From the NCBI RefSeq assembly GCF_000332355.1, contig NZ_KB235959.1, forward strand, positions 351,260 to 415,259: a stretch of 64,000 nucleotides of DNA, read 5' to 3'. The first letter of the stretch is position 1; each line of letters begins with the position of its first letter. A program made the position numbers and the translations under genes. The notes beneath the pieces were generated by a model. It searched no databases. It saw nothing but the letters and a program-made list of their open reading frames with translations, and was not told where the DNA came from. The stretch is from Baaleninema simplex PCC 7105 (GTDB lineage Bacteria > Cyanobacteriota > Cyanobacteriia > Cyanobacteriales > Geitlerinemataceae). Of the stretch, positions 1 through 64,000 are shown piece after piece.

Positions 1-2
1 CC

Positions 3-2183
3 AACGACCCTCTTTTAGATCCCAACGATCCCAACACTCCCACACCCGATCCGAATTTTAACGATTTCGTCGATGGTATCGATAACAACCCGCTCGATCT
101 CGACATTACGATGACGCCAACCGACTTGGCGAACACCAACGGAATTATCGTTCTCGATGCGACAAACGACATTACCATTTCGACCCCGATCGCCAATCCC
201 AACGGAATCGAAATCTACGCCGGACGGAGTATCAACATTAACGCGAATCTCAACACCAGCATGGGAAACGGCGATGTCGTCGCGATCGCCAACGATCCGG
301 GTGCGGCGTCCGGTTTGCGTCAACCCGGGCCGGCGAGTATCGCTCAAGCACCCGGAACCGAAATCGTCGCCAGGGGTGGAAACGTATTTCTTCGCCTTGA
401 AAACGCGGGAGAAATCGGAGAAATTCGCCTCGGACGGATTACTACCAACGGTACGGTCGAAATAGACGCCAACGGTGGAAATATCGTCCGGTCTTCCGAT
501 CCCAACGCTCAGGTTACAGCGAACGTTGGAGTCTTCTTGACGACGGGACGGGGTGGAATCGGAAACCCAAACGCGCCGATTCGTGTCAGCATCAACGACT
601 TACAGGTTCGTACCGGAAGCGGCGGCCAGTTTTTCAATATCGTTGGCGGCCAGCGTCAGACGATCGAGGACAATATTTCTCGAGATATCGAAGCGGACGT
701 TCGGGTTGACGACGTGGGAGAAAAACCCGACGCACCCGATCGCGAATCGCAAGGAGAGTTTGAAGGATTTGACGAACCCGATGGTGAAGTAGAGGGTTTT
801 GATGACGATCGCCGAGAAGGACCTGGAGAATCCGATGAGTTTGGCGATCGCGGAGACGAGGATGCAGGATTTGATGAGGGAGGAGAGGAAGACGACGGCG
901 ATCGCGATCGTGGTGAAATTGAAGATGAAGAGTTCGATGTCGACTTTACTGAAGGCGCGGAAATCGCCTACACCGACGAGGTGGAAGCTGTCGCCAGTTT
1001 AGAACAAGACCGCCTTCAAGAATTCAGTACCTATCTCGGAAACCTGGCGAATTCGTCGATTTCTATCCAAAGTGCGCGGGAAGCCTTAACGGAAGTGTCG
1101 CGTCAAACCGGAACCCAGTCGGCGGTGGTGTACGTGACCCTACTTCCGACCCAACTGGAATTGGTCGTGTTTACCGCTGGCGATCGACCAATTCGACGAT
1201 CGGTGGCGGTGTCGCGATCGGAGGTTCTCGAGGTGGCGACCCAGTTTCGCGGACAACTGACCAACCCTCGCTATCGCCGCACGACTGAGTATTTAGAACC
1301 CGCTCAAAAACTTTACCAGTGGGCGATCGCCCCCATTTTACCAGAACTGAAAGCGGCCGAGATCGATACGCTGCTGTTTTCCATGCCGACGGGACTCCGC
1401 AGCCTTCCCATCGCCGCCTTACACGACGGCGAACAGTTCCTCGTCGAACAGTTTGGCTTGAGTCTGATTCCCAGTTTGGGATTGGTGGACACGCGTTACC
1501 GCACGTTACAAAATACCAGCGTCTTGGCTATGGGAGTCAGCGAGTTCGGCGAAAGCCTCGATCCGCTTCCAGCGGTTCCCTTGGAACTGACAACGATTAC
1601 CGAAGAATGGTGGAGTGGTTCGGCGTTCCTCAACGAACAGTTTACGCGAGAGAATTTAGTCCAACAGCGGCGACGCCACGGCTACGAGATCGTTCACCTG
1701 GCGACTCATGGCGAATTTCTCACATTTGAGGACTCTTACATTCAACTGTGGGACGAACGCCTTCACCTCAACCAACTGCGACGGTTGGGATGGAACGAAC
1801 CGGCGGTGGAGTTGGTGGTTCTCTCCGCCTGTCGAACCGCAGTCGGAAGCGAAGAAGCAGAGTTAGGATTCGCCGGATTTGCAGTCTCGGCTGGGGTGAA
1901 GTCGGCGTTGGCGAGTTTGTGGTACGTCAGCGACGAGGGAACGTTGGGGTTGATGAGTCAGTTTTACCGACAGTTACGGGAAACGCGCACGAAATCCGAG
2001 GCGTTGCGTCAAGCGCAACTGGCCTTATTAAACGGGGACGTTCGCGTTGAAAGCGGAAGTGTTCGCATTCGCGGGGTCGCCGAATCCTTGACGCTACCGG
2101 AGGAATTACGGGAGCGATCGAATTTCACGCTCTCTCATCCTTATTATTGGGCCGGATTTACGATGGTGGGGAGTCCGTGGTGA
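3..2183 (+). CDS. CHAT-domain protein with adhesin-like repeats, 5' partial
   Basis: The frame is already open at base 3, so this is the last 726 residues of a larger protein whose start is upstream. The first ~200 residues are Asn/Ile-rich beta-helix-type repeats, as in filamentous-haemagglutinin-like secreted proteins. A strongly acidic Asp/Glu/Gly linker follows (about bases 690-960). The last ~300 residues form a CHAT (caspase-like, clan CD) peptidase domain. The expected catalytic pair is visible: His in ATHGEF (codon 1707-1709) and Cys in LSACRT (codon 1830-1832). In cyanobacteria such fusions are usually large and exported or surface-linked; substrate and trigger cannot be read here. 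The fusion suggests a peptidase arm delivered or controlled by an adhesin stalk, which is inference. The gene is followed by CACCAGT repeats. Confidence 0.85.
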   Translation, partial: NDPLLDPNDPNTPTPDPNFNDFVDGIDNNPLDLDITMTPTDLANTNGIIVLDATNDITISTPIANPNGIEIYAGRSININANLNTSMGNGDVVAIANDPGAASGLRQPGPASIAQAPGTEIVARGGNVFLRLENAGEIGEIRLGRITTNGTVEIDANGGNIVRSSDPNAQVTANVGVFLTTGRGGIGNPNAPIRVSINDLQVRTGSGGQFFNIVGGQRQTIEDNISRDIEADVRVDDVGEKPDAPDRESQGEFEGFDEPDGEVEGFDDDRREGPGESDEFGDRGDEDAGFDEGGEEDDGDRDRGEIEDEEFDVDFTEGAEIAYTDEVEAVASLEQDRLQEFSTYLGNLANSSISIQSAREALTEVSRQTGTQSAVVYVTLLPTQLELVVFTAGDRPIRRSVAVSRSEVLEVATQFRGQLTNPRYRRTTEYLEPAQKLYQWAIAPILPELKAAEIDTLLFSMPTGLRSLPIAALHDGEQFLVEQFGLSLIPSLGLVDTRYRTLQNTSVLAMGVSEFGESLDPLPAVPLELTTITEEWWSGSAFLNEQFTRENLVQQRRRHGYEIVHLATHGEFLTFEDSYIQLWDERLHLNQLRRLGWNEPAVELVVLSACRTAVGSEEAELGFAGFAVSAGVKSALASLWYVSDEGTLGLMSQFYRQLRETRTKSEALRQAQLALLNGDVRVESGSVRIRGVAESLTLPEELRERSNFTLSHPYYWAGFTMVGSPW

Positions 2184-2391
2184 CTTTTACAGTCACCAGT
2201 CACCAGTCACCAGTCACCAGTGAAAACAGGTGTAGGGTGCGTGACTTGAAAAATCGGGTGTCGATCGTGAGACCGATCGATCGGTCACGCACCGCCAATG
2301 TACACCGCCAACTAGAAAATGGGGTCGAAGTCAGGCCAATATTGTCTTACCGCGTCACGCACCGACCTCATCATCCCATCATCCCATCACC
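2184..2391. repeat. intergenic short repeats and a palindromic GGTGCGTGAC repeat
   Basis: After the CHAT stop comes a run of CACCAGT heptads (about 2190-2221). Next is a palindromic repeat from 2232 to about 2311, starting GTAGGGTGCGTGAC and closing with GTCACGCACCG. A shorter GTCACGCACCG end lies near 2355. The same family recurs at 53022, 53131, 57369 and 57452. No gene is visible in this gap between two convergent genes; the inverted ends could act as a terminator. Confidence 0.7.
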
Positions 2392-4020
2392 TCAAACCTC
2401 AACCGGCTCTTTCCCCGAAACCACGGGTGCGATGTGACTCAACGCCAAATCGGGATGGTCGCCTTGGACTTGCGCCACGTTCCAATCGTTGCGGAATAGT
2501 AAAACCGGACGCTCCCAACTGTCTTTGACGGTTACCGTGTTAAACAAGCGTCCGGCTTTTTCTAAGGCGTCCCAACCGCCAGTCACCCATCGCGCCACGC
2601 TAAAGGGAAGCGGTTCGAGACGGGTTTCGACGCCGTACTCGGTTTCGAGGCGGAACTGTACCACTTCAAACTGAAGTTGACCCACCGCCGCTAAAATCGG
2701 ATCGCGTTTGGATTCGTCTACGGAATACATAATCTGTACTGCGCCTTCTTCCCGCAGTTCCGATACCCCTTTGCGAAACTGTTTGAATTTCGAGGGGTTG
2801 ACGTTCCGCAGGTAGGCGAACAGTTCCGGGGAGAAACAGGGAATTCCTTCGTATTCGAGTTTCTTTCCGTTGTAAATGGTGTCTCCGATCGCAAATACGC
2901 CGGGGTTGTTCAAGCCGATCGCATCGCCGGGATAGGCTACGTCTAGAGATTCTCGTCCTTGCGCGAAGAGTTTTTGCGGCCGGGACAACCGCACCGTTTT
3001 TCCGGTTCGCGCGTGTTTGACGGTCATATCTTTCTCGAACTTCCCGCTACAGACGCGAACGAAGGCGATGCGATCGCGGTGTTTGGGGTCCATGTTCGCT
3101 TGGAGTTTGAACACGAACCCAGTAAATTCGGGATAAGTCGGGTCGATGTCGTCGAGGGTACTGTGGCGAGGACTCGGTTTGAGGGAATATTCGAGGAACG
3201 CATCGAGGAAAAGTTGGACGCCGAAGTTGGTCATGGCGCTTCCGAAGAAGACGGGAGTGAGTTGTCCGGCGTGGATGCGATCGAGATCGAAGTCGGTTCC
3301 CAGTTCGTCGAGAATTTCCAGTTCGTCTTTGAGTTGATAATAGAGTTCGCTGTCGAGTAAGTCTTCGAGGCGAGGATCTCCCAGTTCGAGAATGGTATCT
3401 TTGGCGGCTTTGCTGCCGTGTGCGGTACGCTCGAACAGGTGGATTTTCTTTTGGCGGCGATCGTACACCCCTTTGAAGCGATCGCCACTTCCAATCGGCC
3501 AAGTCACGGGATAGGTGGCTAGTCCTAACTCTTGCTCGATTTCGTCGAGGAGTTCCAGCGGATCGCGACTGGGACGATCCATTTTATTCATAAAGGTAAA
3601 AATCGGGAGCGATCGCATCCGACAGACTTCAAACAACTTGCGCGTTTGCGGTTCGAGTCCTTTCGCCGCGTCTTCCAGCATCACCGCGTTGTCAGCAGCG
3701 GTGAGAGTTCGATAGGTATCTTCGCCGAAGTCTTGGTGTCCGGGGGTATCGAGTAGGTTAATCTGGTGTCCGCCATACTCGAATTGCAGAACCGTCGAGG
3801 TAATGGAAATTCCCCGCTGTTGTTCCATCGCCATCCAGTCGGAAGTGGCGTGACGTTGCGATCGACGGGATTTGACGGCTCCGGCTTCGTGAATCGCACC
3901 GCCATACAGCAGGACTTTTTCGGTTAACGTGGTTTTCCCGGCGTCGGGGTGGGAAATAATCGCGAAGTTGCGGCGTTGGTCTACGGCGGCTTGAAGTTCG
4001 GCTCGAAGGTCGTCGGTCAT
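2392..4020 (-). CDS. prfC: peptide chain release factor 3
   Basis: A translational GTPase of 542 residues that recycles RF1/RF2 from the ribosome after peptide release. Visible motifs are the P-loop HPDAGKTT (residues 24-31), DTPGHQDF (G3) and NKMD (G4), followed by EF-Tu-like and RF3 C-terminal domains. The frame is open upstream to 4152, but the extra 44 residues look non-coding. The ATG at 4020, giving MTDDLRAEL just before the GTPase domain, fits the family length and is chosen. It is divergent from the phosphatase gene at 4196, so the ~175-bp gap should hold both promoters. Its 3' end is convergent with the CHAT gene. Confidence 0.95.
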
Positions 4021-4195
4021 AGGTGCAATCAGAAGTTGAAACGGGGTGGAGATCGGGGAGCGATCGCGATCGTTGGCACTTTTCAAGTTTATCAAACTCG
4101 GTTCTCGGGGTGGGGTTGGAAAACCGTCCGAGAATTCCCCAGTTCCCGCCACAGCGATATACTACAGAGCGCGTCGAACAACGAATAGGAGAATT

Positions 4196-4834
4196 ATGAC
4201 TGACACCCCACAACGTATCGTCTTTTGCGATTTCGACGGAACCATCACCGCCGAAGAAACCTTTGTCGCCATGTTGAGGGAATTTACCCCAGACGTCGCC
4301 GATCGCTTGCTTCCTCAAATTTACGAGTTGAAACTCACCTTGCGCGACGGCGTCCGACAAATGCTCGAATCGATTCCCTCCTCTCGCTACCCGGAGGTGT
4401 TGGAATTCGCCAAGTCGAAAGCCATTCGTCCGGGGTTGGTGGAACTGCTGGATTTCCTCGAGGAACAACAGGTTCCCTTCGTGGTGATTTCTGGGGGATT
4501 GAAAGGAATGGTAGAGGCGGTTCTCGGAGACTTACAACCTCGCGTTCGGGGAATTCACGCCGTTGAAGTCGATACCACGGGAGCGTATTTCCAACCCCAC
4601 TCGGAGGTTGAAGGGGAGACGGAATTGGTGGCGAAAGTCGAAGTCGTCAAACAGTACGGCGTTGACGATTGGGTGGCGATCGGGGATTCGGTGACGGATT
4701 TGAATATGGCGATGGCTGCGCCGTTAGTCTTCGCTAGAACTCGTCTGTGCGAGTATCTCGAGGAACGGGGGAAAGCTTACGAACCCTTTGAAACCTTTTT
4801 CGACGTGCGCGATCGCCTGTCGCAATTGTGGTAA
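4196..4834 (+). CDS. mtnX: HAD-superfamily phosphatase, MtnX-like
   Basis: A 212-residue haloacid-dehalogenase phosphatase. The DxDGT nucleophile motif is present as DFDGT at residues 12-16, followed by SGG and the Mg-binding GDSVTD near the C terminus. Size and helical cap (HAD subclass IB) match 2-hydroxy-3-keto-5-methylthiopentenyl-1-phosphate phosphatase of the methionine salvage pathway. No other salvage gene is next to it, so the substrate is inferred from family resemblance. The ATG at 4196 is preceded by AGGAGA at 4187-4192, which decides the start against a 50-residue longer frame. The gene stands alone, divergent from prfC. Confidence 0.75.
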   Translation: MTDTPQRIVFCDFDGTITAEETFVAMLREFTPDVADRLLPQIYELKLTLRDGVRQMLESIPSSRYPEVLEFAKSKAIRPGLVELLDFLEEQQVPFVVISGGLKGMVEAVLGDLQPRVRGIHAVEVDTTGAYFQPHSEVEGETELVAKVEVVKQYGVDDWVAIGDSVTDLNMAMAAPLVFARTRLCEYLEERGKAYEPFETFFDVRDRLSQLW

Positions 4835-4844
4835 GCGTAATGTT

Positions 4845-4877
4845 CTTCACCACAGAGACACAGAGGACACAGAGAGG
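4845..4877. repeat. dispersed CACAGAGACACAGAGGACAC repeat, copy 1
   Basis: A purine-rich 33-bp sequence starting CTTCACCACAGAGACACAGA. Near-identical copies lie at 25409-25441 and 45594-45628, each in intergenic DNA just after a gene or gene remnant. The function is unknown. Confidence 0.75.
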
Positions 4878-4973
4878 TTTTTTGCATTTCGCGAATTCAG
4901 TTTGAATTCTGTCTGAGTTCTAGCGACCTTTGAAGCGCGATCGCCGAAACTCCAGAAAAAACAATAACAATGG

Positions 4974-5288
4974 AAAAACAGCGACACCAAGATCGGCTTG
5001 TTGAGCGACTTCCCCATATTTCTTCGAGGTTCCTTGGAGGTGAATTAAGCGACTGCTTAGCTGCATGGCTCCCATTCTCTAAGTGGAGGAAATATCAACG
5101 TCTCGATAAGATGCCGCTGTTTTTCGTGATGGGACAGATGTTATGTTCGACAGCGTTTTTTACCTCTTTACTTGTGTGGACTGCGCTGTTGTGTATCTGC
5201 CTAGAAGCTATCTAGTAGCTTCTAGCTTTAATGTAGTTTGTTTTTGAGAAGACGACAAGGGCTTGTAACCAAAGTTTACACTCTCGGA
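4974..5288 (+). ncRNA. tandem structured RNA, unit 1 of 4 (family not recognised)
   Basis: First of four diverged tandem copies. A long-range helix pairs AAAAACAGCG (4974-4983) with CGCTGTTTTT (5115-5124). It encloses a small TAAGC/GCTTA hairpin and the core GCTCCCATTCTCTAAGTGGA near 5069. Downstream, CAGAT (5135-5139) pairs with ATCTG (5195-5199), where the other units have CAGAC/GTCTG. ACAGCG (5150-5155) pairs with CGCTGT (5184-5189). A terminator-like AGAAGCTA/TAGCTTCT hairpin (5203-5222) is followed by a T-rich stretch. The 26-nt block GACAAGGGCTTG...AAAGTTTAC (5254-5279) ends the unit. An 81-codon frame overlaps it at 4970-5215 but is not kept in the other units. Family and function are unknown. 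Confidence 0.7.
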
Positions 5289-5359
5289 AATTCACCTGAA
5301 TTGCTCGTCAGACTCTTCGATTTCAAACTCAACTTTTATAAGGCGATCGCCTGGCAAAA

Positions 5360-5705
5360 ATACGCCAAAAAACAACAACGTTCGGAGTGGTCTAACGCTT
5401 GAATTTCCCCTTATTGCTTGAGTCTATCTGGAGATGCCTTGAGTAACTTTTTTGCAAAGTCTACTTTGGCAAAGCTCCCTAAGAACTAGGTGGTGGAAAT
5501 TGTCGTGACGCGATCGAACGTTGCTGTTTTTCGTGATGGGACAGACGTTAGAATTGACAGCGTTTTTACCTCTTGAACTTGTTTGGACTAGGCTGTTAAG
5601 TAAGTCTGCCTGGATTGAAGCTCCTTTAAGCTTCTAGTTTTAGAATAACGCGCGTCTTTTTTTTTGACAACGACTTGATACTAAACTTTACGTTCGTGAA
5701 AGTTT
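5360..5705 (+). ncRNA. tandem structured RNA, unit 2 of 4
   Basis: Second copy, the most diverged in its middle. The long-range helix is CAACGTTCG (5376-5384) with CGAACGTTG (5515-5523): different bases from unit 1 but the same position. The loop between the arms holds a GCAAAGT/ACTTTGGC hairpin where units 1 and 3 have AAGC/GCTT. Then follow GTGATGGGACAGAC pairing with GTCTGCC, ACAGC with GCTGT, and a GAAGCT/AGCTTC hairpin (5617-5633). A run of nine T lies at 5656-5664, as in an intrinsic terminator. The terminal block is GACAACGACTTG...AAACTTTAC (5666-5691). Confidence 0.7.
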
Positions 5706-5774
5706 TACTATGTTGGAGGTTCTTGGGGTTTAAAACTGACGCTAAAGATACCCTTGAGAGAGATATCGCCCTAA

Positions 5775-6097
5775 ACCATAACAACGCCCAGATCTTCCGA
5801 ACGAGTGACCTCTTCTGGTTTTTGAGATTTTCTGGAGATGAACTAAGCAACCGCTTAGTCTCATAGCTCCCATTCTCTAAGTTGAAGAAGTATCAGTTTC
5901 TAGATTGGGCGTTGCTGTATTTTGTGATGGGACAGACTGTTGATTTAACAGCGTTTTTACCTCGTTTTAACTACTGTGGATTAGGCTGTTTAATGTCTGC
6001 CTAGAAGCTTTTCTTTAAGCTTCTATTGTTAGAGTAATCCTTCTAAAATTTTATGGCAAGGGTTCGACACTAAACTTTACGTAAATCTTAGAAGGTG
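5775..6097 (+). ncRNA. tandem structured RNA, unit 3 of 4
   Basis: Third copy. The long-range helix is CAACGCCCA (5782-5790) with TGGGCGTTG (5906-5914), a third independent pair at the same place. Inside are the AAGC/GCTT hairpin and the core AGCTCCCATTCTCTAAG near 5864. AACAGC pairs with GCTGTT, CAGAC with GTCTG, and AGAAGCTT with AAGCTTCT (6003-6024). The terminal block GGCAAGGGTTCG...AAACTTTAC (6055-6080) is clasped by CCTTCTAA (6039-6046) and TTAGAAGG (6088-6095), so this 3' part probably folds too. Confidence 0.7.
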
Positions 6098-6154
6098 AGA
6101 ACGACTCTTGAAACGTTAGTGAATTTCTGAAATTCTTGCTTTGCTCGATCGCCT

Positions 6155-6470
6155 TCAAATACGACAACACCCACAACCGATGTAACGATTAACTTCCCCA
6201 ATCTTTTAGACTCCATAGAGGTGAACCAGACATCGCCTAGTTGCATAGCTCCCATTCTCTAAATGGAGGAAGTATCGATTTTTCGTGTGGGTGTTGTGGT
6301 TTTCACGTAGGGGACAGGCGTTAGAGTTAACAGCGTTTTTACCTCGTTAGAAATCGTGTGATATAGGCTGTTTTTGTCTGCCTGAAAGCTCTTGTTTTAG
6401 CTTTGATTATTACTTTAATGAGTCCTGCGATCGATGACAACCCCTTGAAACCAAAGTTTACTGCCATGAT
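6155..6470 (+). ncRNA. tandem structured RNA, unit 4 of 4
   Basis: Fourth copy. The long-range helix is ACAACACCCACA (6164-6175) with TGTGGGTGTTGT (6286-6297), again with changed bases on both sides. The core AGCTCCCATTCTCTAAATGG lies near 6247. AACAGC/GCTGTT, CAGRC/GTCTG and an AAAGCT/AGCTTT hairpin (6385-6404) follow. The terminal block GACAACCCCTTG...AAAGTTTAC (6436-6461) is closed by ATCGATG and CATGAT. No fifth unit follows. Confidence 0.7.
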
Positions 6471-6504
6471 AGTAGTACTTATTTTCTATGAACTTATGCA
6501 AAGA

Positions 6505-6577
6505 ATGGGGAATCGGGAACGGGGAACGGGGAATCGGGAACGGGGAATCGGGAATGGGGAATCGGGGAACGGGGAAC
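6505..6577. repeat. short tandem repeats (GGGGAAC/GGGGAATC)
   Basis: A run of GGGGAAC and GGGAATC heptamer-type units after the RNA array. It is the complement of the TTCCCTG-type repeats found at 8862, 13848 and 55871. Such short tandem repeats are common in filamentous cyanobacterial intergenic DNA. Confidence 0.8.
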
Positions 6578-6608
6578 AGAGCATAGTATCTCGCCATACG
6601 CTCCCTAT

Positions 6609-6647
6609 CAAAAGAGCCACTCTAGACAGACTCTAGAGCGGCTTTTG
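6609..6647. terminator. bidirectional intrinsic terminator
   Basis: A near-perfect hairpin, CAAAAGAGCC-CTCTAGA-loop-TCTAGAG-GGCTTTTG, with T runs on both strands. It lies downstream of the minus-strand DUF4278 gene and of the plus-strand RNA array, so it can serve both. Confidence 0.8.
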
Positions 6648-6706
6648 AAGCGAGTTATGGATTGTCGCTGGGAAATGTTGCGAGGATTGCATCGAGACTG
6701 AAAACC

Positions 6707-7018
6707 CTACAGGGCGAATTCAGCCAGTCCTTCGAGAGAGCGACGCAACATTGACTTGCGTACCGTGTCTTTGTGTTCGGTACGATGCATCATCATGTAG
6801 CGAGAGCGATCGCTGACGGGACGTTGTTGGTTTTCCTGAGTCGTGCGATACGCCACACCGCGATATTTCAGTTCCACCGTCGGCTGTTGAACCACCGTTT
6901 TGTTATCCGTGTGGAACCGCCAGTCTAAACCGCGATATTTTCCAACTGTTTTCACAGGAGGGGTTTCTACTTCAGGAGCAGTGTAGTTATAAGGAATTCC
7001 GCGATAAGTGAGTTGCAT
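6707..7018 (-). CDS. DUF4278 domain protein
   Basis: A 103-residue protein beginning MQLTYRGIPYNY, the opening typical of the small cyanobacterial DUF4278 family. A second related YRGVAYR motif lies near residue 52. The middle and end are polar and basic, with no signal peptide or membrane segment, so it is probably cytosolic. The function of the family is unknown. A strong Shine-Dalgarno AGGAGGCG lies just upstream of the ATG at 7018, and the terminator at 6609-6647 follows the gene. It is divergent from lipA. Confidence 0.8.
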   Translation of the reverse strand: MQLTYRGIPYNYTAPEVETPPVKTVGKYRGLDWRFHTDNKTVVQQPTVELKYRGVAYRTTQENQQRPVSDRSRYMMMHRTEHKDTVRKSMLRRSLEGLAEFAL

Positions 7019-7313
7019 GATTCGCCTCCTACAGCTATCGAAACGAGTTGAGTGAGGCGCGTTCCTTCGGGAGTTGTCCCTACTTCCGTCCCTTAGCGGT
7101 GAGTATTTTTACTTGGTTGCTTGAGGGATGAACGATTTACTTTCTGTATCTATTGTTACCGTATTGGCGAAAATTGTCAAGCATATTAAGAAAATTAATC
7201 AGTTGTGACTTAAATCACAGGGTACGATCGCGGCGATCGCTGCCGGACGTTCCGAAAACCTCTCCAAAAGCCGATGGGTTAAAATAATCGGGCAGTTTGT
7301 AAATAGCGAGCGA

Positions 7314-8210
7314 GTGAACGTCAAACCCGACTGGCTACGCGTCAAAGCCCCCCAGTGGCAGCGCGTCGGCAACGTGAAAGAAATCCTGCGAGACCTGAGC
7401 CTCAACACCGTCTGCGAAGAAGCCTCCTGTCCCAACATCGGCGAGTGCTTCAACAATGGAACGGCCACCTTTCTGATCATGGGGCCCGCTTGTACCCGCG
7501 CCTGCCCCTATTGCGATATCGACTTCGAGAAACAACCGAAAGCCCTCGACCCCCAAGAACCCGAACATCTGGCCGAGGCGGTGCAAAAACTGCGGCTTAA
7601 CCACGTGGTCATCACTTCTGTCAACCGCGACGACCTCCCCGACGGGGGCGCGTCTCAATTTGTCGCTTGCATCCAAGCAGTGCGTCGCGTGTCGCCGGGA
7701 ACCACCATCGAAGTCTTAATTCCCGACTTGTGTGGAAACTGGGACGCTCTGGCGACGATCCTCGAAGCACAGCCAGAGGTTCTCAACCACAACACCGAAA
7801 CCGTCCCGCGACTGTATCGCCGCACCCGTCCCCAGGGGAATTACGATCGCTCTCTCGAACTCCTACGTCGTAGCCGTCAAATCGCCCCCTGGGTGTACAC
7901 CAAATCCGGGTTGATGGTGGGTTTAGACGAAACCGACGAGGAAATCCGTCAAGTGATGCGGGATTTACGCGAAGTCGATTGCGACATCCTCACGTTGGGA
8001 CAATATCTGCAACCGAGTCAAAAACATCTCGGCGTGAAATATTTCGCCACCCCGGAACAGTTTGACGCTTGGCGGGAATACGGTGACGCGATCGGATTTT
8101 TACAAGTCGTCTCCTCCCCGTTAACGCGCAGTTCCTACCACGCAGAACAGGTTCGCGCCTTAATGGAACGCTATCCCCGTAGCAAATCCACGTTGGAGAC
8201 GAACGCATGA
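7314..8210 (+). CDS. lipA: lipoyl synthase
   Basis: A radical-SAM enzyme of 298 residues that inserts two sulfurs into protein-bound octanoyl groups to make lipoyl cofactors. Both cluster motifs are complete: auxiliary-cluster cysteines 34, 39 and 45 ([12 protein letters not shown]), and the SAM-cluster CxxxCxxC at 60, 64 and 67 (CTRACPYC). The C-terminal RSSYHAEQ region is also present. The start is GTG at 7314 and gives [10 protein letters not shown]. The stop overlaps the rdgB start by four bases (ATGA), so the two genes are very probably cotranscribed and translationally coupled. Confidence 0.95.
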
Positions 8211-8779
8211 CCGTGTTAGTGGTGGCGACGGGGAACCCAGGGAAGTTGAAGGAGATGCAAGCGTATCTGACGGATACCGACTGGGAACTCCAACTCAAAC
8301 CGCCGGAAATCGACGTTGAAGAAACTGGGACGACCTTTGCCGAAAACGCCCGCTTGAAAGCCAGCAGCGTAGCCAAAGCTATCGGAAAATGGGCGATCGC
8401 CGACGATTCTGGGTTGAGCGTCAACGCCCTCGACGGCGCACCGGGGATTTATTCGGCGCGATATGGAAAGAGCGATCGCGATCGCATCGATCGCGTTTTA
8501 CGAGAGTTAGGTGACACCGACAACCGAGACGCCCAGTTCGTCTGTGCCATTGCGATCGCTCGTCCTGACGGTAGCATCGCCGCAGAAGTCGAAGGCATTT
8601 GTCCCGGCGAAATTCTCACCGAACCTCGGGGAAACGACGGTTTCGGCTACGACCCCATTTTCTACGTTCCCGAACTGGGGATGAGTTTCGCCGAAATGTC
8701 TCCCCAGCAGAAACACGAGTGCAGCCACCGAGGCCGTGCGTTTCAGGCGTTGCGCCCGACGCTAGATCGGTTGGCGTGA
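8207..8779 (+). CDS. rdgB: RdgB/HAM1 non-canonical purine NTP pyrophosphatase
   Basis: A 190-residue house-cleaning enzyme that hydrolyses dITP, XTP and ITP to the monophosphates. Visible motifs are TGNPGKLKE near the N terminus, [27 protein letters not shown], and the C-terminal SHRGRA. Length is normal for the family. It starts within the lipA stop (ATGA) and is followed at once by a long purine repeat and TGTTCCC heptads. Confidence 0.93.
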
Positions 8780-8782
8780 AGC

Positions 8783-8929
8783 TGGGGAGAGGGAGAGGGG
8801 GAGAGAGGGAGAGGGGGAGAGAGGGAGAGAGGGAGAGAGGGAGAGAGGGAGAAACTGCTGACTGTTCCCTGTTCCCTGTTCCCTGTTCCCTGTTCCCTGT
8901 TCCCTGTTCCCTGTTCCCTGTTCCCTGCT
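8783..8929. repeat. GGGAGAGA purine run followed by TGTTCCC heptads
   Basis: Bases 8783-8854 are GGGAGAG/GGGGAGAG units. Bases 8862-8929 are tandem TGTTCCC heptads. The same two-part layout recurs at 13731-13905 and 55823-55915 and, inverted, near 48461 and 50645. Confidence 0.9.
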
Positions 8930-8954
8930 CACTGTAAAAGGCTGGCGACTGAAA

Positions 8955-9434
8955 TCACCTCATCATCTCCAAGCGATCGATCGCCTCGGAGACGATCGGC
9001 GGGAGGCGGCGCATAATTTTACCTTTTTCGCGATCGACCGCAACGAGCGTGACTTGCGCTGATAGATAGATCTCTGTGCGATCGTCCGACACGATTTGAT
9101 AGTCCCAGTTCAGGCGAACGCCGTTTCCAGTGTTCATGCGGGTTTTCACGATGCCAGTCGCGCCCATCGGCATAGCTCGGTGGTAGCGCGTCGATAGCTC
9201 GACCACTAACAACTCGCAGCCCAACGCCACCAAATCGGCGTAATCGAGACCGATGGATTTAAAACACTCGACGCGGGCTTCTTCCATCCAAGTGATATAG
9301 GTTCCGTGCCAGACAACGCCGCCGTAGTCCGTATGGTGGGGATAGGCTCGCACGGGGTACTCAAACCAAACCTCTTCGCCGGTCAGCACCTGATTTTGAA
9401 TTGCCGTACTCGATTTATCTCGGGGATCGCTCAT
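8955..9434 (-). CDS. acyl-CoA thioesterase, YbgC/4HBT family
   Basis: A 159-residue hot-dog-fold thioesterase. The motif HHTDYGGVVWHGTYITWMEEAR carries the Asp and the helix typical of YbgC-type 4-hydroxybenzoyl-CoA thioesterases. The rest matches the fold, with QVTLVAVDREKGKIMRRLP at the end. The frame extends five codons up to a TTG at 9449, but the ATG at 9434 is the better start. The acyl substrate cannot be told from sequence; a role in quinone or fatty-acid metabolism is possible. Confidence 0.85.
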   Translation of the reverse strand: MSDPRDKSSTAIQNQVLTGEEVWFEYPVRAYPHHTDYGGVVWHGTYITWMEEARVECFKSIGLDYADLVALGCELLVVELSTRYHRAMPMGATGIVKTRMNTGNGVRLNWDYQIVSDDRTEIYLSAQVTLVAVDREKGKIMRRLPPIVSEAIDRLEMMR

Positions 9435-9581
9435 CACAAAACGTTTCAAAACGCTACATTTCTACAAATTTTGCGTTATGCATGGGGCTTATGCTTAATT
9501 TTATAGTTCGATAGAAATTTTTGAGGCAACCGAATTTCACGGCAAGACCTCGCCAAATGTCGTCACGACCATAGTAAACCG

Positions 9582-10415
9582 ATGATTGAAAACATTCTTG
9601 TTGCCGTCGCCGGACGGGGCCTGTGCGAAGAGATGCTCAACCAGTTGATGGAGATTCCCGAAATCCAACGAGCGTCGATTACGGTCTTGCACGTCGTCCC
9701 ACCTCAAATCACGGCCGATGCAGTTTCGGAAAAACTGGAAGAAGGCGGCAAAATTCTCGCCGAAGCCGTTAAATCCCTGAAGGTCGATCCGAGCAAAGTG
9801 ACGCCCCTTCTCAAACAGGGCGATCCGAAAACCATTGTTTGCGATACGGCAAAAGAAGCCAACGCCGATTTGATTATCATGGGATCGCGCGGACTCGGTC
9901 GCCTGGTGTCGATTCTGGAAAACTCGGTGAGTCAGTACGTGTTCCAACTTGCCGATCGCCCGATGCTGCTGGTGAAGGATGACGTGTACGTCAAACGCCT
10001 CAAACGAATGATGGTCGCCCTCGACCCCTCCGACGCCTCCAAACAGTCGTTAGAATTGGCGTTATCCTGGGCTAAAGACCTCAAAGACGTGCAACTCGTA
10101 CTCGCTCACGTCAACCCCCCCGACACGAGCATCCCTCCAGAACAAGATGCGATCTTAGCTGAGGCGATTCAGAAAGCCCGTAACTTGGGCATCAACGCTC
10201 GCTGTCTGACGGCCGCAGGGAAAGCCGGAGCGGAAATCTGCCGTCTCGTCGAAGATGAAAACGTCGACTTGCTGGTTTTGGGATCGCCCGATCGCCGACC
10301 GACGATCGCCAAAGGCTTACCCGACCTCGATCGCCTCTTGGGTCAGTCCCTATCAGATTACGTTCGCGTTTACGCCAACTGTCCGGTTCTCTTAGCGCGG
10401 ACGATCGGTGAATAA
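9582..10415 (+). CDS. tandem universal stress protein (two UspA domains)
   Basis: A 277-residue cytosolic protein with two UspA domains. The first, about residues 1-140, contains the ATP-binding GSRGLGRLVSILENSVSQYV region. The second, about 143-277, has a degraded nucleotide loop (GSPDRR...SLSDYV). Tandem Usp proteins usually bind ATP and act in stress or energy signalling; no partner is visible here. The ATG at 9582 begins MIENILVAV, the usual Usp opening. A strong terminator follows at 10446. Confidence 0.9.
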   Translation: MIENILVAVAGRGLCEEMLNQLMEIPEIQRASITVLHVVPPQITADAVSEKLEEGGKILAEAVKSLKVDPSKVTPLLKQGDPKTIVCDTAKEANADLIIMGSRGLGRLVSILENSVSQYVFQLADRPMLLVKDDVYVKRLKRMMVALDPSDASKQSLELALSWAKDLKDVQLVLAHVNPPDTSIPPEQDAILAEAIQKARNLGINARCLTAAGKAGAEICRLVEDENVDLLVLGSPDRRPTIAKGLPDLDRLLGQSLSDYVRVYANCPVLLARTIGE

Positions 10416-10445
10416 CTCGCGATCGCCAGTTCCCTAAAACCACTG

Positions 10446-10477
10446 AAAAACCCGGCCTCACAACGAAGCCGGGTTTT
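10446..10477 (+). terminator. intrinsic terminator after the Usp gene
   Basis: The hairpin AAAAACCCGGC-loop-GCCGGGTTTTT is GC-rich and flanked by A and T runs. It lies 30 bp after the Usp stop and just beyond the psbM stop on the other strand, so it can terminate both. Confidence 0.9.
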
Positions 10478-10507
10478 TCAGCCAACCGCTCGGGAAGTGC
10501 CACGAAT

Positions 10508-10621
10508 TTAAGTGTCTCTTCCTTCGCGACTTTGGGTCTGAATATACAGAATTAACAGAAAGACGGTTGGCACTAGCACGAACAATAAGCTGGCCACAAA
10601 ACCGAGATCGTTAACTTGCAT
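10508..10621 (-). CDS. psbM: photosystem II reaction centre protein M
   Basis: A 37-residue single-span protein. It begins [20 protein letters not shown] and ends in the polar tail QSREGRDT, which is the PsbM pattern: a short lumenal N terminus, one hydrophobic helix (about residues 6-27) and a stromal/cytosolic tail. PsbM sits at the photosystem II dimer interface. The gene lies 46 bp downstream of the ferredoxin gene on the same strand, so the two are probably cotranscribed. Confidence 0.93.
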
Positions 10622-10667
10622 AGAAAAGCCCTCTCGCGAAGCTCGAAATTTTAGCTTCTTTAGAATA

Positions 10668-10964
10668 TCACGGCTTGGTTTTTACACTCACGGGGCCGTT
10701 GACGATGACTTGACAAGCCAGACGATAGGTGTCCGGTTTTTTACGCAATTTCCGCTTTTCAGCTTCTGTTGGTGGCGAGAGATTTTCCATCCCCTCGACG
10801 ACTTCGACGATGCAGGTTCCACACTGACCGTAACCGCCACAGTTCGTCAGCTTGCCCCAGGTTTTGTAAATATCGACTTTGTTCTCCAGGGCTTTAGTTC
10901 TTAAGTTTGCCCCGTCTGCCGCGACGACTTCGAGATCTTCGTTGACAAACTTAATATCAGCCAT
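10668..10964 (-). CDS. 2Fe-2S ferredoxin
   Basis: A 98-residue plant/adrenodoxin-type ferredoxin. The cluster ligands are Cys in [10 protein letters not shown] plus a distant Cys in RLACQV (about residue 83), giving the C-x5-C-x2-C...C spacing. It is more basic at the C terminus (KRKLRKKPD) than the main photosynthetic PetF and is probably a specialised electron carrier. It precedes psbM on the same strand, which suggests a thylakoid-related role; the partner enzyme is unknown. Confidence 0.9.
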
Positions 10965-11128
10965 ATTGCTTCTCCGTTGCTGCTTGAAATTGCTAGGGTT
11001 CTTTGAGATTTATGTTAACAATCTTTACGATAAAACGTAAAAAAATGTAAAGAACAACCGCCCGTCGCATCGACGAACGATACAGCGATCGAGCGGTTCG
11101 AGCCTAACTTGGGTGGATTTCCAGACTG

Positions 11129-12886
11129 TTACTCAGACGGGAGCAGTGCGTCGATTTCGTCCGAGAACGGATAGTTACTGACCGCCCGTCGAATCTGAGC
11201 CAACGCCCGGTTGTACCCGATAATCGCATCGATGAGGTTTCCCTGCGCCTGTGTCAAATCGTCTTGAGCCTGAATCACGTCCGTCTGGGTTCCCACACCC
11301 GCTCGAAAACGCAACCGTGCCAGATCCAAACTTTCCTCAGCCAGCGTCAACGCCGTGTTTGAGGTCTGCACGTTTTGCAACCGCGCCTCCAACTCGTAGT
11401 AAGCTCGTTCGACTTGCAGGCGAATCTGGTTACGCAAGTTTGAAAATCGAACTTCCGCCGTTTCGCGATTGAGTTCCTCCTGACGGGCCGCTGCATAACT
11501 CGCCCCTCCGTTAAACAAGCGCCATTGCATCTGAGCGCCGACGGCGTAGCCATCGGTCAGTCCGCCCACATCGTCCTCAGACACGTCGAGCAGTTGCATA
11601 CTGCCAAAGATCGAGAACTGGGGCAGCGTTTGCGCCAACGCCACCCGTCGGCGATCGTCGCTAATTTCCCGCTGGACGAGTTGCTGCTCGAGTTCGGCCC
11701 GGTTGTGCAAAGCTCTAACGATACTTTCTTCTAAGGTCATTTCCCAAATCCCTTCTAAGTCTACTGGGTCGGCGGCCGCCACGTTCACCGACTGCGGGAC
11801 ATTGAGAACCTGCGCCAAAGTCCGTCGCGCTACCTGTTGGTCGCTCAGGGCTTGAGTCAGTTGTTGCTGGTCGTTGGCTAGCTGTACCTCAGCTCGCAGC
11901 ACGTCGAACTGAGTTCCAACGCCTGCTTCTTCAAGGGCTTGGGCGTCTTCCAAACTTTGCTGGGAGTTTTCCACAGCCGATCGCGCGATCCTTACGTCCA
12001 TATCCGACTGTTGAACGTTGTAATAGGCTTCGCTGACGTCCAAACGGATATCTTCGAGTTGACGCTCTAGCTCCAATTCGTTGACCCGTACCTGGCCGCG
12101 AGCAGCGCCGATTTGTCCGGCTCGACGTCCGAAGGTGTACACGTCGTAACTGAGTTGGAGTTGGTTGTCCCACGTCACCGACGTCGAATCGGTCTGTAGT
12201 GGTGAAAGTACCCCTTGAATCTCCTCCTGACGTTCGATGCTAATGCGCGAACTGGCCGAGTCGTTCCAGGTCACGTTACTCGATAAATCTAACTGCGGAA
12301 ACAGCGTTCCTTTGACTTCCCGCAGGTTAGCGCGACTGGCTTCGAGAGCCAAACGAGATTCTTGTAAGTCGAGATTGTTGCGAACGGCCAACTCGATCGC
12401 CTGGTCGAGAGTAATCGGTTGAATTCCCAACAGCTCGACTTCCTCATCTTCTGTGGGAAAGCGTAGAAGGTTAGGATGGGGATCGAGATACGGCGGCGGT
12501 GGTTCTCCTTCTGGAATCGTCGTGACCCCCGACGGTTGAGGAATCGAGGGAATTTCGGGAAGTTCTACGTCCGTAATGTCGCTGTCGGGGGGGTTGGGTA
12601 TCCCCATGCTGTCTTCAGGTTTCGGTGCTGGGGTCGCAGAGGGTTCGGGTTCGGAACGCTCGCTCGAGGGGGCGTTCCCAGAAGGAGCGCCTGTTCCATC
12701 AAGCGTTTGTCGCGGTCGCTTTTTTTCAGGTGGCACTTGCGCCGTGACGGAGGAGTCCTCGGCGATCTCTTCGCTCTTTATCTGAGCGGGTTTAGCCGGA
12801 GTTTTCATCGACGCGATCGCTCTCGACGCGTGAAGAGAGAGCGCCGCGATAATACTCACAGCCATCCAATAACGCAATCTGGTCAT
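11129..12886 (-). CDS. TolC-family outer-membrane efflux protein
   Basis: 585 residues. An N-terminal signal peptide (residues 1 to about 25, hydrophobic core VSIIAALSLHASRAIA) is followed by a Pro/Glu-rich low-complexity segment to about residue 130. Two OEP repeats then make the alpha-helical barrel, with long heptad-like helices (for example ARLRFRAGVGTQTDVIQAQ near 530). TolC homologues form trimeric export channels that work with ABC/RND pumps or type I secretion; no inner-membrane partner is next to it. The Pro-rich insert is longer than in enterobacterial TolC but common in cyanobacteria. Confidence 0.92.
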   Translation of the reverse strand: MTRLRYWMAVSIIAALSLHASRAIASMKTPAKPAQIKSEEIAEDSSVTAQVPPEKKRPRQTLDGTGAPSGNAPSSERSEPEPSATPAPKPEDSMGIPNPPDSDITDVELPEIPSIPQPSGVTTIPEGEPPPPYLDPHPNLLRFPTEDEEVELLGIQPITLDQAIELAVRNNLDLQESRLALEASRANLREVKGTLFPQLDLSSNVTWNDSASSRISIERQEEIQGVLSPLQTDSTSVTWDNQLQLSYDVYTFGRRAGQIGAARGQVRVNELELERQLEDIRLDVSEAYYNVQQSDMDVRIARSAVENSQQSLEDAQALEEAGVGTQFDVLRAEVQLANDQQQLTQALSDQQVARRTLAQVLNVPQSVNVAAADPVDLEGIWEMTLEESIVRALHNRAELEQQLVQREISDDRRRVALAQTLPQFSIFGSMQLLDVSEDDVGGLTDGYAVGAQMQWRLFNGGASYAAARQEELNRETAEVRFSNLRNQIRLQVERAYYELEARLQNVQTSNTALTLAEESLDLARLRFRAGVGTQTDVIQAQDDLTQAQGNLIDAIIGYNRALAQIRRAVSNYPFSDEIDALLPSE

Positions 12887-13208
12887 ATGCTCGTTTGGAA
12901 TTCGCCTGACTTGGGAACTAATGCGACAACTGGGACAACCCCTTTAGCACAATAGCAGCTAGACCCGATCGTTTTCCCCATAAAATCGAAAAAAATTCCG
13001 CTTCTCAAACGATCGCCTCACCTCTAGATTTTTGTAACGTTTCTTGTCGAAGGTCTTGACAACTGCGATCGCGTTTCTCACAATTCGTTACTCGTTGGCG
13101 CGATCGCGACGACTCCCCCCGCTCCCACAAGACCGATAAAATTGAGGACAGATCCCGCTCGAATCGACGATCGCGCGATTTCGACTCCAGTTCTATTACC
13201 GTGTTGTT
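12887..13208. other. intergenic, divergent promoter region
   Basis: 322 bp between the divergent TolC gene and the gene at 13209. It contains several GCGATCGC-type HIP1 sites (for example near 13069 and 13101) but no coding frame or clear hairpin. It must hold both promoters; no convincing -35/-10 pair could be chosen. Confidence 0.5.
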
Positions 13209-13730
13209 GTGAGTACCCCCGATCGCACCGAACTCGCCCGCATCCGTTACGAAACCGCCAAAGAGATTTTCGAGCGAGGCCAGTATCGCGAGGCCGTCTC
13301 CTTGCTCGAAAACGCCTGTGCCTTAGTCGATCGCGGCACGCCCCTCGGCGGCGAAATCCAAATTTGGCTCGTCACGGCCCATCAAGCCGTCGGCGATCTC
13401 AAATCGGCGGTCAGTCTATGTCGCAAGCTATCGCGACATCCCCACCTCACCACCCGCCAACAAAGCCGCCGTCTGTTGGCAATTCTCGAAGCGCCCCGTT
13501 TGGCGATGCGTCCGGAGTGGAACGTCAACATTCCCGATTTAAGCAATCTCGAAGAAAGCGTCGCGAGCGATCGCAAAGGTTCGAGTCGCCCCCTCAAACG
13601 CAAACCCCGTCCCCTTCCCGCTCCCCAACCCATTGACCCCAGCCAAATCAACACCCAAGACAACCGCTTCGTCTGGGTCGCTCTCTTGGCAAGTCTGGCG
13701 ATTCTGTCGTCGCTTCTGTGGTTGGCGTGA
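13209..13730 (+). CDS. TPR-like protein with C-terminal membrane anchor
   Basis: 173 residues starting at GTG. Residues 5-100 are helical and resemble two or three tetratricopeptide units (RYETAKEIFERGQYREAVSLLENA). A proline- and basic-rich linker (115-145) follows, then one C-terminal transmembrane helix (about 152-172, FVWVALLASLAILSSLLWL) ending at the stop. It would face the cytosol as a tail-anchored adaptor. Function is unknown. The stop is immediately followed by a GGGGGAGAGG repeat. Confidence 0.75.
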   Translation: MSTPDRTELARIRYETAKEIFERGQYREAVSLLENACALVDRGTPLGGEIQIWLVTAHQAVGDLKSAVSLCRKLSRHPHLTTRQQSRRLLAILEAPRLAMRPEWNVNIPDLSNLEESVASDRKGSSRPLKRKPRPLPAPQPIDPSQINTQDNRFVWVALLASLAILSSLLWLA

Positions 13731-13905
13731 GGGGGAGAGGGGGAGAGGAGAAGAGGGGGAGAGGGGGAGAGGAGAAGAGGGGGAGAGGAGAAGAGGGGGA
13801 GAGGAGAAGAGGGGGAGAGGGGGAGAAACTGTCAACTGTCTCTACTACTTCCCCGTTCCCTGTTCTCCCGTTCCCCGTTCCCTGTTCCCTGTTCCCCCGT
13901 TCCCT
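13731..13905. repeat. GGGGGAGAGGAGAAGA run and TTCCC heptads
   Basis: Bases 13731-13827 are tandem GGGGGAGA/GGAGAAGA units starting right after the stop codon. Bases 13848-13905 are CCCGTTCCC/TGTTCCC units reaching the cobQ stop. This is the same two-part repeat as at 8783-8929. Confidence 0.9.
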
Positions 13906-13907
13906 CA

Positions 13908-15374
13908 TTACTGCAAAATCTGCGTGAGATCGAGGTTTTCGTGAACTAACTCCGCCAAATCCTCGAGGAGCGTTTCCCGTTGCTCGCGATAGTTGGGAAT
14001 GCCCGTCGGCAATGCCTTAAGACCCCGTTGCTGACGCAGGCGATTTAACCAAGCTCGCCGCCAGGGGCCGCTATCGAACAAACCGTGGAGGTAAGTTCCC
14101 CAAATCGACTGATACTTATCGACGACTCCCAAACTTTCATCGTCGAACAGCGGCTGAAACTCCTCTCCATCCGACATCTGAGTGCGACCGCGATGAATTT
14201 CGTAACCGACGACGTGAAGTCCCCGTTGAGGATACGCTGACGTCACCGATCGCTGGCGGGCGATTTTGTTGGTAGTAATCACCGTTTTCATCGGCACTAA
14301 ACCCAAACCCTTGTATCGCCCTTCGACTCCCTCAATTCCTTCCGGGTCGGCGATAGTCTGACCGAGCATCTGAAACCCGCCAGCCATCCCTAAAATCGTG
14401 CCACCGGCCGAGACGTAATCCTTAAGTTCTTCAGCCATTCCCGTTTCTTGCAAGACCAGCAAATCGGCGATCGTCGATCGCGTTCCCGGTAAAACGACCG
14501 CGTCAGGATAGCCGATAGACTGCTTGGGCGAAACGTATTTGACTTGTACGCTCGGCTCGGCTTCGAGGGGGTCGAAATCCGAAAAATTCGTCATGCGGGG
14601 CAACCGCACCACCTTCAACGTAACGTCGTTGTGTCCCCGATGACTGTGGCGTTCGAGGGGGTTCAACGTCTCGCGGTTCGATCGCGCCACCTCGCTCGAG
14701 GGAATCACGCCCAACACCGGAAGTCCCGTCCGCTGCTCTAACCAATCGAGACCCGGCTGAAGCAATACCCGCGATCCTTGCCATTTATTGATGACAATAC
14801 CGCGTACCAACGCCCGATCGAAGGATTCGAGGAGGTCTAACGTTCCCAACACTTGAGCCAGAGCGCCCCCCCGCTCGATATCGACCACCAACAGCGTGGG
14901 CGAGTTGAGGTAACGGGCAACGCGAAAGTTCGACAGGTCGCACCGTTTGAGGTGAACGTCGGCCACGCTCCCGCCTCCTTCACAGACGAGGGCATCGAAC
15001 TCTGCCGTCAGTTGATCGAGACAGTCGCGCACCACAGCCCAACCGTCGTTTTCCGCCCAACTGCAAAAGTCATTAACAGAGATCGTGCCGCCTCCTTTTC
15101 CTTTTACGAAGGGTTTGAAGGAGTTGTCGCCCTTGGGTTTGAGTAAAATCGGATTCATTTCCACGGCGGGAGAAATTCCGGCCGCCCAGGCTTGCAGGGC
15201 TTGGGCGTACCCCATTTCACCACCGATTTCGGTCAAATAAGACTGCGAACTAAGGGTGACACCTTTAAAGGGCGCGACACGAATGCCTCGACGAGCGAGA
15301 ATGCGACAAATCGCGGTCGTGAGTACTGATTTTCCGGCTTGAGATGTCGTACTGACGACCGTAATCGCTTTCAT
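13908..15374 (-). CDS. cobQ: CobQ-like cobyric acid synthase, divergent motifs
   Basis: 488 residues with the CobQ layout: an N-terminal P-loop-like ATPase domain (SQAGKSVLTTAICRILARRG, residues 11-30; GDN near 85; VDIERGGALAQ) and a C-terminal class I glutaminase-like domain ending in WGTYLHGLFD. CobQ amidates side chains of adenosylcobyrinic acid in B12 synthesis. Several usual motifs differ. The substrate loop usually read as KGQNMS..S is KGVTLSSQS, and the glutaminase nucleophile motif G-[IV]-C-G-G reads GMAGG, putting Ala331 where the catalytic Cys should be. The distal His is kept. It may be a paralogue that uses ammonia or has another role. Confidence 0.8.
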   Translation of the reverse strand: MKAITVVSTTSQAGKSVLTTAICRILARRGIRVAPFKGVTLSSQSYLTEIGGEMGYAQALQAWAAGISPAVEMNPILLKPKGDNSFKPFVKGKGGGTISVNDFCSWAENDGWAVVRDCLDQLTAEFDALVCEGGGSVADVHLKRCDLSNFRVARYLNSPTLLVVDIERGGALAQVLGTLDLLESFDRALVRGIVINKWQGSRVLLQPGLDWLEQRTGLPVLGVIPSSEVARSNRETLNPLERHSHRGHNDVTLKVVRLPRMTNFSDFDPLEAEPSVQVKYVSPKQSIGYPDAVVLPGTRSTIADLLVLQETGMAEELKDYVSAGGTILGMAGGFQMLGQTIADPEGIEGVEGRYKGLGLVPMKTVITTNKIARQRSVTSAYPQRGLHVVGYEIHRGRTQMSDGEEFQPLFDDESLGVVDKYQSIWGTYLHGLFDSGPWRRAWLNRLRQQRGLKALPTGIPNYREQRETLLEDLAELVHENLDLTQILQ

Positions 15375-16058
15375 GGCGACAACCCTTTTTCAGTGAACAG
15401 TGAGCAGCGAGCCGCGAAGCAGTGAAGACAGTTGATAGTTGACAGTGCGTAGGGTGCATGTCGATCGGTGTAGAGTGCAAAGGGAAGGGTGTAGCGTGGG
15501 AATTCCGATTAACTCTTCACGCTACACGCTTGATTCTTCCCTGAAAGAAGCACACCGCCCCTCGTCTCCCCATCTCTTCGTCTCCCCATCTCCTCATCTA
15601 GAGACAGAAAGTTTGAGGAGAAATTGAGTTGTACTCTTACAAATCGCAGTCTCGAACAGTTTTCAGGATATCTGTCGTTGTCGCTAACATCTTACACGCG
15701 ATTTTTGGCGATGTCAGGCAAGCAACGCCTGTTGAGCTTGCTTTGAGATGCTGTGTGTCAGATTTTTTCGATCGAATGTTGTATGATGGGAACAGTATGC
15801 GGCCGACGGTTCGATCGCTCTCGATGCTTTTGATACGTTTCAAGGATTTCGAGCGAAAGCGCGATCGCACTGAGTCTTTTTAACAACGGCTTTTTCAACA
15901 TCCAATTTTTCAAAACTCTCGACATCGATCGCCCCCCTTCAAGCGAGAGATGTGACGCGAGACCACCGCAGACACCGCTCGGAATCGTGCCGCAGATGGT
16001 ATCGTCTCGGACTCGCCGAACTCGAGAGCTAAGTTTCGTTTCACCCTGAATATCGAGC
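15375..16058. other. intergenic with short repeats, no clear gene
   Basis: 684 bp. Bases 15390-15620 hold GTGAACAGTGAGCAGCGAGC-type repeats, a GTGTAGCGTG...CACGCTACAC inverted repeat (about 15490-15530) and CTCCCCATCTC units. From 15630 to 16058 there is ordinary-looking DNA with a GCAAGC...GCTTGC hairpin near 15720-15743. Frames of 70-140 codons run across it on both strands but lack family features, and I do not call them. It should contain the promoters of cobQ and the SNF2 helicase. Confidence 0.5.
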
Positions 16059-19000
16059 ATGGCAATCTTACACGGCAGTTGGCGCGATCGCGAATCTTGT
16101 TTCTTTCTCTGGGGCGAAACTTGGCGTCGGTTAGAGACTTCCGTGTCCTCGGACGAGGACATCGCAGACAACCCCTTCGCCCTCAACGGCCGGGAACTGC
16201 AAGACTTGCTCGATCGCCTGAGTAAAACTCACCAACTGGCGGTAACAGAGACGTTTCAGCCCGCGTCTCAAATCCTGTTGCTTCCCAGCCAAACCCGTAA
16301 AGAGGGCGATCGCGTTCCTCAACATTCCGCCGCCACCCCCGACGGCGAACTCACCTTACATCCCTGGCGCGTCGAAGGATTTCACCTCGACCCCGCCCAA
16401 GCTGTCGAACTCCTCCACAGCTTACCCTTGGGACAACTCACGGAGTCCGAGTCTTTTGTCGGGGCAGATTTACAATTTTGGTCTCACGTGGCGCGGTGGA
16501 CGCTGGATTTACTAGCCCGAGGTAAATTCCTCCCCGGCTTGGCGGTTCGCCCCGACGGTTCCCTCGAAAGCCTCTGGCAACCCCTCCTCGACAGTGCCAC
16601 CGATACCGATCGCTTCCACCGTTTCGCCAAACAAATGCCGGGAAGCTGTCGCGCCTATCCCGACGCGGAAACGGGAGTTTCGCCGAGTCCCCAAACCCTA
16701 CTGCGCCGTTTCCTCGAAACCTTCACCGACACCCAAGTTCGGCAACATACAGGCAACGTACCGCTACCGCCTCTCAATTCTCCCGTGAAAGACTGGCTGG
16801 AATCTTTGAGTCGCCCTTCGCCCCGCGTGAATTTGGGACTCAAACAAGCCGAACCTCTAGCGACAGCCTTGAATACCTGGATAGCCCCGGTGAGTTCGGC
16901 GTTGTCCGGGGAAAACCAGTTTCGGACGGCGTTTCAACTGCACCCCCCGGTGGAAAACGGTAAAGATTGGCGGTTTGATTTTTACCTGCAAGCGGCGGAC
17001 GACCCGGAATTTCTCGTCTCGGCCGATACGATATGGAATCATGCCGTCGATCGCCTCGCCGTACGCGGACGGGAAATCGATCGCCCCCAAGAAACCCTGT
17101 TAAGCGGGTTGGGACTCGCCTCGCGTCTCTATCCCACCCTCGAAGCCGCCTTACAAACCCCTCGCCCTAAAGGATGCGATCTCGATCCGATTCAGGCTTA
17201 CGAATTCCTCAAAAGTACCCGCTGGCGATTGCAAGAAAACGGTTTAGGGGTGGTGTTACCGCCGAATTTGGAAAACGTCGAAGGTTTATCGGGACGATTG
17301 GGGTTAGTGGTTCGCGCCGAACCGCCCAAGAAACGGGCAAAATTGGGATTGAAAGGGTTGCTGGATTTCCAATGGCAACTGAGTCTCGGTGGGAAAACCC
17401 TGTCTAAAGCGGAATTCGATCGCCTCCTCACGTTGGGAAGTCCCCTCGTCGAAATCGATGGCGAATGGGTGGAACTCCGCATGGCGGACGTGAAAGCTGC
17501 TAACGAGTTTTTCGACGAACGCCAAGACGATTTATCCCTGTCTCTCGAAGACGCCCTTCGCATCGGAACGGGAGGCGACACCCAAACCCTCGGGAAACTC
17601 CCCGTCGTCCGCTTTGAAGCCAGCGGCCATCTCCAAGCCTTGATGGATACCATCACCGGGAAACGTCGCCTGGAACCCCTCGACGCCCCGCAGAAGTTCA
17701 AAGGGGAATTGCGCCCCTATCAAGCCCGAGGCGTGGGTTGGCTGGCGTTCTTGGAACGCTGGGGCTTGGGGGCTTGTTTGGCTGACGATATGGGGTTGGG
17801 TAAAACCATTCAAACCATCGCCTTTTTGCAGCATTTGCAGGAACGCGACGATCTCGACGCGCCTACATTATTAATATGTCCGACCTCGGTGTTGGGGAAC
17901 TGGGAACGGGAGGTGAAGAAATTCGGCCCCTCCCTGTCGGTGTTCGTCCACCACGGCGACAAACGCCCCAAGGGTCAAAGTTTCCTGAAAACGGTGAAAC
18001 AGAAACATCTCGTCATCACCAGTTACGCTTTGGTGCATCGGGATTTGAAGGATTTACAGAAAATCGACTGGCGGGTGGTGGTTCTCGACGAGGCGCAAAA
18101 CGTGAAAAACCCCGACGCGAAGCAGTCGAAGGCGGTGCGTCAGTTGGAAACTCAGTTTCGGGTTGCGCTGACGGGGACGCCGGTAGAAAACCGTTTGTCG
18201 GAGTTGTGGTCGATTTTGGATTTCCTGAATCCGGGGTATTTGGGAACGCCGACGTTTTTCAAGCGGCGGTTTGCGATTCCCATCGAACGGTATGGGGATA
18301 CGGACTCGCTGCAAACGTTGCGATCGCTGGTTCAACCGTTTATTTTGCGCCGTTTGAAAACCGACAAGGACATCATTCAGGATTTACCGGAAAAGCAGGA
18401 AACCACGGTGTTCTGTTCGCTGACGGCGCAACAGGCGCGACGGTATCAAGAATTGGTGGAGGAGTCGATGGCGAAAATCGAGTCTTCCGAAGGGTTGCAA
18501 CGTCGCGGCTTGGTGTTGGGATTGCTGACGCAACTGAAGCAAGTTTGCAACCACCCCGAGTTGTTGGGGTTGAAGAACCGCAAGAACAAAGCCACAATTC
18601 TCGATCGCATGACGGGGGGTTCGGGAAAGGTGCAGCGGTTGGAGGAACTTCTCGAGGAATCGATCGCGGAGGGCGATCGTGCGTTGATTTTCACGCAATT
18701 CGCCGAATGGGGAAAAGTGTTAAAAGCCCATTTGGAAAAACGCTTGGGGCGCGAAGTGCTGTATTTGTACGGGGCGACGCGGAAAGTGCAACGGGAAGCA
18801 ATGGTCGATCGATTCCAACACGATCCCCAAGGTCCGCCGGTTTTTATTCTTTCGTTAAAAGCGGGAGGAACGGGATTGAATTTAACACGGGCGAACCATG
18901 TTTTCCATTTCGATCGCTGGTGGAATCCGGCGGTTGAGAATCAAGCCACCGACCGAGTTTTCCGCATCGGACAAACTCAAAACGTTCAAGTTCACAAGTT

Positions 19001-19175
19001 CGTTAGTACGGGAACGTTGGAAGAGAAAATCCACGACATCATTGAAAGTAAACAAGCTTTAGCGGAACAAGTTGTGGGGTCTGGAGAATCCTGGCTGACG
19101 GAACTCGACACCGATCGCTTGCGGAATTTACTGTTACTCGATCGCAGTGCGATCGTGGAAGAAGATGAGGTTTAA
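16059..19175 (+). CDS. SNF2-family DEAD/DEAH helicase
   Basis: 1038 residues. The first ~480 form the bacterial SNF2-associated N-terminal region. The helicase core follows: LADDMGLGKT (motif I, near residue 570), VLDEAQNVKN (motif II, DEAQ type), TGTPVENRL (III), then the second RecA domain with LIFTQFAEWG, SLKAGGTGLNL and WNPAVENQATDRVFRIGQ (V/VI). It is a full-length DNA translocase of the HepA/RapA-like type. The next gene is a SWIM zinc-finger protein, a common neighbour, suggesting a joint role in DNA or RNA-polymerase remodelling; this is inference. Start ATG at 16059 (MAILHGSW). Confidence 0.92.
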   Translation: MAILHGSWRDRESCFFLWGETWRRLETSVSSDEDIADNPFALNGRELQDLLDRLSKTHQLAVTETFQPASQILLLPSQTRKEGDRVPQHSAATPDGELTLHPWRVEGFHLDPAQAVELLHSLPLGQLTESESFVGADLQFWSHVARWTLDLLARGKFLPGLAVRPDGSLESLWQPLLDSATDTDRFHRFAKQMPGSCRAYPDAETGVSPSPQTLLRRFLETFTDTQVRQHTGNVPLPPLNSPVKDWLESLSRPSPRVNLGLKQAEPLATALNTWIAPVSSALSGENQFRTAFQLHPPVENGKDWRFDFYLQAADDPEFLVSADTIWNHAVDRLAVRGREIDRPQETLLSGLGLASRLYPTLEAALQTPRPKGCDLDPIQAYEFLKSTRWRLQENGLGVVLPPNLENVEGLSGRLGLVVRAEPPKKRAKLGLKGLLDFQWQLSLGGKTLSKAEFDRLLTLGSPLVEIDGEWVELRMADVKAANEFFDERQDDLSLSLEDALRIGTGGDTQTLGKLPVVRFEASGHLQALMDTITGKRRLEPLDAPQKFKGELRPYQARGVGWLAFLERWGLGACLADDMGLGKTIQTIAFLQHLQERDDLDAPTLLICPTSVLGNWEREVKKFGPSLSVFVHHGDKRPKGQSFLKTVKQKHLVITSYALVHRDLKDLQKIDWRVVVLDEAQNVKNPDAKQSKAVRQLETQFRVALTGTPVENRLSELWSILDFLNPGYLGTPTFFKRRFAIPIERYGDTDSLQTLRSLVQPFILRRLKTDKDIIQDLPEKQETTVFCSLTAQQARRYQELVEESMAKIESSEGLQRRGLVLGLLTQLKQVCNHPELLGLKNRKNKATILDRMTGGSGKVQRLEELLEESIAEGDRALIFTQFAEWGKVLKAHLEKRLGREVLYLYGATRKVQREAMVDRFQHDPQGPPVFILSLKAGGTGLNLTRANHVFHFDRWWNPAVENQATDRVFRIGQTQNVQVHKFVSTGTLEEKIHDIIESKQALAEQVVGSGESWLTELDTDRLRNLLLLDRSAIVEEDEV

Positions 19176-19232
19176 AAACTTTGTTGTTGTGGCGTTTTCG
19201 CGATTTCTGTTGAGTCGTTCAATACCGAAAAT

Positions 19233-19261
19233 TGTAGGAACGAGCGGTTTTCGCCCCTACA
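19233..19261. repeat. palindromic TGTAGG...CCTACA repeat
   Basis: TGTAGGAACGAGCGGTTTTCG continues to CCCCTACA, an imperfect palindrome. The half TGTAGGGGCGA recurs at about 21404. It is a common type of dispersed cyanobacterial repeat and may help terminate the SNF2 transcript. Confidence 0.6.
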
Positions 19262-19289
19262 GCAAATGTTGTTTTTTCTATTAAATTCA

Positions 19290-20177
19290 ATGATTTACAA
19301 TCTTTCTGAAGTGAACTCCGAACGTGAATGGTGGGTACAACAATGGCTCGATTTGCTCGATAAATATCGCTTCAAAAAACGTTTAGAACGAGGACGAAAC
19401 TACGCCCGAAAAGGTAACGTCCTCAGCATCGACTTCAAAGACCAAAAAGTTCTCTCCGACGTACAGGGAACCGAAGACGAACCCTATCATATTTCGCTGT
19501 GGCTGGATAACTTTTCCAACGAAGATTGGGAATTTGTTATCAATACTTTGTCAGAACAGGTAATTTTTTCCGCCAAACTGTTAGCCGGAGAAATGCCGAC
19601 GAATATCGAAGATGTCTTTGCCGCGAACGGGTTGCGGCTGTTCCCGTTCAGTTTACAAGAAATTCGATCGCGCTGTTCTTGTCCCGACAAAGCCAATCCT
19701 TGCAAACATATTATTGCCGTCTATCATTTACTCGGCGATCGCTTTGCTGAAGATCCGTTTTTACTGTTTCAATTGCGGGGACGTACCAAGGAACAAATTA
19801 TCGAAGCCTTGCGGGAACGTCGCGCTGGAGATAACGCCGATTCTGCACCCGTAGAAGTATCTCAGAAAGCGGAAGAGAAACCCATTAAAATCGAGACGTT
19901 TTGGAAATACGAAACGCCGCTAGATTCCTCGTTAGTGGTCGTGAGTCCGCCGATGCAAAACGAAACAGTGTTAGATATTCTGGGATTGATTCCCTCTTCA
20001 AACGGAAACGGCGGAACCTCCTTAGCCAAGCAAGCTGCCACGAGCGAGCAGGTTCGGGATTACTTGAAACAGGTGTACGCAACAGTGAGTCAGAACGCGA
20101 TATCGGCGGCGATGGGAGGCTCTTTGACCGACAGCGAGGGAGCATCGACAGATCGCACCGAGTTCGAGGTTCTCTGA
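19290..20177 (+). CDS. SWIM zinc-finger protein
   Basis: 295 residues from the ATG at 19290 (MIYNLSEVNSEREWW); an earlier in-frame ATG at 19266 adds eight unlikely residues. The SWIM signature CxCx(n)CxH is present as CSCPDKANPCKHIIAVYHLLGDRF near residues 130-150. SWIM domains bind DNA or proteins. Genes like this often sit next to SNF2 helicases, as here, with a gap of 114 bp on the same strand. The Glu/Ser-rich C terminus has no recognised domain. Confidence 0.85.
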   Translation: MIYNLSEVNSEREWWVQQWLDLLDKYRFKKRLERGRNYARKGNVLSIDFKDQKVLSDVQGTEDEPYHISLWLDNFSNEDWEFVINTLSEQVIFSAKLLAGEMPTNIEDVFAANGLRLFPFSLQEIRSRCSCPDKANPCKHIIAVYHLLGDRFAEDPFLLFQLRGRTKEQIIEALRERRAGDNADSAPVEVSQKAEEKPIKIETFWKYETPLDSSLVVVSPPMQNETVLDILGLIPSSNGNGGTSLAKQAATSEQVRDYLKQVYATVSQNAISAAMGGSLTDSEGASTDRTEFEVL

Positions 20178-20196
20178 TTTCCCAAACCGTCGTAAC

Positions 20197-21210
20197 TCAA
20201 GACGAACTTTCTTCGACCGACTCGACCACTTTGGGCGGTTCGAGACTTTCTTCAGCCACCGCAGGTTCGACGAGCTTGCGATCGAGTTCTTGACTCGAAA
20301 ATAGGGGTAAAATTTCCGTAATAAAGGCTTCGGCCGCTTTCGAGCGATAGCGGTTGGGATTGTAAATCACGTTGAGAGTACGTTTGACCACTACATCCTC
20401 GATAGTCGTGCGGTGTAACACGCCCATTTGTAACTCTTTTTCAATGGCCGAAACCGAAACGAACGCCGCTCCCAAACCAGACTGCACAGCACTTTTAATC
20501 GCCTCGATGGAGTTGAGTTCCATCTCTAGCTTCAAGCGGCGCGTATCGATACCACAACGCGACAAAACCTGGTCGATGACCTTGCGAATCGTCGATTGAG
20601 AATCGAGGGCGATAAAATCCAACTTGTAGAGATCTTCTTTCTCGATCGACTCCTGCTGAGCCAACGCGTGAAACGCCGGTAAAATCAACGCCAGTTCGTC
20701 TTCAGCGTACGGCACGATTTCCAACGAATCCTGTAAGTCCGTCGGCACTTCTCCCCCGACGATGGCCAGATCGACCTGCCCGTTGGCGACACTCCAAGAG
20801 GTGCGTCGCGTCGAATGCACGTGAAGCTGAACCGCCACATCGGGATAGCGTTGTCGGAACGCACCGATCGTCCGGGGCAACAAATAAGTTCCCGTCGTTT
20901 GAGACGCCCCGACAATTAACGTTCCGCCTTGGAGATTTTGCAGATCTTCGATCGCGCGACAGGTTTCCTGACATAGCGTCAGAATTTTCTCCCCGTAACT
21001 GAGCAACAGATGTCCGGCTTCGGTCAGTTGCGCCCGTCTTCCTCCCCGATCGAACAGCGGTACGTTTAACTGCCGTTCGAGATTTTGAACTTGTAGGCTG
21101 ACAGCCGGTTGAGAGACATACAGGCTATCGGCGGCCCGTTTGAAACTCCCCTCAGATGCAATAGCTTTGAGGATACGTAACTGATCTAGGGTGAAAGGAA
21201 GGTCAGACAT
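20197..21210 (-). CDS. rbcR: LysR-family regulator, RbcR type
   Basis: 337 residues. Residues 6-65 are the LysR winged-helix DNA-binding domain ([38 protein letters not shown]). Residues about 95-300 are the periplasmic-binding-like effector domain. A Glu/Ser-rich tail follows. The sequence resembles the cyanobacterial RbcR/CmpR/NdhR group that controls RuBisCO and carbon-uptake genes. Its position next to prk fits a Calvin-cycle regulator, but the exact paralogue is not certain. It is divergent from prk across about 870 bp. Confidence 0.85.
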
Positions 21211-21689
21211 AGGGATAAATCTGCAAGGGAAAAGGCGCCTATCGGCAACCCACTGATGCCATTTGTGCGAGCGTTGAGGGCGAACCGTTTTCGATCCCTC
21301 TCAAACAACGACCCTACCACAACCTCGAGTCAACTCCTTCAAAGATTTGTTGCTCGATCGCCCGAACTGGGGATCGCTAGAAGTACGACTCGCGGTCTAA
21401 GACTTGTAGGGGCGATCCCCTTTTGGTAAAATCTATCGCACAACTGGTACTAAATACTTAAAAACACACCCTTAGTCTTCCCAAACAAGCAGCAGACCTT
21501 CTACCTGTTTGGCGATCGCGTTGGGTTGAGGCTAGTTTCGAGAAATGTCTGTGGCGAGCGCCACCGCTTTAGCCCTAGCTTTTTCGAGTTCAACTACCTC
21601 TGTCACGGCGATCGGTTCGGGGAAAGATCTCATCCGCAGTAGCATCCAGCTTTCCGAAGGACGAGCTGCGAGCTGGCTTAGCAAGCCTC
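21211..21689. other. intergenic between LysR gene and structured element
   Basis: About 480 bp with no coding frame. It includes a TGTAGGGGCGATCCCC repeat at about 21404 and GCGATCGC sites. It should contain the promoter of the LysR gene, and binding sites for that regulator are possible. The last ~80 bp (ACGAGCTGCGAGCTGGC near 21661) contain inverted repeats and may belong to the structured element that follows. Confidence 0.4.
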
Positions 21690-22046
21690 CCCACGTCTGA
21701 GGTCGGTACTCGAACGTGGGAAACTCGCCAAAACAAGTCAGGTAATCTCCTTACCGACGTTCGCAGCGGTAGTCCTCTCTGGTAAGGTAGTCATGGCAAT
21801 GGGGAAACGCCTCGATCGCCAAGGCTGGAGTCGCCCTTCCCCGATCGACACGAACGTACAGGCTGAGCCTGGCGTACAGTGCGACCTGTGGGAAACGAAC
21901 TAAAAAATTGAGATCCGGTTAACGGCGGTGAGATACATCGTCGGAACCTGTGAGGGAGAAAGCGGCCTGCCATCCTCCCGAAGCAGGACATCCTAGGAGC
22001 GATTCTAGGAGAAACTCAACGCCATCGTTTTAGACTTGGCGTGGGG
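21690..22046 (+). ncRNA. structured element upstream of prk (family unassigned)
   Basis: A roughly 350-nt non-coding stretch dense in local helices: CGAACGT (21711-21717) with ACGTTCG (21757-21763) enclosing GGTAA/TTACC (21741-21755); CAGGC/GCCTG near 21860; CCTGC (21966-21970) with GCAGG (21983-21987); TCCTAG (21991-21996) with CTAGGA (22005-22010); ACGCCA (22019-22024) with TGGCGT (22037-22042). GGGAAAC-type loops recur three times. The look recalls HEARO/IscB omega-RNAs or a group II intron fragment, but no IscB, TnpB or maturase frame is attached. It ends ~40 bp before the prk start codon, so it may overlap the prk leader. Confidence 0.5.
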
Positions 22047-22084
22047 AGATGTTACACAATCATACGTGTCGATAGAGGAAACTT

Positions 22085-23089
22085 ATGAGCACGAAGCCAG
22101 ATCGCGTGGTTCTTATTGGTGTTGCCGGGGACTCCGGTTGTGGGAAATCCACCTTTTTACGCCGACTTGCCGATTTGTTCGGTGAAGAAATGATGACCGT
22201 CATCTGCTTGGATGACTACCACAGCTTAGACCGCAAAGGACGCAAAGCGGCCGGCGTGACCGCTCTCGATCCGAGAGCCAACAACTTCGACTTGATGTAC
22301 GAGCAAGTCAAAGCCTTAAAAGAAGGCAAATCGGTCGATAAACCGATTTACAACCACGAAACTGGAGAACTCGATCCCCCAGAGCGAGTCGATCCGAACA
22401 ACATCATCGTCATTGAAGGTCTGCACCCGATTTACGACGAACGCGTTCGGAACCTGCTCGACTTCAGCGTCTACCTCGACATCAGCGACGAAGTGAAAAT
22501 TGCCTGGAAGATCCAGCGCGATATGGCAGAACGGGGTCACACCTACGAAGACGTTTTGGCCTCGATCGAATCCCGCCGCCCCGACTTCGAGAAATACATC
22601 GACCCTCAAAAACAACACGCAGACGTCGTCATCCAAATTCTGCCGACGAACCTGATTAAAGACGACAAAGAACGCAAGATCCTACGTGTACAGTTGATTC
22701 AGCGCAACGACATCGAAGGATTCGAGCCGGTTTACTTGTTCGACGAAGGCTCTACGATTCACTGGACGCCTTGCGGCCGCAAACTGACCTGCTCTTATCC
22801 CGGTTTGAAACTGTTCTACGGGCCGGATAACTATTACGGTCACGACGTTTCAGTCCTCGAAGTCGACGGTCGCTTCGACAACCTCGAAGAAATGATTTAC
22901 GTCGAAGGACATCTGAGCAAAACGTCCACTAAGTACTACGGCGAACTGGCTCACCTGTTGCTACAGCACAAAGAATATCCCGGTGCTAACGATGGAACGG
23001 GTTTATTCCAACTCCTAGTCGGTCTGAAGATGCGCGAAGCTTACGAGCGCCTTACGGCTTCTGATTCTAAGGTTCCTGTCGAAGTCTAG
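22085..23089 (+). CDS. prk: phosphoribulokinase
   Basis: 334 residues. It phosphorylates ribulose-5-phosphate to ribulose-1,5-bisphosphate, the RuBisCO substrate. The P-loop GDSGCGKST (residues 15-23) includes Cys19. Cys41 (TVICLDDYH) is its usual thioredoxin-regulated partner, so redox control and CP12/GAPDH binding are expected from family knowledge. Length and C-terminal GxYGxL region are normal. The start ATG at 22085 (MSTKPDRVVLIG) has GAGGAAA upstream. A hairpin terminator follows at 23112. Confidence 0.97.
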   Translation: MSTKPDRVVLIGVAGDSGCGKSTFLRRLADLFGEEMMTVICLDDYHSLDRKGRKAAGVTALDPRANNFDLMYEQVKALKEGKSVDKPIYNHETGELDPPERVDPNNIIVIEGLHPIYDERVRNLLDFSVYLDISDEVKIAWKIQRDMAERGHTYEDVLASIESRRPDFEKYIDPQKQHADVVIQILPTNLIKDDKERKILRVQLIQRNDIEGFEPVYLFDEGSTIHWTPCGRKLTCSYPGLKLFYGPDNYYGHDVSVLEVDGRFDNLEEMIYVEGHLSKTSTKYYGELAHLLLQHKEYPGANDGTGLFQLLVGLKMREAYERLTASDSKVPVEV

Positions 23090-23111
23090 AGTTTTTCTAG
23101 TTCTATCTCAC

Positions 23112-23150
23112 AGAGGTCAGCCCCTACGGTGTCTGACCTCTTACTTTTTT
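23112..23150 (+). terminator. intrinsic terminator after prk
   Basis: AGAGGTCAG (23112-23120) pairs with CTGACCTCT (23133-23141) and is followed by TACTTTTTT. It lies 22 bp after the prk stop, so prk is probably monocistronic. Confidence 0.9.
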
Positions 23151-23334
23151 GGGGAGAGGCGATCGCGTTAACGTTTGTGGGTTCGTCGCCCCCTTGCCCG
23201 AAACACTCGCAGGACAGGGTCGCAGGCTGACTTCGACGCCTACCAGAAAGATATGTTACATTTGATTAAGATTATGAGTTAGCAAAGCTGCTTAAAAATA
23301 ATCGTTCATTGCCGAAACCGGAGATAGCTGCAAT

Positions 23335-25221
<1,887 letters not shown>

Positions 25222-25272
25222 GACGTTCGGTTAAGGCAAAAACGATTTTGGGTTAAGAATTCTGATGAATTC

Positions 25273-25310
25273 AAAACACCTCGGTTGAGTTTCCAGCCGA
25301 GGTGTTTTTT
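25273..25310 (+). terminator. intrinsic terminator after ftsH
   Basis: AAAACACCTCGG-loop-CCGAGGTGTTTTTT, a strong hairpin with a T run 50 bp after the ftsH stop. Confidence 0.92.
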
Positions 25311-25408
25311 GTTAAAAAAAGTCCCCGAAAATCGTTGGATGCTAATTTGTTTTGAGAGCCAACCCGATCGGACTTTATCCTTTTTTGATAAGTTGGGTTT
25401 CAGAAAGG

Positions 25409-25441
25409 CTTCACCACAGAGACACAGAGGACACAGAGAGG
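25409..25441. repeat. dispersed CACAGAGACACAGAGGACAC repeat, copy 2
   Basis: Matches the copies at 4845 and 45594. Like copy 3, it is preceded by a related GATAAGTTGGGTTT sequence, so the repeated unit is longer than the purine core. Confidence 0.75.
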
Positions 25442-25484
25442 TTCTAGCAGGGTTTGGAGAAACCGCTGTTTGAGATGCCCGAAA

Positions 25485-26681
25485 TTACGAATTGCCGGAT
25501 TGCGCGGTAAATTCCCGCACGCTTTCGACGAGGCGATCGCTCTCCTCCTCCGACGTCAAATAGTGAACGCAGGCGCGAACGCAACTCGGATCGAGAATCG
25601 TGCGCGTCATGATGCTGCGACCTTCCAAAAACACCACCAAATTTTTATGAGTACCAGAGTCCAGGGTAAACGAGACTAACCCCGATTCTGGCGGACTCGT
25701 CCGCAAACAGGTGACGCCGGAAATTTCCCTGAGTTTTTCCCACAATCGCGCACTAGACCGACAAATTTGGCGATACCGCTCTTCCGCAGTTCCCCATTGA
25801 CGGTGCAGCTCGATCGCCGCCGTCAATCCCGCGTACAACGGATACGCCGAAGTTGCGATTTCATAGCGTCGCGCGTCTGGCTTCCATCCCGTGGGTTGTC
25901 CCGTCCCGTCCACCTCGACGCCTCGCCAGCCGATAAACGTCGGCCGCAACGATTCCATCGCCTCGGGACTCACGTACAAGCCGCCGACACCCTCTGGACC
26001 GCACAGCCACTTATGCCCCGTAAAGGCGTAAAAATCGACCCCCGACTCTGCCAACTTCAACGGAAGCACCCCCACCGACTGGGCGGCGTCGGCTAACACG
26101 CGAATCGGCTGTCCGCTTTCGGTGGAAACGCCGCGACAAGCCGTCACGATGTCTGCTAGGGGTAACACCTGGCCGGTGTTCCATAAAATGTGACTCAAGA
26201 CGACTAACCGGGTTTTCGGCGTCAAATACCGGGAAATGACTTCGACCGGGTCGCCTTCGTTGAGGGTGTCCAGAATCGGACAGACCGACACCTCGATGTT
26301 AAAGCGGTGTTGGAGTTCTCGCACCGTTGCGATAACGCCGGGATGTTCGCAGTCCGTCATTAACAGGGCGTCTCCCGGCTTCCAGTCGATGCCCCAGAGG
26401 GCGACGTTGCACCCGGCGGTGACATCTTCGGTGACGGCCACCGTTTCCGGGGCGACCCCTAACTCGGTCGCGATCGCCCCTCGCAAGGTCTGGGCGCATT
26501 CCTGAACCCAGACGTTGGCTTTCATAGAAAACGGCCCCATCTGTTGCAGGCGATCGTAACTCTGCAAAATGGCGTCGCGGGCAGTTTGCGAAAGCGGCCC
26601 TTCGCCGCCGTAGTTGAAATAGGTTTTGTTAGCGAGTGCTGGAAATTGCGCTCGAAAGTGCTGTCGATGCTGTTCTGACAC
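25485..26681 (-). CDS. class V aminotransferase / cysteine-desulfurase-like PLP enzyme
   Basis: 398 residues, fold type I PLP enzyme. The Schiff-base lysine is in FTGHKWLCGPEG (about residue 227), preceded by LADAAQSVG. It resembles the cyanobacterial isopenicillin-N-epimerase/CsdA-like group more than IscS, and the usual flexible-loop catalytic Cys of SufS/IscS is not evident. The reaction is therefore uncertain: it may be a C-S lyase, desulfurase or aminotransferase. It lies 26 bp downstream of the SH3 gene's far end on the same strand, so shared transcription is possible. Confidence 0.85.
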   Translation of the reverse strand: MSEQHRQHFRAQFPALANKTYFNYGGEGPLSQTARDAILQSYDRLQQMGPFSMKANVWVQECAQTLRGAIATELGVAPETVAVTEDVTAGCNVALWGIDWKPGDALLMTDCEHPGVIATVRELQHRFNIEVSVCPILDTLNEGDPVEVISRYLTPKTRLVVLSHILWNTGQVLPLADIVTACRGVSTESGQPIRVLADAAQSVGVLPLKLAESGVDFYAFTGHKWLCGPEGVGGLYVSPEAMESLRPTFIGWRGVEVDGTGQPTGWKPDARRYEIATSAYPLYAGLTAAIELHRQWGTAEERYRQICRSSARLWEKLREISGVTCLRTSPPESGLVSFTLDSGTHKNLVVFLEGRSIMTRTILDPSCVRACVHYLTSEEESDRLVESVREFTAQSGNS

Positions 26682-26707
26682 CGTTAATTTTGAGGGTTGC
26701 GTCTACT

Positions 26708-27274
26708 TTAAGGATAGTAGCGCGTACACTCGATAAGATTCGTCACCCGCTCGTTTTCTCCGGCACGAATAAAGCCGCCAAACGGGGCGTCGATGGGTTG
26801 CCAGATGGTTCCAGAGGCATCCACGATCGCGTTTCCGCTGAGTAAGACGGCCGAACCGTTGTTGAGACGGCCGATAATTTCGCTGTTGGGGTTGGAGTTG
26901 CGATAGACGTTTAAGCCGCCGGTATGTCGGATGTTACGGGCGTTATCGACGTTGGCACACATGGCCGGTTGAAACCCGACGACGGGAGGACGCGGGGTCG
27001 GGGCGGAGCGATCGCAGAGATAATCGCCCCAGACGTAGCCGCGATAGCCGTTGGCGGCCACGGGTTGCCACGGGCCGGCCGGAGGGGCGACTCGTTCGAC
27101 GACATCTCCATCGTTGAGAACGGTGAGGATCTGACCGTTAGGGGTTTGGCGCAAGTTGAGGCGATAGCCGTCGGTGCAAACGGCGGCACTCTCGGGAACC
27201 GATTGCGCGATCGCACTGTGGGGGGACAGAACCGCTGAGAGGGCGATCGCGGTCAGAGAAAGACGAAATTTCAT
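26708..27274 (-). CDS. secreted SH3-domain protein
   Basis: 188 residues with a signal peptide (MKFRLSLTAIALSAVLSPHSAIA, cleavage near residue 23). Two bacterial SH3-like stretches follow: one at about 35-85 (LNLRQTPNGQILTVLNDGDVVERV...GYRGYVWGDYLC) and one at about 115-180 (LNVYRNSNPNSEIIGRLNNGSAVLLSG). Cysteines at the domain borders may form disulfides. It is probably periplasmic or cell-wall associated, with an unknown ligand. Confidence 0.85.
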   Translation of the reverse strand: MKFRLSLTAIALSAVLSPHSAIAQSVPESAAVCTDGYRLNLRQTPNGQILTVLNDGDVVERVAPPAGPWQPVAANGYRGYVWGDYLCDRSAPTPRPPVVGFQPAMCANVDNARNIRHTGGLNVYRNSNPNSEIIGRLNNGSAVLLSGNAIVDASGTIWQPIDAPFGGFIRAGENERVTNLIECTRYYP

Positions 27275-27367
27275 GGTTTTTTTAGGGCTGAACGCGTCTG
27301 CGGGGGGAATTGTTTTGAATTTTACACCGAGTTCTCCGTAAATCCCGCAAAGTCTGAGTCGATCGCC

Positions 27368-28405
27368 CTACTCGATCGACACGGGAACACCTCCCTGACT
27401 GCTCGATTCAGTCAGTCCTCGCAACACTTTCACCAGTTCGACACCGACCCAACCGGAGGAGCGATCGCAGGGTTGTTGCGATCGCACGCTTTTGAGAAAG
27501 CCTTCAAACACGCGACGCAACGGTTCGGCTGCGGGAGTTGCGATCGCTTCGGGTTCGACGGCCGACGGGTTCCAATCCCCGGCTTCCGTGCGATCGAGAT
27601 ATCCGCGATACAGGGTCAGCGGTGATGGGCTGAGTTCGTCAAATACCAAAGTTCCTTGGCTTCCGGTCACCGCCAACCGTCGCTGTTTGTCGGGGTTGCA
27701 CCAGCAGAGGTGAATTTGGGCGCGAAACCCGCTGGGATAGGTCAACGTCGCCCAAGCGACATCGGCCAATCCTTCGGGAAACAAATCTCTAGGGGCAGCT
27801 TCTGCGGTCGGTTGCAACCAAACCTCGCCGGTGGCGCTTACTTGGGTCGGCGACTCTCCCAACCAACGGTTGAAAATGGCGATGTCGTGAATCACCAAGT
27901 CCCATAAAACATCCACGTCTCGACGCACCGGTCCTAAATGGGTTCGCGCGGCGTATCCGTAGCGCAGTTGTCCCAACGCGCCGCTGTTGACGACTTCTGC
28001 TCCCCGTTCGACGGCGGGATTGAAGAGATAGGTATGATCGACGGAGAGGATCAGATTTTTCGATTCGGCCAGGTGACAGAGAGCGATCGCCTCTTGGGGG
28101 TCGAGGGTGAGGGGTTTTTCGGCCAGGACGTGACAGCCGCGATCGAGAATTTGCGAAATCGTCTCGTAGTGATCGGTAGCGGGAGTCGCCACGATCGCCG
28201 CCTGGACTTGTGGGAGAGGCTTGACACTGGCCCATCCCGTCGTCAAAATCACGCGTCCGTCTAACTGATATTTGTCCGCCACGGCTGCGAGGCGTTCTGG
28301 GTCGCGATCGACCACCGCCACCAATTCCGCGTCGGGATGTTCGAGGACGTTGCGAATCAGATGATTGCCCCAGCGTCCCGCGCCGATAACCACGATACCA
28401 ACCAT
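27368..28405 (-). CDS. Gfo/Idh/MocA-family oxidoreductase
   Basis: 345 residues. An N-terminal Rossmann fold (VVIGAGRWGNHLIRNVLEHPDAELVAVVDRDPERL, residues 4-38) is followed by AEKPLTLDPQEA around residue 95, which carries the conserved EKP lysine, then the alpha/beta substrate domain. It uses NAD(P) to oxidise or reduce a sugar-like substrate; the substrate is not evident. It lies 33 bp after the rnc stop on the same strand, so it may be cotranscribed with rnc. Confidence 0.88.
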   Translation of the reverse strand: MVGIVVIGAGRWGNHLIRNVLEHPDAELVAVVDRDPERLAAVADKYQLDGRVILTTGWASVKPLPQVQAAIVATPATDHYETISQILDRGCHVLAEKPLTLDPQEAIALCHLAESKNLILSVDHTYLFNPAVERGAEVVNSGALGQLRYGYAARTHLGPVRRDVDVLWDLVIHDIAIFNRWLGESPTQVSATGEVWLQPTAEAAPRDLFPEGLADVAWATLTYPSGFRAQIHLCWCNPDKQRRLAVTGSQGTLVFDELSPSPLTLYRGYLDRTEAGDWNPSAVEPEAIATPAAEPLRRVFEGFLKSVRSQQPCDRSSGWVGVELVKVLRGLTESSSQGGVPVSIE

Positions 28406-28438
28406 GAAAACTCTCGATAAGTAGAGGAATATTGAGCT

Positions 28439-29182
28439 TTAAGAGGTCTCAGCCGTGCCGCTGACTTCCACGTTCCCCCGAGACAGCGCGAAAAACGCTT
28501 CTCGTGCGGCGGCTTGTTCGGCCGCTTTGATCGATCGCCCAGTTCCCCGTCCCAAGCATTGGTCTTTCAACCACACTCGAGCGCAAAACCGATCGTCGCT
28601 GTTATGTTCTCGTTGCACCTCTTCGACCCGGTACTCCGGAAGCAACCGGTGATGTCCCTGAGTCCATTCTTGCAGCGCGGCTTTGTAGTTGTGTCGTGCC
28701 GGATCGCGCAACACCTTTTCGGCCAAGGGTTTAAAGTGGGAGTCGAGCCAGGGGCGAATCAGTTCTGTCGTGTGCGTACTCAGATACAACGCGGCTGAGA
28801 CGGCTTCTAAGGCATCGGCCAAGCGCGATCGGTAACCCGATTTGTCGGCGGCGGCACTTCCTGCCATCACCAAATAGCGATCGAGTCCGTAGGTTTCGGC
28901 AATATCGGCCAGAACGCGATCGCTGACCAACACCGATCGCACGGCTGCGTAATCTCCCACTTTCACCTCGGGATAGGTTTCCCAGAGGAATTCCGCCGCC
29001 GCCAAGCGAATCGCCGCGTCGCCGATAAATTCTAACTGTTCGTAGTTCCGTTCGGCGGATGCGGTGGGATGGGTCAGAGCGATATCCAAACAGTCCCAGT
29101 TTAACGTGGGGCGATCGTCGATGCCGAACTTAAGAACTAGCTGACGTAACGCTTGTAAGCGACGGGGATAAATTGAGGACAT
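28439..29182 (-). CDS. rnc: ribonuclease III
   Basis: 247 residues. The RNase III signature is EQLEFIGDAAIRLAAAEF (about residues 43-60), slightly unusual because the family consensus reads ERLEFLGDAVL. Metal ligands are also present in LADALEAVSAALY. The double-stranded-RNA-binding domain spans about 165-235 (NYKAALQEWTQGHH...GRSIKAAEQAAAREAF). It processes rRNA precursors and structured RNAs. It lies ~100 bp from rnpB, so two RNA-processing genes are adjacent on the same strand. Confidence 0.92.
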   Translation of the reverse strand: MSSIYPRRLQALRQLVLKFGIDDRPTLNWDCLDIALTHPTASAERNYEQLEFIGDAAIRLAAAEFLWETYPEVKVGDYAAVRSVLVSDRVLADIAETYGLDRYLVMAGSAAADKSGYRSRLADALEAVSAALYLSTHTTELIRPWLDSHFKPLAEKVLRDPARHNYKAALQEWTQGHHRLLPEYRVEEVQREHNSDDRFCARVWLKDQCLGRGTGRSIKAAEQAAAREAFFALSRGNVEVSGTAETS

Positions 29183-29285
29183 TGAAATTGGCGAACAGAC
29201 TTGGAAAGGTGACGGGACGGAAGCCGAACACTCGAAAATTCAAACCGATCCCAACGGGCGATCGCTTCAAAGGTCGAGAATTAGA

Positions 29286-29742
29286 GGTAGAGAAAGCAGT
29301 CATAAGCCGGGTTCTGTTCTCGACGCCACCAAGGGCATCGAGGGCAGTTATCTATCTGGGACGCCTGTTACCAGACGCCTCGAGCGGTTCTCCAAAAGCG
29401 AGACCGGTAAAAGACCAACCGTCGTCTCTTCGACCTTGCACCCACCTGGGGTTTACCGAGCCAGCACCTCTCGATGCTGCTGGTGCGCTCTTACCGCACC
29501 TTTGCACCCTTACCTTTTACAGTGAGCAGTCATCAGTGAACAGTGAACAGTGATGACTGCCTGCTGTAAAAGGCGGTATGTTTCTGTGGCACTGTCCTCA
29601 CGCTCGCACGCACTGGGCGTTACCCAGCAGGTTCGATCTTTGGGGAGCCCGGACTTTCCTCGAACGGACGTTCTGTCAGGGCGATCTTTGAGGGTCGCCA
29701 CCGCGATCGTCAGTCCGCAACTGCCTCGCCTACTTTCTCTAC
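29286..29742 (-). ncRNA. rnpB: RNase P RNA
   Basis: Read on the minus strand it contains the universal GAGGAAAGTCCGGGCTCC near the 5' end, CAGTGCCACAGAAA, GGTAAACCCC, and at the 3' end CAGATAGATAACTGCC and ACAGAACCCGGCTTA. The P1 helix pairs the ends (AGAGAAAG near 29740 with CTTTCTCT near 29290). These are hallmark elements of bacterial type A RNase P RNA, which matures tRNA 5' ends. The outer ends are approximate. A 59-nt repeat hairpin sits inside (29514-29572). Confidence 0.95.
29514..29572 (-). repeat. short-tandem-repeat hairpin inside rnpB
   Basis: CTTTTACAG...CTGTAAAAG encloses CAGTCATCA...TGATGACTG, with GTGAACA heptads in the loop. It is fully palindromic, so it can extend a helix of the RNA without disturbing the core. 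The same GTGAACAGTGA words occur at 15400, 48370 and 50590. Repeat insertions in the P12 helix of cyanobacterial RNase P RNA are known from the literature. Confidence 0.85.
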
Positions 29743-29850
29743 CATGTCTAGTGTGACAGGAGGGCGAGGGCGGTGACAAGATCGGCGATCGCGATTCTGA
29801 GGATTTGGGGTTGAAATTCGGCGATCGGTGGGGTCTTTAGGGGACGAAAA

Positions 29851-30687
29851 TCAAATCGTAGCGTGTTCGACGCGAAAAACGTTACTGAAAAGGTTCGCGA
29901 CGATTTGCTTGCCTTCTTGGGTCACTTCGAGGTATTTCAGGGCATTTTTGATAAAGGGATACACCCCGTTCCAGTAGAACTTAGGATATCCGTTTCGCAA
30001 GTCTCCCGGTGTTTTGTAGCCGAGGGCTTTGTTGGTTCCCGTTTCCTCGAATTCGTAGAAGAGGGCGCTGATTTTTTGTAGGTAACGGGGATCGCTTAGT
30101 TGTCCGATCAAATCCGCCGCGCGAATTAACCCCGGTAAATTAATGGTGTCTTTGTGATCTTTGCCAGCGGGAACGGGAAACCGCGTCAGTTCGATGCTGC
30201 TGCGAATTATGTGAGCGTCGATGAGGCGGTGGCCGCCGAAACGTTCGTCGATAAAGAGTTTGCCGCGATCGACGTGGTAGGGGGTCAAGGCAGCGTCCGT
30301 GGTACCGGGAGGCAGGTATACCATCGTATCGTCGATGCCCGTCGAGTAGAGTCGCCGCACTGCATCGTCTTTTCGACAGACACCTTTCACGTAGCCGATA
30401 TCGTGACACAGTAAGGCGATCGTCACGTGAAGCCAGTCTTCGCAGGAAATTCCCCCGTCGCGAATGTGTCGCCCCCGTAGGATCTCCTGTCCGACCAGGG
30501 TTACGAAGATGGTATGTTCGACGTTGTGATAGAGAGCGTCGCTGTTGGCAATGTTTTCGAGCGCCATCGCACCCGCCCAGCCGATAATTTCGGCGTAGTC
30601 CGCTTTCATACCGCCATAGGTTCGGTGGTAGTTCTCTTGGAGTTTGGGTACGAAATGGTCGATGAGTAACTGAGTGGCATTAAACAT
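29851..30687 (-). CDS. HD-domain phosphohydrolase
   Basis: 278 residues from the ATG at 30687 (MFNATQLLIDHFVPKL) with GGAAGG upstream. An upstream frame to 30954 adds unlikely residues and overlaps another gene region. Metal ligands are H...HD: YHNVEHT near residue 57 and LCHDIGYV near residue 88, then a distal LIRAADLIGQLSD. It belongs to the HD/PDEase-like superfamily, so a nucleotide or cyclic-nucleotide substrate is likely but unproven. No sensor domain is attached. Confidence 0.85.
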   Translation of the reverse strand: MFNATQLLIDHFVPKLQENYHRTYGGMKADYAEIIGWAGAMALENIANSDALYHNVEHTIFVTLVGQEILRGRHIRDGGISCEDWLHVTIALLCHDIGYVKGVCRKDDAVRRLYSTGIDDTMVYLPPGTTDAALTPYHVDRGKLFIDERFGGHRLIDAHIIRSSIELTRFPVPAGKDHKDTINLPGLIRAADLIGQLSDPRYLQKISALFYEFEETGTNKALGYKTPGDLRNGYPKFYWNGVYPFIKNALKYLEVTQEGKQIVANLFSNVFRVEHATI

Positions 30688-30855
30688 CGCCAGCCTTCCT
30701 CCCTTGGCGTTCTCGAGTCTCGTTCGTCGTGAGTCAGACGCGACGAGTACAGTTCTGTTTCTCTCGATCGTACAACTTAAGATCCGTTTCGATCGCCCGT
30801 CCAAGACACCCACCCCCTCTTGATTGCGTGTAGCAGGCGATCGAGGAGGGCATAG

Positions 30856-32108
30856 GGGTCTTCGGAGTTTGAGGTGATAATAGTATAATAGAAAACAAAT
30901 GCAGGCGGATCTAAAGATGAACTTTTTTGTAGAAGACTTAATCAACTTACCCAAAGTAAGAGTGAGAAGCGTGGTCAGGGAACGCGAAGCAATATTTTTG
31001 CAGCTAGGCTTTAGAGAAGAGGAAGTTGCCTGTCCTCATTGTGGCAAAAAGACGGGCGAACTTAACCAAACACGAACCGTTAGAGTTCGAGACTTGCCCA
31101 TTTCGGGTCAACTCGTATATTTGCAAATACCACGGCGTCAGTTTTACTGTAAAAAATGCCAACAATACTTTACAGAAGAACTAGACTTTATTGAAACTGG
31201 TCGAAGGTTTACTAGGCGGTACGAAGAATATATTTACGAGCGAGTAATCGCTAGTAGCGTCGAGCAAGTTAAAAGAGAAGAAGACTTGTCTTGGCATCAG
31301 GTAAATGGAATTCATCAACAGGTATACGAACGCAAAAAAAAGTAAATTGGGGACAAGTAAAAAGGTTGGGTTTGGACGAGATAGCAAAACATAAAGGTCA
31401 CAAAAAATTTGTGACGGTAGTGAGCGATTTAGAGAAAGGAGAATTGATAGAAGTCATCGACTCTCACCAACAAGAAGAAATCGCTGAAGTTCTTCTACAG
31501 CAACCGTTAGAGGTCAGAGAGGCAGTCGAAGAAGTCAGTGTAGATATGTGGGGAGGATTTCCAAAGCTTATCGAAAAAGTGTTTCCCAATGCCCAAATTG
31601 TCGTCGATAGATTTCACGTTATGAAAGCGGTGAATGACAATCTAAATAAAATCCGAAAGCAGGTGAAGTTTAAAATCAAAATCAAAGGAGCAAAATGGTT
31701 ATTGCTGAAAACCAAAAAGACTTAAAAGAAGAGGAATTGGAAAAATTAGAGGCCGTTTTTAAAACAGTCAAAAACGTTTACGAAAAGCTTATCAGCTTAA
31801 AGAGGATTTTAGAGAAATTTATGAAACAACTCAAGACCCAGAGAGCGGAAAAATAAATTTAAAGAATGGCTGTGTAAAGCACAGAGTATTTATGGTGATG
31901 CTGTCAAGACAATTCGCAATCATCTTAACACAATATGTAATTATTTCTTGAGCCGAACAACCAATGGTGTTATGGAGGGTATTAATAATCGTCTTAAACT
32001 GATAAAGCGTCAAGCTTATGGCTTTATAAATTTTGAAAATATGCGAATGCGCTTTCTGTCTTGCTTTACTTAATAAGTTTTTCTTATCACCTTGTTTTGC
32101 GAAGACCC
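30856..32108 (+). mobile_element. ISL3-type insertion sequence, 1253 bp
   Basis: The terminal inverted repeats are 25 bp (30856-30880 and 32084-32108), start GGGTCTTCG and end AGGTGATAA, with a mismatched middle. They are flanked by a 7-bp direct repeat GGCATAG (30849-30855 and 32109-32115). The transposase inside is broken, so the copy is probably immobile on its own. Confidence 0.85.
30899..32073 (+). pseudogene. ISL3-family transposase, frameshifted
   Basis: Three or four reading-frame pieces give one ISL3-like transposase. The first, 30899-31345, has a zinc ribbon (CPHCGKK...CKKCQQYF) and a helix-turn-helix. The second, about 31291-31725, has the catalytic core (LGLDEIAKHKGHKK, DRFHVMKAVND). 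Remnants to the TAA at 32071-32073 end with NGVMEGINNRLKLIKRQAYGF, containing the catalytic Glu. A stop at 31854 and at least two frameshifts separate the pieces. The AT-rich base use differs from neighbouring genes. Confidence 0.85.
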
Positions 32109-32252
32109 GGCATAGTCCGCTTCGTTGAGGTCTTCATAAAGCAAAAATTCTTTTAATTGATAGCGATGGGTTTGGGTAAGGGTTCCAGATTGCCAAACTT
32201 CAAAAAAGAAATCTGATAGTGCGGGGCGCGAGGGTAAAAACGAGGATGACAT

Positions 32253-32936
32253 TTAGAGGTACGGGAACTCTACAGTTAAATCTTTACACTTTTGAGTTTG
32301 AGTTTCTGCGATCTCGTTCAACTCAACCTGTAATCTCGGAACTCTTTTAGGGTGATTCGCGTCAAAGGCTGGGGTAATTGAGATCTCTGGGGTTGGTGAT
32401 TCGATCTATGCTGTTTGTGCGATCGCGATCGCTGCTGTTTTAGTATTTTTTTGATAATACTCGTTTAATGGGGTGAAGTTTTTCTCCACAACTTCTCGGA
32501 TTTTGATGTCATACCATCTAAATAAGAACCCAAAAACACAAACTTGTTAAACCCGCTTGTCGGTTTACCGATCGCTCTGTTCCTCGTACGCTCTCCACTA
32601 AAATCGTCTCTTTTATACAGGGCGATCGCTCACCAAGAGACAAAATATAGGGAACCTCGAAAAATTGATTCTAGCTCAAAATTCAACGGCTGAAACCTTT
32701 GGGATTTTGTTCTCTATTCTTGATAGAAGAGCCTTTTTTTAGTAAGTTTTAATTAATCGAGGTTCCCTATAGAAAAAACCTAAATCAGTTGTGTAAAAAA
32801 ATTGAAACAAAAAGGGAATAGGGAACGGGCAATGGGGAATAGAGAACGGGAAACGGGGAATCGATTTTTTTGGTATTTTGATTTTTGACAACTCATTTAG
32901 GACTGCTACGATCGAACAATTTTTTAAAAAATAAAT
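32253..32936. other. AT-rich intergenic region, no gene seen
   Basis: 684 bp between the split gene and the membrane protein. It holds a small inverted-repeat element (listed separately, 32646-32771) and GGGAACGGG-type repeats at about 32820-32865. A stretch near 32320-32390 is similar to one near 34815-34880 (both around TAATCTCG...GTCA...GGTAATT), which looks like two decayed copies of the same sequence. Confidence 0.5.
32646..32771. mobile_element. 126-bp MITE-like element with TATAGGGAACCTCGA ends
   Basis: TATAGGGAACCTCGA at 32646 is mirrored by TCGAGGTTCCCTATA ending at 32771, with further imperfect pairing inside (AAATTGATT versus AATTAAT). The TA at both tips fits an IS630/Tc1-type element that duplicates TA. 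It has no coding capacity. Confidence 0.65.
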
Positions 32937-34478
32937 TTGAAATTTTCTCGAAACATAAATCCTACGATCGCTCGTTTGTTGCTCAGTTCGATTGAGAGAT
33001 TTTTAAAAATGTGGAGATTTCAGTCTAACTTTTTCTTTTGCCAAAATCCGCGTCAATTTGCAAAAAAAATTATATTTTATTGTTTCTTGTTTTTATTTGC
33101 AATTTTGATTGTTCGAGCTTTTGGAATACATAAATATTTTTCAGGCTATGTTTTTATGGAATGGATGGTTAACTATAAGGGTGGCTTTGTCAGACGAGGA
33201 TTGACTGGAGAGATTTTTCTGTATCTTCAAGAACACTACGGCTTAGATGTTTACAGGATCGCTCAAAAATTCGCACATTTGACTTATTTAGTATTTTCTG
33301 GATGGTATATTTTAAAGATAAAAAAATGCAAAAAAATAATGAACTGCGAATCTTTGATGGCAGTCTTGTTTTTGCCCTCCCTGGTTTTGTTTCCTCTTAA
33401 CGATGTGAATGTAATTGGTAGAAAAGATTTTTTATTTTTGTTTGGATTGCTAATTAATTTGTATTTTTTGCAAAAAACATCCACTTGCATTCAGTTGAAT
33501 TCAAACTTAAAAGCGTCGATCGATCGATATTGTCACCATCTCTTTTTTGCTTATAATTTACTTTCAATTCCAACAGCTTTATCCCATGAAGCAATTCTAT
33601 TTCTTTCAATTCCTTTAAATACAATTATAACTGCAACTTGGATTGGTGCTTATTTTTCTAAAAAAGAAGTCCTGAAGCGGACTTTTTTGATTTATTTTCC
33701 GACAGTTTCCATTGCTTTTTTGTGCTTATTTTTTAAAGGAAATTATGCAACAGCTTTAGCAATTTGCCAGTCTTGGCAAAGCTATAGTCATATTCATCCA
33801 AATTTGGCAGCAAACTGCACTGAAAAACTTCCAGAGATTTTGAGATTTTTTGATATTTCATTTAAAAAACTGCTTTTGGAAAATTTGTCTAAAAATGTCA
33901 TGAGAGATCGAGGACTTGCCTTTATTCTTTGGACGACTGTTTTTGGCGCTAACATAATTATTTTAATGCGTGCTTCATCACAAATATCGATCGAAGCGAT
34001 CGAAAATATTCAATCTAAAAATCCAGAAGACGATAGATTTTCTCGTTCGGATTCTGCAATGCATATTTTAGCAAGTTTTAGCTTTAAATATGCGTTTATT
34101 CCTTTTTTATGCTCGATCGTGCTTTATATAGTTGCGCTCGATTGGGGTCGATGGTTTTTTGTTATTTTTATATCGTATATTATCTGCTGCGTAAGTCCTG
34201 CCTTAATTCAGCTTGAAACATTTAGTTATTCTCAAAATCGATGGATATTAAGATGGCTGTCTCCACTTTACTTGCCGTACTCCAGGGCATTTATATTTTT
34301 ATTTAGAGCGCAGTTTGTTCAAAAAATATATAGTGTATATTCGATCGGGTTATTTTATACGTTATTCTTTGTGAGAGTGCCTCATACAAATATTCAATTG
34401 AACGATCTATATCGAGGATTGGGATATACGTTTTCAAGAATATTGTCGTACGTCTTAAACATTTTAGGATTGAATTGA
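32937..34478 (+). CDS. polytopic membrane protein, unknown function
   Basis: 513 residues, strongly hydrophobic with about ten predicted membrane helices. The first is at about 45-65 (IIFYCFLFLFAILIVRAFG). After it comes WMVNYKGGFVRRGLTGEI, a motif I associate with uncharacterised bacterial membrane proteins. The start shown is TTG at 32937; an ATG at 33009 (MWRFQSNFFF) is a good alternative. Base composition is much more AT-rich than flanking genes and HIP1 sites are nearly absent, which suggests recent transfer. Glycan or polymer export is possible, but nothing proves it. Confidence 0.75.
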   Translation: MKFSRNINPTIARLLLSSIERFLKMWRFQSNFFFCQNPRQFAKKIIFYCFLFLFAILIVRAFGIHKYFSGYVFMEWMVNYKGGFVRRGLTGEIFLYLQEHYGLDVYRIAQKFAHLTYLVFSGWYILKIKKCKKIMNCESLMAVLFLPSLVLFPLNDVNVIGRKDFLFLFGLLINLYFLQKTSTCIQLNSNLKASIDRYCHHLFFAYNLLSIPTALSHEAILFLSIPLNTIITATWIGAYFSKKEVLKRTFLIYFPTVSIAFLCLFFKGNYATALAICQSWQSYSHIHPNLAANCTEKLPEILRFFDISFKKLLLENLSKNVMRDRGLAFILWTTVFGANIIILMRASSQISIEAIENIQSKNPEDDRFSRSDSAMHILASFSFKYAFIPFLCSIVLYIVALDWGRWFFVIFISYIICCVSPALIQLETFSYSQNRWILRWLSPLYLPYSRAFIFLFRAQFVQKIYSVYSIGLFYTLFFVRVPHTNIQLNDLYRGLGYTFSRILSYVLNILGLN

Positions 34479-35063
34479 AGTTACTCCTCTGATTTATAAA
34501 TTTATTGTAAAACATATGTCTTTGATAAGATCGTGTTAGAAGTAGGTTATGTGGAGCGATCGCGAAACCCAAAAACAGATCGATTCAGAGCCGAGACTCC
34601 GATTTGATGAATTTACATTTTTGAGATGCACCCTATCGTGAACCATATTTTTTCAATAAGATCGTGTTAGCATGGCTTTAGAAAAACACAAAAAAAACGT
34701 CTAGCACTCATTTCAAAAATGTAAATCGCTCGGAGGCAAGCTTGAGTCCTCGATCGAGCTGCTTTTGGGTTTCGGCTTAGCTCCACCCAACTTATCTCTA
34801 CGATCTCCCTCAATTAAACCTATAATCTCGCAACCCCTTCTAAAGTGATTTTCGTCAGAGATTTGAGTAATTAAAATCGGTGTGATTTGTGATGCAAAAT
34901 ATTTCAGAGAAGTGGTGGCGATCGCTGTCAGTTTTGTTACAATTTGCTATTGTTAAGGGCGATGGATAAAATTCACGCTCGAACCCTATTTTAACGGCTC
35001 GAATATTTTGACGGAAACTTTCCCAAGTTGAGGATTTTTGTTCAAAAGAGTTGCCAGAGAAGT
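34479..35063. other. intergenic with repeat fragments, no gene seen
   Basis: 585 bp. AATAAGATCGTGTTAG occurs twice (near 34525 and 34660). Bases 34594-34633 carry, on the minus strand, GGGTGCATCTCAAAAATGTA, identical to the left end of the MITE at 46583. A second, weaker TTTCAAAAATGTAAATCG is near 34712. A decayed sequence shared with 32320-32390 lies near 34800. No coding frame is convincing. Confidence 0.5.
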
Positions 35064-35543
35064 ATGACGATATATTTTTACAGCACGCGCAAACAACCTT
35101 ACGGCTGCTTTTCTAATTTTTCATCCCACGGATTCGAGCTTGACGGTTACTGGTGGAAAACCAGCGAACATTACTTCCAAGCTCAGAAATTTGTGACGAG
35201 CGATCCTCAGTGGAGCGATCGCATTCGAGACAGTAAAACCCCAAAAGAAGCGGCTCGCTTGGGACGAAGCCGCCAACATCCGTTACGGAAAGATTGGGAA
35301 GAGGTTAAAGAGAATATAATGGAACGTGCGGTGTTTCAAAAATTTAAAACACACGCAGACATCCGAAACATTTTACTCGAGACTGGCGACGAGGCGATCG
35401 TTGAAAATTCTCCTATCGATGCCTACTGGGGATGTGGAAAAGACGGAACGGGAAAAAATCGCCTCGGACAAATTTTAGAGATCGTGCGCGATCGCTTGAA
35501 ATCTGAGGAGAGTTCCCCAACCTTCACCCCCAAATCTCCGTGA
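35064..35543 (+). CDS. NADAR-family protein (YbiA-like)
   Basis: 159 residues from the ATG at 35064 (MTIYFYSTRKQPYGCFSNFS); an upstream ATG at 35028 adds 12 unlikely residues. Family features are CFSNFS, WKTSEHYFQAQKF (catalytic Glu region), ENSPIDAYWGCGKDGTGKNRLG and ILEIVRDRL. NADAR/YbiA proteins are N-glycosidases acting on ADP-ribose-linked or damaged riboflavin-pathway compounds, and some act in NAD-linked phage defence with DarT-like toxins. No such partner is adjacent here. Confidence 0.9.
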   Translation: MTIYFYSTRKQPYGCFSNFSSHGFELDGYWWKTSEHYFQAQKFVTSDPQWSDRIRDSKTPKEAARLGRSRQHPLRKDWEEVKENIMERAVFQKFKTHADIRNILLETGDEAIVENSPIDAYWGCGKDGTGKNRLGQILEIVRDRLKSEESSPTFTPKSP

Positions 35544-36890
35544 ACTACCACTCATCATCGCGAGGCGATTGATGAGTGGCTTCCAGATTCACTGGGAATT
35601 GCCTCGGGAAGCATCGAACGAATCCGACCTCCCTTTGGCCTTACATTCCCTCCACTGGCAGAAGCCCCGGTTCCCGAGGCCCATATCCGCAAGCCTTCAT
35701 TCTTGATGTTGATTGCCGCATTGATGTCCCGGTCGTGGACTCGCCCACAATGGGGGCATTCAAATGATCGCACGTCGAGTCCCATCTTGGGGAGCGGCAA
35801 CAGCGTTTCAGAGCAAAGGTGAGTACTGGGGAAGAATCGATCCACTTCTAGATAAACCTTCCCTTCCCCCTCTGCCTTGTATTTGAGCCGGGTCGAAAAC
35901 ATTCCCCAGCCCACATCGCTAATCGCTTTGGCAAGGCTGTGGTTCTCGATCATGTTCTTCACCGCGAGATTCTCTACCACAATCACTTGGTTTTCGTTAA
36001 CTATCTTGCGGGATAGCTTGTGGAGAAAATCCGCTCTGGAGTTAGCAATTTTATTGTGAACTCGCGCCACCAACCGTCTGGCTTTTTGACGGGAATTCGA
36101 CCCCTTCTGTTTCCTCGAAAGCTTGCGCTGTTTACGTTTTAGGTTGCGCTCGTGCTTTTTGAGGTGACGGGGATTGTTGTATTTTTCACCATCAGAAGTC
36201 ACCGCAAAATGCTTCAATCCCATATCGATGCCAATGGCTTTGCCGTCGGCATTGGGTTCGGGTTTTTCCGAACCGTCGTCGATAAGGATTGAAACATGAT
36301 AACGACCGTCAGGATGGCGACTGACGGTTACGGTTTTGATTTGCCCTTCAAACCAACGATGAACGCGACAGTACACTTCTCCAATCTTGGGAAGGTGCAA
36401 CTTATCGCCTTCGAGTTTGACGTTTTGTGGGTATTGAAGGGATTGCCGTTTGTGCTTACTTTTAAATCTTGGATATCGAGCGCGTCCTTCAAAGAAGTTA
36501 ACGAAGGCTCTCGAGAGGTTGAGTACCGAACTTTGTAGACATTGAGAATAGGTTTCTCCAAGCCACTCAAGCTCTCGCTTCCATTGCGGAAGCATTTTCT
36601 TGAGTTCCATCCCAGAGATGCCTTTCCCCGTTTGGCGGTACGCTTCGGTTGTCAGTTGCAGAGAACGATTCCACACGAAACGGCAGCAGCCAAAGGCTTT
36701 TTCCAGGGCGACTTCCTGCTCTTTCGTGGGATAAATTCTCAGCTTGACGACTTTCATTAGAGGCAGCTAGCTTTGCACTAAGGGCAGCATAACAGATCGA
36801 ACGGCTTGCCCGCCACCTTACCGCCGCGATTCATCTACGCTTCAATCGGAGATTAGAAACGTAGGATTCTCGCGGTTCAGGCTAAACACC
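35544..36890 (-). mobile_element. IS200/IS605-group element with tnpB only
   Basis: A lone tnpB bounded by hairpins, with no tnpA. The right-end hairpin CCACTCATCA...TGATGAGTGG (35548-35579) overlaps the tnpB stop. A left-end structure, CCGCGA...CTACG...CGTAG...TCGCGG, lies around 36821-36873. As in other members of the group, these ends do not make target duplications. Exact boundaries are approximate. Confidence 0.7.
35555..36757 (-). CDS. tnpB: TnpB RNA-guided nuclease (OrfB)
   Basis: 400 residues, RuvC-type. It shows KAIGIDMGLKHFAV (catalytic Asp, about residue 190), VIVVENLAVKNM (Glu, about 276) and a C-terminal zinc-ribbon region ending HDRDINAAINIKN (Asp). The usual first CxxC of the ribbon is only CSET, so three of four zinc cysteines are present; I recall the same in other cyanobacterial copies. 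By analogy, an omega-RNA would cover the 3' end and run past the stop into the right-end hairpin. It would then cut DNA at transposon-adjacent motifs. Confidence 0.92.
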   Translation of the reverse strand: MKVVKLRIYPTKEQEVALEKAFGCCRFVWNRSLQLTTEAYRQTGKGISGMELKKMLPQWKRELEWLGETYSQCLQSSVLNLSRAFVNFFEGRARYPRFKSKHKRQSLQYPQNVKLEGDKLHLPKIGEVYCRVHRWFEGQIKTVTVSRHPDGRYHVSILIDDGSEKPEPNADGKAIGIDMGLKHFAVTSDGEKYNNPRHLKKHERNLKRKQRKLSRKQKGSNSRQKARRLVARVHNKIANSRADFLHKLSRKIVNENQVIVVENLAVKNMIENHSLAKAISDVGWGMFSTRLKYKAEGEGKVYLEVDRFFPSTHLCSETLLPLPKMGLDVRSFECPHCGRVHDRDINAAINIKNEGLRIWASGTGASASGGNVRPKGGRIRSMLPEAIPSESGSHSSIASR

Positions 36891-36896
36891 TACGAA

Positions 36897-36927
36897 GAAA
36901 CCGGCCTCTTTGGTAGAAGCCGGTTTT
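36897..36927 (-). terminator. intrinsic terminator after moeB
   Basis: AAACCGGC-loop-GCCGGTTT lies 57 bp beyond the moeB stop, with A/T runs on both sides. It separates moeB from the TnpB element. Confidence 0.8.
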
Positions 36928-36983
36928 GAAACTCAAACGCTCGCGTCAAAGGTCGGTACGCAAGCAACAAACCACCTTACGGT

Positions 36984-38156
36984 CTAGTAAGTTGGGACAG
37001 ACGGATCGATTTCTTTGCTCCAAGCGTCGATACCACCTTTCAAGTTCGTTCCTTCGATCCCCGCTTCTTTCAAAATCGATAAGGCTTTTGCAGAACGACC
37101 GCCGAGCTTGCAGTGAGCGATCAGACGCCGTCCGTTCAGCTTGTCTTTGACCTTATCGATACCTTCGCCGCGTTCGATTTCTGAGAGCGGAACGAATACC
37201 GAGCCGTCAATCTTGGCGATTTCGTACTCGTTGGGGTTGCGGACGTCTAACAACATAAAATCGTCTGCACCGCTGTCCATTAACGCTTTGAGTTCGGAAA
37301 CCGTCATTTCTGGCATACTCATTTTCCGCTTTTCTTCCTCCGCTTTAGCTTGGGGGATACCACAGAACTGTTCGTAATCGATCAATTTCTCGATCGTGGG
37401 ACGTTCGGGATTGGGCCGCAGCTTCAATTCCCGAAAAGTCATGTCTAATGAATTATATAGTAATAGACGCCCGCTTAGCGTTCGGCCGCGTCCCAAGATA
37501 ATTTTGACGGTTTCGGTGGCTTGAATGACGCCGATGATGCCGGGAAGAATGCCTAAAACCCCACCTTCAGCACAGGAGGGAACCATTCCCGGCGGTGGCG
37601 GTTCGGGATACAAATCGCGGTAATTCGGACCGCCTTCGTAGTTGAAGACCGTCGCCTGACCTTCAAAGCGGAAAATCGAGCCGTAGACGTTGGGTTTGTC
37701 CAGCAGAACGCAGGCGTCGTTGACGAGATATCGCGTGGGGAAGTTGTCGGTTCCGTCCACGACGATATCGTAAGGTTCGATAATCTCGATCGCGTTTTCT
37801 GAAGAGAGCCGCGTTTCGTACAGATGTACTTCGCAGGTGGGATTGATTTCTTGAATGCGGTGTTTGGCCGATTCAATTTTGGGTTTCCCCACCCAAGACG
37901 TCCCGTGAATGACTTGACGCTGTAAGTTCGAGCGATCGACTACGTCGAAATCGACAATTCCGAGGGTTCCGACTCCGGCGGCGGCTAGATACAGCAAGAG
38001 TGGAGAACCGAGACCTCCAGTTCCCACACACAGCACTTTTGCCGCTTTGAGTCGCTTTTGTCCTTCGAGACTGACCTCGGGAAGAATCAAGTGACGCGAA
38101 TACCGTTCGTATTCGTCTTTGGTAAGCTGGATTTGCTCCAGATTGGGATCGAGCAT
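36984..38156 (-). CDS. moeB: MoeB/ThiF-type adenylyltransferase fused to rhodanese
   Basis: 390 residues. Residues about 15-260 are the E1-like domain with GTGGLGSPLLLYLAAAGVG (nucleotide binding) and VDGTDNFPTRYLVND. Residues about 280-390 are a rhodanese domain with active-site loop HCKLGGRS containing the sulfur-carrying Cys. Such fusions activate ubiquitin-like sulfur carriers (MoaD/ThiS) and load sulfur for molybdopterin or thiamine. A JAMM peptidase gene lies ~220 bp upstream on the same strand, a known pairing in sulfur-carrier and ubiquitin-like systems. Confidence 0.93.
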   Translation of the reverse strand: MLDPNLEQIQLTKDEYERYSRHLILPEVSLEGQKRLKAAKVLCVGTGGLGSPLLLYLAAAGVGTLGIVDFDVVDRSNLQRQVIHGTSWVGKPKIESAKHRIQEINPTCEVHLYETRLSSENAIEIIEPYDIVVDGTDNFPTRYLVNDACVLLDKPNVYGSIFRFEGQATVFNYEGGPNYRDLYPEPPPPGMVPSCAEGGVLGILPGIIGVIQATETVKIILGRGRTLSGRLLLYNSLDMTFRELKLRPNPERPTIEKLIDYEQFCGIPQAKAEEEKRKMSMPEMTVSELKALMDSGADDFMLLDVRNPNEYEIAKIDGSVFVPLSEIERGEGIDKVKDKLNGRRLIAHCKLGGRSAKALSILKEAGIEGTNLKGGIDAWSKEIDPSVPTY

Positions 38157-38374
38157 AGCAGTCGAGGTAGGGCAGAGTTAGGATGAGTGGAGACCGATCG
38201 GTTTCGATCGCAAAACCGAACGGTACGAAGAGAGAAACAAACGAAAAACTGCCGACGCCTGTAAGCGTTTCAGGTTGCGTAGGCAGGCTTCGATCTCGTG
38301 AAGATTCCTCAGACTATTATCCTAGCGAAAGACCTTCGACCTTGGGCAAGCCCGGCCGATCTCGAGATCGATTT

Positions 38375-38836
38375 CTACGATCGCACCGTTTCCGCTCGGA
38401 ACTGGTGGTTTTCGTCGAGTTGCCACGATCGCAGATCGATCGCCAGTCCTTCTCGTACCGACACGATGACATAAGAATACTGCGGCCAAGCCCAACTGCG
38501 ATCGACTTCTGAGGGAATCGCGGGGTGGTTGGGGTGAGAGTGGTAGATACCGAGAATTTGCCAACCGCGATCGCGACTGGTTTTCTGAGCTTCTAACATC
38601 ACCTCTGCGGCGATGGTATAGCGACGTTCCTGGGTGTTGAATTCTGCCGTCTCGTCGAAGGTCGTCGCCGTCTCGTCGTCCCAGGCGTTTTCCGTTTCCC
38701 AGACTTCGGCGACCCGCTTCTCTCCAGCCTCAGCATATCCCAAAATTAACCCGCAGCATTCACGGGGATAACAGCGTTCGGCGTGGAATTCGATGTGTTG
38801 GCGGTGTTGGGGAGACAAGCGTAAAACCACAGGCAA
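38375..38836 (-). CDS. M67/JAMM metallopeptidase
   Basis: 153 residues with a complete JAMM zinc motif: HSHPNHPAIPSEVD around residue 103, and an upstream Glu in PRECCGLILGY (about 25-35). Bacterial JAMM proteins trim the C terminus of ThiS/MoaD-like sulfur carriers so that their di-glycine can be activated by MoeB-type enzymes. The neighbouring moeB-rhodanese supports that role. No carrier protein gene was found in the gap. Confidence 0.88.
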   Translation of the reverse strand: MPVVLRLSPQHRQHIEFHAERCYPRECCGLILGYAEAGEKRVAEVWETENAWDDETATTFDETAEFNTQERRYTIAAEVMLEAQKTSRDRGWQILGIYHSHPNHPAIPSEVDRSWAWPQYSYVIVSVREGLAIDLRSWQLDENHQFRAETVRS

Positions 38837-38877
38837 ATCTCGACACGAACGCGAGCGGAAAACGGGAGGGAGGACTT

Positions 38878-39618
38878 TTAATAACCGAGTAAGGCTCCCC
38901 AGGTGGCCGAACCGACGACACCATCGATATCGAGTCCGTAAGCGGCTTGCATGGCTTCGACGGCGTCAGCAGTTCCCGACCCGAAAATTCCGTCGATATC
39001 GCCTCGGTAAAATCCCAAATCCTGTAGGAGAATTTGCAGTTCGACCACCGCCGAGCCTTCCGCTCCTTCTCGCAGGACGGGGAGGTCGTTCGTGGCGACG
39101 GTCGATGAAACTCGGTTCGGGGTACTGACGGCAGTTGTGGAGTACGGCATTGGCGTCGGCATGGGAGCGGCTGCCGTTGTGGGGGTGGGACAGACGCAGG
39201 TGGTCGAACCCGTGTTGGTGTAAACCGGGGTGGCGATACCGCCGACTTGCATGGGAGGAAACAGGCGGTTCCAGGTGTCGAGACCGACGACGCCATCGGC
39301 AGACAGTCCCACCGACTGTTGGAATTGGGTGACGGCGGCGGCCGTTTCGTCGTCGTACACGCCATCGACGACGCCAGGATAGTATCCCATGAGTTTGAGA
39401 ACCCCTTGCAGTTCGATCGCCGCTGCTCCCTCGCTCCCAACCCGCAGCGTCGGACGCATGGTGTTGGCGTTAGGGAGGATTTGAGCCAGTTGCGGGGTTT
39501 TCTCAGTGTTGGCTGGAGTGGCGTTTGGAGCGGCGATCGCGATCGCTCCGCTTCCAAACCACAACAGGCTGAGAGCAGAACTGAGGCTCAACCACTGTTT
39601 CGGAGACTGTTTCAACAT
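38878..39618 (-). CDS. secreted peptidoglycan-binding protein, two PG_binding_1 repeats
   Basis: 246 residues. A signal peptide (about 1-29, LSSALSLLWFGSGAIAIAA) is followed by two PG_binding_1 domains, at about 57-112 (LRVGSEGAAAIELQGVLKLMGYYPGVVDGVYDDETAAAVTQFQ) and 180-240 (LREGAEGSAVVELQILLQDLGFYRGDIDGIFG). A Thr/Pro-rich linker joins them. It has no catalytic domain, so it probably anchors to or senses the cell wall. It is on the same strand as the JAMM gene, 41 bp from it. Confidence 0.9.
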   Translation of the reverse strand: MLKQSPKQWLSLSSALSLLWFGSGAIAIAAPNATPANTEKTPQLAQILPNANTMRPTLRVGSEGAAAIELQGVLKLMGYYPGVVDGVYDDETAAAVTQFQQSVGLSADGVVGLDTWNRLFPPMQVGGIATPVYTNTGSTTCVCPTPTTAAAPMPTPMPYSTTAVSTPNRVSSTVATNDLPVLREGAEGSAVVELQILLQDLGFYRGDIDGIFGSGTADAVEAMQAAYGLDIDGVVGSATWGALLGY

Positions 39619-39730
39619 GACATCTCAACTCCCAAGGAATCCGTCGCGGTTCAATTTTGACTGAGAACGACGAAAAACAGCAAGCGCCTTGGCTTGTATT
39701 GTGCTTTGCGATCGCGCCAAGTCTCGGGAG

Positions 39731-40045
39731 TTAATCGACGGATACGGCGTCTACATCGACAGTGGTGTCGGCATCGTTGGGAACAGACGCCACCTCGGTT
39801 TCCGCTTCGGACACTGGCGACGATTGCAACCGTTCTGTCACCATCTGCACGACTTCCGACACGAGCAAGAACGCGATCGCCACGTCGTCGATTTGTCCGA
39901 TGATGGGAATCACATCGGGGGAAATATCGAGGGGACTGAATAAGTACACCAGGGTTCCCAGGATGACCCACCAGCGATATTTGGGGTTTCTCAAGACGTT
40001 GCGATACCAAGTCGTCAGGGTTCGGGTGACCGTGTTCATGGGCAA
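39731..40045 (-). CDS. DUF1232 (YkvA-like) membrane protein
   Basis: 104 residues. It begins in basic residues (RTLTTWYRNVLRNPKYRWW) and then has LGTLVYLFSPLDISPDVIPIIGQIDDVAIAFLL, the DUF1232 signature with one or two short membrane helices. The tail is acidic. Function is unknown. It is on the same strand as the peptidoglycan-binding gene. Confidence 0.88.
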   Translation of the reverse strand: MPMNTVTRTLTTWYRNVLRNPKYRWWVILGTLVYLFSPLDISPDVIPIIGQIDDVAIAFLLVSEVVQMVTERLQSSPVSEAETEVASVPNDADTTVDVDAVSVD

Positions 40046-40223
40046 TTTCGGCTTCTCGCCGCGATTCCTATCTCTTTGTTTATTTTGACATTGACGGTTG
40101 AGGAGCGAGCGATCGGCTTCGGTTCGGATTTCCGAGTGCGTCTACAGCTAAGGGGGATTGTCTGGGGAAAATGCGGTGCGATCGAGCTGGGTAGATTTCT
40201 ACACTTACCGCAATCTCGCCAGA

Positions 40224-40266
40224 CCAGAGTTCCGGAATCTTGAAGATTCTGGGACTCTGGCTTTTC
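40224..40266. terminator. hairpin downstream of the original toxin stop
   Basis: CCAGAGT (40224-40230) with ACTCTGG (40254-40260) and an inner GAATCTT/AGATTC stem, followed by CTTTTCT. It now lies just outside the IS and about 15 bp beyond the toxin's ancestral stop (40279-40281). It may have ended the toxin-antitoxin transcript, although its T run favours the plus strand. Confidence 0.6.
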
Positions 40267-40296
40267 TAAAAATCTCTCTTAGAGTCCTAACCAAAC

Positions 40297-41482
40297 GGGT
40301 GCATCCCAGTTTTGCAATGAGTAAGAGTACTTAGAGCGGTTTGAGAGAAGGGAGTTAAGCTAAAAGGAGTTGCCCAAGTCGGAGTCAAGCCTAGCTCATG
40401 GATGCTGAAAAACGTCGCCAAATTCAAGCTCACGCTCGAGCGATTGCCGCTCTACTCTACGAAGGAAGTGACCCAGAAGAGATTCAAACCCTATCTGGCA
40501 TCGAAAAAACCGTCCGTCATCAGCTATTAGAACACGTTAGCCCAGAAGTGGGAAATTTTTTATCCAAAACAGCAGCGGCAGCCAAGGCGGAAGAAAACGG
40601 ACGGTAAAAAGTCTTCTCGGTCGCTTGAGTCTGAGCGAGCCACAAGCCCAGAAGCTAGAGGTCAAAGCACACAGTCGATGGAGTCCCGAGCTGGAGAAAT
40701 GCTGTTTACTCCTGAGCGCCAACTCCTCCTACGAGCGGGCGGCTCAAGATCTTGAGGTCTTAACGGGCATGACCGTTTCTGCAAGTAGCCAGCAACGCTT
40801 GGTACATCGTCAAAAGTTTGAACTGCCCCAACTCGAAGAGACCGTCGCTGAAATGAGCCTCGATGGAGGTAAAGTCCGTCTGCGTACCGCCGTCGGAGAC
40901 CCCTGTATCTGGCGAGATTACAAAGCCGTCAATCTCCATGGGGCGAGTGTAGGAGCTTTCTTTGAAGATAACGAGGGCTTGGTGAATTGGGTCAATCAAC
41001 AACCCTTGGCCACGCCTCTAATCTGCCTCGGAGATGGACACGATGGGATCTGGAATCTCTTTGCCGACATAGGTGATACCACTCAGCGGCAAGAAGTTCT
41101 CGATTGGTATCATTTGACGGAGAATTTAGGGAAAGTGGGTGGGTCACAGCAGCGTCTCGATGCCGTTGAAGCTTGTTTGTGGCGAGGTGATGTGGAGGGG
41201 TCGCTGGCTCAGTTCGAGGATTGGTCACACCCGCGCGTCACCAAGTTGGTGGCTTACGTGCAAAAACATCGACACCGCATCGTCAACTACAGCTATTACC
41301 AGTGTGAAGGGATTTCTATCGGCTCTGGAGCCATTGAATCGACGGTCAAGCAGATTGGTCGGCGTCTCAAGATTTCCGGCGCTCAGTGGGAACGTCAGAA
41401 CGTTCCACAAGTCCTCAAGCAACGCTGTGCTTATCTCAATGGAGACTTTTACGCCTAACACTTGCAAAACTGGGATGCACCC
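40297..41482 (+). mobile_element. ISKra4-type insertion sequence, 1186 bp
   Basis: A 21-bp perfect terminal inverted repeat starts GGGTGCATCCCAGTTTTGCA at 40297-40317 and is mirrored at 41462-41482. It is flanked by a perfect 8-bp target duplication AACCAAAC (40289-40296 and 41483-41490). Both ends and the transposase look intact, so it may still be active. A 152-bp MITE with the same GGGTGCATC tips lies at 46583. Confidence 0.92.
40398..41458 (+). CDS. ISKra4-family transposase made by -1 frameshift
   Basis: The first frame (40398-40607, 69 codons) carries a helix-turn-helix-like N terminus. The second (in frame from at least 40589 to 41458) carries the catalytic domain: SLDGGKVRL (Asp), GDGHDGIWN (Asp) and SGAIESTVKQIG (Glu). 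The two overlap in the -1 relation around AAGAAAACGG (40591-40600), where slipping would give ...KRTVKSLLGRLSLSEPQ, which reads well as transposase. It may be programmed frameshifting or a mutation; the intact ends favour the former. Confidence 0.8.
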
Positions 41483-41808
41483 AACCAAACTTGTAAAGAC
41501 TGCTCTAATCGATCGATATCGACCTTAGCTAACTGTCCGATTTTTTTGATAGCTAAGCTTCGATCGACCGTGTATAGTCCTCGTTTGACCGCTGTTTCAA
41601 CATTGAGACCGGCTTCTGACCACCTAGTAAGAACAAACTCACCTGGAAGAAGAGAACTCGTCCGGCTTGTTAGTGGAACAACGATAATGTCTTGCGAAAT
41701 GTGCGGCTCGCTGACAACAACCGCAGGTCTGATTTTTGAACGCGATAAGTCTGAAAAAGGATACCGAACTAAGAGGAGTTCATACTTAGAGTAGTTCGTT
41801 GTAGACAT
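41455..41808 (-). CDS. MazF/PemK-like toxin with IS-altered C terminus
   Basis: 117 residues of the MazF/PemK endoribonuclease fold: ELLLVRYPFSDLSRSKIRPAVVVSE, IIVVPLTSR and IKKIGQLAKVDIDRLEQSL. The last residues ASQFCKC and the stop come from the inverted repeat of the inserted IS. Before insertion the frame read VWLGL and stopped at 40279-40281, giving 111 residues. The change is at the extreme C terminus, so the toxin may still work. It starts 23 bp inside the antitoxin gene. Confidence 0.85.
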   Translation of the reverse strand: MSTTNYSKYELLLVRYPFSDLSRSKIRPAVVVSEPHISQDIIVVPLTSRTSSLLPGEFVLTRWSEAGLNVETAVKRGLYTVDRSLAIKKIGQLAKVDIDRLEQSLQVWLGASQFCKC

Positions 41809-41983
41809 CGTCCTCTGAATTGTCCCAAATCTTGTTTAAAGAACTCTGACTAGCCTGTTGCCAAAACTCTTTCTCGTCACTGGAAAGTACGGTAACAAGC
41901 ACCTGGCTTCCTTCTTCGAGTTCTATAGATTCTAGAAGTTCGAGTTTGCCATCTCGAACCGTTGCCCAAACTGTTTTAACCAT
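41786..41983 (-). CDS. antitoxin paired with the MazF-like toxin
   Basis: 65 residues. The N-terminal half, VKTVWATVRDGKLELLESIELEEGSQVLVTVL, is a short beta-rich, AbrB/DUF104-like DNA-binding type. The C-terminal half (SSDEKEFWQQASQSSLNKIWDNSEDDVYNELL) is acidic and helical, as in antitoxin toxin-binding tails. It overlaps the toxin start by 23 bp in the usual antitoxin-first order, which supports the pair and translational coupling. Confidence 0.85.
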   Translation of the reverse strand: MVKTVWATVRDGKLELLESIELEEGSQVLVTVLSSDEKEFWQQASQSSLNKIWDNSEDDVYNELL

Positions 41984-42195
41984 TATCTCAATCTCTCTCG
42001 AATCGTTCTGACTTACTGCAAAACACTTGCTGGCGGGATGACTGCGCGACCCATATCTTTAGTTTTAACCCACGCTGCCTCACTGAGTCGCATACCACTG
42101 CAACGGCGAACCTCACGCGATCGCCCCCCTCCCGAAACCCGACCCACAGGGTAAAATAGTCAGGCTAAACACATCCGTCGAACAAGGCATCAACC

Positions 42196-44631
42196 GTGCG
42201 TATCTCACTCAACTGGTTGCGGGAACTCGTAAACATCGATCTGTCCGCCGAAGACCTGGCCCACCGTCTCACCATGGCCGGCTTTGAAGTCGAAGACATC
42301 GAAGATCGCCGAACTTGGGCTGAGGGCGTGGTTCTCGGAAAAATCGTCGGCATCGAACCTCACCCCAACGCCGACAAACTGCGCGTGTGCCAAGTCAACA
42401 TCGGCACCGACGAACCTCAACAAATCGTCTGCGGTGCGCCCAACGCGAAAGCCGATCTCTACGTCCCCGTGGCTACCGTCGGAACGGTTCTCCCGCAAGT
42501 GGACTTGAAAATCAAACCCGCCAAACTGCGGGGCGTTCCCTCTAACGGGATGATTTGCTCTCTCGAAGAAGTGGGACTGTCGAAGGAATCGGAAGGAATT
42601 CACGTTTTTGGCGAAGGCGAAGTCGCCGAACTCGACGCGAAAATCGGAAACGATGCCCGTCCTTTTCTGGGACTCGACGATACCGTTCTCGACCTTACCG
42701 CAACGGCGAACCGGGCCGACGCCCTGAGTATGGTGGGAGTTGCCCGAGAAGTGGCCGCTTTGACTGGGGCTCAGTTGAAGTTACCTCACTCCGAAGCGGG
42801 CGAGGTTCCCCGCAACGATACGCTGAAATTGGATGTCGCCGACAGCAACGCTTGCCCCACGTATATCGGAACGGCGATCGAAGGGGTAAAGATTGCGCCG
42901 TCTCCGGCTTGGTTGAAACAACGCTTAGAAGCGGCTGGCGTGCGTCCGATTAATAACGTGGTGGATATCACCAATTACGTGATGTTGGAGTGGGGTCAAC
43001 CGCTACACGCTTTCGATCGCGATCGCCTGCAACGCCTCACGGGAAGTGACGACCTCAGCATCGGCGTGCGTTTCGCCAAAGCTGACGAACCCCTCACCAC
43101 CCTCGACGGACAGGAACGCAAACTCAGCCAACAGGCGTTAGTGATTACCGCCAATGACAAACCCATCGCCCTCGGCGGCGTCATGGGGGGCGAGGAAAGC
43201 GAAGTCCACGAGGGAACCACCAACCTCGTCCTCGAAGCGGCGTTGTTCGATCCTGTGGTTGTCCGTCGATCGTCCCGCAGTCAATCTCTCCGCAGCGAAT
43301 CTTCGTCTCGGTACGAACGGGGCGTCAATTTCGCCGAGTTGGAAGTGGCCTGTCAGCGGGCGATTTCCTTAATTTGCGAACTGGCGGGGGGAACCCCGGT
43401 GACGCAGGCGATCGCCGATACGCGACCGGAGTTGTCGAGTACGATTCAACTGAGGTGCGATCGCGTCCGTCAGGTTCTCGGAGACGTTCGACTCGGCGAC
43501 AGTATCGGCGACCTCCCCGAAACCGATATGAAACGCATTCTCGAAGATTTGAGTTTCGAGGTGACGGAAACGGACACCGAAGGCGTTTGGAACGTGAAAG
43601 TTCCGCCCTACCGTTCTCGGGACATCGAACGGGAAATCGACCTCATCGAAGAAATCGCCCGTCTCTACGGTTACGATAACTTCTGCGAAACTCTGCCCAA
43701 ACAAGGGGCGTTAGGGCAACTGTCCCCGGAATTCGCCCTGACGGGACAACTGCGGGAAGCGTTCCGGGCGGCGGGATTGACGGAGTTAATCCACTACTCC
43801 CTCGTCAAACCCAGTCAAGACCGTCAAATCAAGCTGGGAAATCCCCTGTTTGCGGAATATTCCGCCCTGCGAACCGAACTGCTTCCGGCGTTAATCGACG
43901 CCTTCGAGTACAACTTGAAACAGGGAAACGGTGCCCTCAACGGCTTTGAAATCGGCCGCGTCTTCTGGAAAGAGGGCGAGGAGTATCGGGAAAAAGACCT
44001 GGTGGCGGGGATTCTCGGCGGCGACCCCACGATGGGACGCTGGACGACTTCGGGGAAAGAAGATCCGATGGATTGGTTCGAGGCGAAAGGGGTTTTGCAG
44101 AGTGCGTTCGATCGCCTCAGCCTCGAGGTGCAGTATCGCCCCGACAGCAGCGACGAACGGTTACACCCCGGACGCACGGCGTCGCTGTGGTTGCGGGGGC
44201 GTCAGTTGGGACGCTTCGGACAGCTTCACCCGCAACTGCGTCAGGAACGAGAGTTACCTGATGAGGTATACGTTTTCGAGTTGGAACTGAGTTTGTTACT
44301 CGAAGCGTTACCTTCGACGCAGGTTCCTAAGTTCACAGCGTTTTCGACGTTCCCAGCCAGCGATCGCGATTTGGCGTTCTTCGCCCCGGTTTCGGTGTCG
44401 GTGTTCGATTTGGAAAAAGTGATGGGTAAGGCGGGGGGTAAACTCCTCGAATCGGTGGAACTGTTCGACGAGTATCGCGGCGAAAACGTACCGGACGGAC
44501 AGCGGAGTCTAGCGTTCCGGTTAGTGTATCGGGCCGGCGATCGCACTTTGAAAGATAAGGAAGTGGACGACGCCCATCAAAAAGTCCGCAATTCGATCGC
44601 CAAGAAGTTCGATGTAGAACTGCGGAGTTAG
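42196..44631 (+). CDS. pheT: phenylalanyl-tRNA synthetase beta subunit
   Basis: 811 residues starting at GTG ([33 protein letters not shown]). Domains in order: tRNA-binding fold (about 39-150, [13 protein letters not shown]), B3/B4 editing domain (about 200-380), B5 (about 400-480), catalytic-like core, and the C-terminal FDX-ACB anticodon-binding domain (about 715-810, [14 protein letters not shown]). It forms the alpha2-beta2 synthetase with PheS, whose gene is not in this window. It ends four bases inside the convergent GNAT gene. Confidence 0.96.
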
Positions 44632-45404
44632 TCGAGTTCGACGGTTTCTGTCACCGATCCTTCTTCTGTGAGGAGAGGGATCGTTGACGGTACGTCGAGT
44701 TCGCGGTTGTATGCGATGCGGTAGCCGAGAGCGTGACGCTCGATCGCGTATCCCACCCAACCGCGATCGAGCAGTTCGGTTTGAGCGACGAAATCGGAAT
44801 GTTCGATAAATTTCGGTGGTGAAAGGGCGAGAGGTTTCATTTGAGCGTCGGTTTTCAGGACGAAGCGATCGCAGTTCTCGTGAAGTTTGACCAAACGGTA
44901 AATCCGAAAATTCAGATTGAGGAAAAGGCGTAAACTGGGATAGTTCGAGGGCGATACGGTCGCCCAAACGACCTCTTTTCCGAGTGTCTTGAGTTCTTGA
45001 AGGCTAATTTGAGTTAAGTGAGAGCCAAAGTTTTGCCCGCGATAGGGAGGCAAAATCACCACCCCAGTCAATCTCGCGTGTCGATGAATTTCTTGGGGTG
45101 GAATCGGTAGAGCGTCGAGTAGATAAGGCGTGTCAACAGAGGGATAGGCGGTTAGACGAATTCCCACGAGTTCGTCTTGGCAGAATAATCCCAAGCTGAG
45201 ATTTTGTGCGAGAATTTGTTCGATTTGTGAGGGAGGACGACGATCGAGAAATAAATTTCCGATACTTCGATTCGCGAACGCTCGAATGTTAACAACATCG
45301 TCTAAATTTTGGATCGAGAGACGGCAAATTTTATAAGGAAGTTTTTCGCAATGACCCGCTTCATGTTTGGTGAGTATACCGGAGGCGATCGTGATATTTT
45401 TCAT
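44628..45404 (-). CDS. GNAT N-acetyltransferase
   Basis: 258 residues. The acetyl-CoA binding motif is [29 protein letters not shown] (about residues 120-150), followed by [25 protein letters not shown], the usual 'N..S..L....F' end of the fold. The N-terminal ~90 residues hold another half-fold ([22 protein letters not shown]). The acceptor is unknown. Its stop overlaps the pheT stop on the other strand. Confidence 0.85.
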
Positions 45405-45593
45405 TGTCGGTAAATGCCCCTTAAGTGTAAAAAACTTTGAAAAACAGGTAGCTTTAAGAAGCAGTTGGTTTTTAGTACGACTTTTTAATCCGATTCAAAC
45501 CAACTGCTAATTTTTGGTATTTTAAGTCTGTTGAGTTTCGCGAATTTAAGTTATAGGGAATCTGTTTCCGATAAGCTGGGTTTTAAGAAGTCT

Positions 45594-45628
45594 CTTCACC
45601 ACAGAGACACAGAGGACACAGAGAGAGG
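45594..45628. repeat. dispersed CACAGAGACACAGAGGACAC repeat, copy 3
   Basis: Same family as at 4845 and 25409, preceded by GATAAGCTGGGTTTTA as in copy 2. Confidence 0.75.
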
Positions 45629-45803
45629 CTTGTCTGACTGGGTAAAACCAGTAGTGTTTTAGTCCTCGACTCCGCTCGGACTCAACGCTTCGACTCCGCT
45701 CAGCGTTGAGATTCGGATTCTATATTACATGGTGAGTGCGACCGGAGGGTTTGAAAAACACCTGCGATCGGTGTGGAGCAGAAAACTTTTCAAGATCGGG
45801 GGA

Positions 45804-45831
45804 TTGACAAAATACATAAAATATGTATTAA
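45804..45831 (+). promoter_or_regulatory. sigma70-like promoter with operator palindrome in the spacer
   Basis: TTGACA (45804-45809) is followed after 16 bp by TATTAA (45826-45831). The spacer region holds the perfect palindrome AATACATA-AAA-TATGTATT. This is the layout of a repressor-controlled promoter. No intact gene lies downstream, so it may be left from a deleted regulator or toxin-antitoxin operon. Confidence 0.4.
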
Positions 45832-46120
45832 GATTCGCGCCAGATCTCCGGCAGCTATTTACCGATCTGGGATTTTACGGACAACCCTTTAATACGGCGA
45901 TATCTTTTCTAACAAGGGTTTCAGGACTTTTCTGCACCACTAAGGGTGCTGTGTCCTTCAAGAATAGATGCAAGAAGAGATTCGGGATTTAACGAACTAT
46001 CATTGGCTGGAATTTGCGGCTTAAAAGTTTAGCAGGTTTGGGAACAGGATTTGGTATCAGGGGCGCAAAAATATCAAACTTAGAGACTGCAACTCTTATG
46101 TTTTATTTTTTTGTATGAAT

Positions 46121-46942
46121 TCACGGTTTTGAGATACACTCCATTTCAACGACTTTGATGCCGTCAGTTGTAGCGGCAATAATGCGTTGATTTTCTAAAT
46201 CGAGGGCGATCGCACGAACGATAGCATCTAAACGATACTCCATTGCAATTCGACCGTCATTCGCACAAATAACTAATAACGAGCGGTTTACACCATAGAC
46301 TAACCGATCGCGATCGAGCCAAGCGACATCACTTTGCCAGCGATTCCAAGCATCATGCTCGTGACTTAACGCTCGAAATAGTTTCCATTCTGGACGAAGA
46401 GGAGGATTATTCCAAATTTCTCCCATCGAACTGTAGTGTTTGGTGGCGTCCGGTAACGTGGCTAATACAGCGCGATCGACCGGTAAACTTATTAATTCAA
46501 TCCCTTTCCAATATCTCGTGTATACTAGCTTCTGACCGTCAGGCCTAAACCTCAAAGCTCCTCGGTGACAGCGAATTCCACCGGGTGCATCTCAAAAATG
46601 TAAATTCATCGAATTGGGCGCACTCAATTTCCAGATCCCCGGCATCTCCAAGATGCCGGGGATCTTATACCGGAAGTGCTAATCGGGAATTTTGCCACCC
46701 CAAACTGATGTTTTTGCAAAAGTTAGATGCACCCATTCCACCACTCAATTCTCCCAAGTAGGTTAACTCATCTTTTGGAAAATTTTCAATGCGAAATACA
46801 CGAACAACTTCATCCATATCTGTCACATTAACTACTAAAAATCATCGGTTTCGATCGATAGCAATTCCATCATTGTAACCCACATTCCGCACTTCAAAAC
46901 GTAGTATGTTTGTCCGATCTGTCAAAACTTTATGCAGAAAGC
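46121..46942 (-). pseudogene. decayed WD40/beta-propeller-like gene with MITE insertion
   Basis: Read on the minus strand, one frame gives ...FLHKVLTDRTNILRFEV..., then a TGA stop (46842-46844) where DRNRW would be expected, then FLVVNVTDMDEVVRVFRI...LGELSGGI. Next comes a 152-bp MITE, then RCHRGALRFRPDGQKLVYTR to VVEMECISKP and the stop. Removing the MITE and one 8-bp target copy restores the frame. The blocks resemble repeats of a beta-propeller. The N terminus is missing. It is broken by truncation, a nonsense codon and an insertion. Confidence 0.75.
46583..46734. mobile_element. 152-bp MITE related to the ISKra4 element
   Basis: It starts GGGTGCATCTCAAAAATGTA and ends in AGATGCACCC. It is flanked by a perfect 8-bp duplication ATTCCACC (46575-46582 and 46735-46742). 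An inner GATCCCCGGCATCT/AGATGCCGGGGATC hairpin is near the middle. Tips GGGTGCATC and 8-bp duplication match the full ISKra4 copy at 40297, so that transposase may move it. An isolated end is at 34594-34633. Confidence 0.88.
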
Positions 46943-47143
46943 TTTATCAAGATCGCAAGTAAAAATACATACTACACAAGTTATTGAAATTTATTTTCAA
47001 CAACGAAGGCTGTAATGTACTTTCTTCGTTAAAAATCCTGTTGTAGTATGCTTGTGGTGCGGAAAGTGGGATAAAATGGTGTAATGACCTCTTGTCGGCG
47101 AGGGTTGTAAATTAGTGTTTTGCAATCCATCGAAACTCGTGAT

Positions 47144-48265
47144 TTATGAAGAAAACGAGGGTTTGGGTAAATACCCTTCCATGACAAAATCTCGACCGAC
47201 AGAATACCAGCGGGTACGTTCGAGGGTTAACGCTTCGCTCATCTTTTCGATCCCCAAATTGCCCACGGGAGTGGGTGCATCGGTTCCACCAACGATTTTC
47301 GGAGCGACAAACGCCAAGACTTTTTGAACTGCACCATCGGCGATCGCACGAGCCGCTAAGGTTCCGCCACATTCCCACAATACCGACGTGGCGTCGCGAT
47401 CGAACAACAGTTGTAAAACTTTATCCGGCGTCACGTCGATCGCTTCGACGACTTCCACACCGCGATCGCGTAACTGGCGTTGAACCTCTGGCTTGACGCC
47501 TTTCTCCGTCACCACCAACGTCGGGGCTTCCGATACGTCCCACAACCTCGCCTGAGTCGGTAAATCGAGAGTTCTCGTCATCACGACGCGCAGGGGATTG
47601 CGCGACTCTGTATCGTGACTCGTCAAACGCGGGTTATCGCAGCGGACGGTATTTCCCCCAACAATCACTGCATCGCAGACACTGCGAAGATGATGCACTT
47701 CGCTTCTGGCTTCGGTTCCCGTCACCCACGCACTATGTCCGGTGGTACTGGCGATTTTCCCATCGAGGGTCATGGCGTACTTCAAAATCCCAAACGGACG
47801 GTGACAGAGAATTCGGTGGAAAAAGGCTTCGTTGAGACGGCGACAGTCTTCTTCTTCGACGCCGACGACGACTTCAATTCCCGCATCCTGCAAACGCTTG
47901 ACGCCGCCCCCGCCGACTTTCGGGTTGGGATCGACGGTTCCCACGACGACTTTCGCCACTCCAGCATCTACCAACGCATCCGAACAGGGAGGCGTTCGTC
48001 CGTGATGGTTGCAAGGTTCTAAGCTGACGTATACTGTGGCACCTTTGGCGCGATCGCCCGCTTCGCGCAATGCGAACACTTCCGCGTGAGGGTCTCCGGC
48101 TTTGGGATGAAACCCTTCTCCGACAATTTGACCGTTGCTGACGACGACCGCCCCCACCATGGGATTCGGCGCAGTCCGCCCCAACGCCTGACGCGCAAGG
48201 GTCAGACAACGCTGTATCATGGCGCGATCGAAAGCACTGACGGAAGGTTGGTTCGCTGCGTTCAT
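47144..48265 (-). CDS. ribD: RibD, bifunctional riboflavin deaminase/reductase
   Basis: 373 residues. The N-terminal deaminase domain has zinc ligands in DPHAEVFAL (about 57-65) and PCNHHGRTPPC (about 88-98). The C-terminal reductase domain (about 150-365) has KYAMTLDGKIAS and ECGGTLAARAI. It carries out deamination and side-chain reduction of the pyrimidine intermediate in riboflavin synthesis. It is monocistronic as far as can be seen; the upstream side is repeat-rich. Confidence 0.95.
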   Translation of the reverse strand: MNAANQPSVSAFDRAMIQRCLTLARQALGRTAPNPMVGAVVVSNGQIVGEGFHPKAGDPHAEVFALREAGDRAKGATVYVSLEPCNHHGRTPPCSDALVDAGVAKVVVGTVDPNPKVGGGGVKRLQDAGIEVVVGVEEEDCRRLNEAFFHRILCHRPFGILKYAMTLDGKIASTTGHSAWVTGTEARSEVHHLRSVCDAVIVGGNTVRCDNPRLTSHDTESRNPLRVVMTRTLDLPTQARLWDVSEAPTLVVTEKGVKPEVQRQLRDRGVEVVEAIDVTPDKVLQLLFDRDATSVLWECGGTLAARAIADGAVQKVLAFVAPKIVGGTDAPTPVGNLGIEKMSEALTLERTRWYSVGRDFVMEGYLPKPSFSS

Positions 48266-48460
48266 CGTCCTAAAACGGTGCGCGTTTTTCAGTGAAGAGG
48301 GAAGAGTTAAGAGTGAAGAGTTAAGACACTCCGAACTGAATCAGTACTCTACACTCTACACTTTTGCAGCGAACAGTGAGCAGTGAACAGTCAGCAGCAC
48401 TTCAGTCACCAGCCTTTTACCGTGAGCCGCGAAGCAGTGGAGACAGTTGACAGTTTCTTC

Positions 48461-48592
48461 CTTGTCCCCTTGTCTCCCCCTTCTCCCCCTCTCCCCTTGT
48501 CTCCCCCTTCTCCCCCTCTCCCCTTCTCCCCCTCTCCCCTTCTCCCCCTCTCCCCTTCTCCCCCTCTCCCCTTCTCCCCCTCTCCCCCTCTC
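48461..48592. repeat. CTCCCCCTTCTCCCC pyrimidine repeat interrupted by an IS
   Basis: Tandem CTCCCCCT and TTCTCCCC units, the complement of the GGGGGAGA runs elsewhere. The run continues after the IS at 49875-49893, so it was a single tract before insertion. Confidence 0.9.
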
Positions 48593-49874
48593 CTGACAAG
48601 GCTATGATTGTAAGAGAGAGAGAAAGAGCCGACAAAGAGAAAGCCGTAGACTCGTTTAGGAGAAGCCATGAAATACAACTCAGCTTACCTCAAACAGTGG
48701 TCGCAAGAAGTCAGTCGTCATTTTCCGAATCTTTCCTTGCCACAAGTATCAGGGCTAGCCACCTGGAGCTTTGGCATGATGATGAGTCGCTCTTCAAGTC
48801 TGACTCAAGTGTCAGAGTGTATTGCCCAAGTCAACGGGGAAAAATTCACCAACGTACGTCAAAGACTACAACAGTGGTACAAAGAAAAACGCCAAGCTTA
48901 CGGTCGTAAATATGCTGAGCTAGATGTAGCCAGTTGTTTCGCGCCGCTGCTGAAGTGGGTCTTAGAGCTATTAGGAGAGAGCGACGACCTGTTCCTGGCC
49001 TTAGATGCGACCCATATCGGTCAAAAATTTATCGTCTTGTCACTCAACGTACTCTATCGCGGCAGTGGCATTCCCGTGGCCTGGAAAATCGTGAAAGCTT
49101 CCCAGAAACACCCCTGGAAGCCCCTGTGGCAAGACTTGCTCCGTCGCTTGAGCGGAGTGGTTCCCGAGTCGGTCAGGGTTTGGGTTTTGGCCGATCGAGG
49201 ACTCTATGCTTGTTGGCTGTATGAGGAAATTGTGGCTCTGGGATGGCATCCTTTGTTACGTATTAACTCACAAGGCTATTACCAAGTGCGCTCGGGGGAA
49301 ACTCTCGCCGACTGGCAACCTCTCGAGCAAGTGGTTCGAGTTGGTGAGAGTTTTAGTCAACCGGTACGCTGCTTTCGCCAAAATCCTCTCGATTGTACCC
49401 TGTTAGCCCGATGGGACGAGGATTACAAAGACCCTTGGCTGTTGCTGAGTGACGCCTCACCTCAATCGGCTTCGGCTGCCTTTTATGGCTTTCGCTCTTG
49501 GACTGAAGCGGCTTATCGCGATCTCAAGAGCGATGGCTTTAATTGGCAACGCACCCGTTTGACTCATCCTCACCGGGCTGAGTGTCTTTGGCTGGCCATG
49601 TCTGTGGCTTTACTTTGGCTCATCACCGAAGGGGCTTGTCGGGAAGACTCCCAAAAGCCTTCGACTTCCCCTCGGACTGACTCTGACTCGACCGGTCTGG
49701 CCGCCGCGACCCTCAGACCGAGAACTCTTTCTTGTTGGCGCCTTGGCTGTATCTCTTTTGTCGTCCGCCTCTTTCAAGGACTTCCCTTGAGTTGGGGACG
49801 CCACCGTACTTCTCCCTATCCTGGGGCTTCTTTGGCTTTCGATACCTCCTAAGTAAAAGTCATAGCCTTATCAG
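48593..49874 (+). mobile_element. IS4-type insertion sequence, 1282 bp
   Basis: The ends CTGACAAGGCTATGA (48593-48607) and TCATAGCCTTATCAG (49860-49874) are inverted repeats with one mismatch. Flanks are an identical 11-bp CTCCCCCTCTC on both sides, consistent with an IS4-type 10-11-bp duplication, though the repeat tract makes its exact length ambiguous. The transposase is intact. Confidence 0.85.
48668..49852 (+). CDS. IS4-family DDE transposase
   Basis: 394 residues. Catalytic residues are LALDATHIG (Asp, about residue 120), VLADRGLYA (Asp, about 177) and YGFRSWTEAAYRDLKSDGFNW (Glu in the Y-(2)-R-(3)-E-like region; YRDLKSDG is recognisable). The N-terminal part is helical with a basic stretch. 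No frameshift or stop is seen, so this copy could be active. Confidence 0.88.
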   Translation: MKYNSAYLKQWSQEVSRHFPNLSLPQVSGLATWSFGMMMSRSSSLTQVSECIAQVNGEKFTNVRQRLQQWYKEKRQAYGRKYAELDVASCFAPLLKWVLELLGESDDLFLALDATHIGQKFIVLSLNVLYRGSGIPVAWKIVKASQKHPWKPLWQDLLRRLSGVVPESVRVWVLADRGLYACWLYEEIVALGWHPLLRINSQGYYQVRSGETLADWQPLEQVVRVGESFSQPVRCFRQNPLDCTLLARWDEDYKDPWLLLSDASPQSASAAFYGFRSWTEAAYRDLKSDGFNWQRTRLTHPHRAECLWLAMSVALLWLITEGACREDSQKPSTSPRTDSDSTGLAAATLRPRTLSCWRLGCISFVVRLFQGLPLSWGRHRTSPYPGASLAFDTS

Positions 49875-49977
49875 CTCCCCCTCTCCCCCTCCGACTTGAC
49901 GTGATGGCAAATTCATCGGATGGTGAATGGGGCGGTGTGCGCCCCGACTTCCGCACCTCATTCACTCTCGAACAGTC

Positions 49978-50526
49978 ATGCTCAAACGAATTGCGGCGAT
50001 CTTGCTGGTTGCAGTGACAGTCACGCTGACGAGTTGCTCGACTTCTCCTACGAGCGGGTTAACCTCGTATGTGGATAGTTACGATGGCTATCGCTTTCTC
50101 TATCCGAACGAATGGATCGAGATGGACGCAACGAACCTGACGCCAGATGCAATTTTCCACGACCTCATCGAACGCAGCGAGAACGTCAGCGTGATTATTA
50201 ATCCGGTTCCGGAAGGTCAAACTCTCGCCGATCTCGGAACGCCTACAGAGGTCGGATACGAGCTATCTAAACGTGCGATCGCTCCGGAAGGATCCGATCG
50301 CGTCGCCGAACTGATCGACGCCGAATCGCGACAAGACGAGGACGGAAAAACTTACTATATTTTTGAATACGCCGTTCAGTTACCCGATCGCCTACGACAC
50401 AACATCGCGAGTATTGCGATTTCCCGCAACAAACTCTTTACGCTCAACGTCTCGACGACCGATCGACGCTGGAAGGAAATTCAAGATAAACTCCGTTTCG
50501 TGGCAAAGTCTTTCTTTGTTTACTAA
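49978..50526 (+). CDS. psbP2: CyanoP, PsbP-like photosystem II lipoprotein
   Basis: 182 residues from the ATG at 49978 (MLKRIAAILLVAVTVTLTSC). The signal sequence ends in lipobox LTSC with the lipidated Cys at about residue 20. The body matches the PsbP/CyanoP fold: YVDSYDGYRFLYPNEWIEMDA, NVSVIINPVPEGQTLADLGTPTEVGYEL, YYIFEYAVQ and LFTLNVSTTDRRWKEI. CyanoP is a lumenal lipoprotein linked to photosystem II assembly. A longer upstream frame is rejected because it hides the signal peptide. Confidence 0.88.
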   Translation: MLKRIAAILLVAVTVTLTSCSTSPTSGLTSYVDSYDGYRFLYPNEWIEMDATNLTPDAIFHDLIERSENVSVIINPVPEGQTLADLGTPTEVGYELSKRAIAPEGSDRVAELIDAESRQDEDGKTYYIFEYAVQLPDRLRHNIASIAISRNKLFTLNVSTTDRRWKEIQDKLRFVAKSFFVY

Positions 50527-50587
50527 ACCTCGCACGCTCGGGGCGATCGAGACGACCGGATAACGAGATGATGCGATCTCTCCCTTT

Positions 50588-50686
50588 TTACAGCGAGCAG
50601 CGAACAGTCAGCCGCGAAACAGTGAGGACAGTTGAGAGTTGACAGTTGCTCCCCCTCTCCCTTGCTCCCCCTCTCCCCCTCTCCCC
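50588..50686. repeat. GCGAACAGT words followed by CTCCCCCTCTCCC repeat
   Basis: CAGCGAGCAGCGAACAGTCA-type words (50591-50640) are followed by CTCCCCCTCTCCC units reaching the maf start codon, so the repeat supplies the maf leader. Confidence 0.8.
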
Positions 50687-50689
50687 ACC

Positions 50690-51328
50690 ATGAGTCAACC
50701 GATTCTGATTCTGGCTTCTGCCTCTCCCGCTCGCCGTCAATTGCTACACAACGCGGGAATCGAACCGATCGTTTGTCCGAGCCATTTCGACGAATCGCAA
50801 GTTCAACTGACGAATCCTGTGGCGTTGGTGCAAACGTTAGCGCAACTTAAGGCTGAAAGTATCGCGACGCAGGTTCGTCACGGAAACACCCCGCCGCGAA
50901 CGACGACGGTGCGAAATCCCGAGTCGGTGCTGATCCTCGCTTGCGATTCGGTGCTGCTCCTCGAGGAACGCATTTATGGAAAACCTGAAAATCCTGAAGC
51001 CGCCGTCGAACGTTGGAAAGAAATGCGAGGACAGGTAGGCGAACTCTATACTGGACACGCGATCGTTGACATAGCACAAAATATAACAATTGTCAACTGC
51101 GAGACGACGCGAGTTCACTTTGCCCAATTGAGCGATCGCCAAATTGAAGCCTACGTGGCCACCGGGGAACCCCTTAACTGTGCGGGATGTTTTGCCATCG
51201 ACGGACGCGGAAGTTTATTCGTGGAGAAACTCGAAGGCTGTCACAGCAACGTCATCGGTTTGAGTATGCCGTTATTCCGACGAATGTTAGGTGAATTGGG
51301 CTACGATCCGACGGATTTTTGGTCGTGA
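50690..51328 (+). CDS. maf: Maf-family nucleotide pyrophosphatase
   Basis: 212 residues from the ATG at 50690 ([19 protein letters not shown]). Family motifs are [48 protein letters not shown] and [28 protein letters not shown]. Maf enzymes hydrolyse modified or canonical (d)NTPs and affect septation. The ATG lies directly after the pyrimidine repeat, with no clear Shine-Dalgarno sequence. Confidence 0.92.
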
Positions 51329-51480
51329 GGCGTTTGAGGGGTACGGGGGCGATCGCAACTGAGATCGCCTCGAACGTTCTTTCTAAGGTTCTGATGTGGA
51401 AAATTCCTTAGATTTCTACATTGAGTTTCACCCACTTTTCGGTTTACATGGAAAGGTGGCATCCATCTCTTTCCTAACCC

Positions 51481-52998
51481 ATGTCTGATGTAGAAGTCGT
51501 TGTTATCGGTAGCGGCATTGGCGGGCTTGTCACCGCCTCTATGCTGGCACGATACGGGTTCTCGGTACTGCTGTGCGAGAGTCATACGATTCCCGGCGGT
51601 TCGGCACACGGCTTCTCGCGCCAGGGATTTCATTTCGATGCCGGACCGTCGTTTTTTTGCGGATTGACCGATCCCAGCAGTCTCAACCCGCTACGCCAAG
51701 TGCTGTCGGTGTTGGATGAAGCGATCGAAACCATTCCTTACGATCCCCTCGGTCACTATCATTTTCCTGATGGAACTCTCGAAGTTTGTAGCGATATCGA
51801 TCGCTACCGACAGGCGATCGCCGAAATTACCCCCGATGGCGCCCGAGAATTCAGCCGCTTAGAACGGCGGTTAGCGACGATCTACGAAGCGCTGCGAGGC
51901 ATTCCACCGCTGGCATTGCGCCTCGATTGGGAAGCAATTCCCTTTCTCGTCCGACATTATCCCTTTCGGTTGTTTAAATTACTGCCCGCAATGGGGTTAA
52001 TGCAGCGAACTGTTGGGGAGTTGATGGACGAGTGCGTTCGCAATCCTTGGGTCAAACGCACGATCGATCTCGAATGTTTCCTGCTATCGGGATTGAAAGC
52101 CTACGGTACTATCGCCCCAGAAGTGGCGTTCATGTTCGGGGAACGGGCGCGATCGACGGTAGACTATCCCCTCGGGGGAAGTGCGGCGATCGTGGACGCG
52201 TTGGTGAGGGGATTGAAAAAATGGGGGGGCGAGTTACGCCTGAAAACCCACGTCGAGAAAATTTTAGTCGAATCGGGAGAAGTGCGGGGCGTTCGGTTGC
52301 GCGGAGGTGAAACGATTTCTGCCCCTGTCGTCATTTCTAACGCCACAGTTTGGGATACGTATCTCAAACTCCTCGATGCGGCCGATTTACCGCCGACTTA
52401 CCGTCAAGAAAACCTGTCGCTTCCCGCCATCGATAGTTTCATGCACCTGAATCTGGGTATCCGCAGCGATGGTTTAGACGGGTTGACGGGACATCACGTC
52501 GTCGTGTTGGACGAACTGGCCGATATTACCGTTCCGGGGAATACCTGCATGATTTCGATTCCTACAGTATGGGATAAAACCCTCGCCCCGGAGGGATATC
52601 ACGCACTCCACGCTTACACCCTCGAACCCTATCGCGATTGGAAACTCGATGCCGATTACGAACGGCGAAAACAAGAGCGATCGCGATCGCTTTATCGGGC
52701 AGTCGAAAAAATTATTCCTGACTTGCGCGATCGCATCGAATTCGAGATGATAGGAACTCCCGTCACGCACGCGCGATTTTTGCGACGCTATCAAGGGACT
52801 TACGGTCCGGCGATTCCTCCAATTCGAGGGATTTATCCGACGATTCACACGCCAGTTAAAGGACTGTATCGGGTGGGTGACTCTACGCTTCCCGGCATTG
52901 GCGTTCCTGCCGTTGCTGCCTCGGGAATTATGTGTGCAAATACGTTAGTCAGTCCTTCCAAAATGTCAGAAATGTTGCAAGAAGTCGGACTATTATAA
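51481..52998 (+). CDS. FAD-dependent carotenoid isomerase/desaturase-family enzyme
   Basis: 505 residues. It begins with the FAD Rossmann fold VVVIGSGIGGLVTASMLARYGFSVLLCE (residues 5-32), then GGSAHGFSRQGFHFDAGPSFF. The C-terminal RVGDSTLPGIGVPAVAASGI closes the FAD site. Length and C-terminal pattern match the CrtISO (prolycopene isomerase) group rather than CrtP/CrtQ. Because paralogues exist, the exact substrate is uncertain. Own transcription unit, 152 bp after maf. Confidence 0.85.
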   Translation: MSDVEVVVIGSGIGGLVTASMLARYGFSVLLCESHTIPGGSAHGFSRQGFHFDAGPSFFCGLTDPSSLNPLRQVLSVLDEAIETIPYDPLGHYHFPDGTLEVCSDIDRYRQAIAEITPDGAREFSRLERRLATIYEALRGIPPLALRLDWEAIPFLVRHYPFRLFKLLPAMGLMQRTVGELMDECVRNPWVKRTIDLECFLLSGLKAYGTIAPEVAFMFGERARSTVDYPLGGSAAIVDALVRGLKKWGGELRLKTHVEKILVESGEVRGVRLRGGETISAPVVISNATVWDTYLKLLDAADLPPTYRQENLSLPAIDSFMHLNLGIRSDGLDGLTGHHVVVLDELADITVPGNTCMISIPTVWDKTLAPEGYHALHAYTLEPYRDWKLDADYERRKQERSRSLYRAVEKIIPDLRDRIEFEMIGTPVTHARFLRRYQGTYGPAIPPIRGIYPTIHTPVKGLYRVGDSTLPGIGVPAVAASGIMCANTLVSPSKMSEMLQEVGLL

Positions 52999-53021
52999 TT
53001 GACAATTGATATTTGATAGTC

Positions 53022-53203
53022 GTAGGGTGTGTGACGTGGGCATAAAATGTCTTTTATTGAAAGCCCGATGGGATTTCCCGCGTCACGCACCTTTAGAACG
53101 CGAACCGCGAACAGTCAGCCACGAACAGTTGTAGGGTGCGTGACCTAAAGACACGAAAAATTTGGCGCGAAACCGGCAAACTCGTCACGCACCGACTCCT
53201 TAT
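53022..53203. repeat. two palindromic GTAGGGTGYGTGAC repeats
   Basis: The first (53022-53091) runs from GTAGGGTGTGTGACGTGGGC to CCGCGTCACGCACC. The second (53131-53196) runs from GTAGGGTGCGTGACCTAAAG to CTCGTCACGCACCG. They belong to the family seen at 2232 and 57369. Confidence 0.8.
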
Positions 53204-53241
53204 CTTGTTTTCCTTGTCTCTCTTGTCTCAATCTTAAAAAA

Positions 53242-54606
53242 TTGATTCTTTCAAATCCTCGTCAAGTTGCATTTCTTGCGTTAAAAGATGTCGATCGCAA
53301 AGGGGCTTACGCTGATGTTGCCCTCGATCGCCAGTTGGTGAAAGCTCAGTTAAAACCGCTCGATCGCGGCTTAGCCACTGAATTAGTTTATGGCTGCGTT
53401 CGGGGGGCGCGATCGCTCGATGCCATTCTCGATCGCTTCGCCAAGAAACCCGCCCACCAACAACCCCCTGATTTGCGGATTTTACTGCACTTAGGATTTT
53501 ATCAACTCGTGTTTCTCGATCGCATCTCTGACGCGGCGGCTGTCGATACCACCGTCAAGCTGGCGAAAGCGAACCGTATGACAGGGCTATCTGGCGTCGT
53601 TAACGGGGTATTACGTCAGTATTTGCGATATCGAGATAAAAACCCTAATAAAAAACCATTTCCAGAAGAAATTCTTCCCGAAGAACCTATTTCGAGATTG
53701 GGAATTCGCTACAGTTATCCCGATTGGATTGTCAAAACTTGGAGCGATCGCTTCAGTTTTGAAGAAACCGAACAGTTGTGTCGGTGGTTTAATACACCGC
53801 CCAGCGTTCACTTACGAATTAATCCCTTAAAAACTACGATCAAAACGGTTGAAACTGCCTTACAAGAGGCAGGAGCAAACGTCGAACAAATCTCCTACAT
53901 TCCCCAAGGTTTAAAATTACAAAGTGCCGGAAAAATCGAAGCGTTACCGGGATATGCTGAGGGATGGTGGACAGTACAAGACAGTAGCGCCCAGTTAGTC
54001 ACCCATCTCCTCGAACCGCAACCGGAAGAAGTCATCGTCGATGCGTGCGCTGCACCTGGGGGAAAAACCACCCATATCGCTGAGTTAATGCAGGATACCG
54101 GGACAATTTGGGCGATCGATCCGACGCCGTCGCGGTTGAAAAAAGTTCGTCAAAATTGCGATCGCCTGCAACTCAAATCCGTCAAAATTCTCGAAGGCGA
54201 CAGTCGCCAACAATCCCAATTTAACGGAACGGTCGATCGCGTACTTCTCGACGCCCCCTGTTCCGGCTTGGGAACCCTCCACCGACGGGCGGATTTGCGC
54301 TGGCGACAAACCCCCGAAAACGCGATCGAACTCTCCCAACTCCAACGACAACTTTTAGACGCCTGCGCGAGTTGGGTAAAACCTGGCGGCGTCTTAGTCT
54401 ACGCCACTTGTACCGTCAACGATATCGAAAACGAAGGCGTCGTGACACCGTTTTTAGACAGTCACGACGACTGGCGCATCGAAGCCCCCGTCTCCGAGTC
54501 TCCCGTCGCCTCCTTCGCCTCTCCCGAAGGTTGGATTCGCGTGTTTCCCCACCGTCACAATATGGATGGTTTTTTTATGGTGAAATTACGGCGAATCGAA
54601 GGTTAA
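53242..54606 (+). CDS. rsmB: 16S rRNA m5C967 methyltransferase RsmB
   Basis: 454 residues starting at TTG (53242, MILSNPRQVAFLALKDV). Residues 1-140 are a NusB-like RNA-binding domain. The rest is the NOL1/NOP2/Sun methyltransferase with DACAAPGGKTTHIAELM (SAM site), LLDAPCSGLGTLHRRADLRW and VYATCTVNDIENE. Catalytic cysteines lie in APCSG and ATCTV. It overlaps the convergent amidohydrolase gene by 21 bp at the 3' end. Confidence 0.93.
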   Translation: MILSNPRQVAFLALKDVDRKGAYADVALDRQLVKAQLKPLDRGLATELVYGCVRGARSLDAILDRFAKKPAHQQPPDLRILLHLGFYQLVFLDRISDAAAVDTTVKLAKANRMTGLSGVVNGVLRQYLRYRDKNPNKKPFPEEILPEEPISRLGIRYSYPDWIVKTWSDRFSFEETEQLCRWFNTPPSVHLRINPLKTTIKTVETALQEAGANVEQISYIPQGLKLQSAGKIEALPGYAEGWWTVQDSSAQLVTHLLEPQPEEVIVDACAAPGGKTTHIAELMQDTGTIWAIDPTPSRLKKVRQNCDRLQLKSVKILEGDSRQQSQFNGTVDRVLLDAPCSGLGTLHRRADLRWRQTPENAIELSQLQRQLLDACASWVKPGGVLVYATCTVNDIENEGVVTPFLDSHDDWRIEAPVSESPVASFASPEGWIRVFPHRHNMDGFFMVKLRRIEG

Positions 54607-55812
54607 CTGTTTCCCCTGAGATACCACCCATTTTACCCTCGCCCGTCGTCGCAAAACGTCGAAAGGATCGATCGCATCTAACACCACAAACGACGCCGGT
54701 TTTCCAATGTCCAAACCGTACTCGTTTTCAACGTTTAACGTTTTCGCGCCGTTCGTCGTCACCATTTCATAACAGGCGTCAATTTCCGCACGCCCCGTCA
54801 TCTGACAGACGTGCAACCCCATCCACGCCACATCTAGCATATTTCCCGTTCCCAAACTGTACCAAGGATCTTGAATACAATCATGTCCGAAACTGACGTT
54901 AAGTCCCTGTTGCCAAAGCTCTTTGACTCGGGTAACTCCGCGCCGTTTCGGATAGCTATCGGTACGACCTTGTAGGGTGATATTAATCAATGGATTGGCG
55001 ATGAGATTCAACCGCGCCCGTTGCAGAAATCCCATAAGTTTTTGAGCGTAGGCGTTGTTATACGAACCCATCGCCGTGGTGTGGCTGGCGGTAACGCGAG
55101 AACCCATATCGCGGCGAATCGTACAAGCCGCCATGACTTCCAGAAACCGCGACTGTTCGTCGTCGATTTCGTCACAGTGAATATCGACGAGGCGATCGCA
55201 CGTTTCGGCGAGTTCGAACACGGTTTCCACAGACTTTACCCCATCTTCTCGCGTGAGTTCGTAATGGGGAATTCCGCCGATCGCATCTGCACCCAAGGCG
55301 ATCGCTTCTCGCAGTAACTCCAGATTTTTCGGATGGCTGTAAATCCCATCCTGCGGAAACGCCACCACCTGCACCCGCATCCAATCCGCCACGCTGTCGC
55401 GCACCTCCAACAAGGCTTTGAGGGCGCTTAACGTCGGTTCGCTAACATCGGCGTGAGTCCGCACCCAGAGAACCCCTTGGGCGGCTTGTTGTTGGAGCGT
55501 TTCTAACGCACGATGTTTGACATCATCGATCGAAAGAGATTTCTTCCGTTCTCCCCAAATTTGAATTCCCTCAAACAGCGTTCCGCTTTCGTTCCAGCGA
55601 GGTTCTCCCGCCGTCAACGCCGAATCCAGATGGATGTGAGACTCGACAAACGGCGGCGAAACCAACCGTTCGGCGGCGTCAAGTTCCCTCACAGCGGAGG
55701 TGGGAAGATGAGGTGCGATCGCGCCGATACGCGTTCCCTCCACCCCAATATCGACAATATCCCCCTGGGGATAGCGTCGCGCCCGTCTGAGAATGAGAGT
55801 GAAATCGCTCAT
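54586..55812 (-). CDS. codA: amidohydrolase, cytosine-deaminase type
   Basis: 408 residues of the amidohydrolase superfamily. Motifs: FVESHIHLDSAL (HxH), HCDEIDDEQSR, ASHTTAMGSYNNAYA and FGHDCIQDPWYSLGTGNMLD (metal Asp). They match cytosine deaminase CodA, which converts cytosine to uracil, or a related isoguanine/N-isopropylammelide deaminase. No pyrimidine permease is adjacent. It is convergent with rsmB, sharing 21 bp. Confidence 0.88.
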   Translation of the reverse strand: MSDFTLILRRARRYPQGDIVDIGVEGTRIGAIAPHLPTSAVRELDAAERLVSPPFVESHIHLDSALTAGEPRWNESGTLFEGIQIWGERKKSLSIDDVKHRALETLQQQAAQGVLWVRTHADVSEPTLSALKALLEVRDSVADWMRVQVVAFPQDGIYSHPKNLELLREAIALGADAIGGIPHYELTREDGVKSVETVFELAETCDRLVDIHCDEIDDEQSRFLEVMAACTIRRDMGSRVTASHTTAMGSYNNAYAQKLMGFLQRARLNLIANPLINITLQGRTDSYPKRRGVTRVKELWQQGLNVSFGHDCIQDPWYSLGTGNMLDVAWMGLHVCQMTGRAEIDACYEMVTTNGAKTLNVENEYGLDIGKPASFVVLDAIDPFDVLRRRARVKWVVSQGKQLTFDSP

Positions 55813-55822
55813 TGTTTAAGCC

Positions 55823-55915
55823 AGGGGAGGGGGAGAGGGGGAGAGGGGGAGAGGGGGAGAGAGGAATACACTGTTCCCGATTCCCGATTCCCTGTTCCCT
55901 GTTCCCTGTTCCCTA
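55823..55915. repeat. GGGGGAGA run and CTGTTCCC/CGATTCCC heptads
   Basis: GGGGAGAG units (55823-55862) are followed by CCCGATTCCC/CTGTTCCC units (55871-55915). It is the same two-part repeat as at 8783 and 13731, here between the start of codA and the end of argJ. Confidence 0.88.
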
Positions 55916-55924
55916 TCAACTAAT

Positions 55925-57166
55925 TCAAGTTGTATATTCCGCGTTGATGCGAACGTAATCGTAGCTGAGATCGCAACCCCAGGCGAAGCCCTCACCAGAA
56001 CCGTAGCCGAGGTTAATCTCGATCGACACCGTGTCGTCTTTAAGATACTCTCCGGCTGCCTGTTGTTTCAGGTAGTCGCTGGCGGCGGCGCGATCGAAGT
56101 CTAAAGGCTGTCCGTTTTCCATTAAATGGAACTCGCCCAGCTTAATTCGTAAGTTCTCTTGCTCGAAGTTTACCCCAGCGCGTCCAGCTGCGGCGGCGAT
56201 GCGTCCCCAGTTGGGATCGCGTCCGAAAATCGCCGATTTAACGAGGGAAGAACCCGCCACCGTTCGAGCGATTTTCCGGGCGTCGTCGTCACTGGCGGTT
56301 CCCGAAACTCGCACTTCTACGAGACAAGTCGCTCCTTCTCCATCGCGGGCGATCGCTTTGGCTAAATGCTGGCACACGTGCGTCAGCATGGCTTCGAGTT
56401 TTTCGGCTTCGGGTCCCTCTTTGACGATCGCCGGGGTGCGGGATTGTCCATTGGCGAAAGCAATCAACGTGTCGTTGGTGCTGGTGTCGCCGTCTACCGT
56501 AATTTGGTTGAAGCTTTTATCGGCAGCACGACGCAGCATATCTTGCCACAGTTGGGAAGACACGACAGCGTCACAAGTAATAAAGGCCAGCATCGTGGCC
56601 ATGTTGGGGTGAATCATCCCCGAACCTTTGGACATTCCCCCCATCCGCACGGTGCGATCGCCGAATTGCGCTTCGATGGCGATCGATTTCGTGACTAAAT
56701 CCGTCGTGATAATGGCTTCGGCGGCGCTGTCTCCGCCGGTATCTGACAGGGCGGCGGCCACTTTAGGAACGCCTTCCCGCAGGGCGTCCATTTTGATGCG
56801 CTGTCCGATAACGCCCGTTGAGGCGAGAAAGACTTCATCGAGGGGAATACTCAAGGTTTGGGCGACGAGGCGGGCGCTTTCTCGCACGTCTTCCCACCCT
56901 GCTTCTCCCGTGGCGGCGTTGGCTTGTCCGGCGTTGCAGAGGATAGCGCGGCCGCCGCTCTTGGACTGAAGTTTCTGACGACAGTAATCGACGCAAGCCG
57001 CCCGAACTTGGGTTTTTGTAAACACCCCTGCGGCGATCGCTTCGACGTCCGAGACAATTAAGGCTAAATCTTTTGCTCCCGACGGTTTGAGTCCCGCCGC
57101 GATGCCCGCCGCGCGATAGCCTCTCGGGGCGGTTACGCCGCCAGGAATTTCTTGCCACTCCACCAC
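55925..57166 (-). CDS. argJ: bifunctional glutamate N-acetyltransferase ArgJ
   Basis: 413 residues. It makes N-acetylglutamate and recycles the acetyl group from acetylornithine in arginine synthesis. The autocleavage site with nucleophile Thr is in KGSGMIHPNMATMLAFI (about residues 180-197), so the protein self-cleaves into two chains. Other features are TQVRAACVDYCR and the C-terminal SYDYVRINAEYTT ending. Length is typical. Confidence 0.95.
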   Translation of the reverse strand: MVEWQEIPGGVTAPRGYRAAGIAAGLKPSGAKDLALIVSDVEAIAAGVFTKTQVRAACVDYCRQKLQSKSGGRAILCNAGQANAATGEAGWEDVRESARLVAQTLSIPLDEVFLASTGVIGQRIKMDALREGVPKVAAALSDTGGDSAAEAIITTDLVTKSIAIEAQFGDRTVRMGGMSKGSGMIHPNMATMLAFITCDAVVSSQLWQDMLRRAADKSFNQITVDGDTSTNDTLIAFANGQSRTPAIVKEGPEAEKLEAMLTHVCQHLAKAIARDGEGATCLVEVRVSGTASDDDARKIARTVAGSSLVKSAIFGRDPNWGRIAAAAGRAGVNFEQENLRIKLGEFHLMENGQPLDFDRAAASDYLKQQAAGEYLKDDTVSIEINLGYGSGEGFAWGCDLSYDYVRINAEYTT

Positions 57167-57268
57167 GATCGATCTTCCTCGCTGATACGTCGATATCGAG
57201 TGGCGATTATATCAAAGTTAAGGGGGGCGCGTTTCGGCCGGCCGCTACCAATCCCCCGAAAAACGCGC

Positions 57269-57297
57269 AAAAAAAAGGGAGAGCCGCAACTCTCCCC
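57269..57297 (-). terminator. intrinsic terminator after gatB
   Basis: On the minus strand GGGAGAG-TTGCGG-CTCTCCC is followed by a run of T (the A run at 57269-57276 on plus). It lies ~240 bp past the gatB stop and upstream of argJ on the same strand, so it separates the two. Confidence 0.75.
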
Positions 57298-57368
57298 GCC
57301 ATCAGGGTGCATCTACATACCATATTTTAATAGATTTGGGGTGAGGGGTCAAGCCCCTTTTTTTTGAT

Positions 57369-57514
57369 GTAGGGTGCGTGACTTGAAAAATCCGGTGTAA
57401 ATCCTGAGACCGAGAAATCGTCACGCACCGCCGATGTACACCGCCAACATACAAGGGTGCGTGACTTGAAAAATCCGGTGTAAATCCTGAGACCGAGAAA
57501 TCGTCACGCATCGA
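57369..57514. repeat. tandem pair of GGTGCGTGACTTGAAAAATC repeats
   Basis: Two near-identical copies (57369-57430 and 57452-57514) start GGGTGCGTGACTTGAAAAAT and end in GAGAAATCGTCACGCA. A third copy, slightly diverged, is at 2232. Their near identity suggests recent duplication. Confidence 0.85.
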
Positions 57515-57538
57515 CCCCATCACCCCCTCATCCCCTCA

Positions 57539-59038
57539 TCATTCCCCTTTCAGCTTGGGCGCCAGCAGTTGGTTGGTGAGTTTGGGGTCGGCGCGGCCGC
57601 TGGTGCGCTTCATGACTTGACCGACGAAAAAGCCTTGGAGTTTGGTTTTTCCGTTGCGGTACTGTTCCACTTTGTCCGGGTTGGCGGCGAGAAGTTCGTC
57701 GATAATCTTCTCGAGTTCGCTGGTATCGGAAATTTGGGTCATCCCCTTGGATTCGACTAATTCTTTGGCCGATCCGCCTTTTTCGAGCAGTTCGGGTAGA
57801 ATTTCTTTGGCAATTTTGCCGCTGATCGTGTTGTTTTCAATCAACTCGATGAGTTCGGCGAGAATTGCTGGTTTGAGGGCGATTTCCGTAATGCTGAGTT
57901 TGGTTTCGTTGGTGTACCCGGCGATGTCTCCCATAACCCAGTTCGCGGCTTGTTTGGCGGGTGCGCCAGCAGCTACGACCGCCTCGAAGTATTCGGCCAC
58001 GTCTCGTTCTTCAGTGAGGACTCGGGCGTCGTAAGCGGACAAGCCCCACTCTTTTTCGTAACGGTGGCGTTTTTCGGCGGGAAGTTCGGGAAGTTCGCCT
58101 TTCCAAGCCTCTCGCTGTTCGACGCTCACTTCAATGGGGCATAAATCGGGTTCGGGGAAGTAGCGGTAATCGCTCGACCCTTCTTTACTCCGCATACTAA
58201 TCGTTTGCTGGCTGTTTTCTTCCCACAGCCGCGTTTCTTGAACGATGGGTTCTCCCGTTTCCATGCACTCGAGTTGGCGTTCGATTTCGTAGTCGATCGC
58301 CTTTTGGATGGCGCTGAAGGAGTTCATGTTCTTGATTTCGACTTTGGTGCCGAACTCCTTCTGACCCACCGGACGGATGGAGATGTTCACGTCGCAGCGC
58401 AGCGACCCTTCTTGCATATTGCCGTCGCTGACCCCCAGGTAGCGCACGATGCGGCGCAGTTCTTGGCCGTATTCGGCGGCTTCTTTCCCCGATCGAATGT
58501 CCGGTTCCGAGACGATTTCGAGGAGGGCGATTCCCGCACGGTTGTAATCGACGAGGGAGTACGTCGAACCCGAGAGGCGATCGCTTCCAGCGTGGACGAG
58601 TTTTCCGGCGTCTTCTTCCATGTGCAGGCGCGTGATACCGATGCGCTTGCGGTAGGGTTCGCCGTCATCGCCGACGAGTTCGATTTCCAGCCAACCATGC
58701 TCGGCGATCGGTAAGTCGTACTGGGAAATCTGGTAGTTTTTAGGCAGGTCGGGATAAAAGTACTGTTTGCGATCGAATTTGCTGTATGGCGCGATCTGGC
58801 AGTTGAGGGCGAGACCAGTTTTCACGGCGTATTCGAGAACTTTCTCGTTGAGAACGGGCAACACCCCCGGCAATCCCATGCAAATCGGGTCGATGTTAGT
58901 GTTGGGGTCGGCACCGAATTGGGTTGAAGAGTCTGAAAAGATTTTGGTTTCGGTGCTGAGCTGGCAGTGAGTTTCTAGCCCGATAATGGCTTCGTACTCG
59001 GTTTTCGTCGGTGCGGCTACGGTCATGTCTGTTGCCAA
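57539..59038 (-). CDS. gatB: Asp/Glu-tRNA amidotransferase subunit B
   Basis: 499 residues. GatB of the GatCAB complex, which converts Glu-tRNA(Gln) to Gln-tRNA(Gln). Visible features: [20 protein letters not shown] (about 14-34), [31 protein letters not shown], and a C-terminal tRNA-binding domain ending in [16 protein letters not shown]. The start is shown at 59038 ([10 protein letters not shown]); 59026 (MTVAAP) is possible. A decayed IS200/605-type element lies just upstream. Confidence 0.95.
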
Positions 59039-59039
59039 T

Positions 59040-59405
59040 GGAATCGATTGACATCCTCACCGCCGAAAGAAGGACGGTGATTCCCAAACCGTTCGGCTGA
59101 CGCTCACGGCGAAGCCTCACGATTTGGGTTCCTGCTTCTGTCCCTCGCGGGTTTTTCGCAACAGCTCGACCGGGCGCAATGCCTTTCAAGTCTTCGCAGC
59201 TCTCGGAGCTTGCATCCGAGAGAACGAAGACTGCGTCTTAGCGTTCGCTCCACAGGCTGTAACGGTGTGTCCCACCGCCAAAATTCTAACTTAATTGGAG
59301 TGTGAGGCAAACTTACTAACTTGGTTTTCGTTAGGCAGTTTAACCACTTACGTCCATTGTACGGTAAAGCCGCCCTTCTAGGGCGGGGTTTTAGACCCAA
59401 AATTT
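59040..59405 (-). mobile_element. non-autonomous IS200/IS605-type element (PATE-like)
   Basis: On the minus strand a left-end hairpin CCGCCCT-AGA-AGGGCGG (about 59370-59387) is followed ~300 bp later by an end hairpin CACCGTCCTTCTTTCGGCGG (near 59060). The DNA just before the latter encodes LRPVELLRKTREGQKQEP, a C-terminal peptide I associate with cyanobacterial TnpB. Most of tnpB is missing, so this is a deletion derivative that keeps both ends and the presumed omega-RNA region. Confidence 0.7.
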
Positions 59406-59637
59406 TTGATAAAACTGCGTCTGCGCGAGAGTATGCTTCTTATTGTACCCCTTGCGGTCTCGCACGAGCGACGGGTCGAGGGAGAGTTCGACTCGAGGGA
59501 ATTCAAGTGTTAGAAAGGATATGGTTCGATCGCCCGTGAGAGCGATAGCGAACGATCGCCGATTTTTTTGACCCCCGTGGTAAAATCGAGCCACAGCATT
59601 TGTTTTTTTTAGTATCGATCTCTAAAACAAGTTAAGC

Positions 59638-60261
59638 ATGAACGAAATCACTCCAAACGAAATGCGAGAACGCCTCGGAAATATCGACCAAATTCGCGAT
59701 ATTTTGTTTGGCGATAAAACGCGGCAATACGAACGCAAATTCCAGCACCTCGAATCGGAAATTTCGACACTTCGTCACGACTTGACCGAGCAAATCGAGC
59801 GGTTGCGAAACGTTTTCACGACCGATCTGCGCTCGACGATCGATGCCATCGAGAAAAAAATCCAATATGTGAACACGTCTCTCGACGAAGAAAGCAACGA
59901 TTTAAGGAACCAACTCGGTTCGGTTGAAAGTCGTTTTTCGGGCAACTTAGTCGTCGTCGAAAAAACTTTAAAAAATCAGGTCAACGGACTGCAAGAAGAT
60001 CTCGTTGAAACCCGCGATCGCCTCGACGAAGACGTGCGATCGCTTAAGGTTCAAATTCTTGCCGAACTCAACAAGCGATCGCAAGATCTCCAAAGTGACA
60101 AAATGTCACGGGGAGACTTGGCCGAACTGCTGTTCGACGTCTGTATGCGAATCAAAGGAAACGACAGTGGAACCGACGCCTCGGACTCATCCAACGACAG
60201 CACCGCAGCACTATTTCTTCCCGAACGACAAAACGAGTACCACAGCGAACCCTCGGAATGA
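59638..60261 (+). CDS. coiled-coil protein, first gene of GTPase/OmpA operon
   Basis: 207 residues, mostly charged helix (about 25-150) with heptad patterning: QHLESEISTLRHDLTEQIERLRNVF and RFSGNLVVVEKTLKNQVNGLQEDLVETRDRL. A conserved-looking N terminus (MNEITPNEMRERLGNIDQIRDILFGDKTR) and SRGDLAELLFDVCMRIKG near 160-177 bracket the coil. The tail is acidic. No known domain was recognised. It overlaps the next gene by four bases (ATGA), so the products probably work together. Confidence 0.8.
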   Translation: MNEITPNEMRERLGNIDQIRDILFGDKTRQYERKFQHLESEISTLRHDLTEQIERLRNVFTTDLRSTIDAIEKKIQYVNTSLDEESNDLRNQLGSVESRFSGNLVVVEKTLKNQVNGLQEDLVETRDRLDEDVRSLKVQILAELNKRSQDLQSDKMSRGDLAELLFDVCMRIKGNDSGTDASDSSNDSTAALFLPERQNEYHSEPSE

Positions 60262-62495
60262 CCGCGCCCGAAAACCCGACGCCTCGATCGCCGCAACCCG
60301 ACACGGACGCAAACGACCCCATTGAGGCGTTGCGTCAGTTGTTGTTAGATCTCGGTGAAACCCCGCCATCAGCATCTGAGGAAAGCGAACCTTCTCCCCC
60401 CCCACGGCCGCGACGGCAAGAGAGCCTATCGCTGTCGAACTTGCCGCTACAGTCAGATACCCATCGCATCGAATCGCTTCCGCCAACTCCCTCCTCCAAG
60501 CGGCCGACGCCCGAAACTTCGACTCGGAAGACTTCTCCGCCGCCAACCCCTCAAACCCCCCCGCCATCAGACCCTTCGCCTGTCGAGCGAAACCTGCCCG
60601 TTTTAGCCGCCTCGGCCGATCTCGATCGCCTCGATCGCCTCGATCGCCAACTACAAGATCTCGAAGATCGCCTCGAGGAAGCCACGGGATCGATGGGGCC
60701 GCTGATGCCCATCGTCAAAGAAATTTTGTCGAGTCTCACTCCCGTCGAACTGCGAAACGAAGTGATTAACGCCCTCGTTCCCGCCATCGATCGCGTGATT
60801 CGCGAACGGGTTCAACAAAACCCCCACGCCATGCACCAAGCGATCGCCGACATTCTCCCCGGTGCCATCGCCGAAGAAATCGCCAACCGTCCCCAAAGCA
60901 TCGCCAACGCCCTCGGCCCCGAAATCGCTGCCGCCATTCGCCGCCAAATCGAACTCGATCGAGACGCCATTCGCGACGCCCTCGCCTCGGAAATTGGTCG
61001 CTTCATCAAAGCCCAAATCGAACTCGAACGAGACGCTATGGTCGATGCCCTCTACCCCGTCATCGGCAACACCATCGCTAAATACATGGCCGAAGCCGTT
61101 CGCGAAATTAACGCGAAGGTCGAAAACGCCCTCAGCTTTGAAGGAGTGCGCCGCAAAATCCGCGCCCGTATGCAAGGGGTATCCGAAGCCGAACTGATTT
61201 TACAAGAAGCCTTACCCTTCCGCGTCAAAGCCGCGTTTCTCATCCACAAAGGCTCGGGCTTGGTCATCAGCAACGCCCAAATTTCCCTCGACGACGAAGG
61301 ACTCGACGCCGATACCATCGCCGGGATGCTTACCGCCATTCGGAGTTTTGCCGCCGACTGCATCGTCCCCGCCGGCCAGGTTTCAGAACTATCCCAAATC
61401 GAATACGACACCTTCGACATCACTATGGAAGTGGCGGGGTACTGTTACCTGGCCCTCGTCAGCGAAGGGGTTCCTCCCAAGCAGTTTATCGAGCAGTTTC
61501 GCCAGACTCTCGGTTACATCGTGCAGAAATACGGCGACCCCATCGAACAATACGACGGCGACCCCGATACGATTCCCCCCGCTGTGGGCAACCGCGTACA
61601 AATGCTCGTCGAAGCTGCCAACACCACTAACACCGAAGACTCCCAACGTCACCCGCCGTTTTTACTGATTTTTTGTGGATTGCTGCTGCTAGGACTCGGG
61701 GCTTGGGGCATCCGTACCCTGTGGGTGGGACGGTGGATCGCCAAGGCACAGACGGCGTTGCAATCGACGCCAGAACTGGCGGTGTACCGTCTCGATGTCA
61801 GCGTCAAACGCAACGCCCTCGCGATCTCGGGGGAAGTGCCGACGCCGAGATTGCGCGATCGCGCCGAAGCCGTCGTCAGCGAAACTCTCCCCCAACGCCG
61901 CATTGACAACCGCATCGTAGCCGTCAACGTCCCGCCAGATCCCGACTCCATCAAAGCGGAAGTCGAACGGACGGCGGCTGCGGTCAACTCCTTAGAAAAC
62001 GTGGACGTTCGAGTTCAGTATGCTGACGGTCGCGTGTCAGTGTTCGGTGAAATTTCCGATGCGGCCACCGCCGGCCGCGTCAGTCGAGCTTTCGAGCAGA
62101 TTCCTGGGGTCGATCGCGTCGTGAACACTGCTCGCACGGACGAATCACCCGTTGAAGGTCGGTTGTATTTCGCCCCCGGTTCGTCCACGTTATCCTCGGA
62201 AAACCGACAAACGAAACTCGTGCCGTTAGCAGAGTTTTTGTTAGAGTTTTCTCAACTCCAGTTGACGGCGATCGGGCATACCGACCCCACCGGAACGCGA
62301 GAGGCCAACCAGAAACTCTCACTCGAACGAGCGAACGCGGTGAAAGCCGCCCTCGTCGAGTTAGGTGTCGCGCCCGATCGCATCCGCACTCAGGGATCGC
62401 CCGAACCGCCGCCTGACGTAGATGCTGGGCGATCGCCCCAATTGAGTCGGTGCGTTCGGTTTGAAGTATCGACACCCGAAACCGACAATCGGTAA
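60258..62495 (+). CDS. membrane protein with BON and OmpA domains
   Basis: 745 residues. Residues 1-115 are Pro/Ser/Glu-rich and disordered. About 120-300 is a helical region with repeated PAIDRVI/IADILPGAIAEEIA-like units. A globular part follows (about 310-460). One membrane helix lies at about 466-486 (PFLLIFCGLLLLGLGAWGI). Then come two BON-like domains (about 500-620) and a C-terminal OmpA domain (about 630-735) with TAIGHTDPTGTREANQKLSLERANAVKAAL, a peptidoglycan-binding pattern. It probably bridges cytosol, membrane and cell wall. The large cytosolic half and the GTPase neighbour suggest a signalling or anchoring device. Confidence 0.85.
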   Translation: MTAPENPTPRSPQPDTDANDPIEALRQLLLDLGETPPSASEESEPSPPPRPRRQESLSLSNLPLQSDTHRIESLPPTPSSKRPTPETSTRKTSPPPTPQTPPPSDPSPVERNLPVLAASADLDRLDRLDRQLQDLEDRLEEATGSMGPLMPIVKEILSSLTPVELRNEVINALVPAIDRVIRERVQQNPHAMHQAIADILPGAIAEEIANRPQSIANALGPEIAAAIRRQIELDRDAIRDALASEIGRFIKAQIELERDAMVDALYPVIGNTIAKYMAEAVREINAKVENALSFEGVRRKIRARMQGVSEAELILQEALPFRVKAAFLIHKGSGLVISNAQISLDDEGLDADTIAGMLTAIRSFAADCIVPAGQVSELSQIEYDTFDITMEVAGYCYLALVSEGVPPKQFIEQFRQTLGYIVQKYGDPIEQYDGDPDTIPPAVGNRVQMLVEAANTTNTEDSQRHPPFLLIFCGLLLLGLGAWGIRTLWVGRWIAKAQTALQSTPELAVYRLDVSVKRNALAISGEVPTPRLRDRAEAVVSETLPQRRIDNRIVAVNVPPDPDSIKAEVERTAAAVNSLENVDVRVQYADGRVSVFGEISDAATAGRVSRAFEQIPGVDRVVNTARTDESPVEGRLYFAPGSSTLSSENRQTKLVPLAEFLLEFSQLQLTAIGHTDPTGTREANQKLSLERANAVKAALVELGVAPDRIRTQGSPEPPPDVDAGRSPQLSRCVRFEVSTPETDNR

Positions 62496-62510
62496 CGTTC
62501 GAGAGAAGCA

Positions 62511-63035
62511 ATGACAGTCATATCTAGAAAAATTTGTATGGTCGGGGATTTTAGCGTCGGTAAAACCAGCTTGATTCGACGCTTTGTCGAAGAAAAATTC
62601 AGCGATCGCTACCTCTCGACCGTGGGTGTTAAAATTTCTCGCAAAGCCGTCGAAGTCGTACCGGAAGACGCAACAGAACCGAAGAAAATCCAGCTATTGA
62701 TTTGGGACTTAGAAGGACACACGAAGTTCAAATCCATCGCTCCGAGTTATTTACAAGGTGCCAAAGGCGCTCTCATCGTCGCCGACGTGACCCGAGGCGA
62801 AACCATCGAACGCATTCGCGACCACATCGATCTGTTTTTATCGGTCAATCCCCAGGGATGGACGATCGTGGCTCTGAATAAATCGGACTTAGCCAACGCC
62901 GACAAACTCGCTCACCTGCGACAAACTGTCGAAGCCAAACAGTACGAGCGTGTCGTTTCCATTTATTTGACTTCAGCCAAAACCGGCGATAACGTCGATA
63001 TCATCTTTCAGGAGATCGCGACGCTGACCTTGTAA
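62511..63035 (+). CDS. Ras/Rab-like small GTPase
   Basis: 174 residues. Motifs: GDFSVGKTSL (P-loop), an effector-like segment FSDRYLSTVGVKI, WDLEGHTKF (G3), NKSD (G4) and TSAKTG (G5). At the position of Ras Gln61 there is His (DLEGH), which in Ras lowers intrinsic hydrolysis, so this GTPase may need a helper. There is no lipid-tail Cys at the C terminus. It lies 15 bp after the OmpA gene, so both are probably cotranscribed. Similar prokaryotic GTPases (MglA, Rup) set polarity or control motility. Confidence 0.88.
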   Translation: MTVISRKICMVGDFSVGKTSLIRRFVEEKFSDRYLSTVGVKISRKAVEVVPEDATEPKKIQLLIWDLEGHTKFKSIAPSYLQGAKGALIVADVTRGETIERIRDHIDLFLSVNPQGWTIVALNKSDLANADKLAHLRQTVEAKQYERVVSIYLTSAKTGDNVDIIFQEIATLTL

Positions 63036-63160
63036 GCCGTAGCGATACCTCCGACCGATCTTCCAAGACCTGGCACAATAGAATTTAACGGCCGAAGACG
63101 GTCGGGCTTGCATCGGTCGACCGTTGCCCCTGTCATACCCATTTGCCTAGAGAACGCAAA

Positions 63161-63541
63161 ATGTCGAACGAGGACGCCAACACTTTCTCCCCACTCACGA
63201 CACGGGAGGCACTCATCGATATCGCAGCGTTGGACGAGCTGACGCTCGGCGATACCGAGTTTCAACAGGAGATTTTAGAAACCTACGTCGAAGATATGCC
63301 GACGTGCCTCGCCAAGCTCAAACAGGCGTTCGGCGATCGAAACTGGAACGACTTTGTTTCCCACGCACACCAAATTAAAGGGGCCAGTCGGACGGCTTGT
63401 GTCAAATCGATTCCAGACATTGCCGAACGACTCGAAGCTTGCGGAAGCGATCTCGAGGAAAACGAGATTCGCGGGTTAATTGAAAAGCTCGAAATCCTCA
63501 TCGATCGCGTGAGGGACTGCGCGCGAGATTGGGACACATGA
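63161..63541 (+). CDS. Hpt histidine-phosphotransfer protein
   Basis: 126 residues from the ATG at 63161 (MSNEDANTFSPL). Core Hpt motif: FVSHAHQIKGASRTACV, with the phospho-accepting His in HQIKG near residue 70. It is a phosphorelay shuttle without other domains. Its stop overlaps the start of the response regulator (ATGA), so the two form a pair. No histidine kinase is visible within the window. Confidence 0.88.
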   Translation: MSNEDANTFSPLTTREALIDIAALDELTLGDTEFQQEILETYVEDMPTCLAKLKQAFGDRNWNDFVSHAHQIKGASRTACVKSIPDIAERLEACGSDLEENEIRGLIEKLEILIDRVRDCARDWDT

Positions 63542-64000
63542 ACGACGAACGCCTCAAAGCCGACGCGAAATTGCTGGTCATCGAGGACGATGCGACGACT
63601 CGGTTGCTGCTGCGAAAAATTTTGCAGAAAGAAGGCTACGAGGTCGTTTTGGCGAAAAACGGGATCGAAGGTTTGGACAAGGCGATCGAGCTGAGTCCTT
63701 CGGTGGTGATTAGTGATTGGGTCATGCCGGGACTCGATGGCATTGAGGTTTGTCGTCGGTTGCGAGCGAACGCCGATTTGTCGGGGACGTTTTTGATTTT
63801 GTTGTCCTCCCGCGAAACCGTTTCCGATCGCGTTCAGGGACTCGATGCCGGGGCTGACGAGTTCCTCTCGAAACCCATCGATCCCAACGAACTGAAAGCT
63901 CGAGTCCGTGCGGGGTTGCGTCAGTACCAATTGCACCGCCAGCTTAGCGTCGCGAACAGTAATTTAGTCGAAACTCTGCAAAAACTCCAACAAGCCCAAG
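63538..64000 (+). CDS. response regulator receiver protein, 3' partial
   Basis: 154 residues are visible before the window ends. A complete receiver domain is present: LLVIEDDATTR (acidic pocket), VVISDWVMPGLDG (phospho-acceptor Asp near residue 57), LLSSRE and FLSKPIDPNEL (Lys). A helix with coiled-coil character (RQLSVANSNLVETLQKLQQAQ) begins before the cut. This resembles the linker before a PP2C, GGDEF or kinase output domain, which is not visible. It partners the Hpt gene. Confidence 0.9.
   Translation, partial: MNDERLKADAKLLVIEDDATTRLLLRKILQKEGYEVVLAKNGIEGLDKAIELSPSVVISDWVMPGLDGIEVCRRLRANADLSGTFLILLSSRETVSDRVQGLDAGADEFLSKPIDPNELKARVRAGLRQYQLHRQLSVANSNLVETLQKLQQAQ

Follow-up and report, generated by a model that had tools for sequence, protein, structure and literature searches.

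Four tandem genes for a predicted ~265-nt structured RNA with a Shine-Dalgarno-like loop in Baaleninema simplex, and their relatives in the class Cyanobacteriia

The window, a stretch of 64,000 nucleotides of the Baaleninema simplex PCC 7105 genome, contains four diverged tandem units between about positions 4964 and 6470, spaced about 385–410 bp apart. Judged from sequence comparisons, each is with a probability of roughly 0.9 a gene for a non-coding RNA of ~265 nt that is free-standing, highly structured and transcribed from the minus strand, with a promoter of its own. The units are 62–75% identical to one another in pairwise ungapped comparison, and a genome-wide search of the host (6.15 Mb, 8 contigs) returned exactly these four copies. 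The block GGGACAGAC-N10-ACAGCGTTTTTACCTC occurs three times at one mismatch or fewer and not at all in 100 shuffles, and no reading frame is common to the four units on either strand. Including their promoters, units 1 to 4 extend to about 5279, 5691, 6080 and 6461. The predicted transcripts run from just before a 5′ hairpin to the tail of a probable terminator helix, P1, with the start inferred from the position of the -10 element; the scores are those of matches to R2, a minus-strand covariance model.

6147-6405, minus strand: unit 4 RNA, first transcribed (predicted; R2 match 6147-6412, 184.4 bits)
5764-6024, minus strand: unit 3 RNA (predicted transcript; R2 match 5764-6031, 203.5 bits)
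5358-5635, minus strand: unit 2 RNA (predicted transcript; R2 match 5358-5642, 178.8 bits)
4964-5223, minus strand: unit 1 RNA, last transcribed (predicted; R2 match 4964-5230, 181.4 bits)

An initial annotation, made from the letters of this DNA, had placed four tandem structured RNAs here, with shared conserved blocks and a long-range helix drawn from a different base set in each copy. The units and blocks are present as it described them, and the arms of the helices differ between units yet pair within each unit. On the minus strand the promoter is followed by a 5′ hairpin (GAAGC..GCUUC), a near-invariant domain closed by the helices GRCAGAU/AUCUGUC and ACAGC/GCUGU, and a long covarying rod. 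The rod (~150–170 nt) consists of P1 (~17 bp), P2 (UUUCCUC/GAGGAAA), P3 (GGGAG/CUCC) and a variable tip, and its limits in the four units follow from inverted repeats and covariation.

6158-6303, minus strand: unit 4 rod and P1, arms 6158-6175 and 6286-6303
5773-5923, minus strand: unit 3 rod and P1, arms 5773-5790 and 5906-5923
5368-5531, minus strand: unit 2 rod and P1, arms 5368-5384 and 5515-5531
4973-5125, minus strand: unit 1 rod and P1, arms 4973-4986 and 5112-5125

The proposal that the copies are tandem paralogues whose RNA fold is under selection, for which covariation had been named as the test, is borne out by strong covariation once homologues are added. Paired cells in the minus-strand fold amount to 89.7%, against 81.5% in shuffled and 37–49% in slid controls, both-sided changes are found in 56 of its 63 base pairs, 17 of 17 pairs of P1 are compensated, and the covariation score in the minus-strand reading is 0.294 versus 0.159; the cells counted here are sequences and not independent events, and a model was used to fit the alignments. 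The plus-strand fold also lies above every shuffle and slide (119 distinct aligned rows), although the minus-strand fold performs better. An unsupervised mutual-information scan placed its top pairs nearly all within the rod helices. The consensus P1 runs into a U-rich tract, which is pronounced in units 1 and 2 but weak in the remaining two, and this closing helix together with the tract probably ends transcription. The AGAAGCT-type hairpin near T-rich DNA that the initial annotation took for the end of each unit is the 5′ hairpin beside the promoter and not a 3′ terminator.

Either strand folds, since the rod nearly equals its reverse complement. The units had been assumed to be plus-strand RNAs. 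In that reading T-rich DNA follows plausible hairpins at the 3′ end, and a plus-strand covariance model also finds the family, as is expected of a near-palindromic rod. We nonetheless regard plus-strand RNAs as very unlikely, as they are disfavored by the asymmetry between G-U and A-C oppositions, the scores of matched models, the promoter box and the position of the terminator. Well-paired columns read as the plus strand contain 162 A-C and 65 G-U oppositions, despite an alignment fitted to that strand, and in sequence-only MAFFT alignments of the same 27 members, which were not fitted to a model, the ratio of G-U to A-C is 20:46 on the plus strand and 48:20 on the minus strand. R1, the plus-strand model, comprises 27 members, R3 is a minus-strand model matched to it in sequences and extents, and R2 is a better minus-strand model. 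R3 scored above R1 in 84 of the 93 members outside the training set, with a median gain of 9.6 bits (Wilcoxon p = 3e-13, related sequences among the 93 not being independent). Wobble asymmetry, held-out model scores and the conserved promoter thus strongly support a transcript on the minus strand, which reverses the 5′ end of the units and gives the conserved loop the sequence GAGGU and not ACCUC. An anti-Shine-Dalgarno (anti-SD) loop (ACCUC) on a plus-strand RNA was among the candidates considered and was rejected on the same strand evidence, the RNA carrying the complement.

Promoter elements precede the 5′ hairpin at a fixed distance. TAnnnT, usually preceded by TG (TGnTAnnnT), is placed exactly 13 nt upstream of the hairpin in 86 loci of a non-redundant set of 96, and a box with the consensus AAnnGTAAAnTTT..TT.CA lies at -47 to -28 from the -10; since the -10 search imposed the TAnnnT pattern, it is the position of the -10 and the upstream box that count as independent evidence. 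About 40 loci have a CTTG -35 at a spacing of 16–17 nt. The box and a -10 are present in all four units in the window, together with a TTG-type -35 at a spacing of 17 nt, and a neutral sigma-70 scan recovered two of the four promoters, both on the minus strand: TTGTCA-17-TAAAGT (6440-6412) and TTGTCA-17-TATTCT (5670-5642).

6435-6461, minus strand: unit 4 upstream promoter elements, box GTAAACTTT at 6461-6453 and -35 TTGTCA at 6440-6435
6412-6417, minus strand: unit 4 -10 TAAAGT, 17 nt from the -35
6031-6080, minus strand: unit 3 promoter, box GTAAAGTTT at 6080-6072, -35 TTGCCA at 6059-6054, -10 TACTCT at 6036-6031
5642-5691, minus strand: unit 2 promoter, box GTAAAGTTT at 5691-5683, -35 TTGTCA at 5670-5665, -10 TATTCT at 5647-5642
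5230-5279, minus strand: unit 1 promoter (by sequence inspection), box GTAAACTTT at 5279-5271, -35 TTGTCG at 5258-5253, -10 TACATT at 5235-5230

A promoter of its own at a fixed distance, looked for as a mark of a free-standing sRNA, is therefore found. The promoter box implies that expression of the RNA is regulated, and the box, AAGTAAASTTTAGTTTCA, is possibly the binding site of an activator. It is highly conserved (~95 loci) and is retained in Nostocaceae loci that have no -35.

In the host's order, R1 gave matches in 243 of 293 genomes, representing 107 of 122 genera. With R2 the RNA was detected in 134 of 291 genomes sampled across the class Cyanobacteriia, 101 of these outside the host's order; among the genomes without a match some are incomplete or may have copies that have diverged, and loci within a clade are correlated. 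Relatives were returned from 22 of 59 genomes by nucleotide search, and a phylum-wide draw located the RNA only inside the class. A pattern scan of named genomes found it in Nostoc, Fischerella, Scytonema, Chlorogloeopsis, Spirulina, Planktothricoides, Coleofasciculus, Leptolyngbyaceae and others, and seven pattern matches outside the cyanobacteria, which have no model match, are attributed to chance. Genomes usually contain one to six copies, mostly a single one in heterocystous genomes and Nostocaceae, and tandem copies recur in several lineages. Within divergent clades (L237, L238, L239, L240, L241) the RNA appears to be enlarged by repeated modules of rod and Shine-Dalgarno (SD) loop in one transcript.

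The initial annotation could match the units to no known family, and this agrees with our searches: Rfam 15 gave no match over the units at the gathering score or at E values up to 5, and nothing meaningful over 12 homologous loci. Searches of the open literature and with sequence strings returned no account of the RNA, and an unnamed entry is possible in the sRNA table of PMC4734099, a Nostoc catalogue that accepted segments of 45–350 nt, or in subscription papers.

Several copies in some genomes and varied neighbors might suggest a mobile or selfish repeat, a reading that we consider scarcely credible. The copies here are tandem and diverged, genomes usually have one or two, neither a recombinase nor a reverse transcriptase was noticed in the flanks, and covariation and the conserved promoter indicate function. 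Phage records gave no match and plasmids one weak match; two short contigs of a viral collection carry the RNA pattern. A mobile, phage or plasmid element was rejected on these searches.

The array ends against a convergent gene for a HAD phosphatase (4196-4834, plus strand) downstream of unit 1. Upstream of unit 4 is a DUF4278 gene (7018-6707, minus strand), preceded by a glutamine (glnA) riboswitch aptamer (7136-7056, minus strand, 55 bits). Relatives within the host's family likewise have a DUF4278 gene close to the array, and a tandem repeat of a GAATGGG-type heptamer (6503-6576) lies between the array and the DUF4278 gene. Elsewhere in the window is a gene for class A RNase P RNA (29289-29736, minus strand, 252 bits).

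Among 129 copies, 49 lie 25–466 nt upstream of and in line with one conserved cyanobacterial gene of ~256 codons (for example L024:371-1138, minus strand), eight of them at 25–36 nt, which leaves little room for a second promoter. Such copies fit a cis-acting leader, in which the promoter would be followed by a structured leader and the terminator P1, and the gene would be set by read-through. As a general account this is improbable: 26 of the 129 copies have a gene converging on them at a distance of up to 300 nt, 27 lack any close gene and others have different neighbors, the array in the window ends against the HAD phosphatase gene, and the host's own copy of the 256-aa gene lies apart from the RNA, on another contig (C8:313048-313809). 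The RNA thus does not consistently form the 5′ leader of a gene in the same direction, as a cis-regulatory leader or riboswitch would, and convergent or absent neighbors suggest that in general it is free-standing and not the leader of a neighboring gene. Where it does lie close upstream of the co-directional gene, transcripts may partly read through into the mRNA.

The 256-aa gene is present in 69 of 100 genomes of the order. Its product has sub-threshold similarity to nucleoside deoxyribosyltransferases and no Pfam family above the cut-off, and the C-terminal half of a predicted model of moderate confidence (pLDDT 70) resembles DNPH1/TIR-like folds. Several genomes have the gene and no match to the RNA, so the two do not strictly co-occur and the gene was rejected as an obligate partner.

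The near-invariant domain presents an unpaired SD-like loop, RGAGGUAAAA, whose core lies at the following positions in the window.

6341-6345, minus strand: unit 4 SD-like loop GAGGU
5959-5963, minus strand: unit 3 SD-like loop GAGGU
5568-5572, minus strand: unit 2 SD-like loop GAGGU
5162-5166, minus strand: unit 1 SD-like loop GAGGU

The loop varies among the homologues (GAGGU, AAGGAG(U) and AGGAGGU, the last in divergent clades), and every variant is complementary to the anti-SD. At least 5 nt complementary to ACCUCCUUU are found in 96 of 98 loops and in 25 after shuffling each loop, a control that ignores relatedness, the loop being one conserved and phylogenetically correlated motif. The 16S rRNA of the host ends in ATCACCTCCTTT, which matches the loop. 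No start codon or constant frame follows the SD-like loop in the homologues (distances modulo 3 are distributed 33/28/27), and a coding sequence behind the motif is ruled out by the absence of a start codon and a spacing that does not preserve frame; a shared protein frame was thus seen neither in the four copies nor behind this motif. Base pairing within the RNA between the GAGGU loop and the rod strand UUUCCUC was also rejected, as there is no covariation between them and the rod strand does not follow in the AGGAGGU clades.

Retention of anti-SD complementarity without a start codon or frame, together with the matching 16S tail of the host, suggests docking on the 30S subunit. The best explanation as a whole is, in our view, a free-standing minus-strand RNA that docks on the ribosome in trans, which we hold at a little under even odds. 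The rod would stabilize the RNA and hold a protein, and the unpaired loop, an SD without a start codon, would pair with the 3′ tail of 16S rRNA on the 30S subunit. The RNA would then be a ligand of the ribosome or of the initiation complex that tunes translation once the conserved promoter is switched on, with tandem copies raising the dose.

Separate parts of this proposal are less secure. Docking on the 30S subunit taken by itself is tentative, a protein or an mRNA being about equally likely as the ligand, and action in trans jointly with docking is held with similar reserve. We are more doubtful still of the broadest version, a class-wide, start-codon-less SD mimic that would dock on the 16S anti-SD and exert global control of translation initiation. 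The loop could instead serve a protein or tertiary contact, and the same minus-strand RNA may serve as a scaffold for a protein or as a conventional antisense sRNA, its conserved domain recognizing mRNAs or a dedicated protein and GAGGU contacting structure or protein and not the ribosome. This possibility, which we rate as somewhat unlikely, accords with conservation of the near-invariant domain as a whole, beyond GAGGU, and with cyanobacterial sRNAs known to pair with mRNAs, such as Yfr1; it leaves unexplained the anti-SD complementarity of AGAGGU, AAGGAGU and AGGAGGU alike, and no partner protein strictly co-occurring with the RNA was found. Either of these roles, docking or a protein or mRNA ligand, is more likely than a general leader role or 6S-like action.

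More than 80% of the genomes in a major order of cyanobacteria have an RNA that Rfam lacks. This is a gap in basic annotation, and it affects well-studied organisms, since Nostoc, Fischerella, Scytonema and Spirulina carry the RNA. A specific covariance model is now available, as are a predicted strand, promoter and terminator, so that the RNA can be annotated, and if its loop binds the ribosome it would represent a new mode of translation control by a non-coding RNA.

Of known RNAs the one most readily suggested by the rod is cyanobacterial 6S RNA (ssrS/ssaA, RF00013), which likewise has a long self-complementary rod with a large internal loop, is similar in size to the rod domain and is widespread in cyanobacteria. 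A 6S-like RNA would bind RNA polymerase, its rod with internal loops imitating an open promoter. We consider this quite improbable, as 54 of 59 relatives have a separate 6S gene elsewhere in the genome (the host has one weakly), R1 and R2 match none of 30 6S loci, and the Rfam 6S model does not match the units. These separate loci and absent cross-matches rule out identity with 6S RNA, to which the new RNA has no relation in sequence or covariance model. It also differs in its additional 5′ hairpin and SD-loop domain, the latter the most conserved part, and in a rod whose closing helix doubles as a terminator-like stem. The probable 6S RNA of the host is at C4:2045504-2045716; at 27 bits it is below the Rfam cut-off, as in several relatives of the family, and annotation based on Rfam would therefore overlook 6S in this genome.

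The glutamine riboswitch (RF01739), on the same strand 600 bp upstream of the array, is an unrelated short aptamer that precedes the DUF4278 gene and not the RNA units.

NsiR1, to which the units had been likened, is heterocyst-specific. The comparison stands for a tandem array of non-coding RNAs and fails in other respects: the array described here has four long units (~390–410 bp), each with its own promoter and probable terminator and a predicted RNA of ~265 nt, the RNA is spread across the class, and unit length and neighbors differ from those of NsiR1. In Nodularia the NsiR1 array consists of 12 short repeats upstream of hetF (PMC3610870).

The Yfr1 and Yfr2 families resemble the new RNA in being free-standing, conserved across most cyanobacteria and marked by one ultra-conserved unpaired motif. 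For Yfr1 this is CACUCCUCACACC (PMC4734099), which is absent from the consensus of the new RNA; the latter instead carries a motif of the opposite sense, GAGGUAAAA. At ~265 nt it is three to four times longer than these RNAs (Yfr1 is ~55–65 nt), has no homology to them and adopts another fold.
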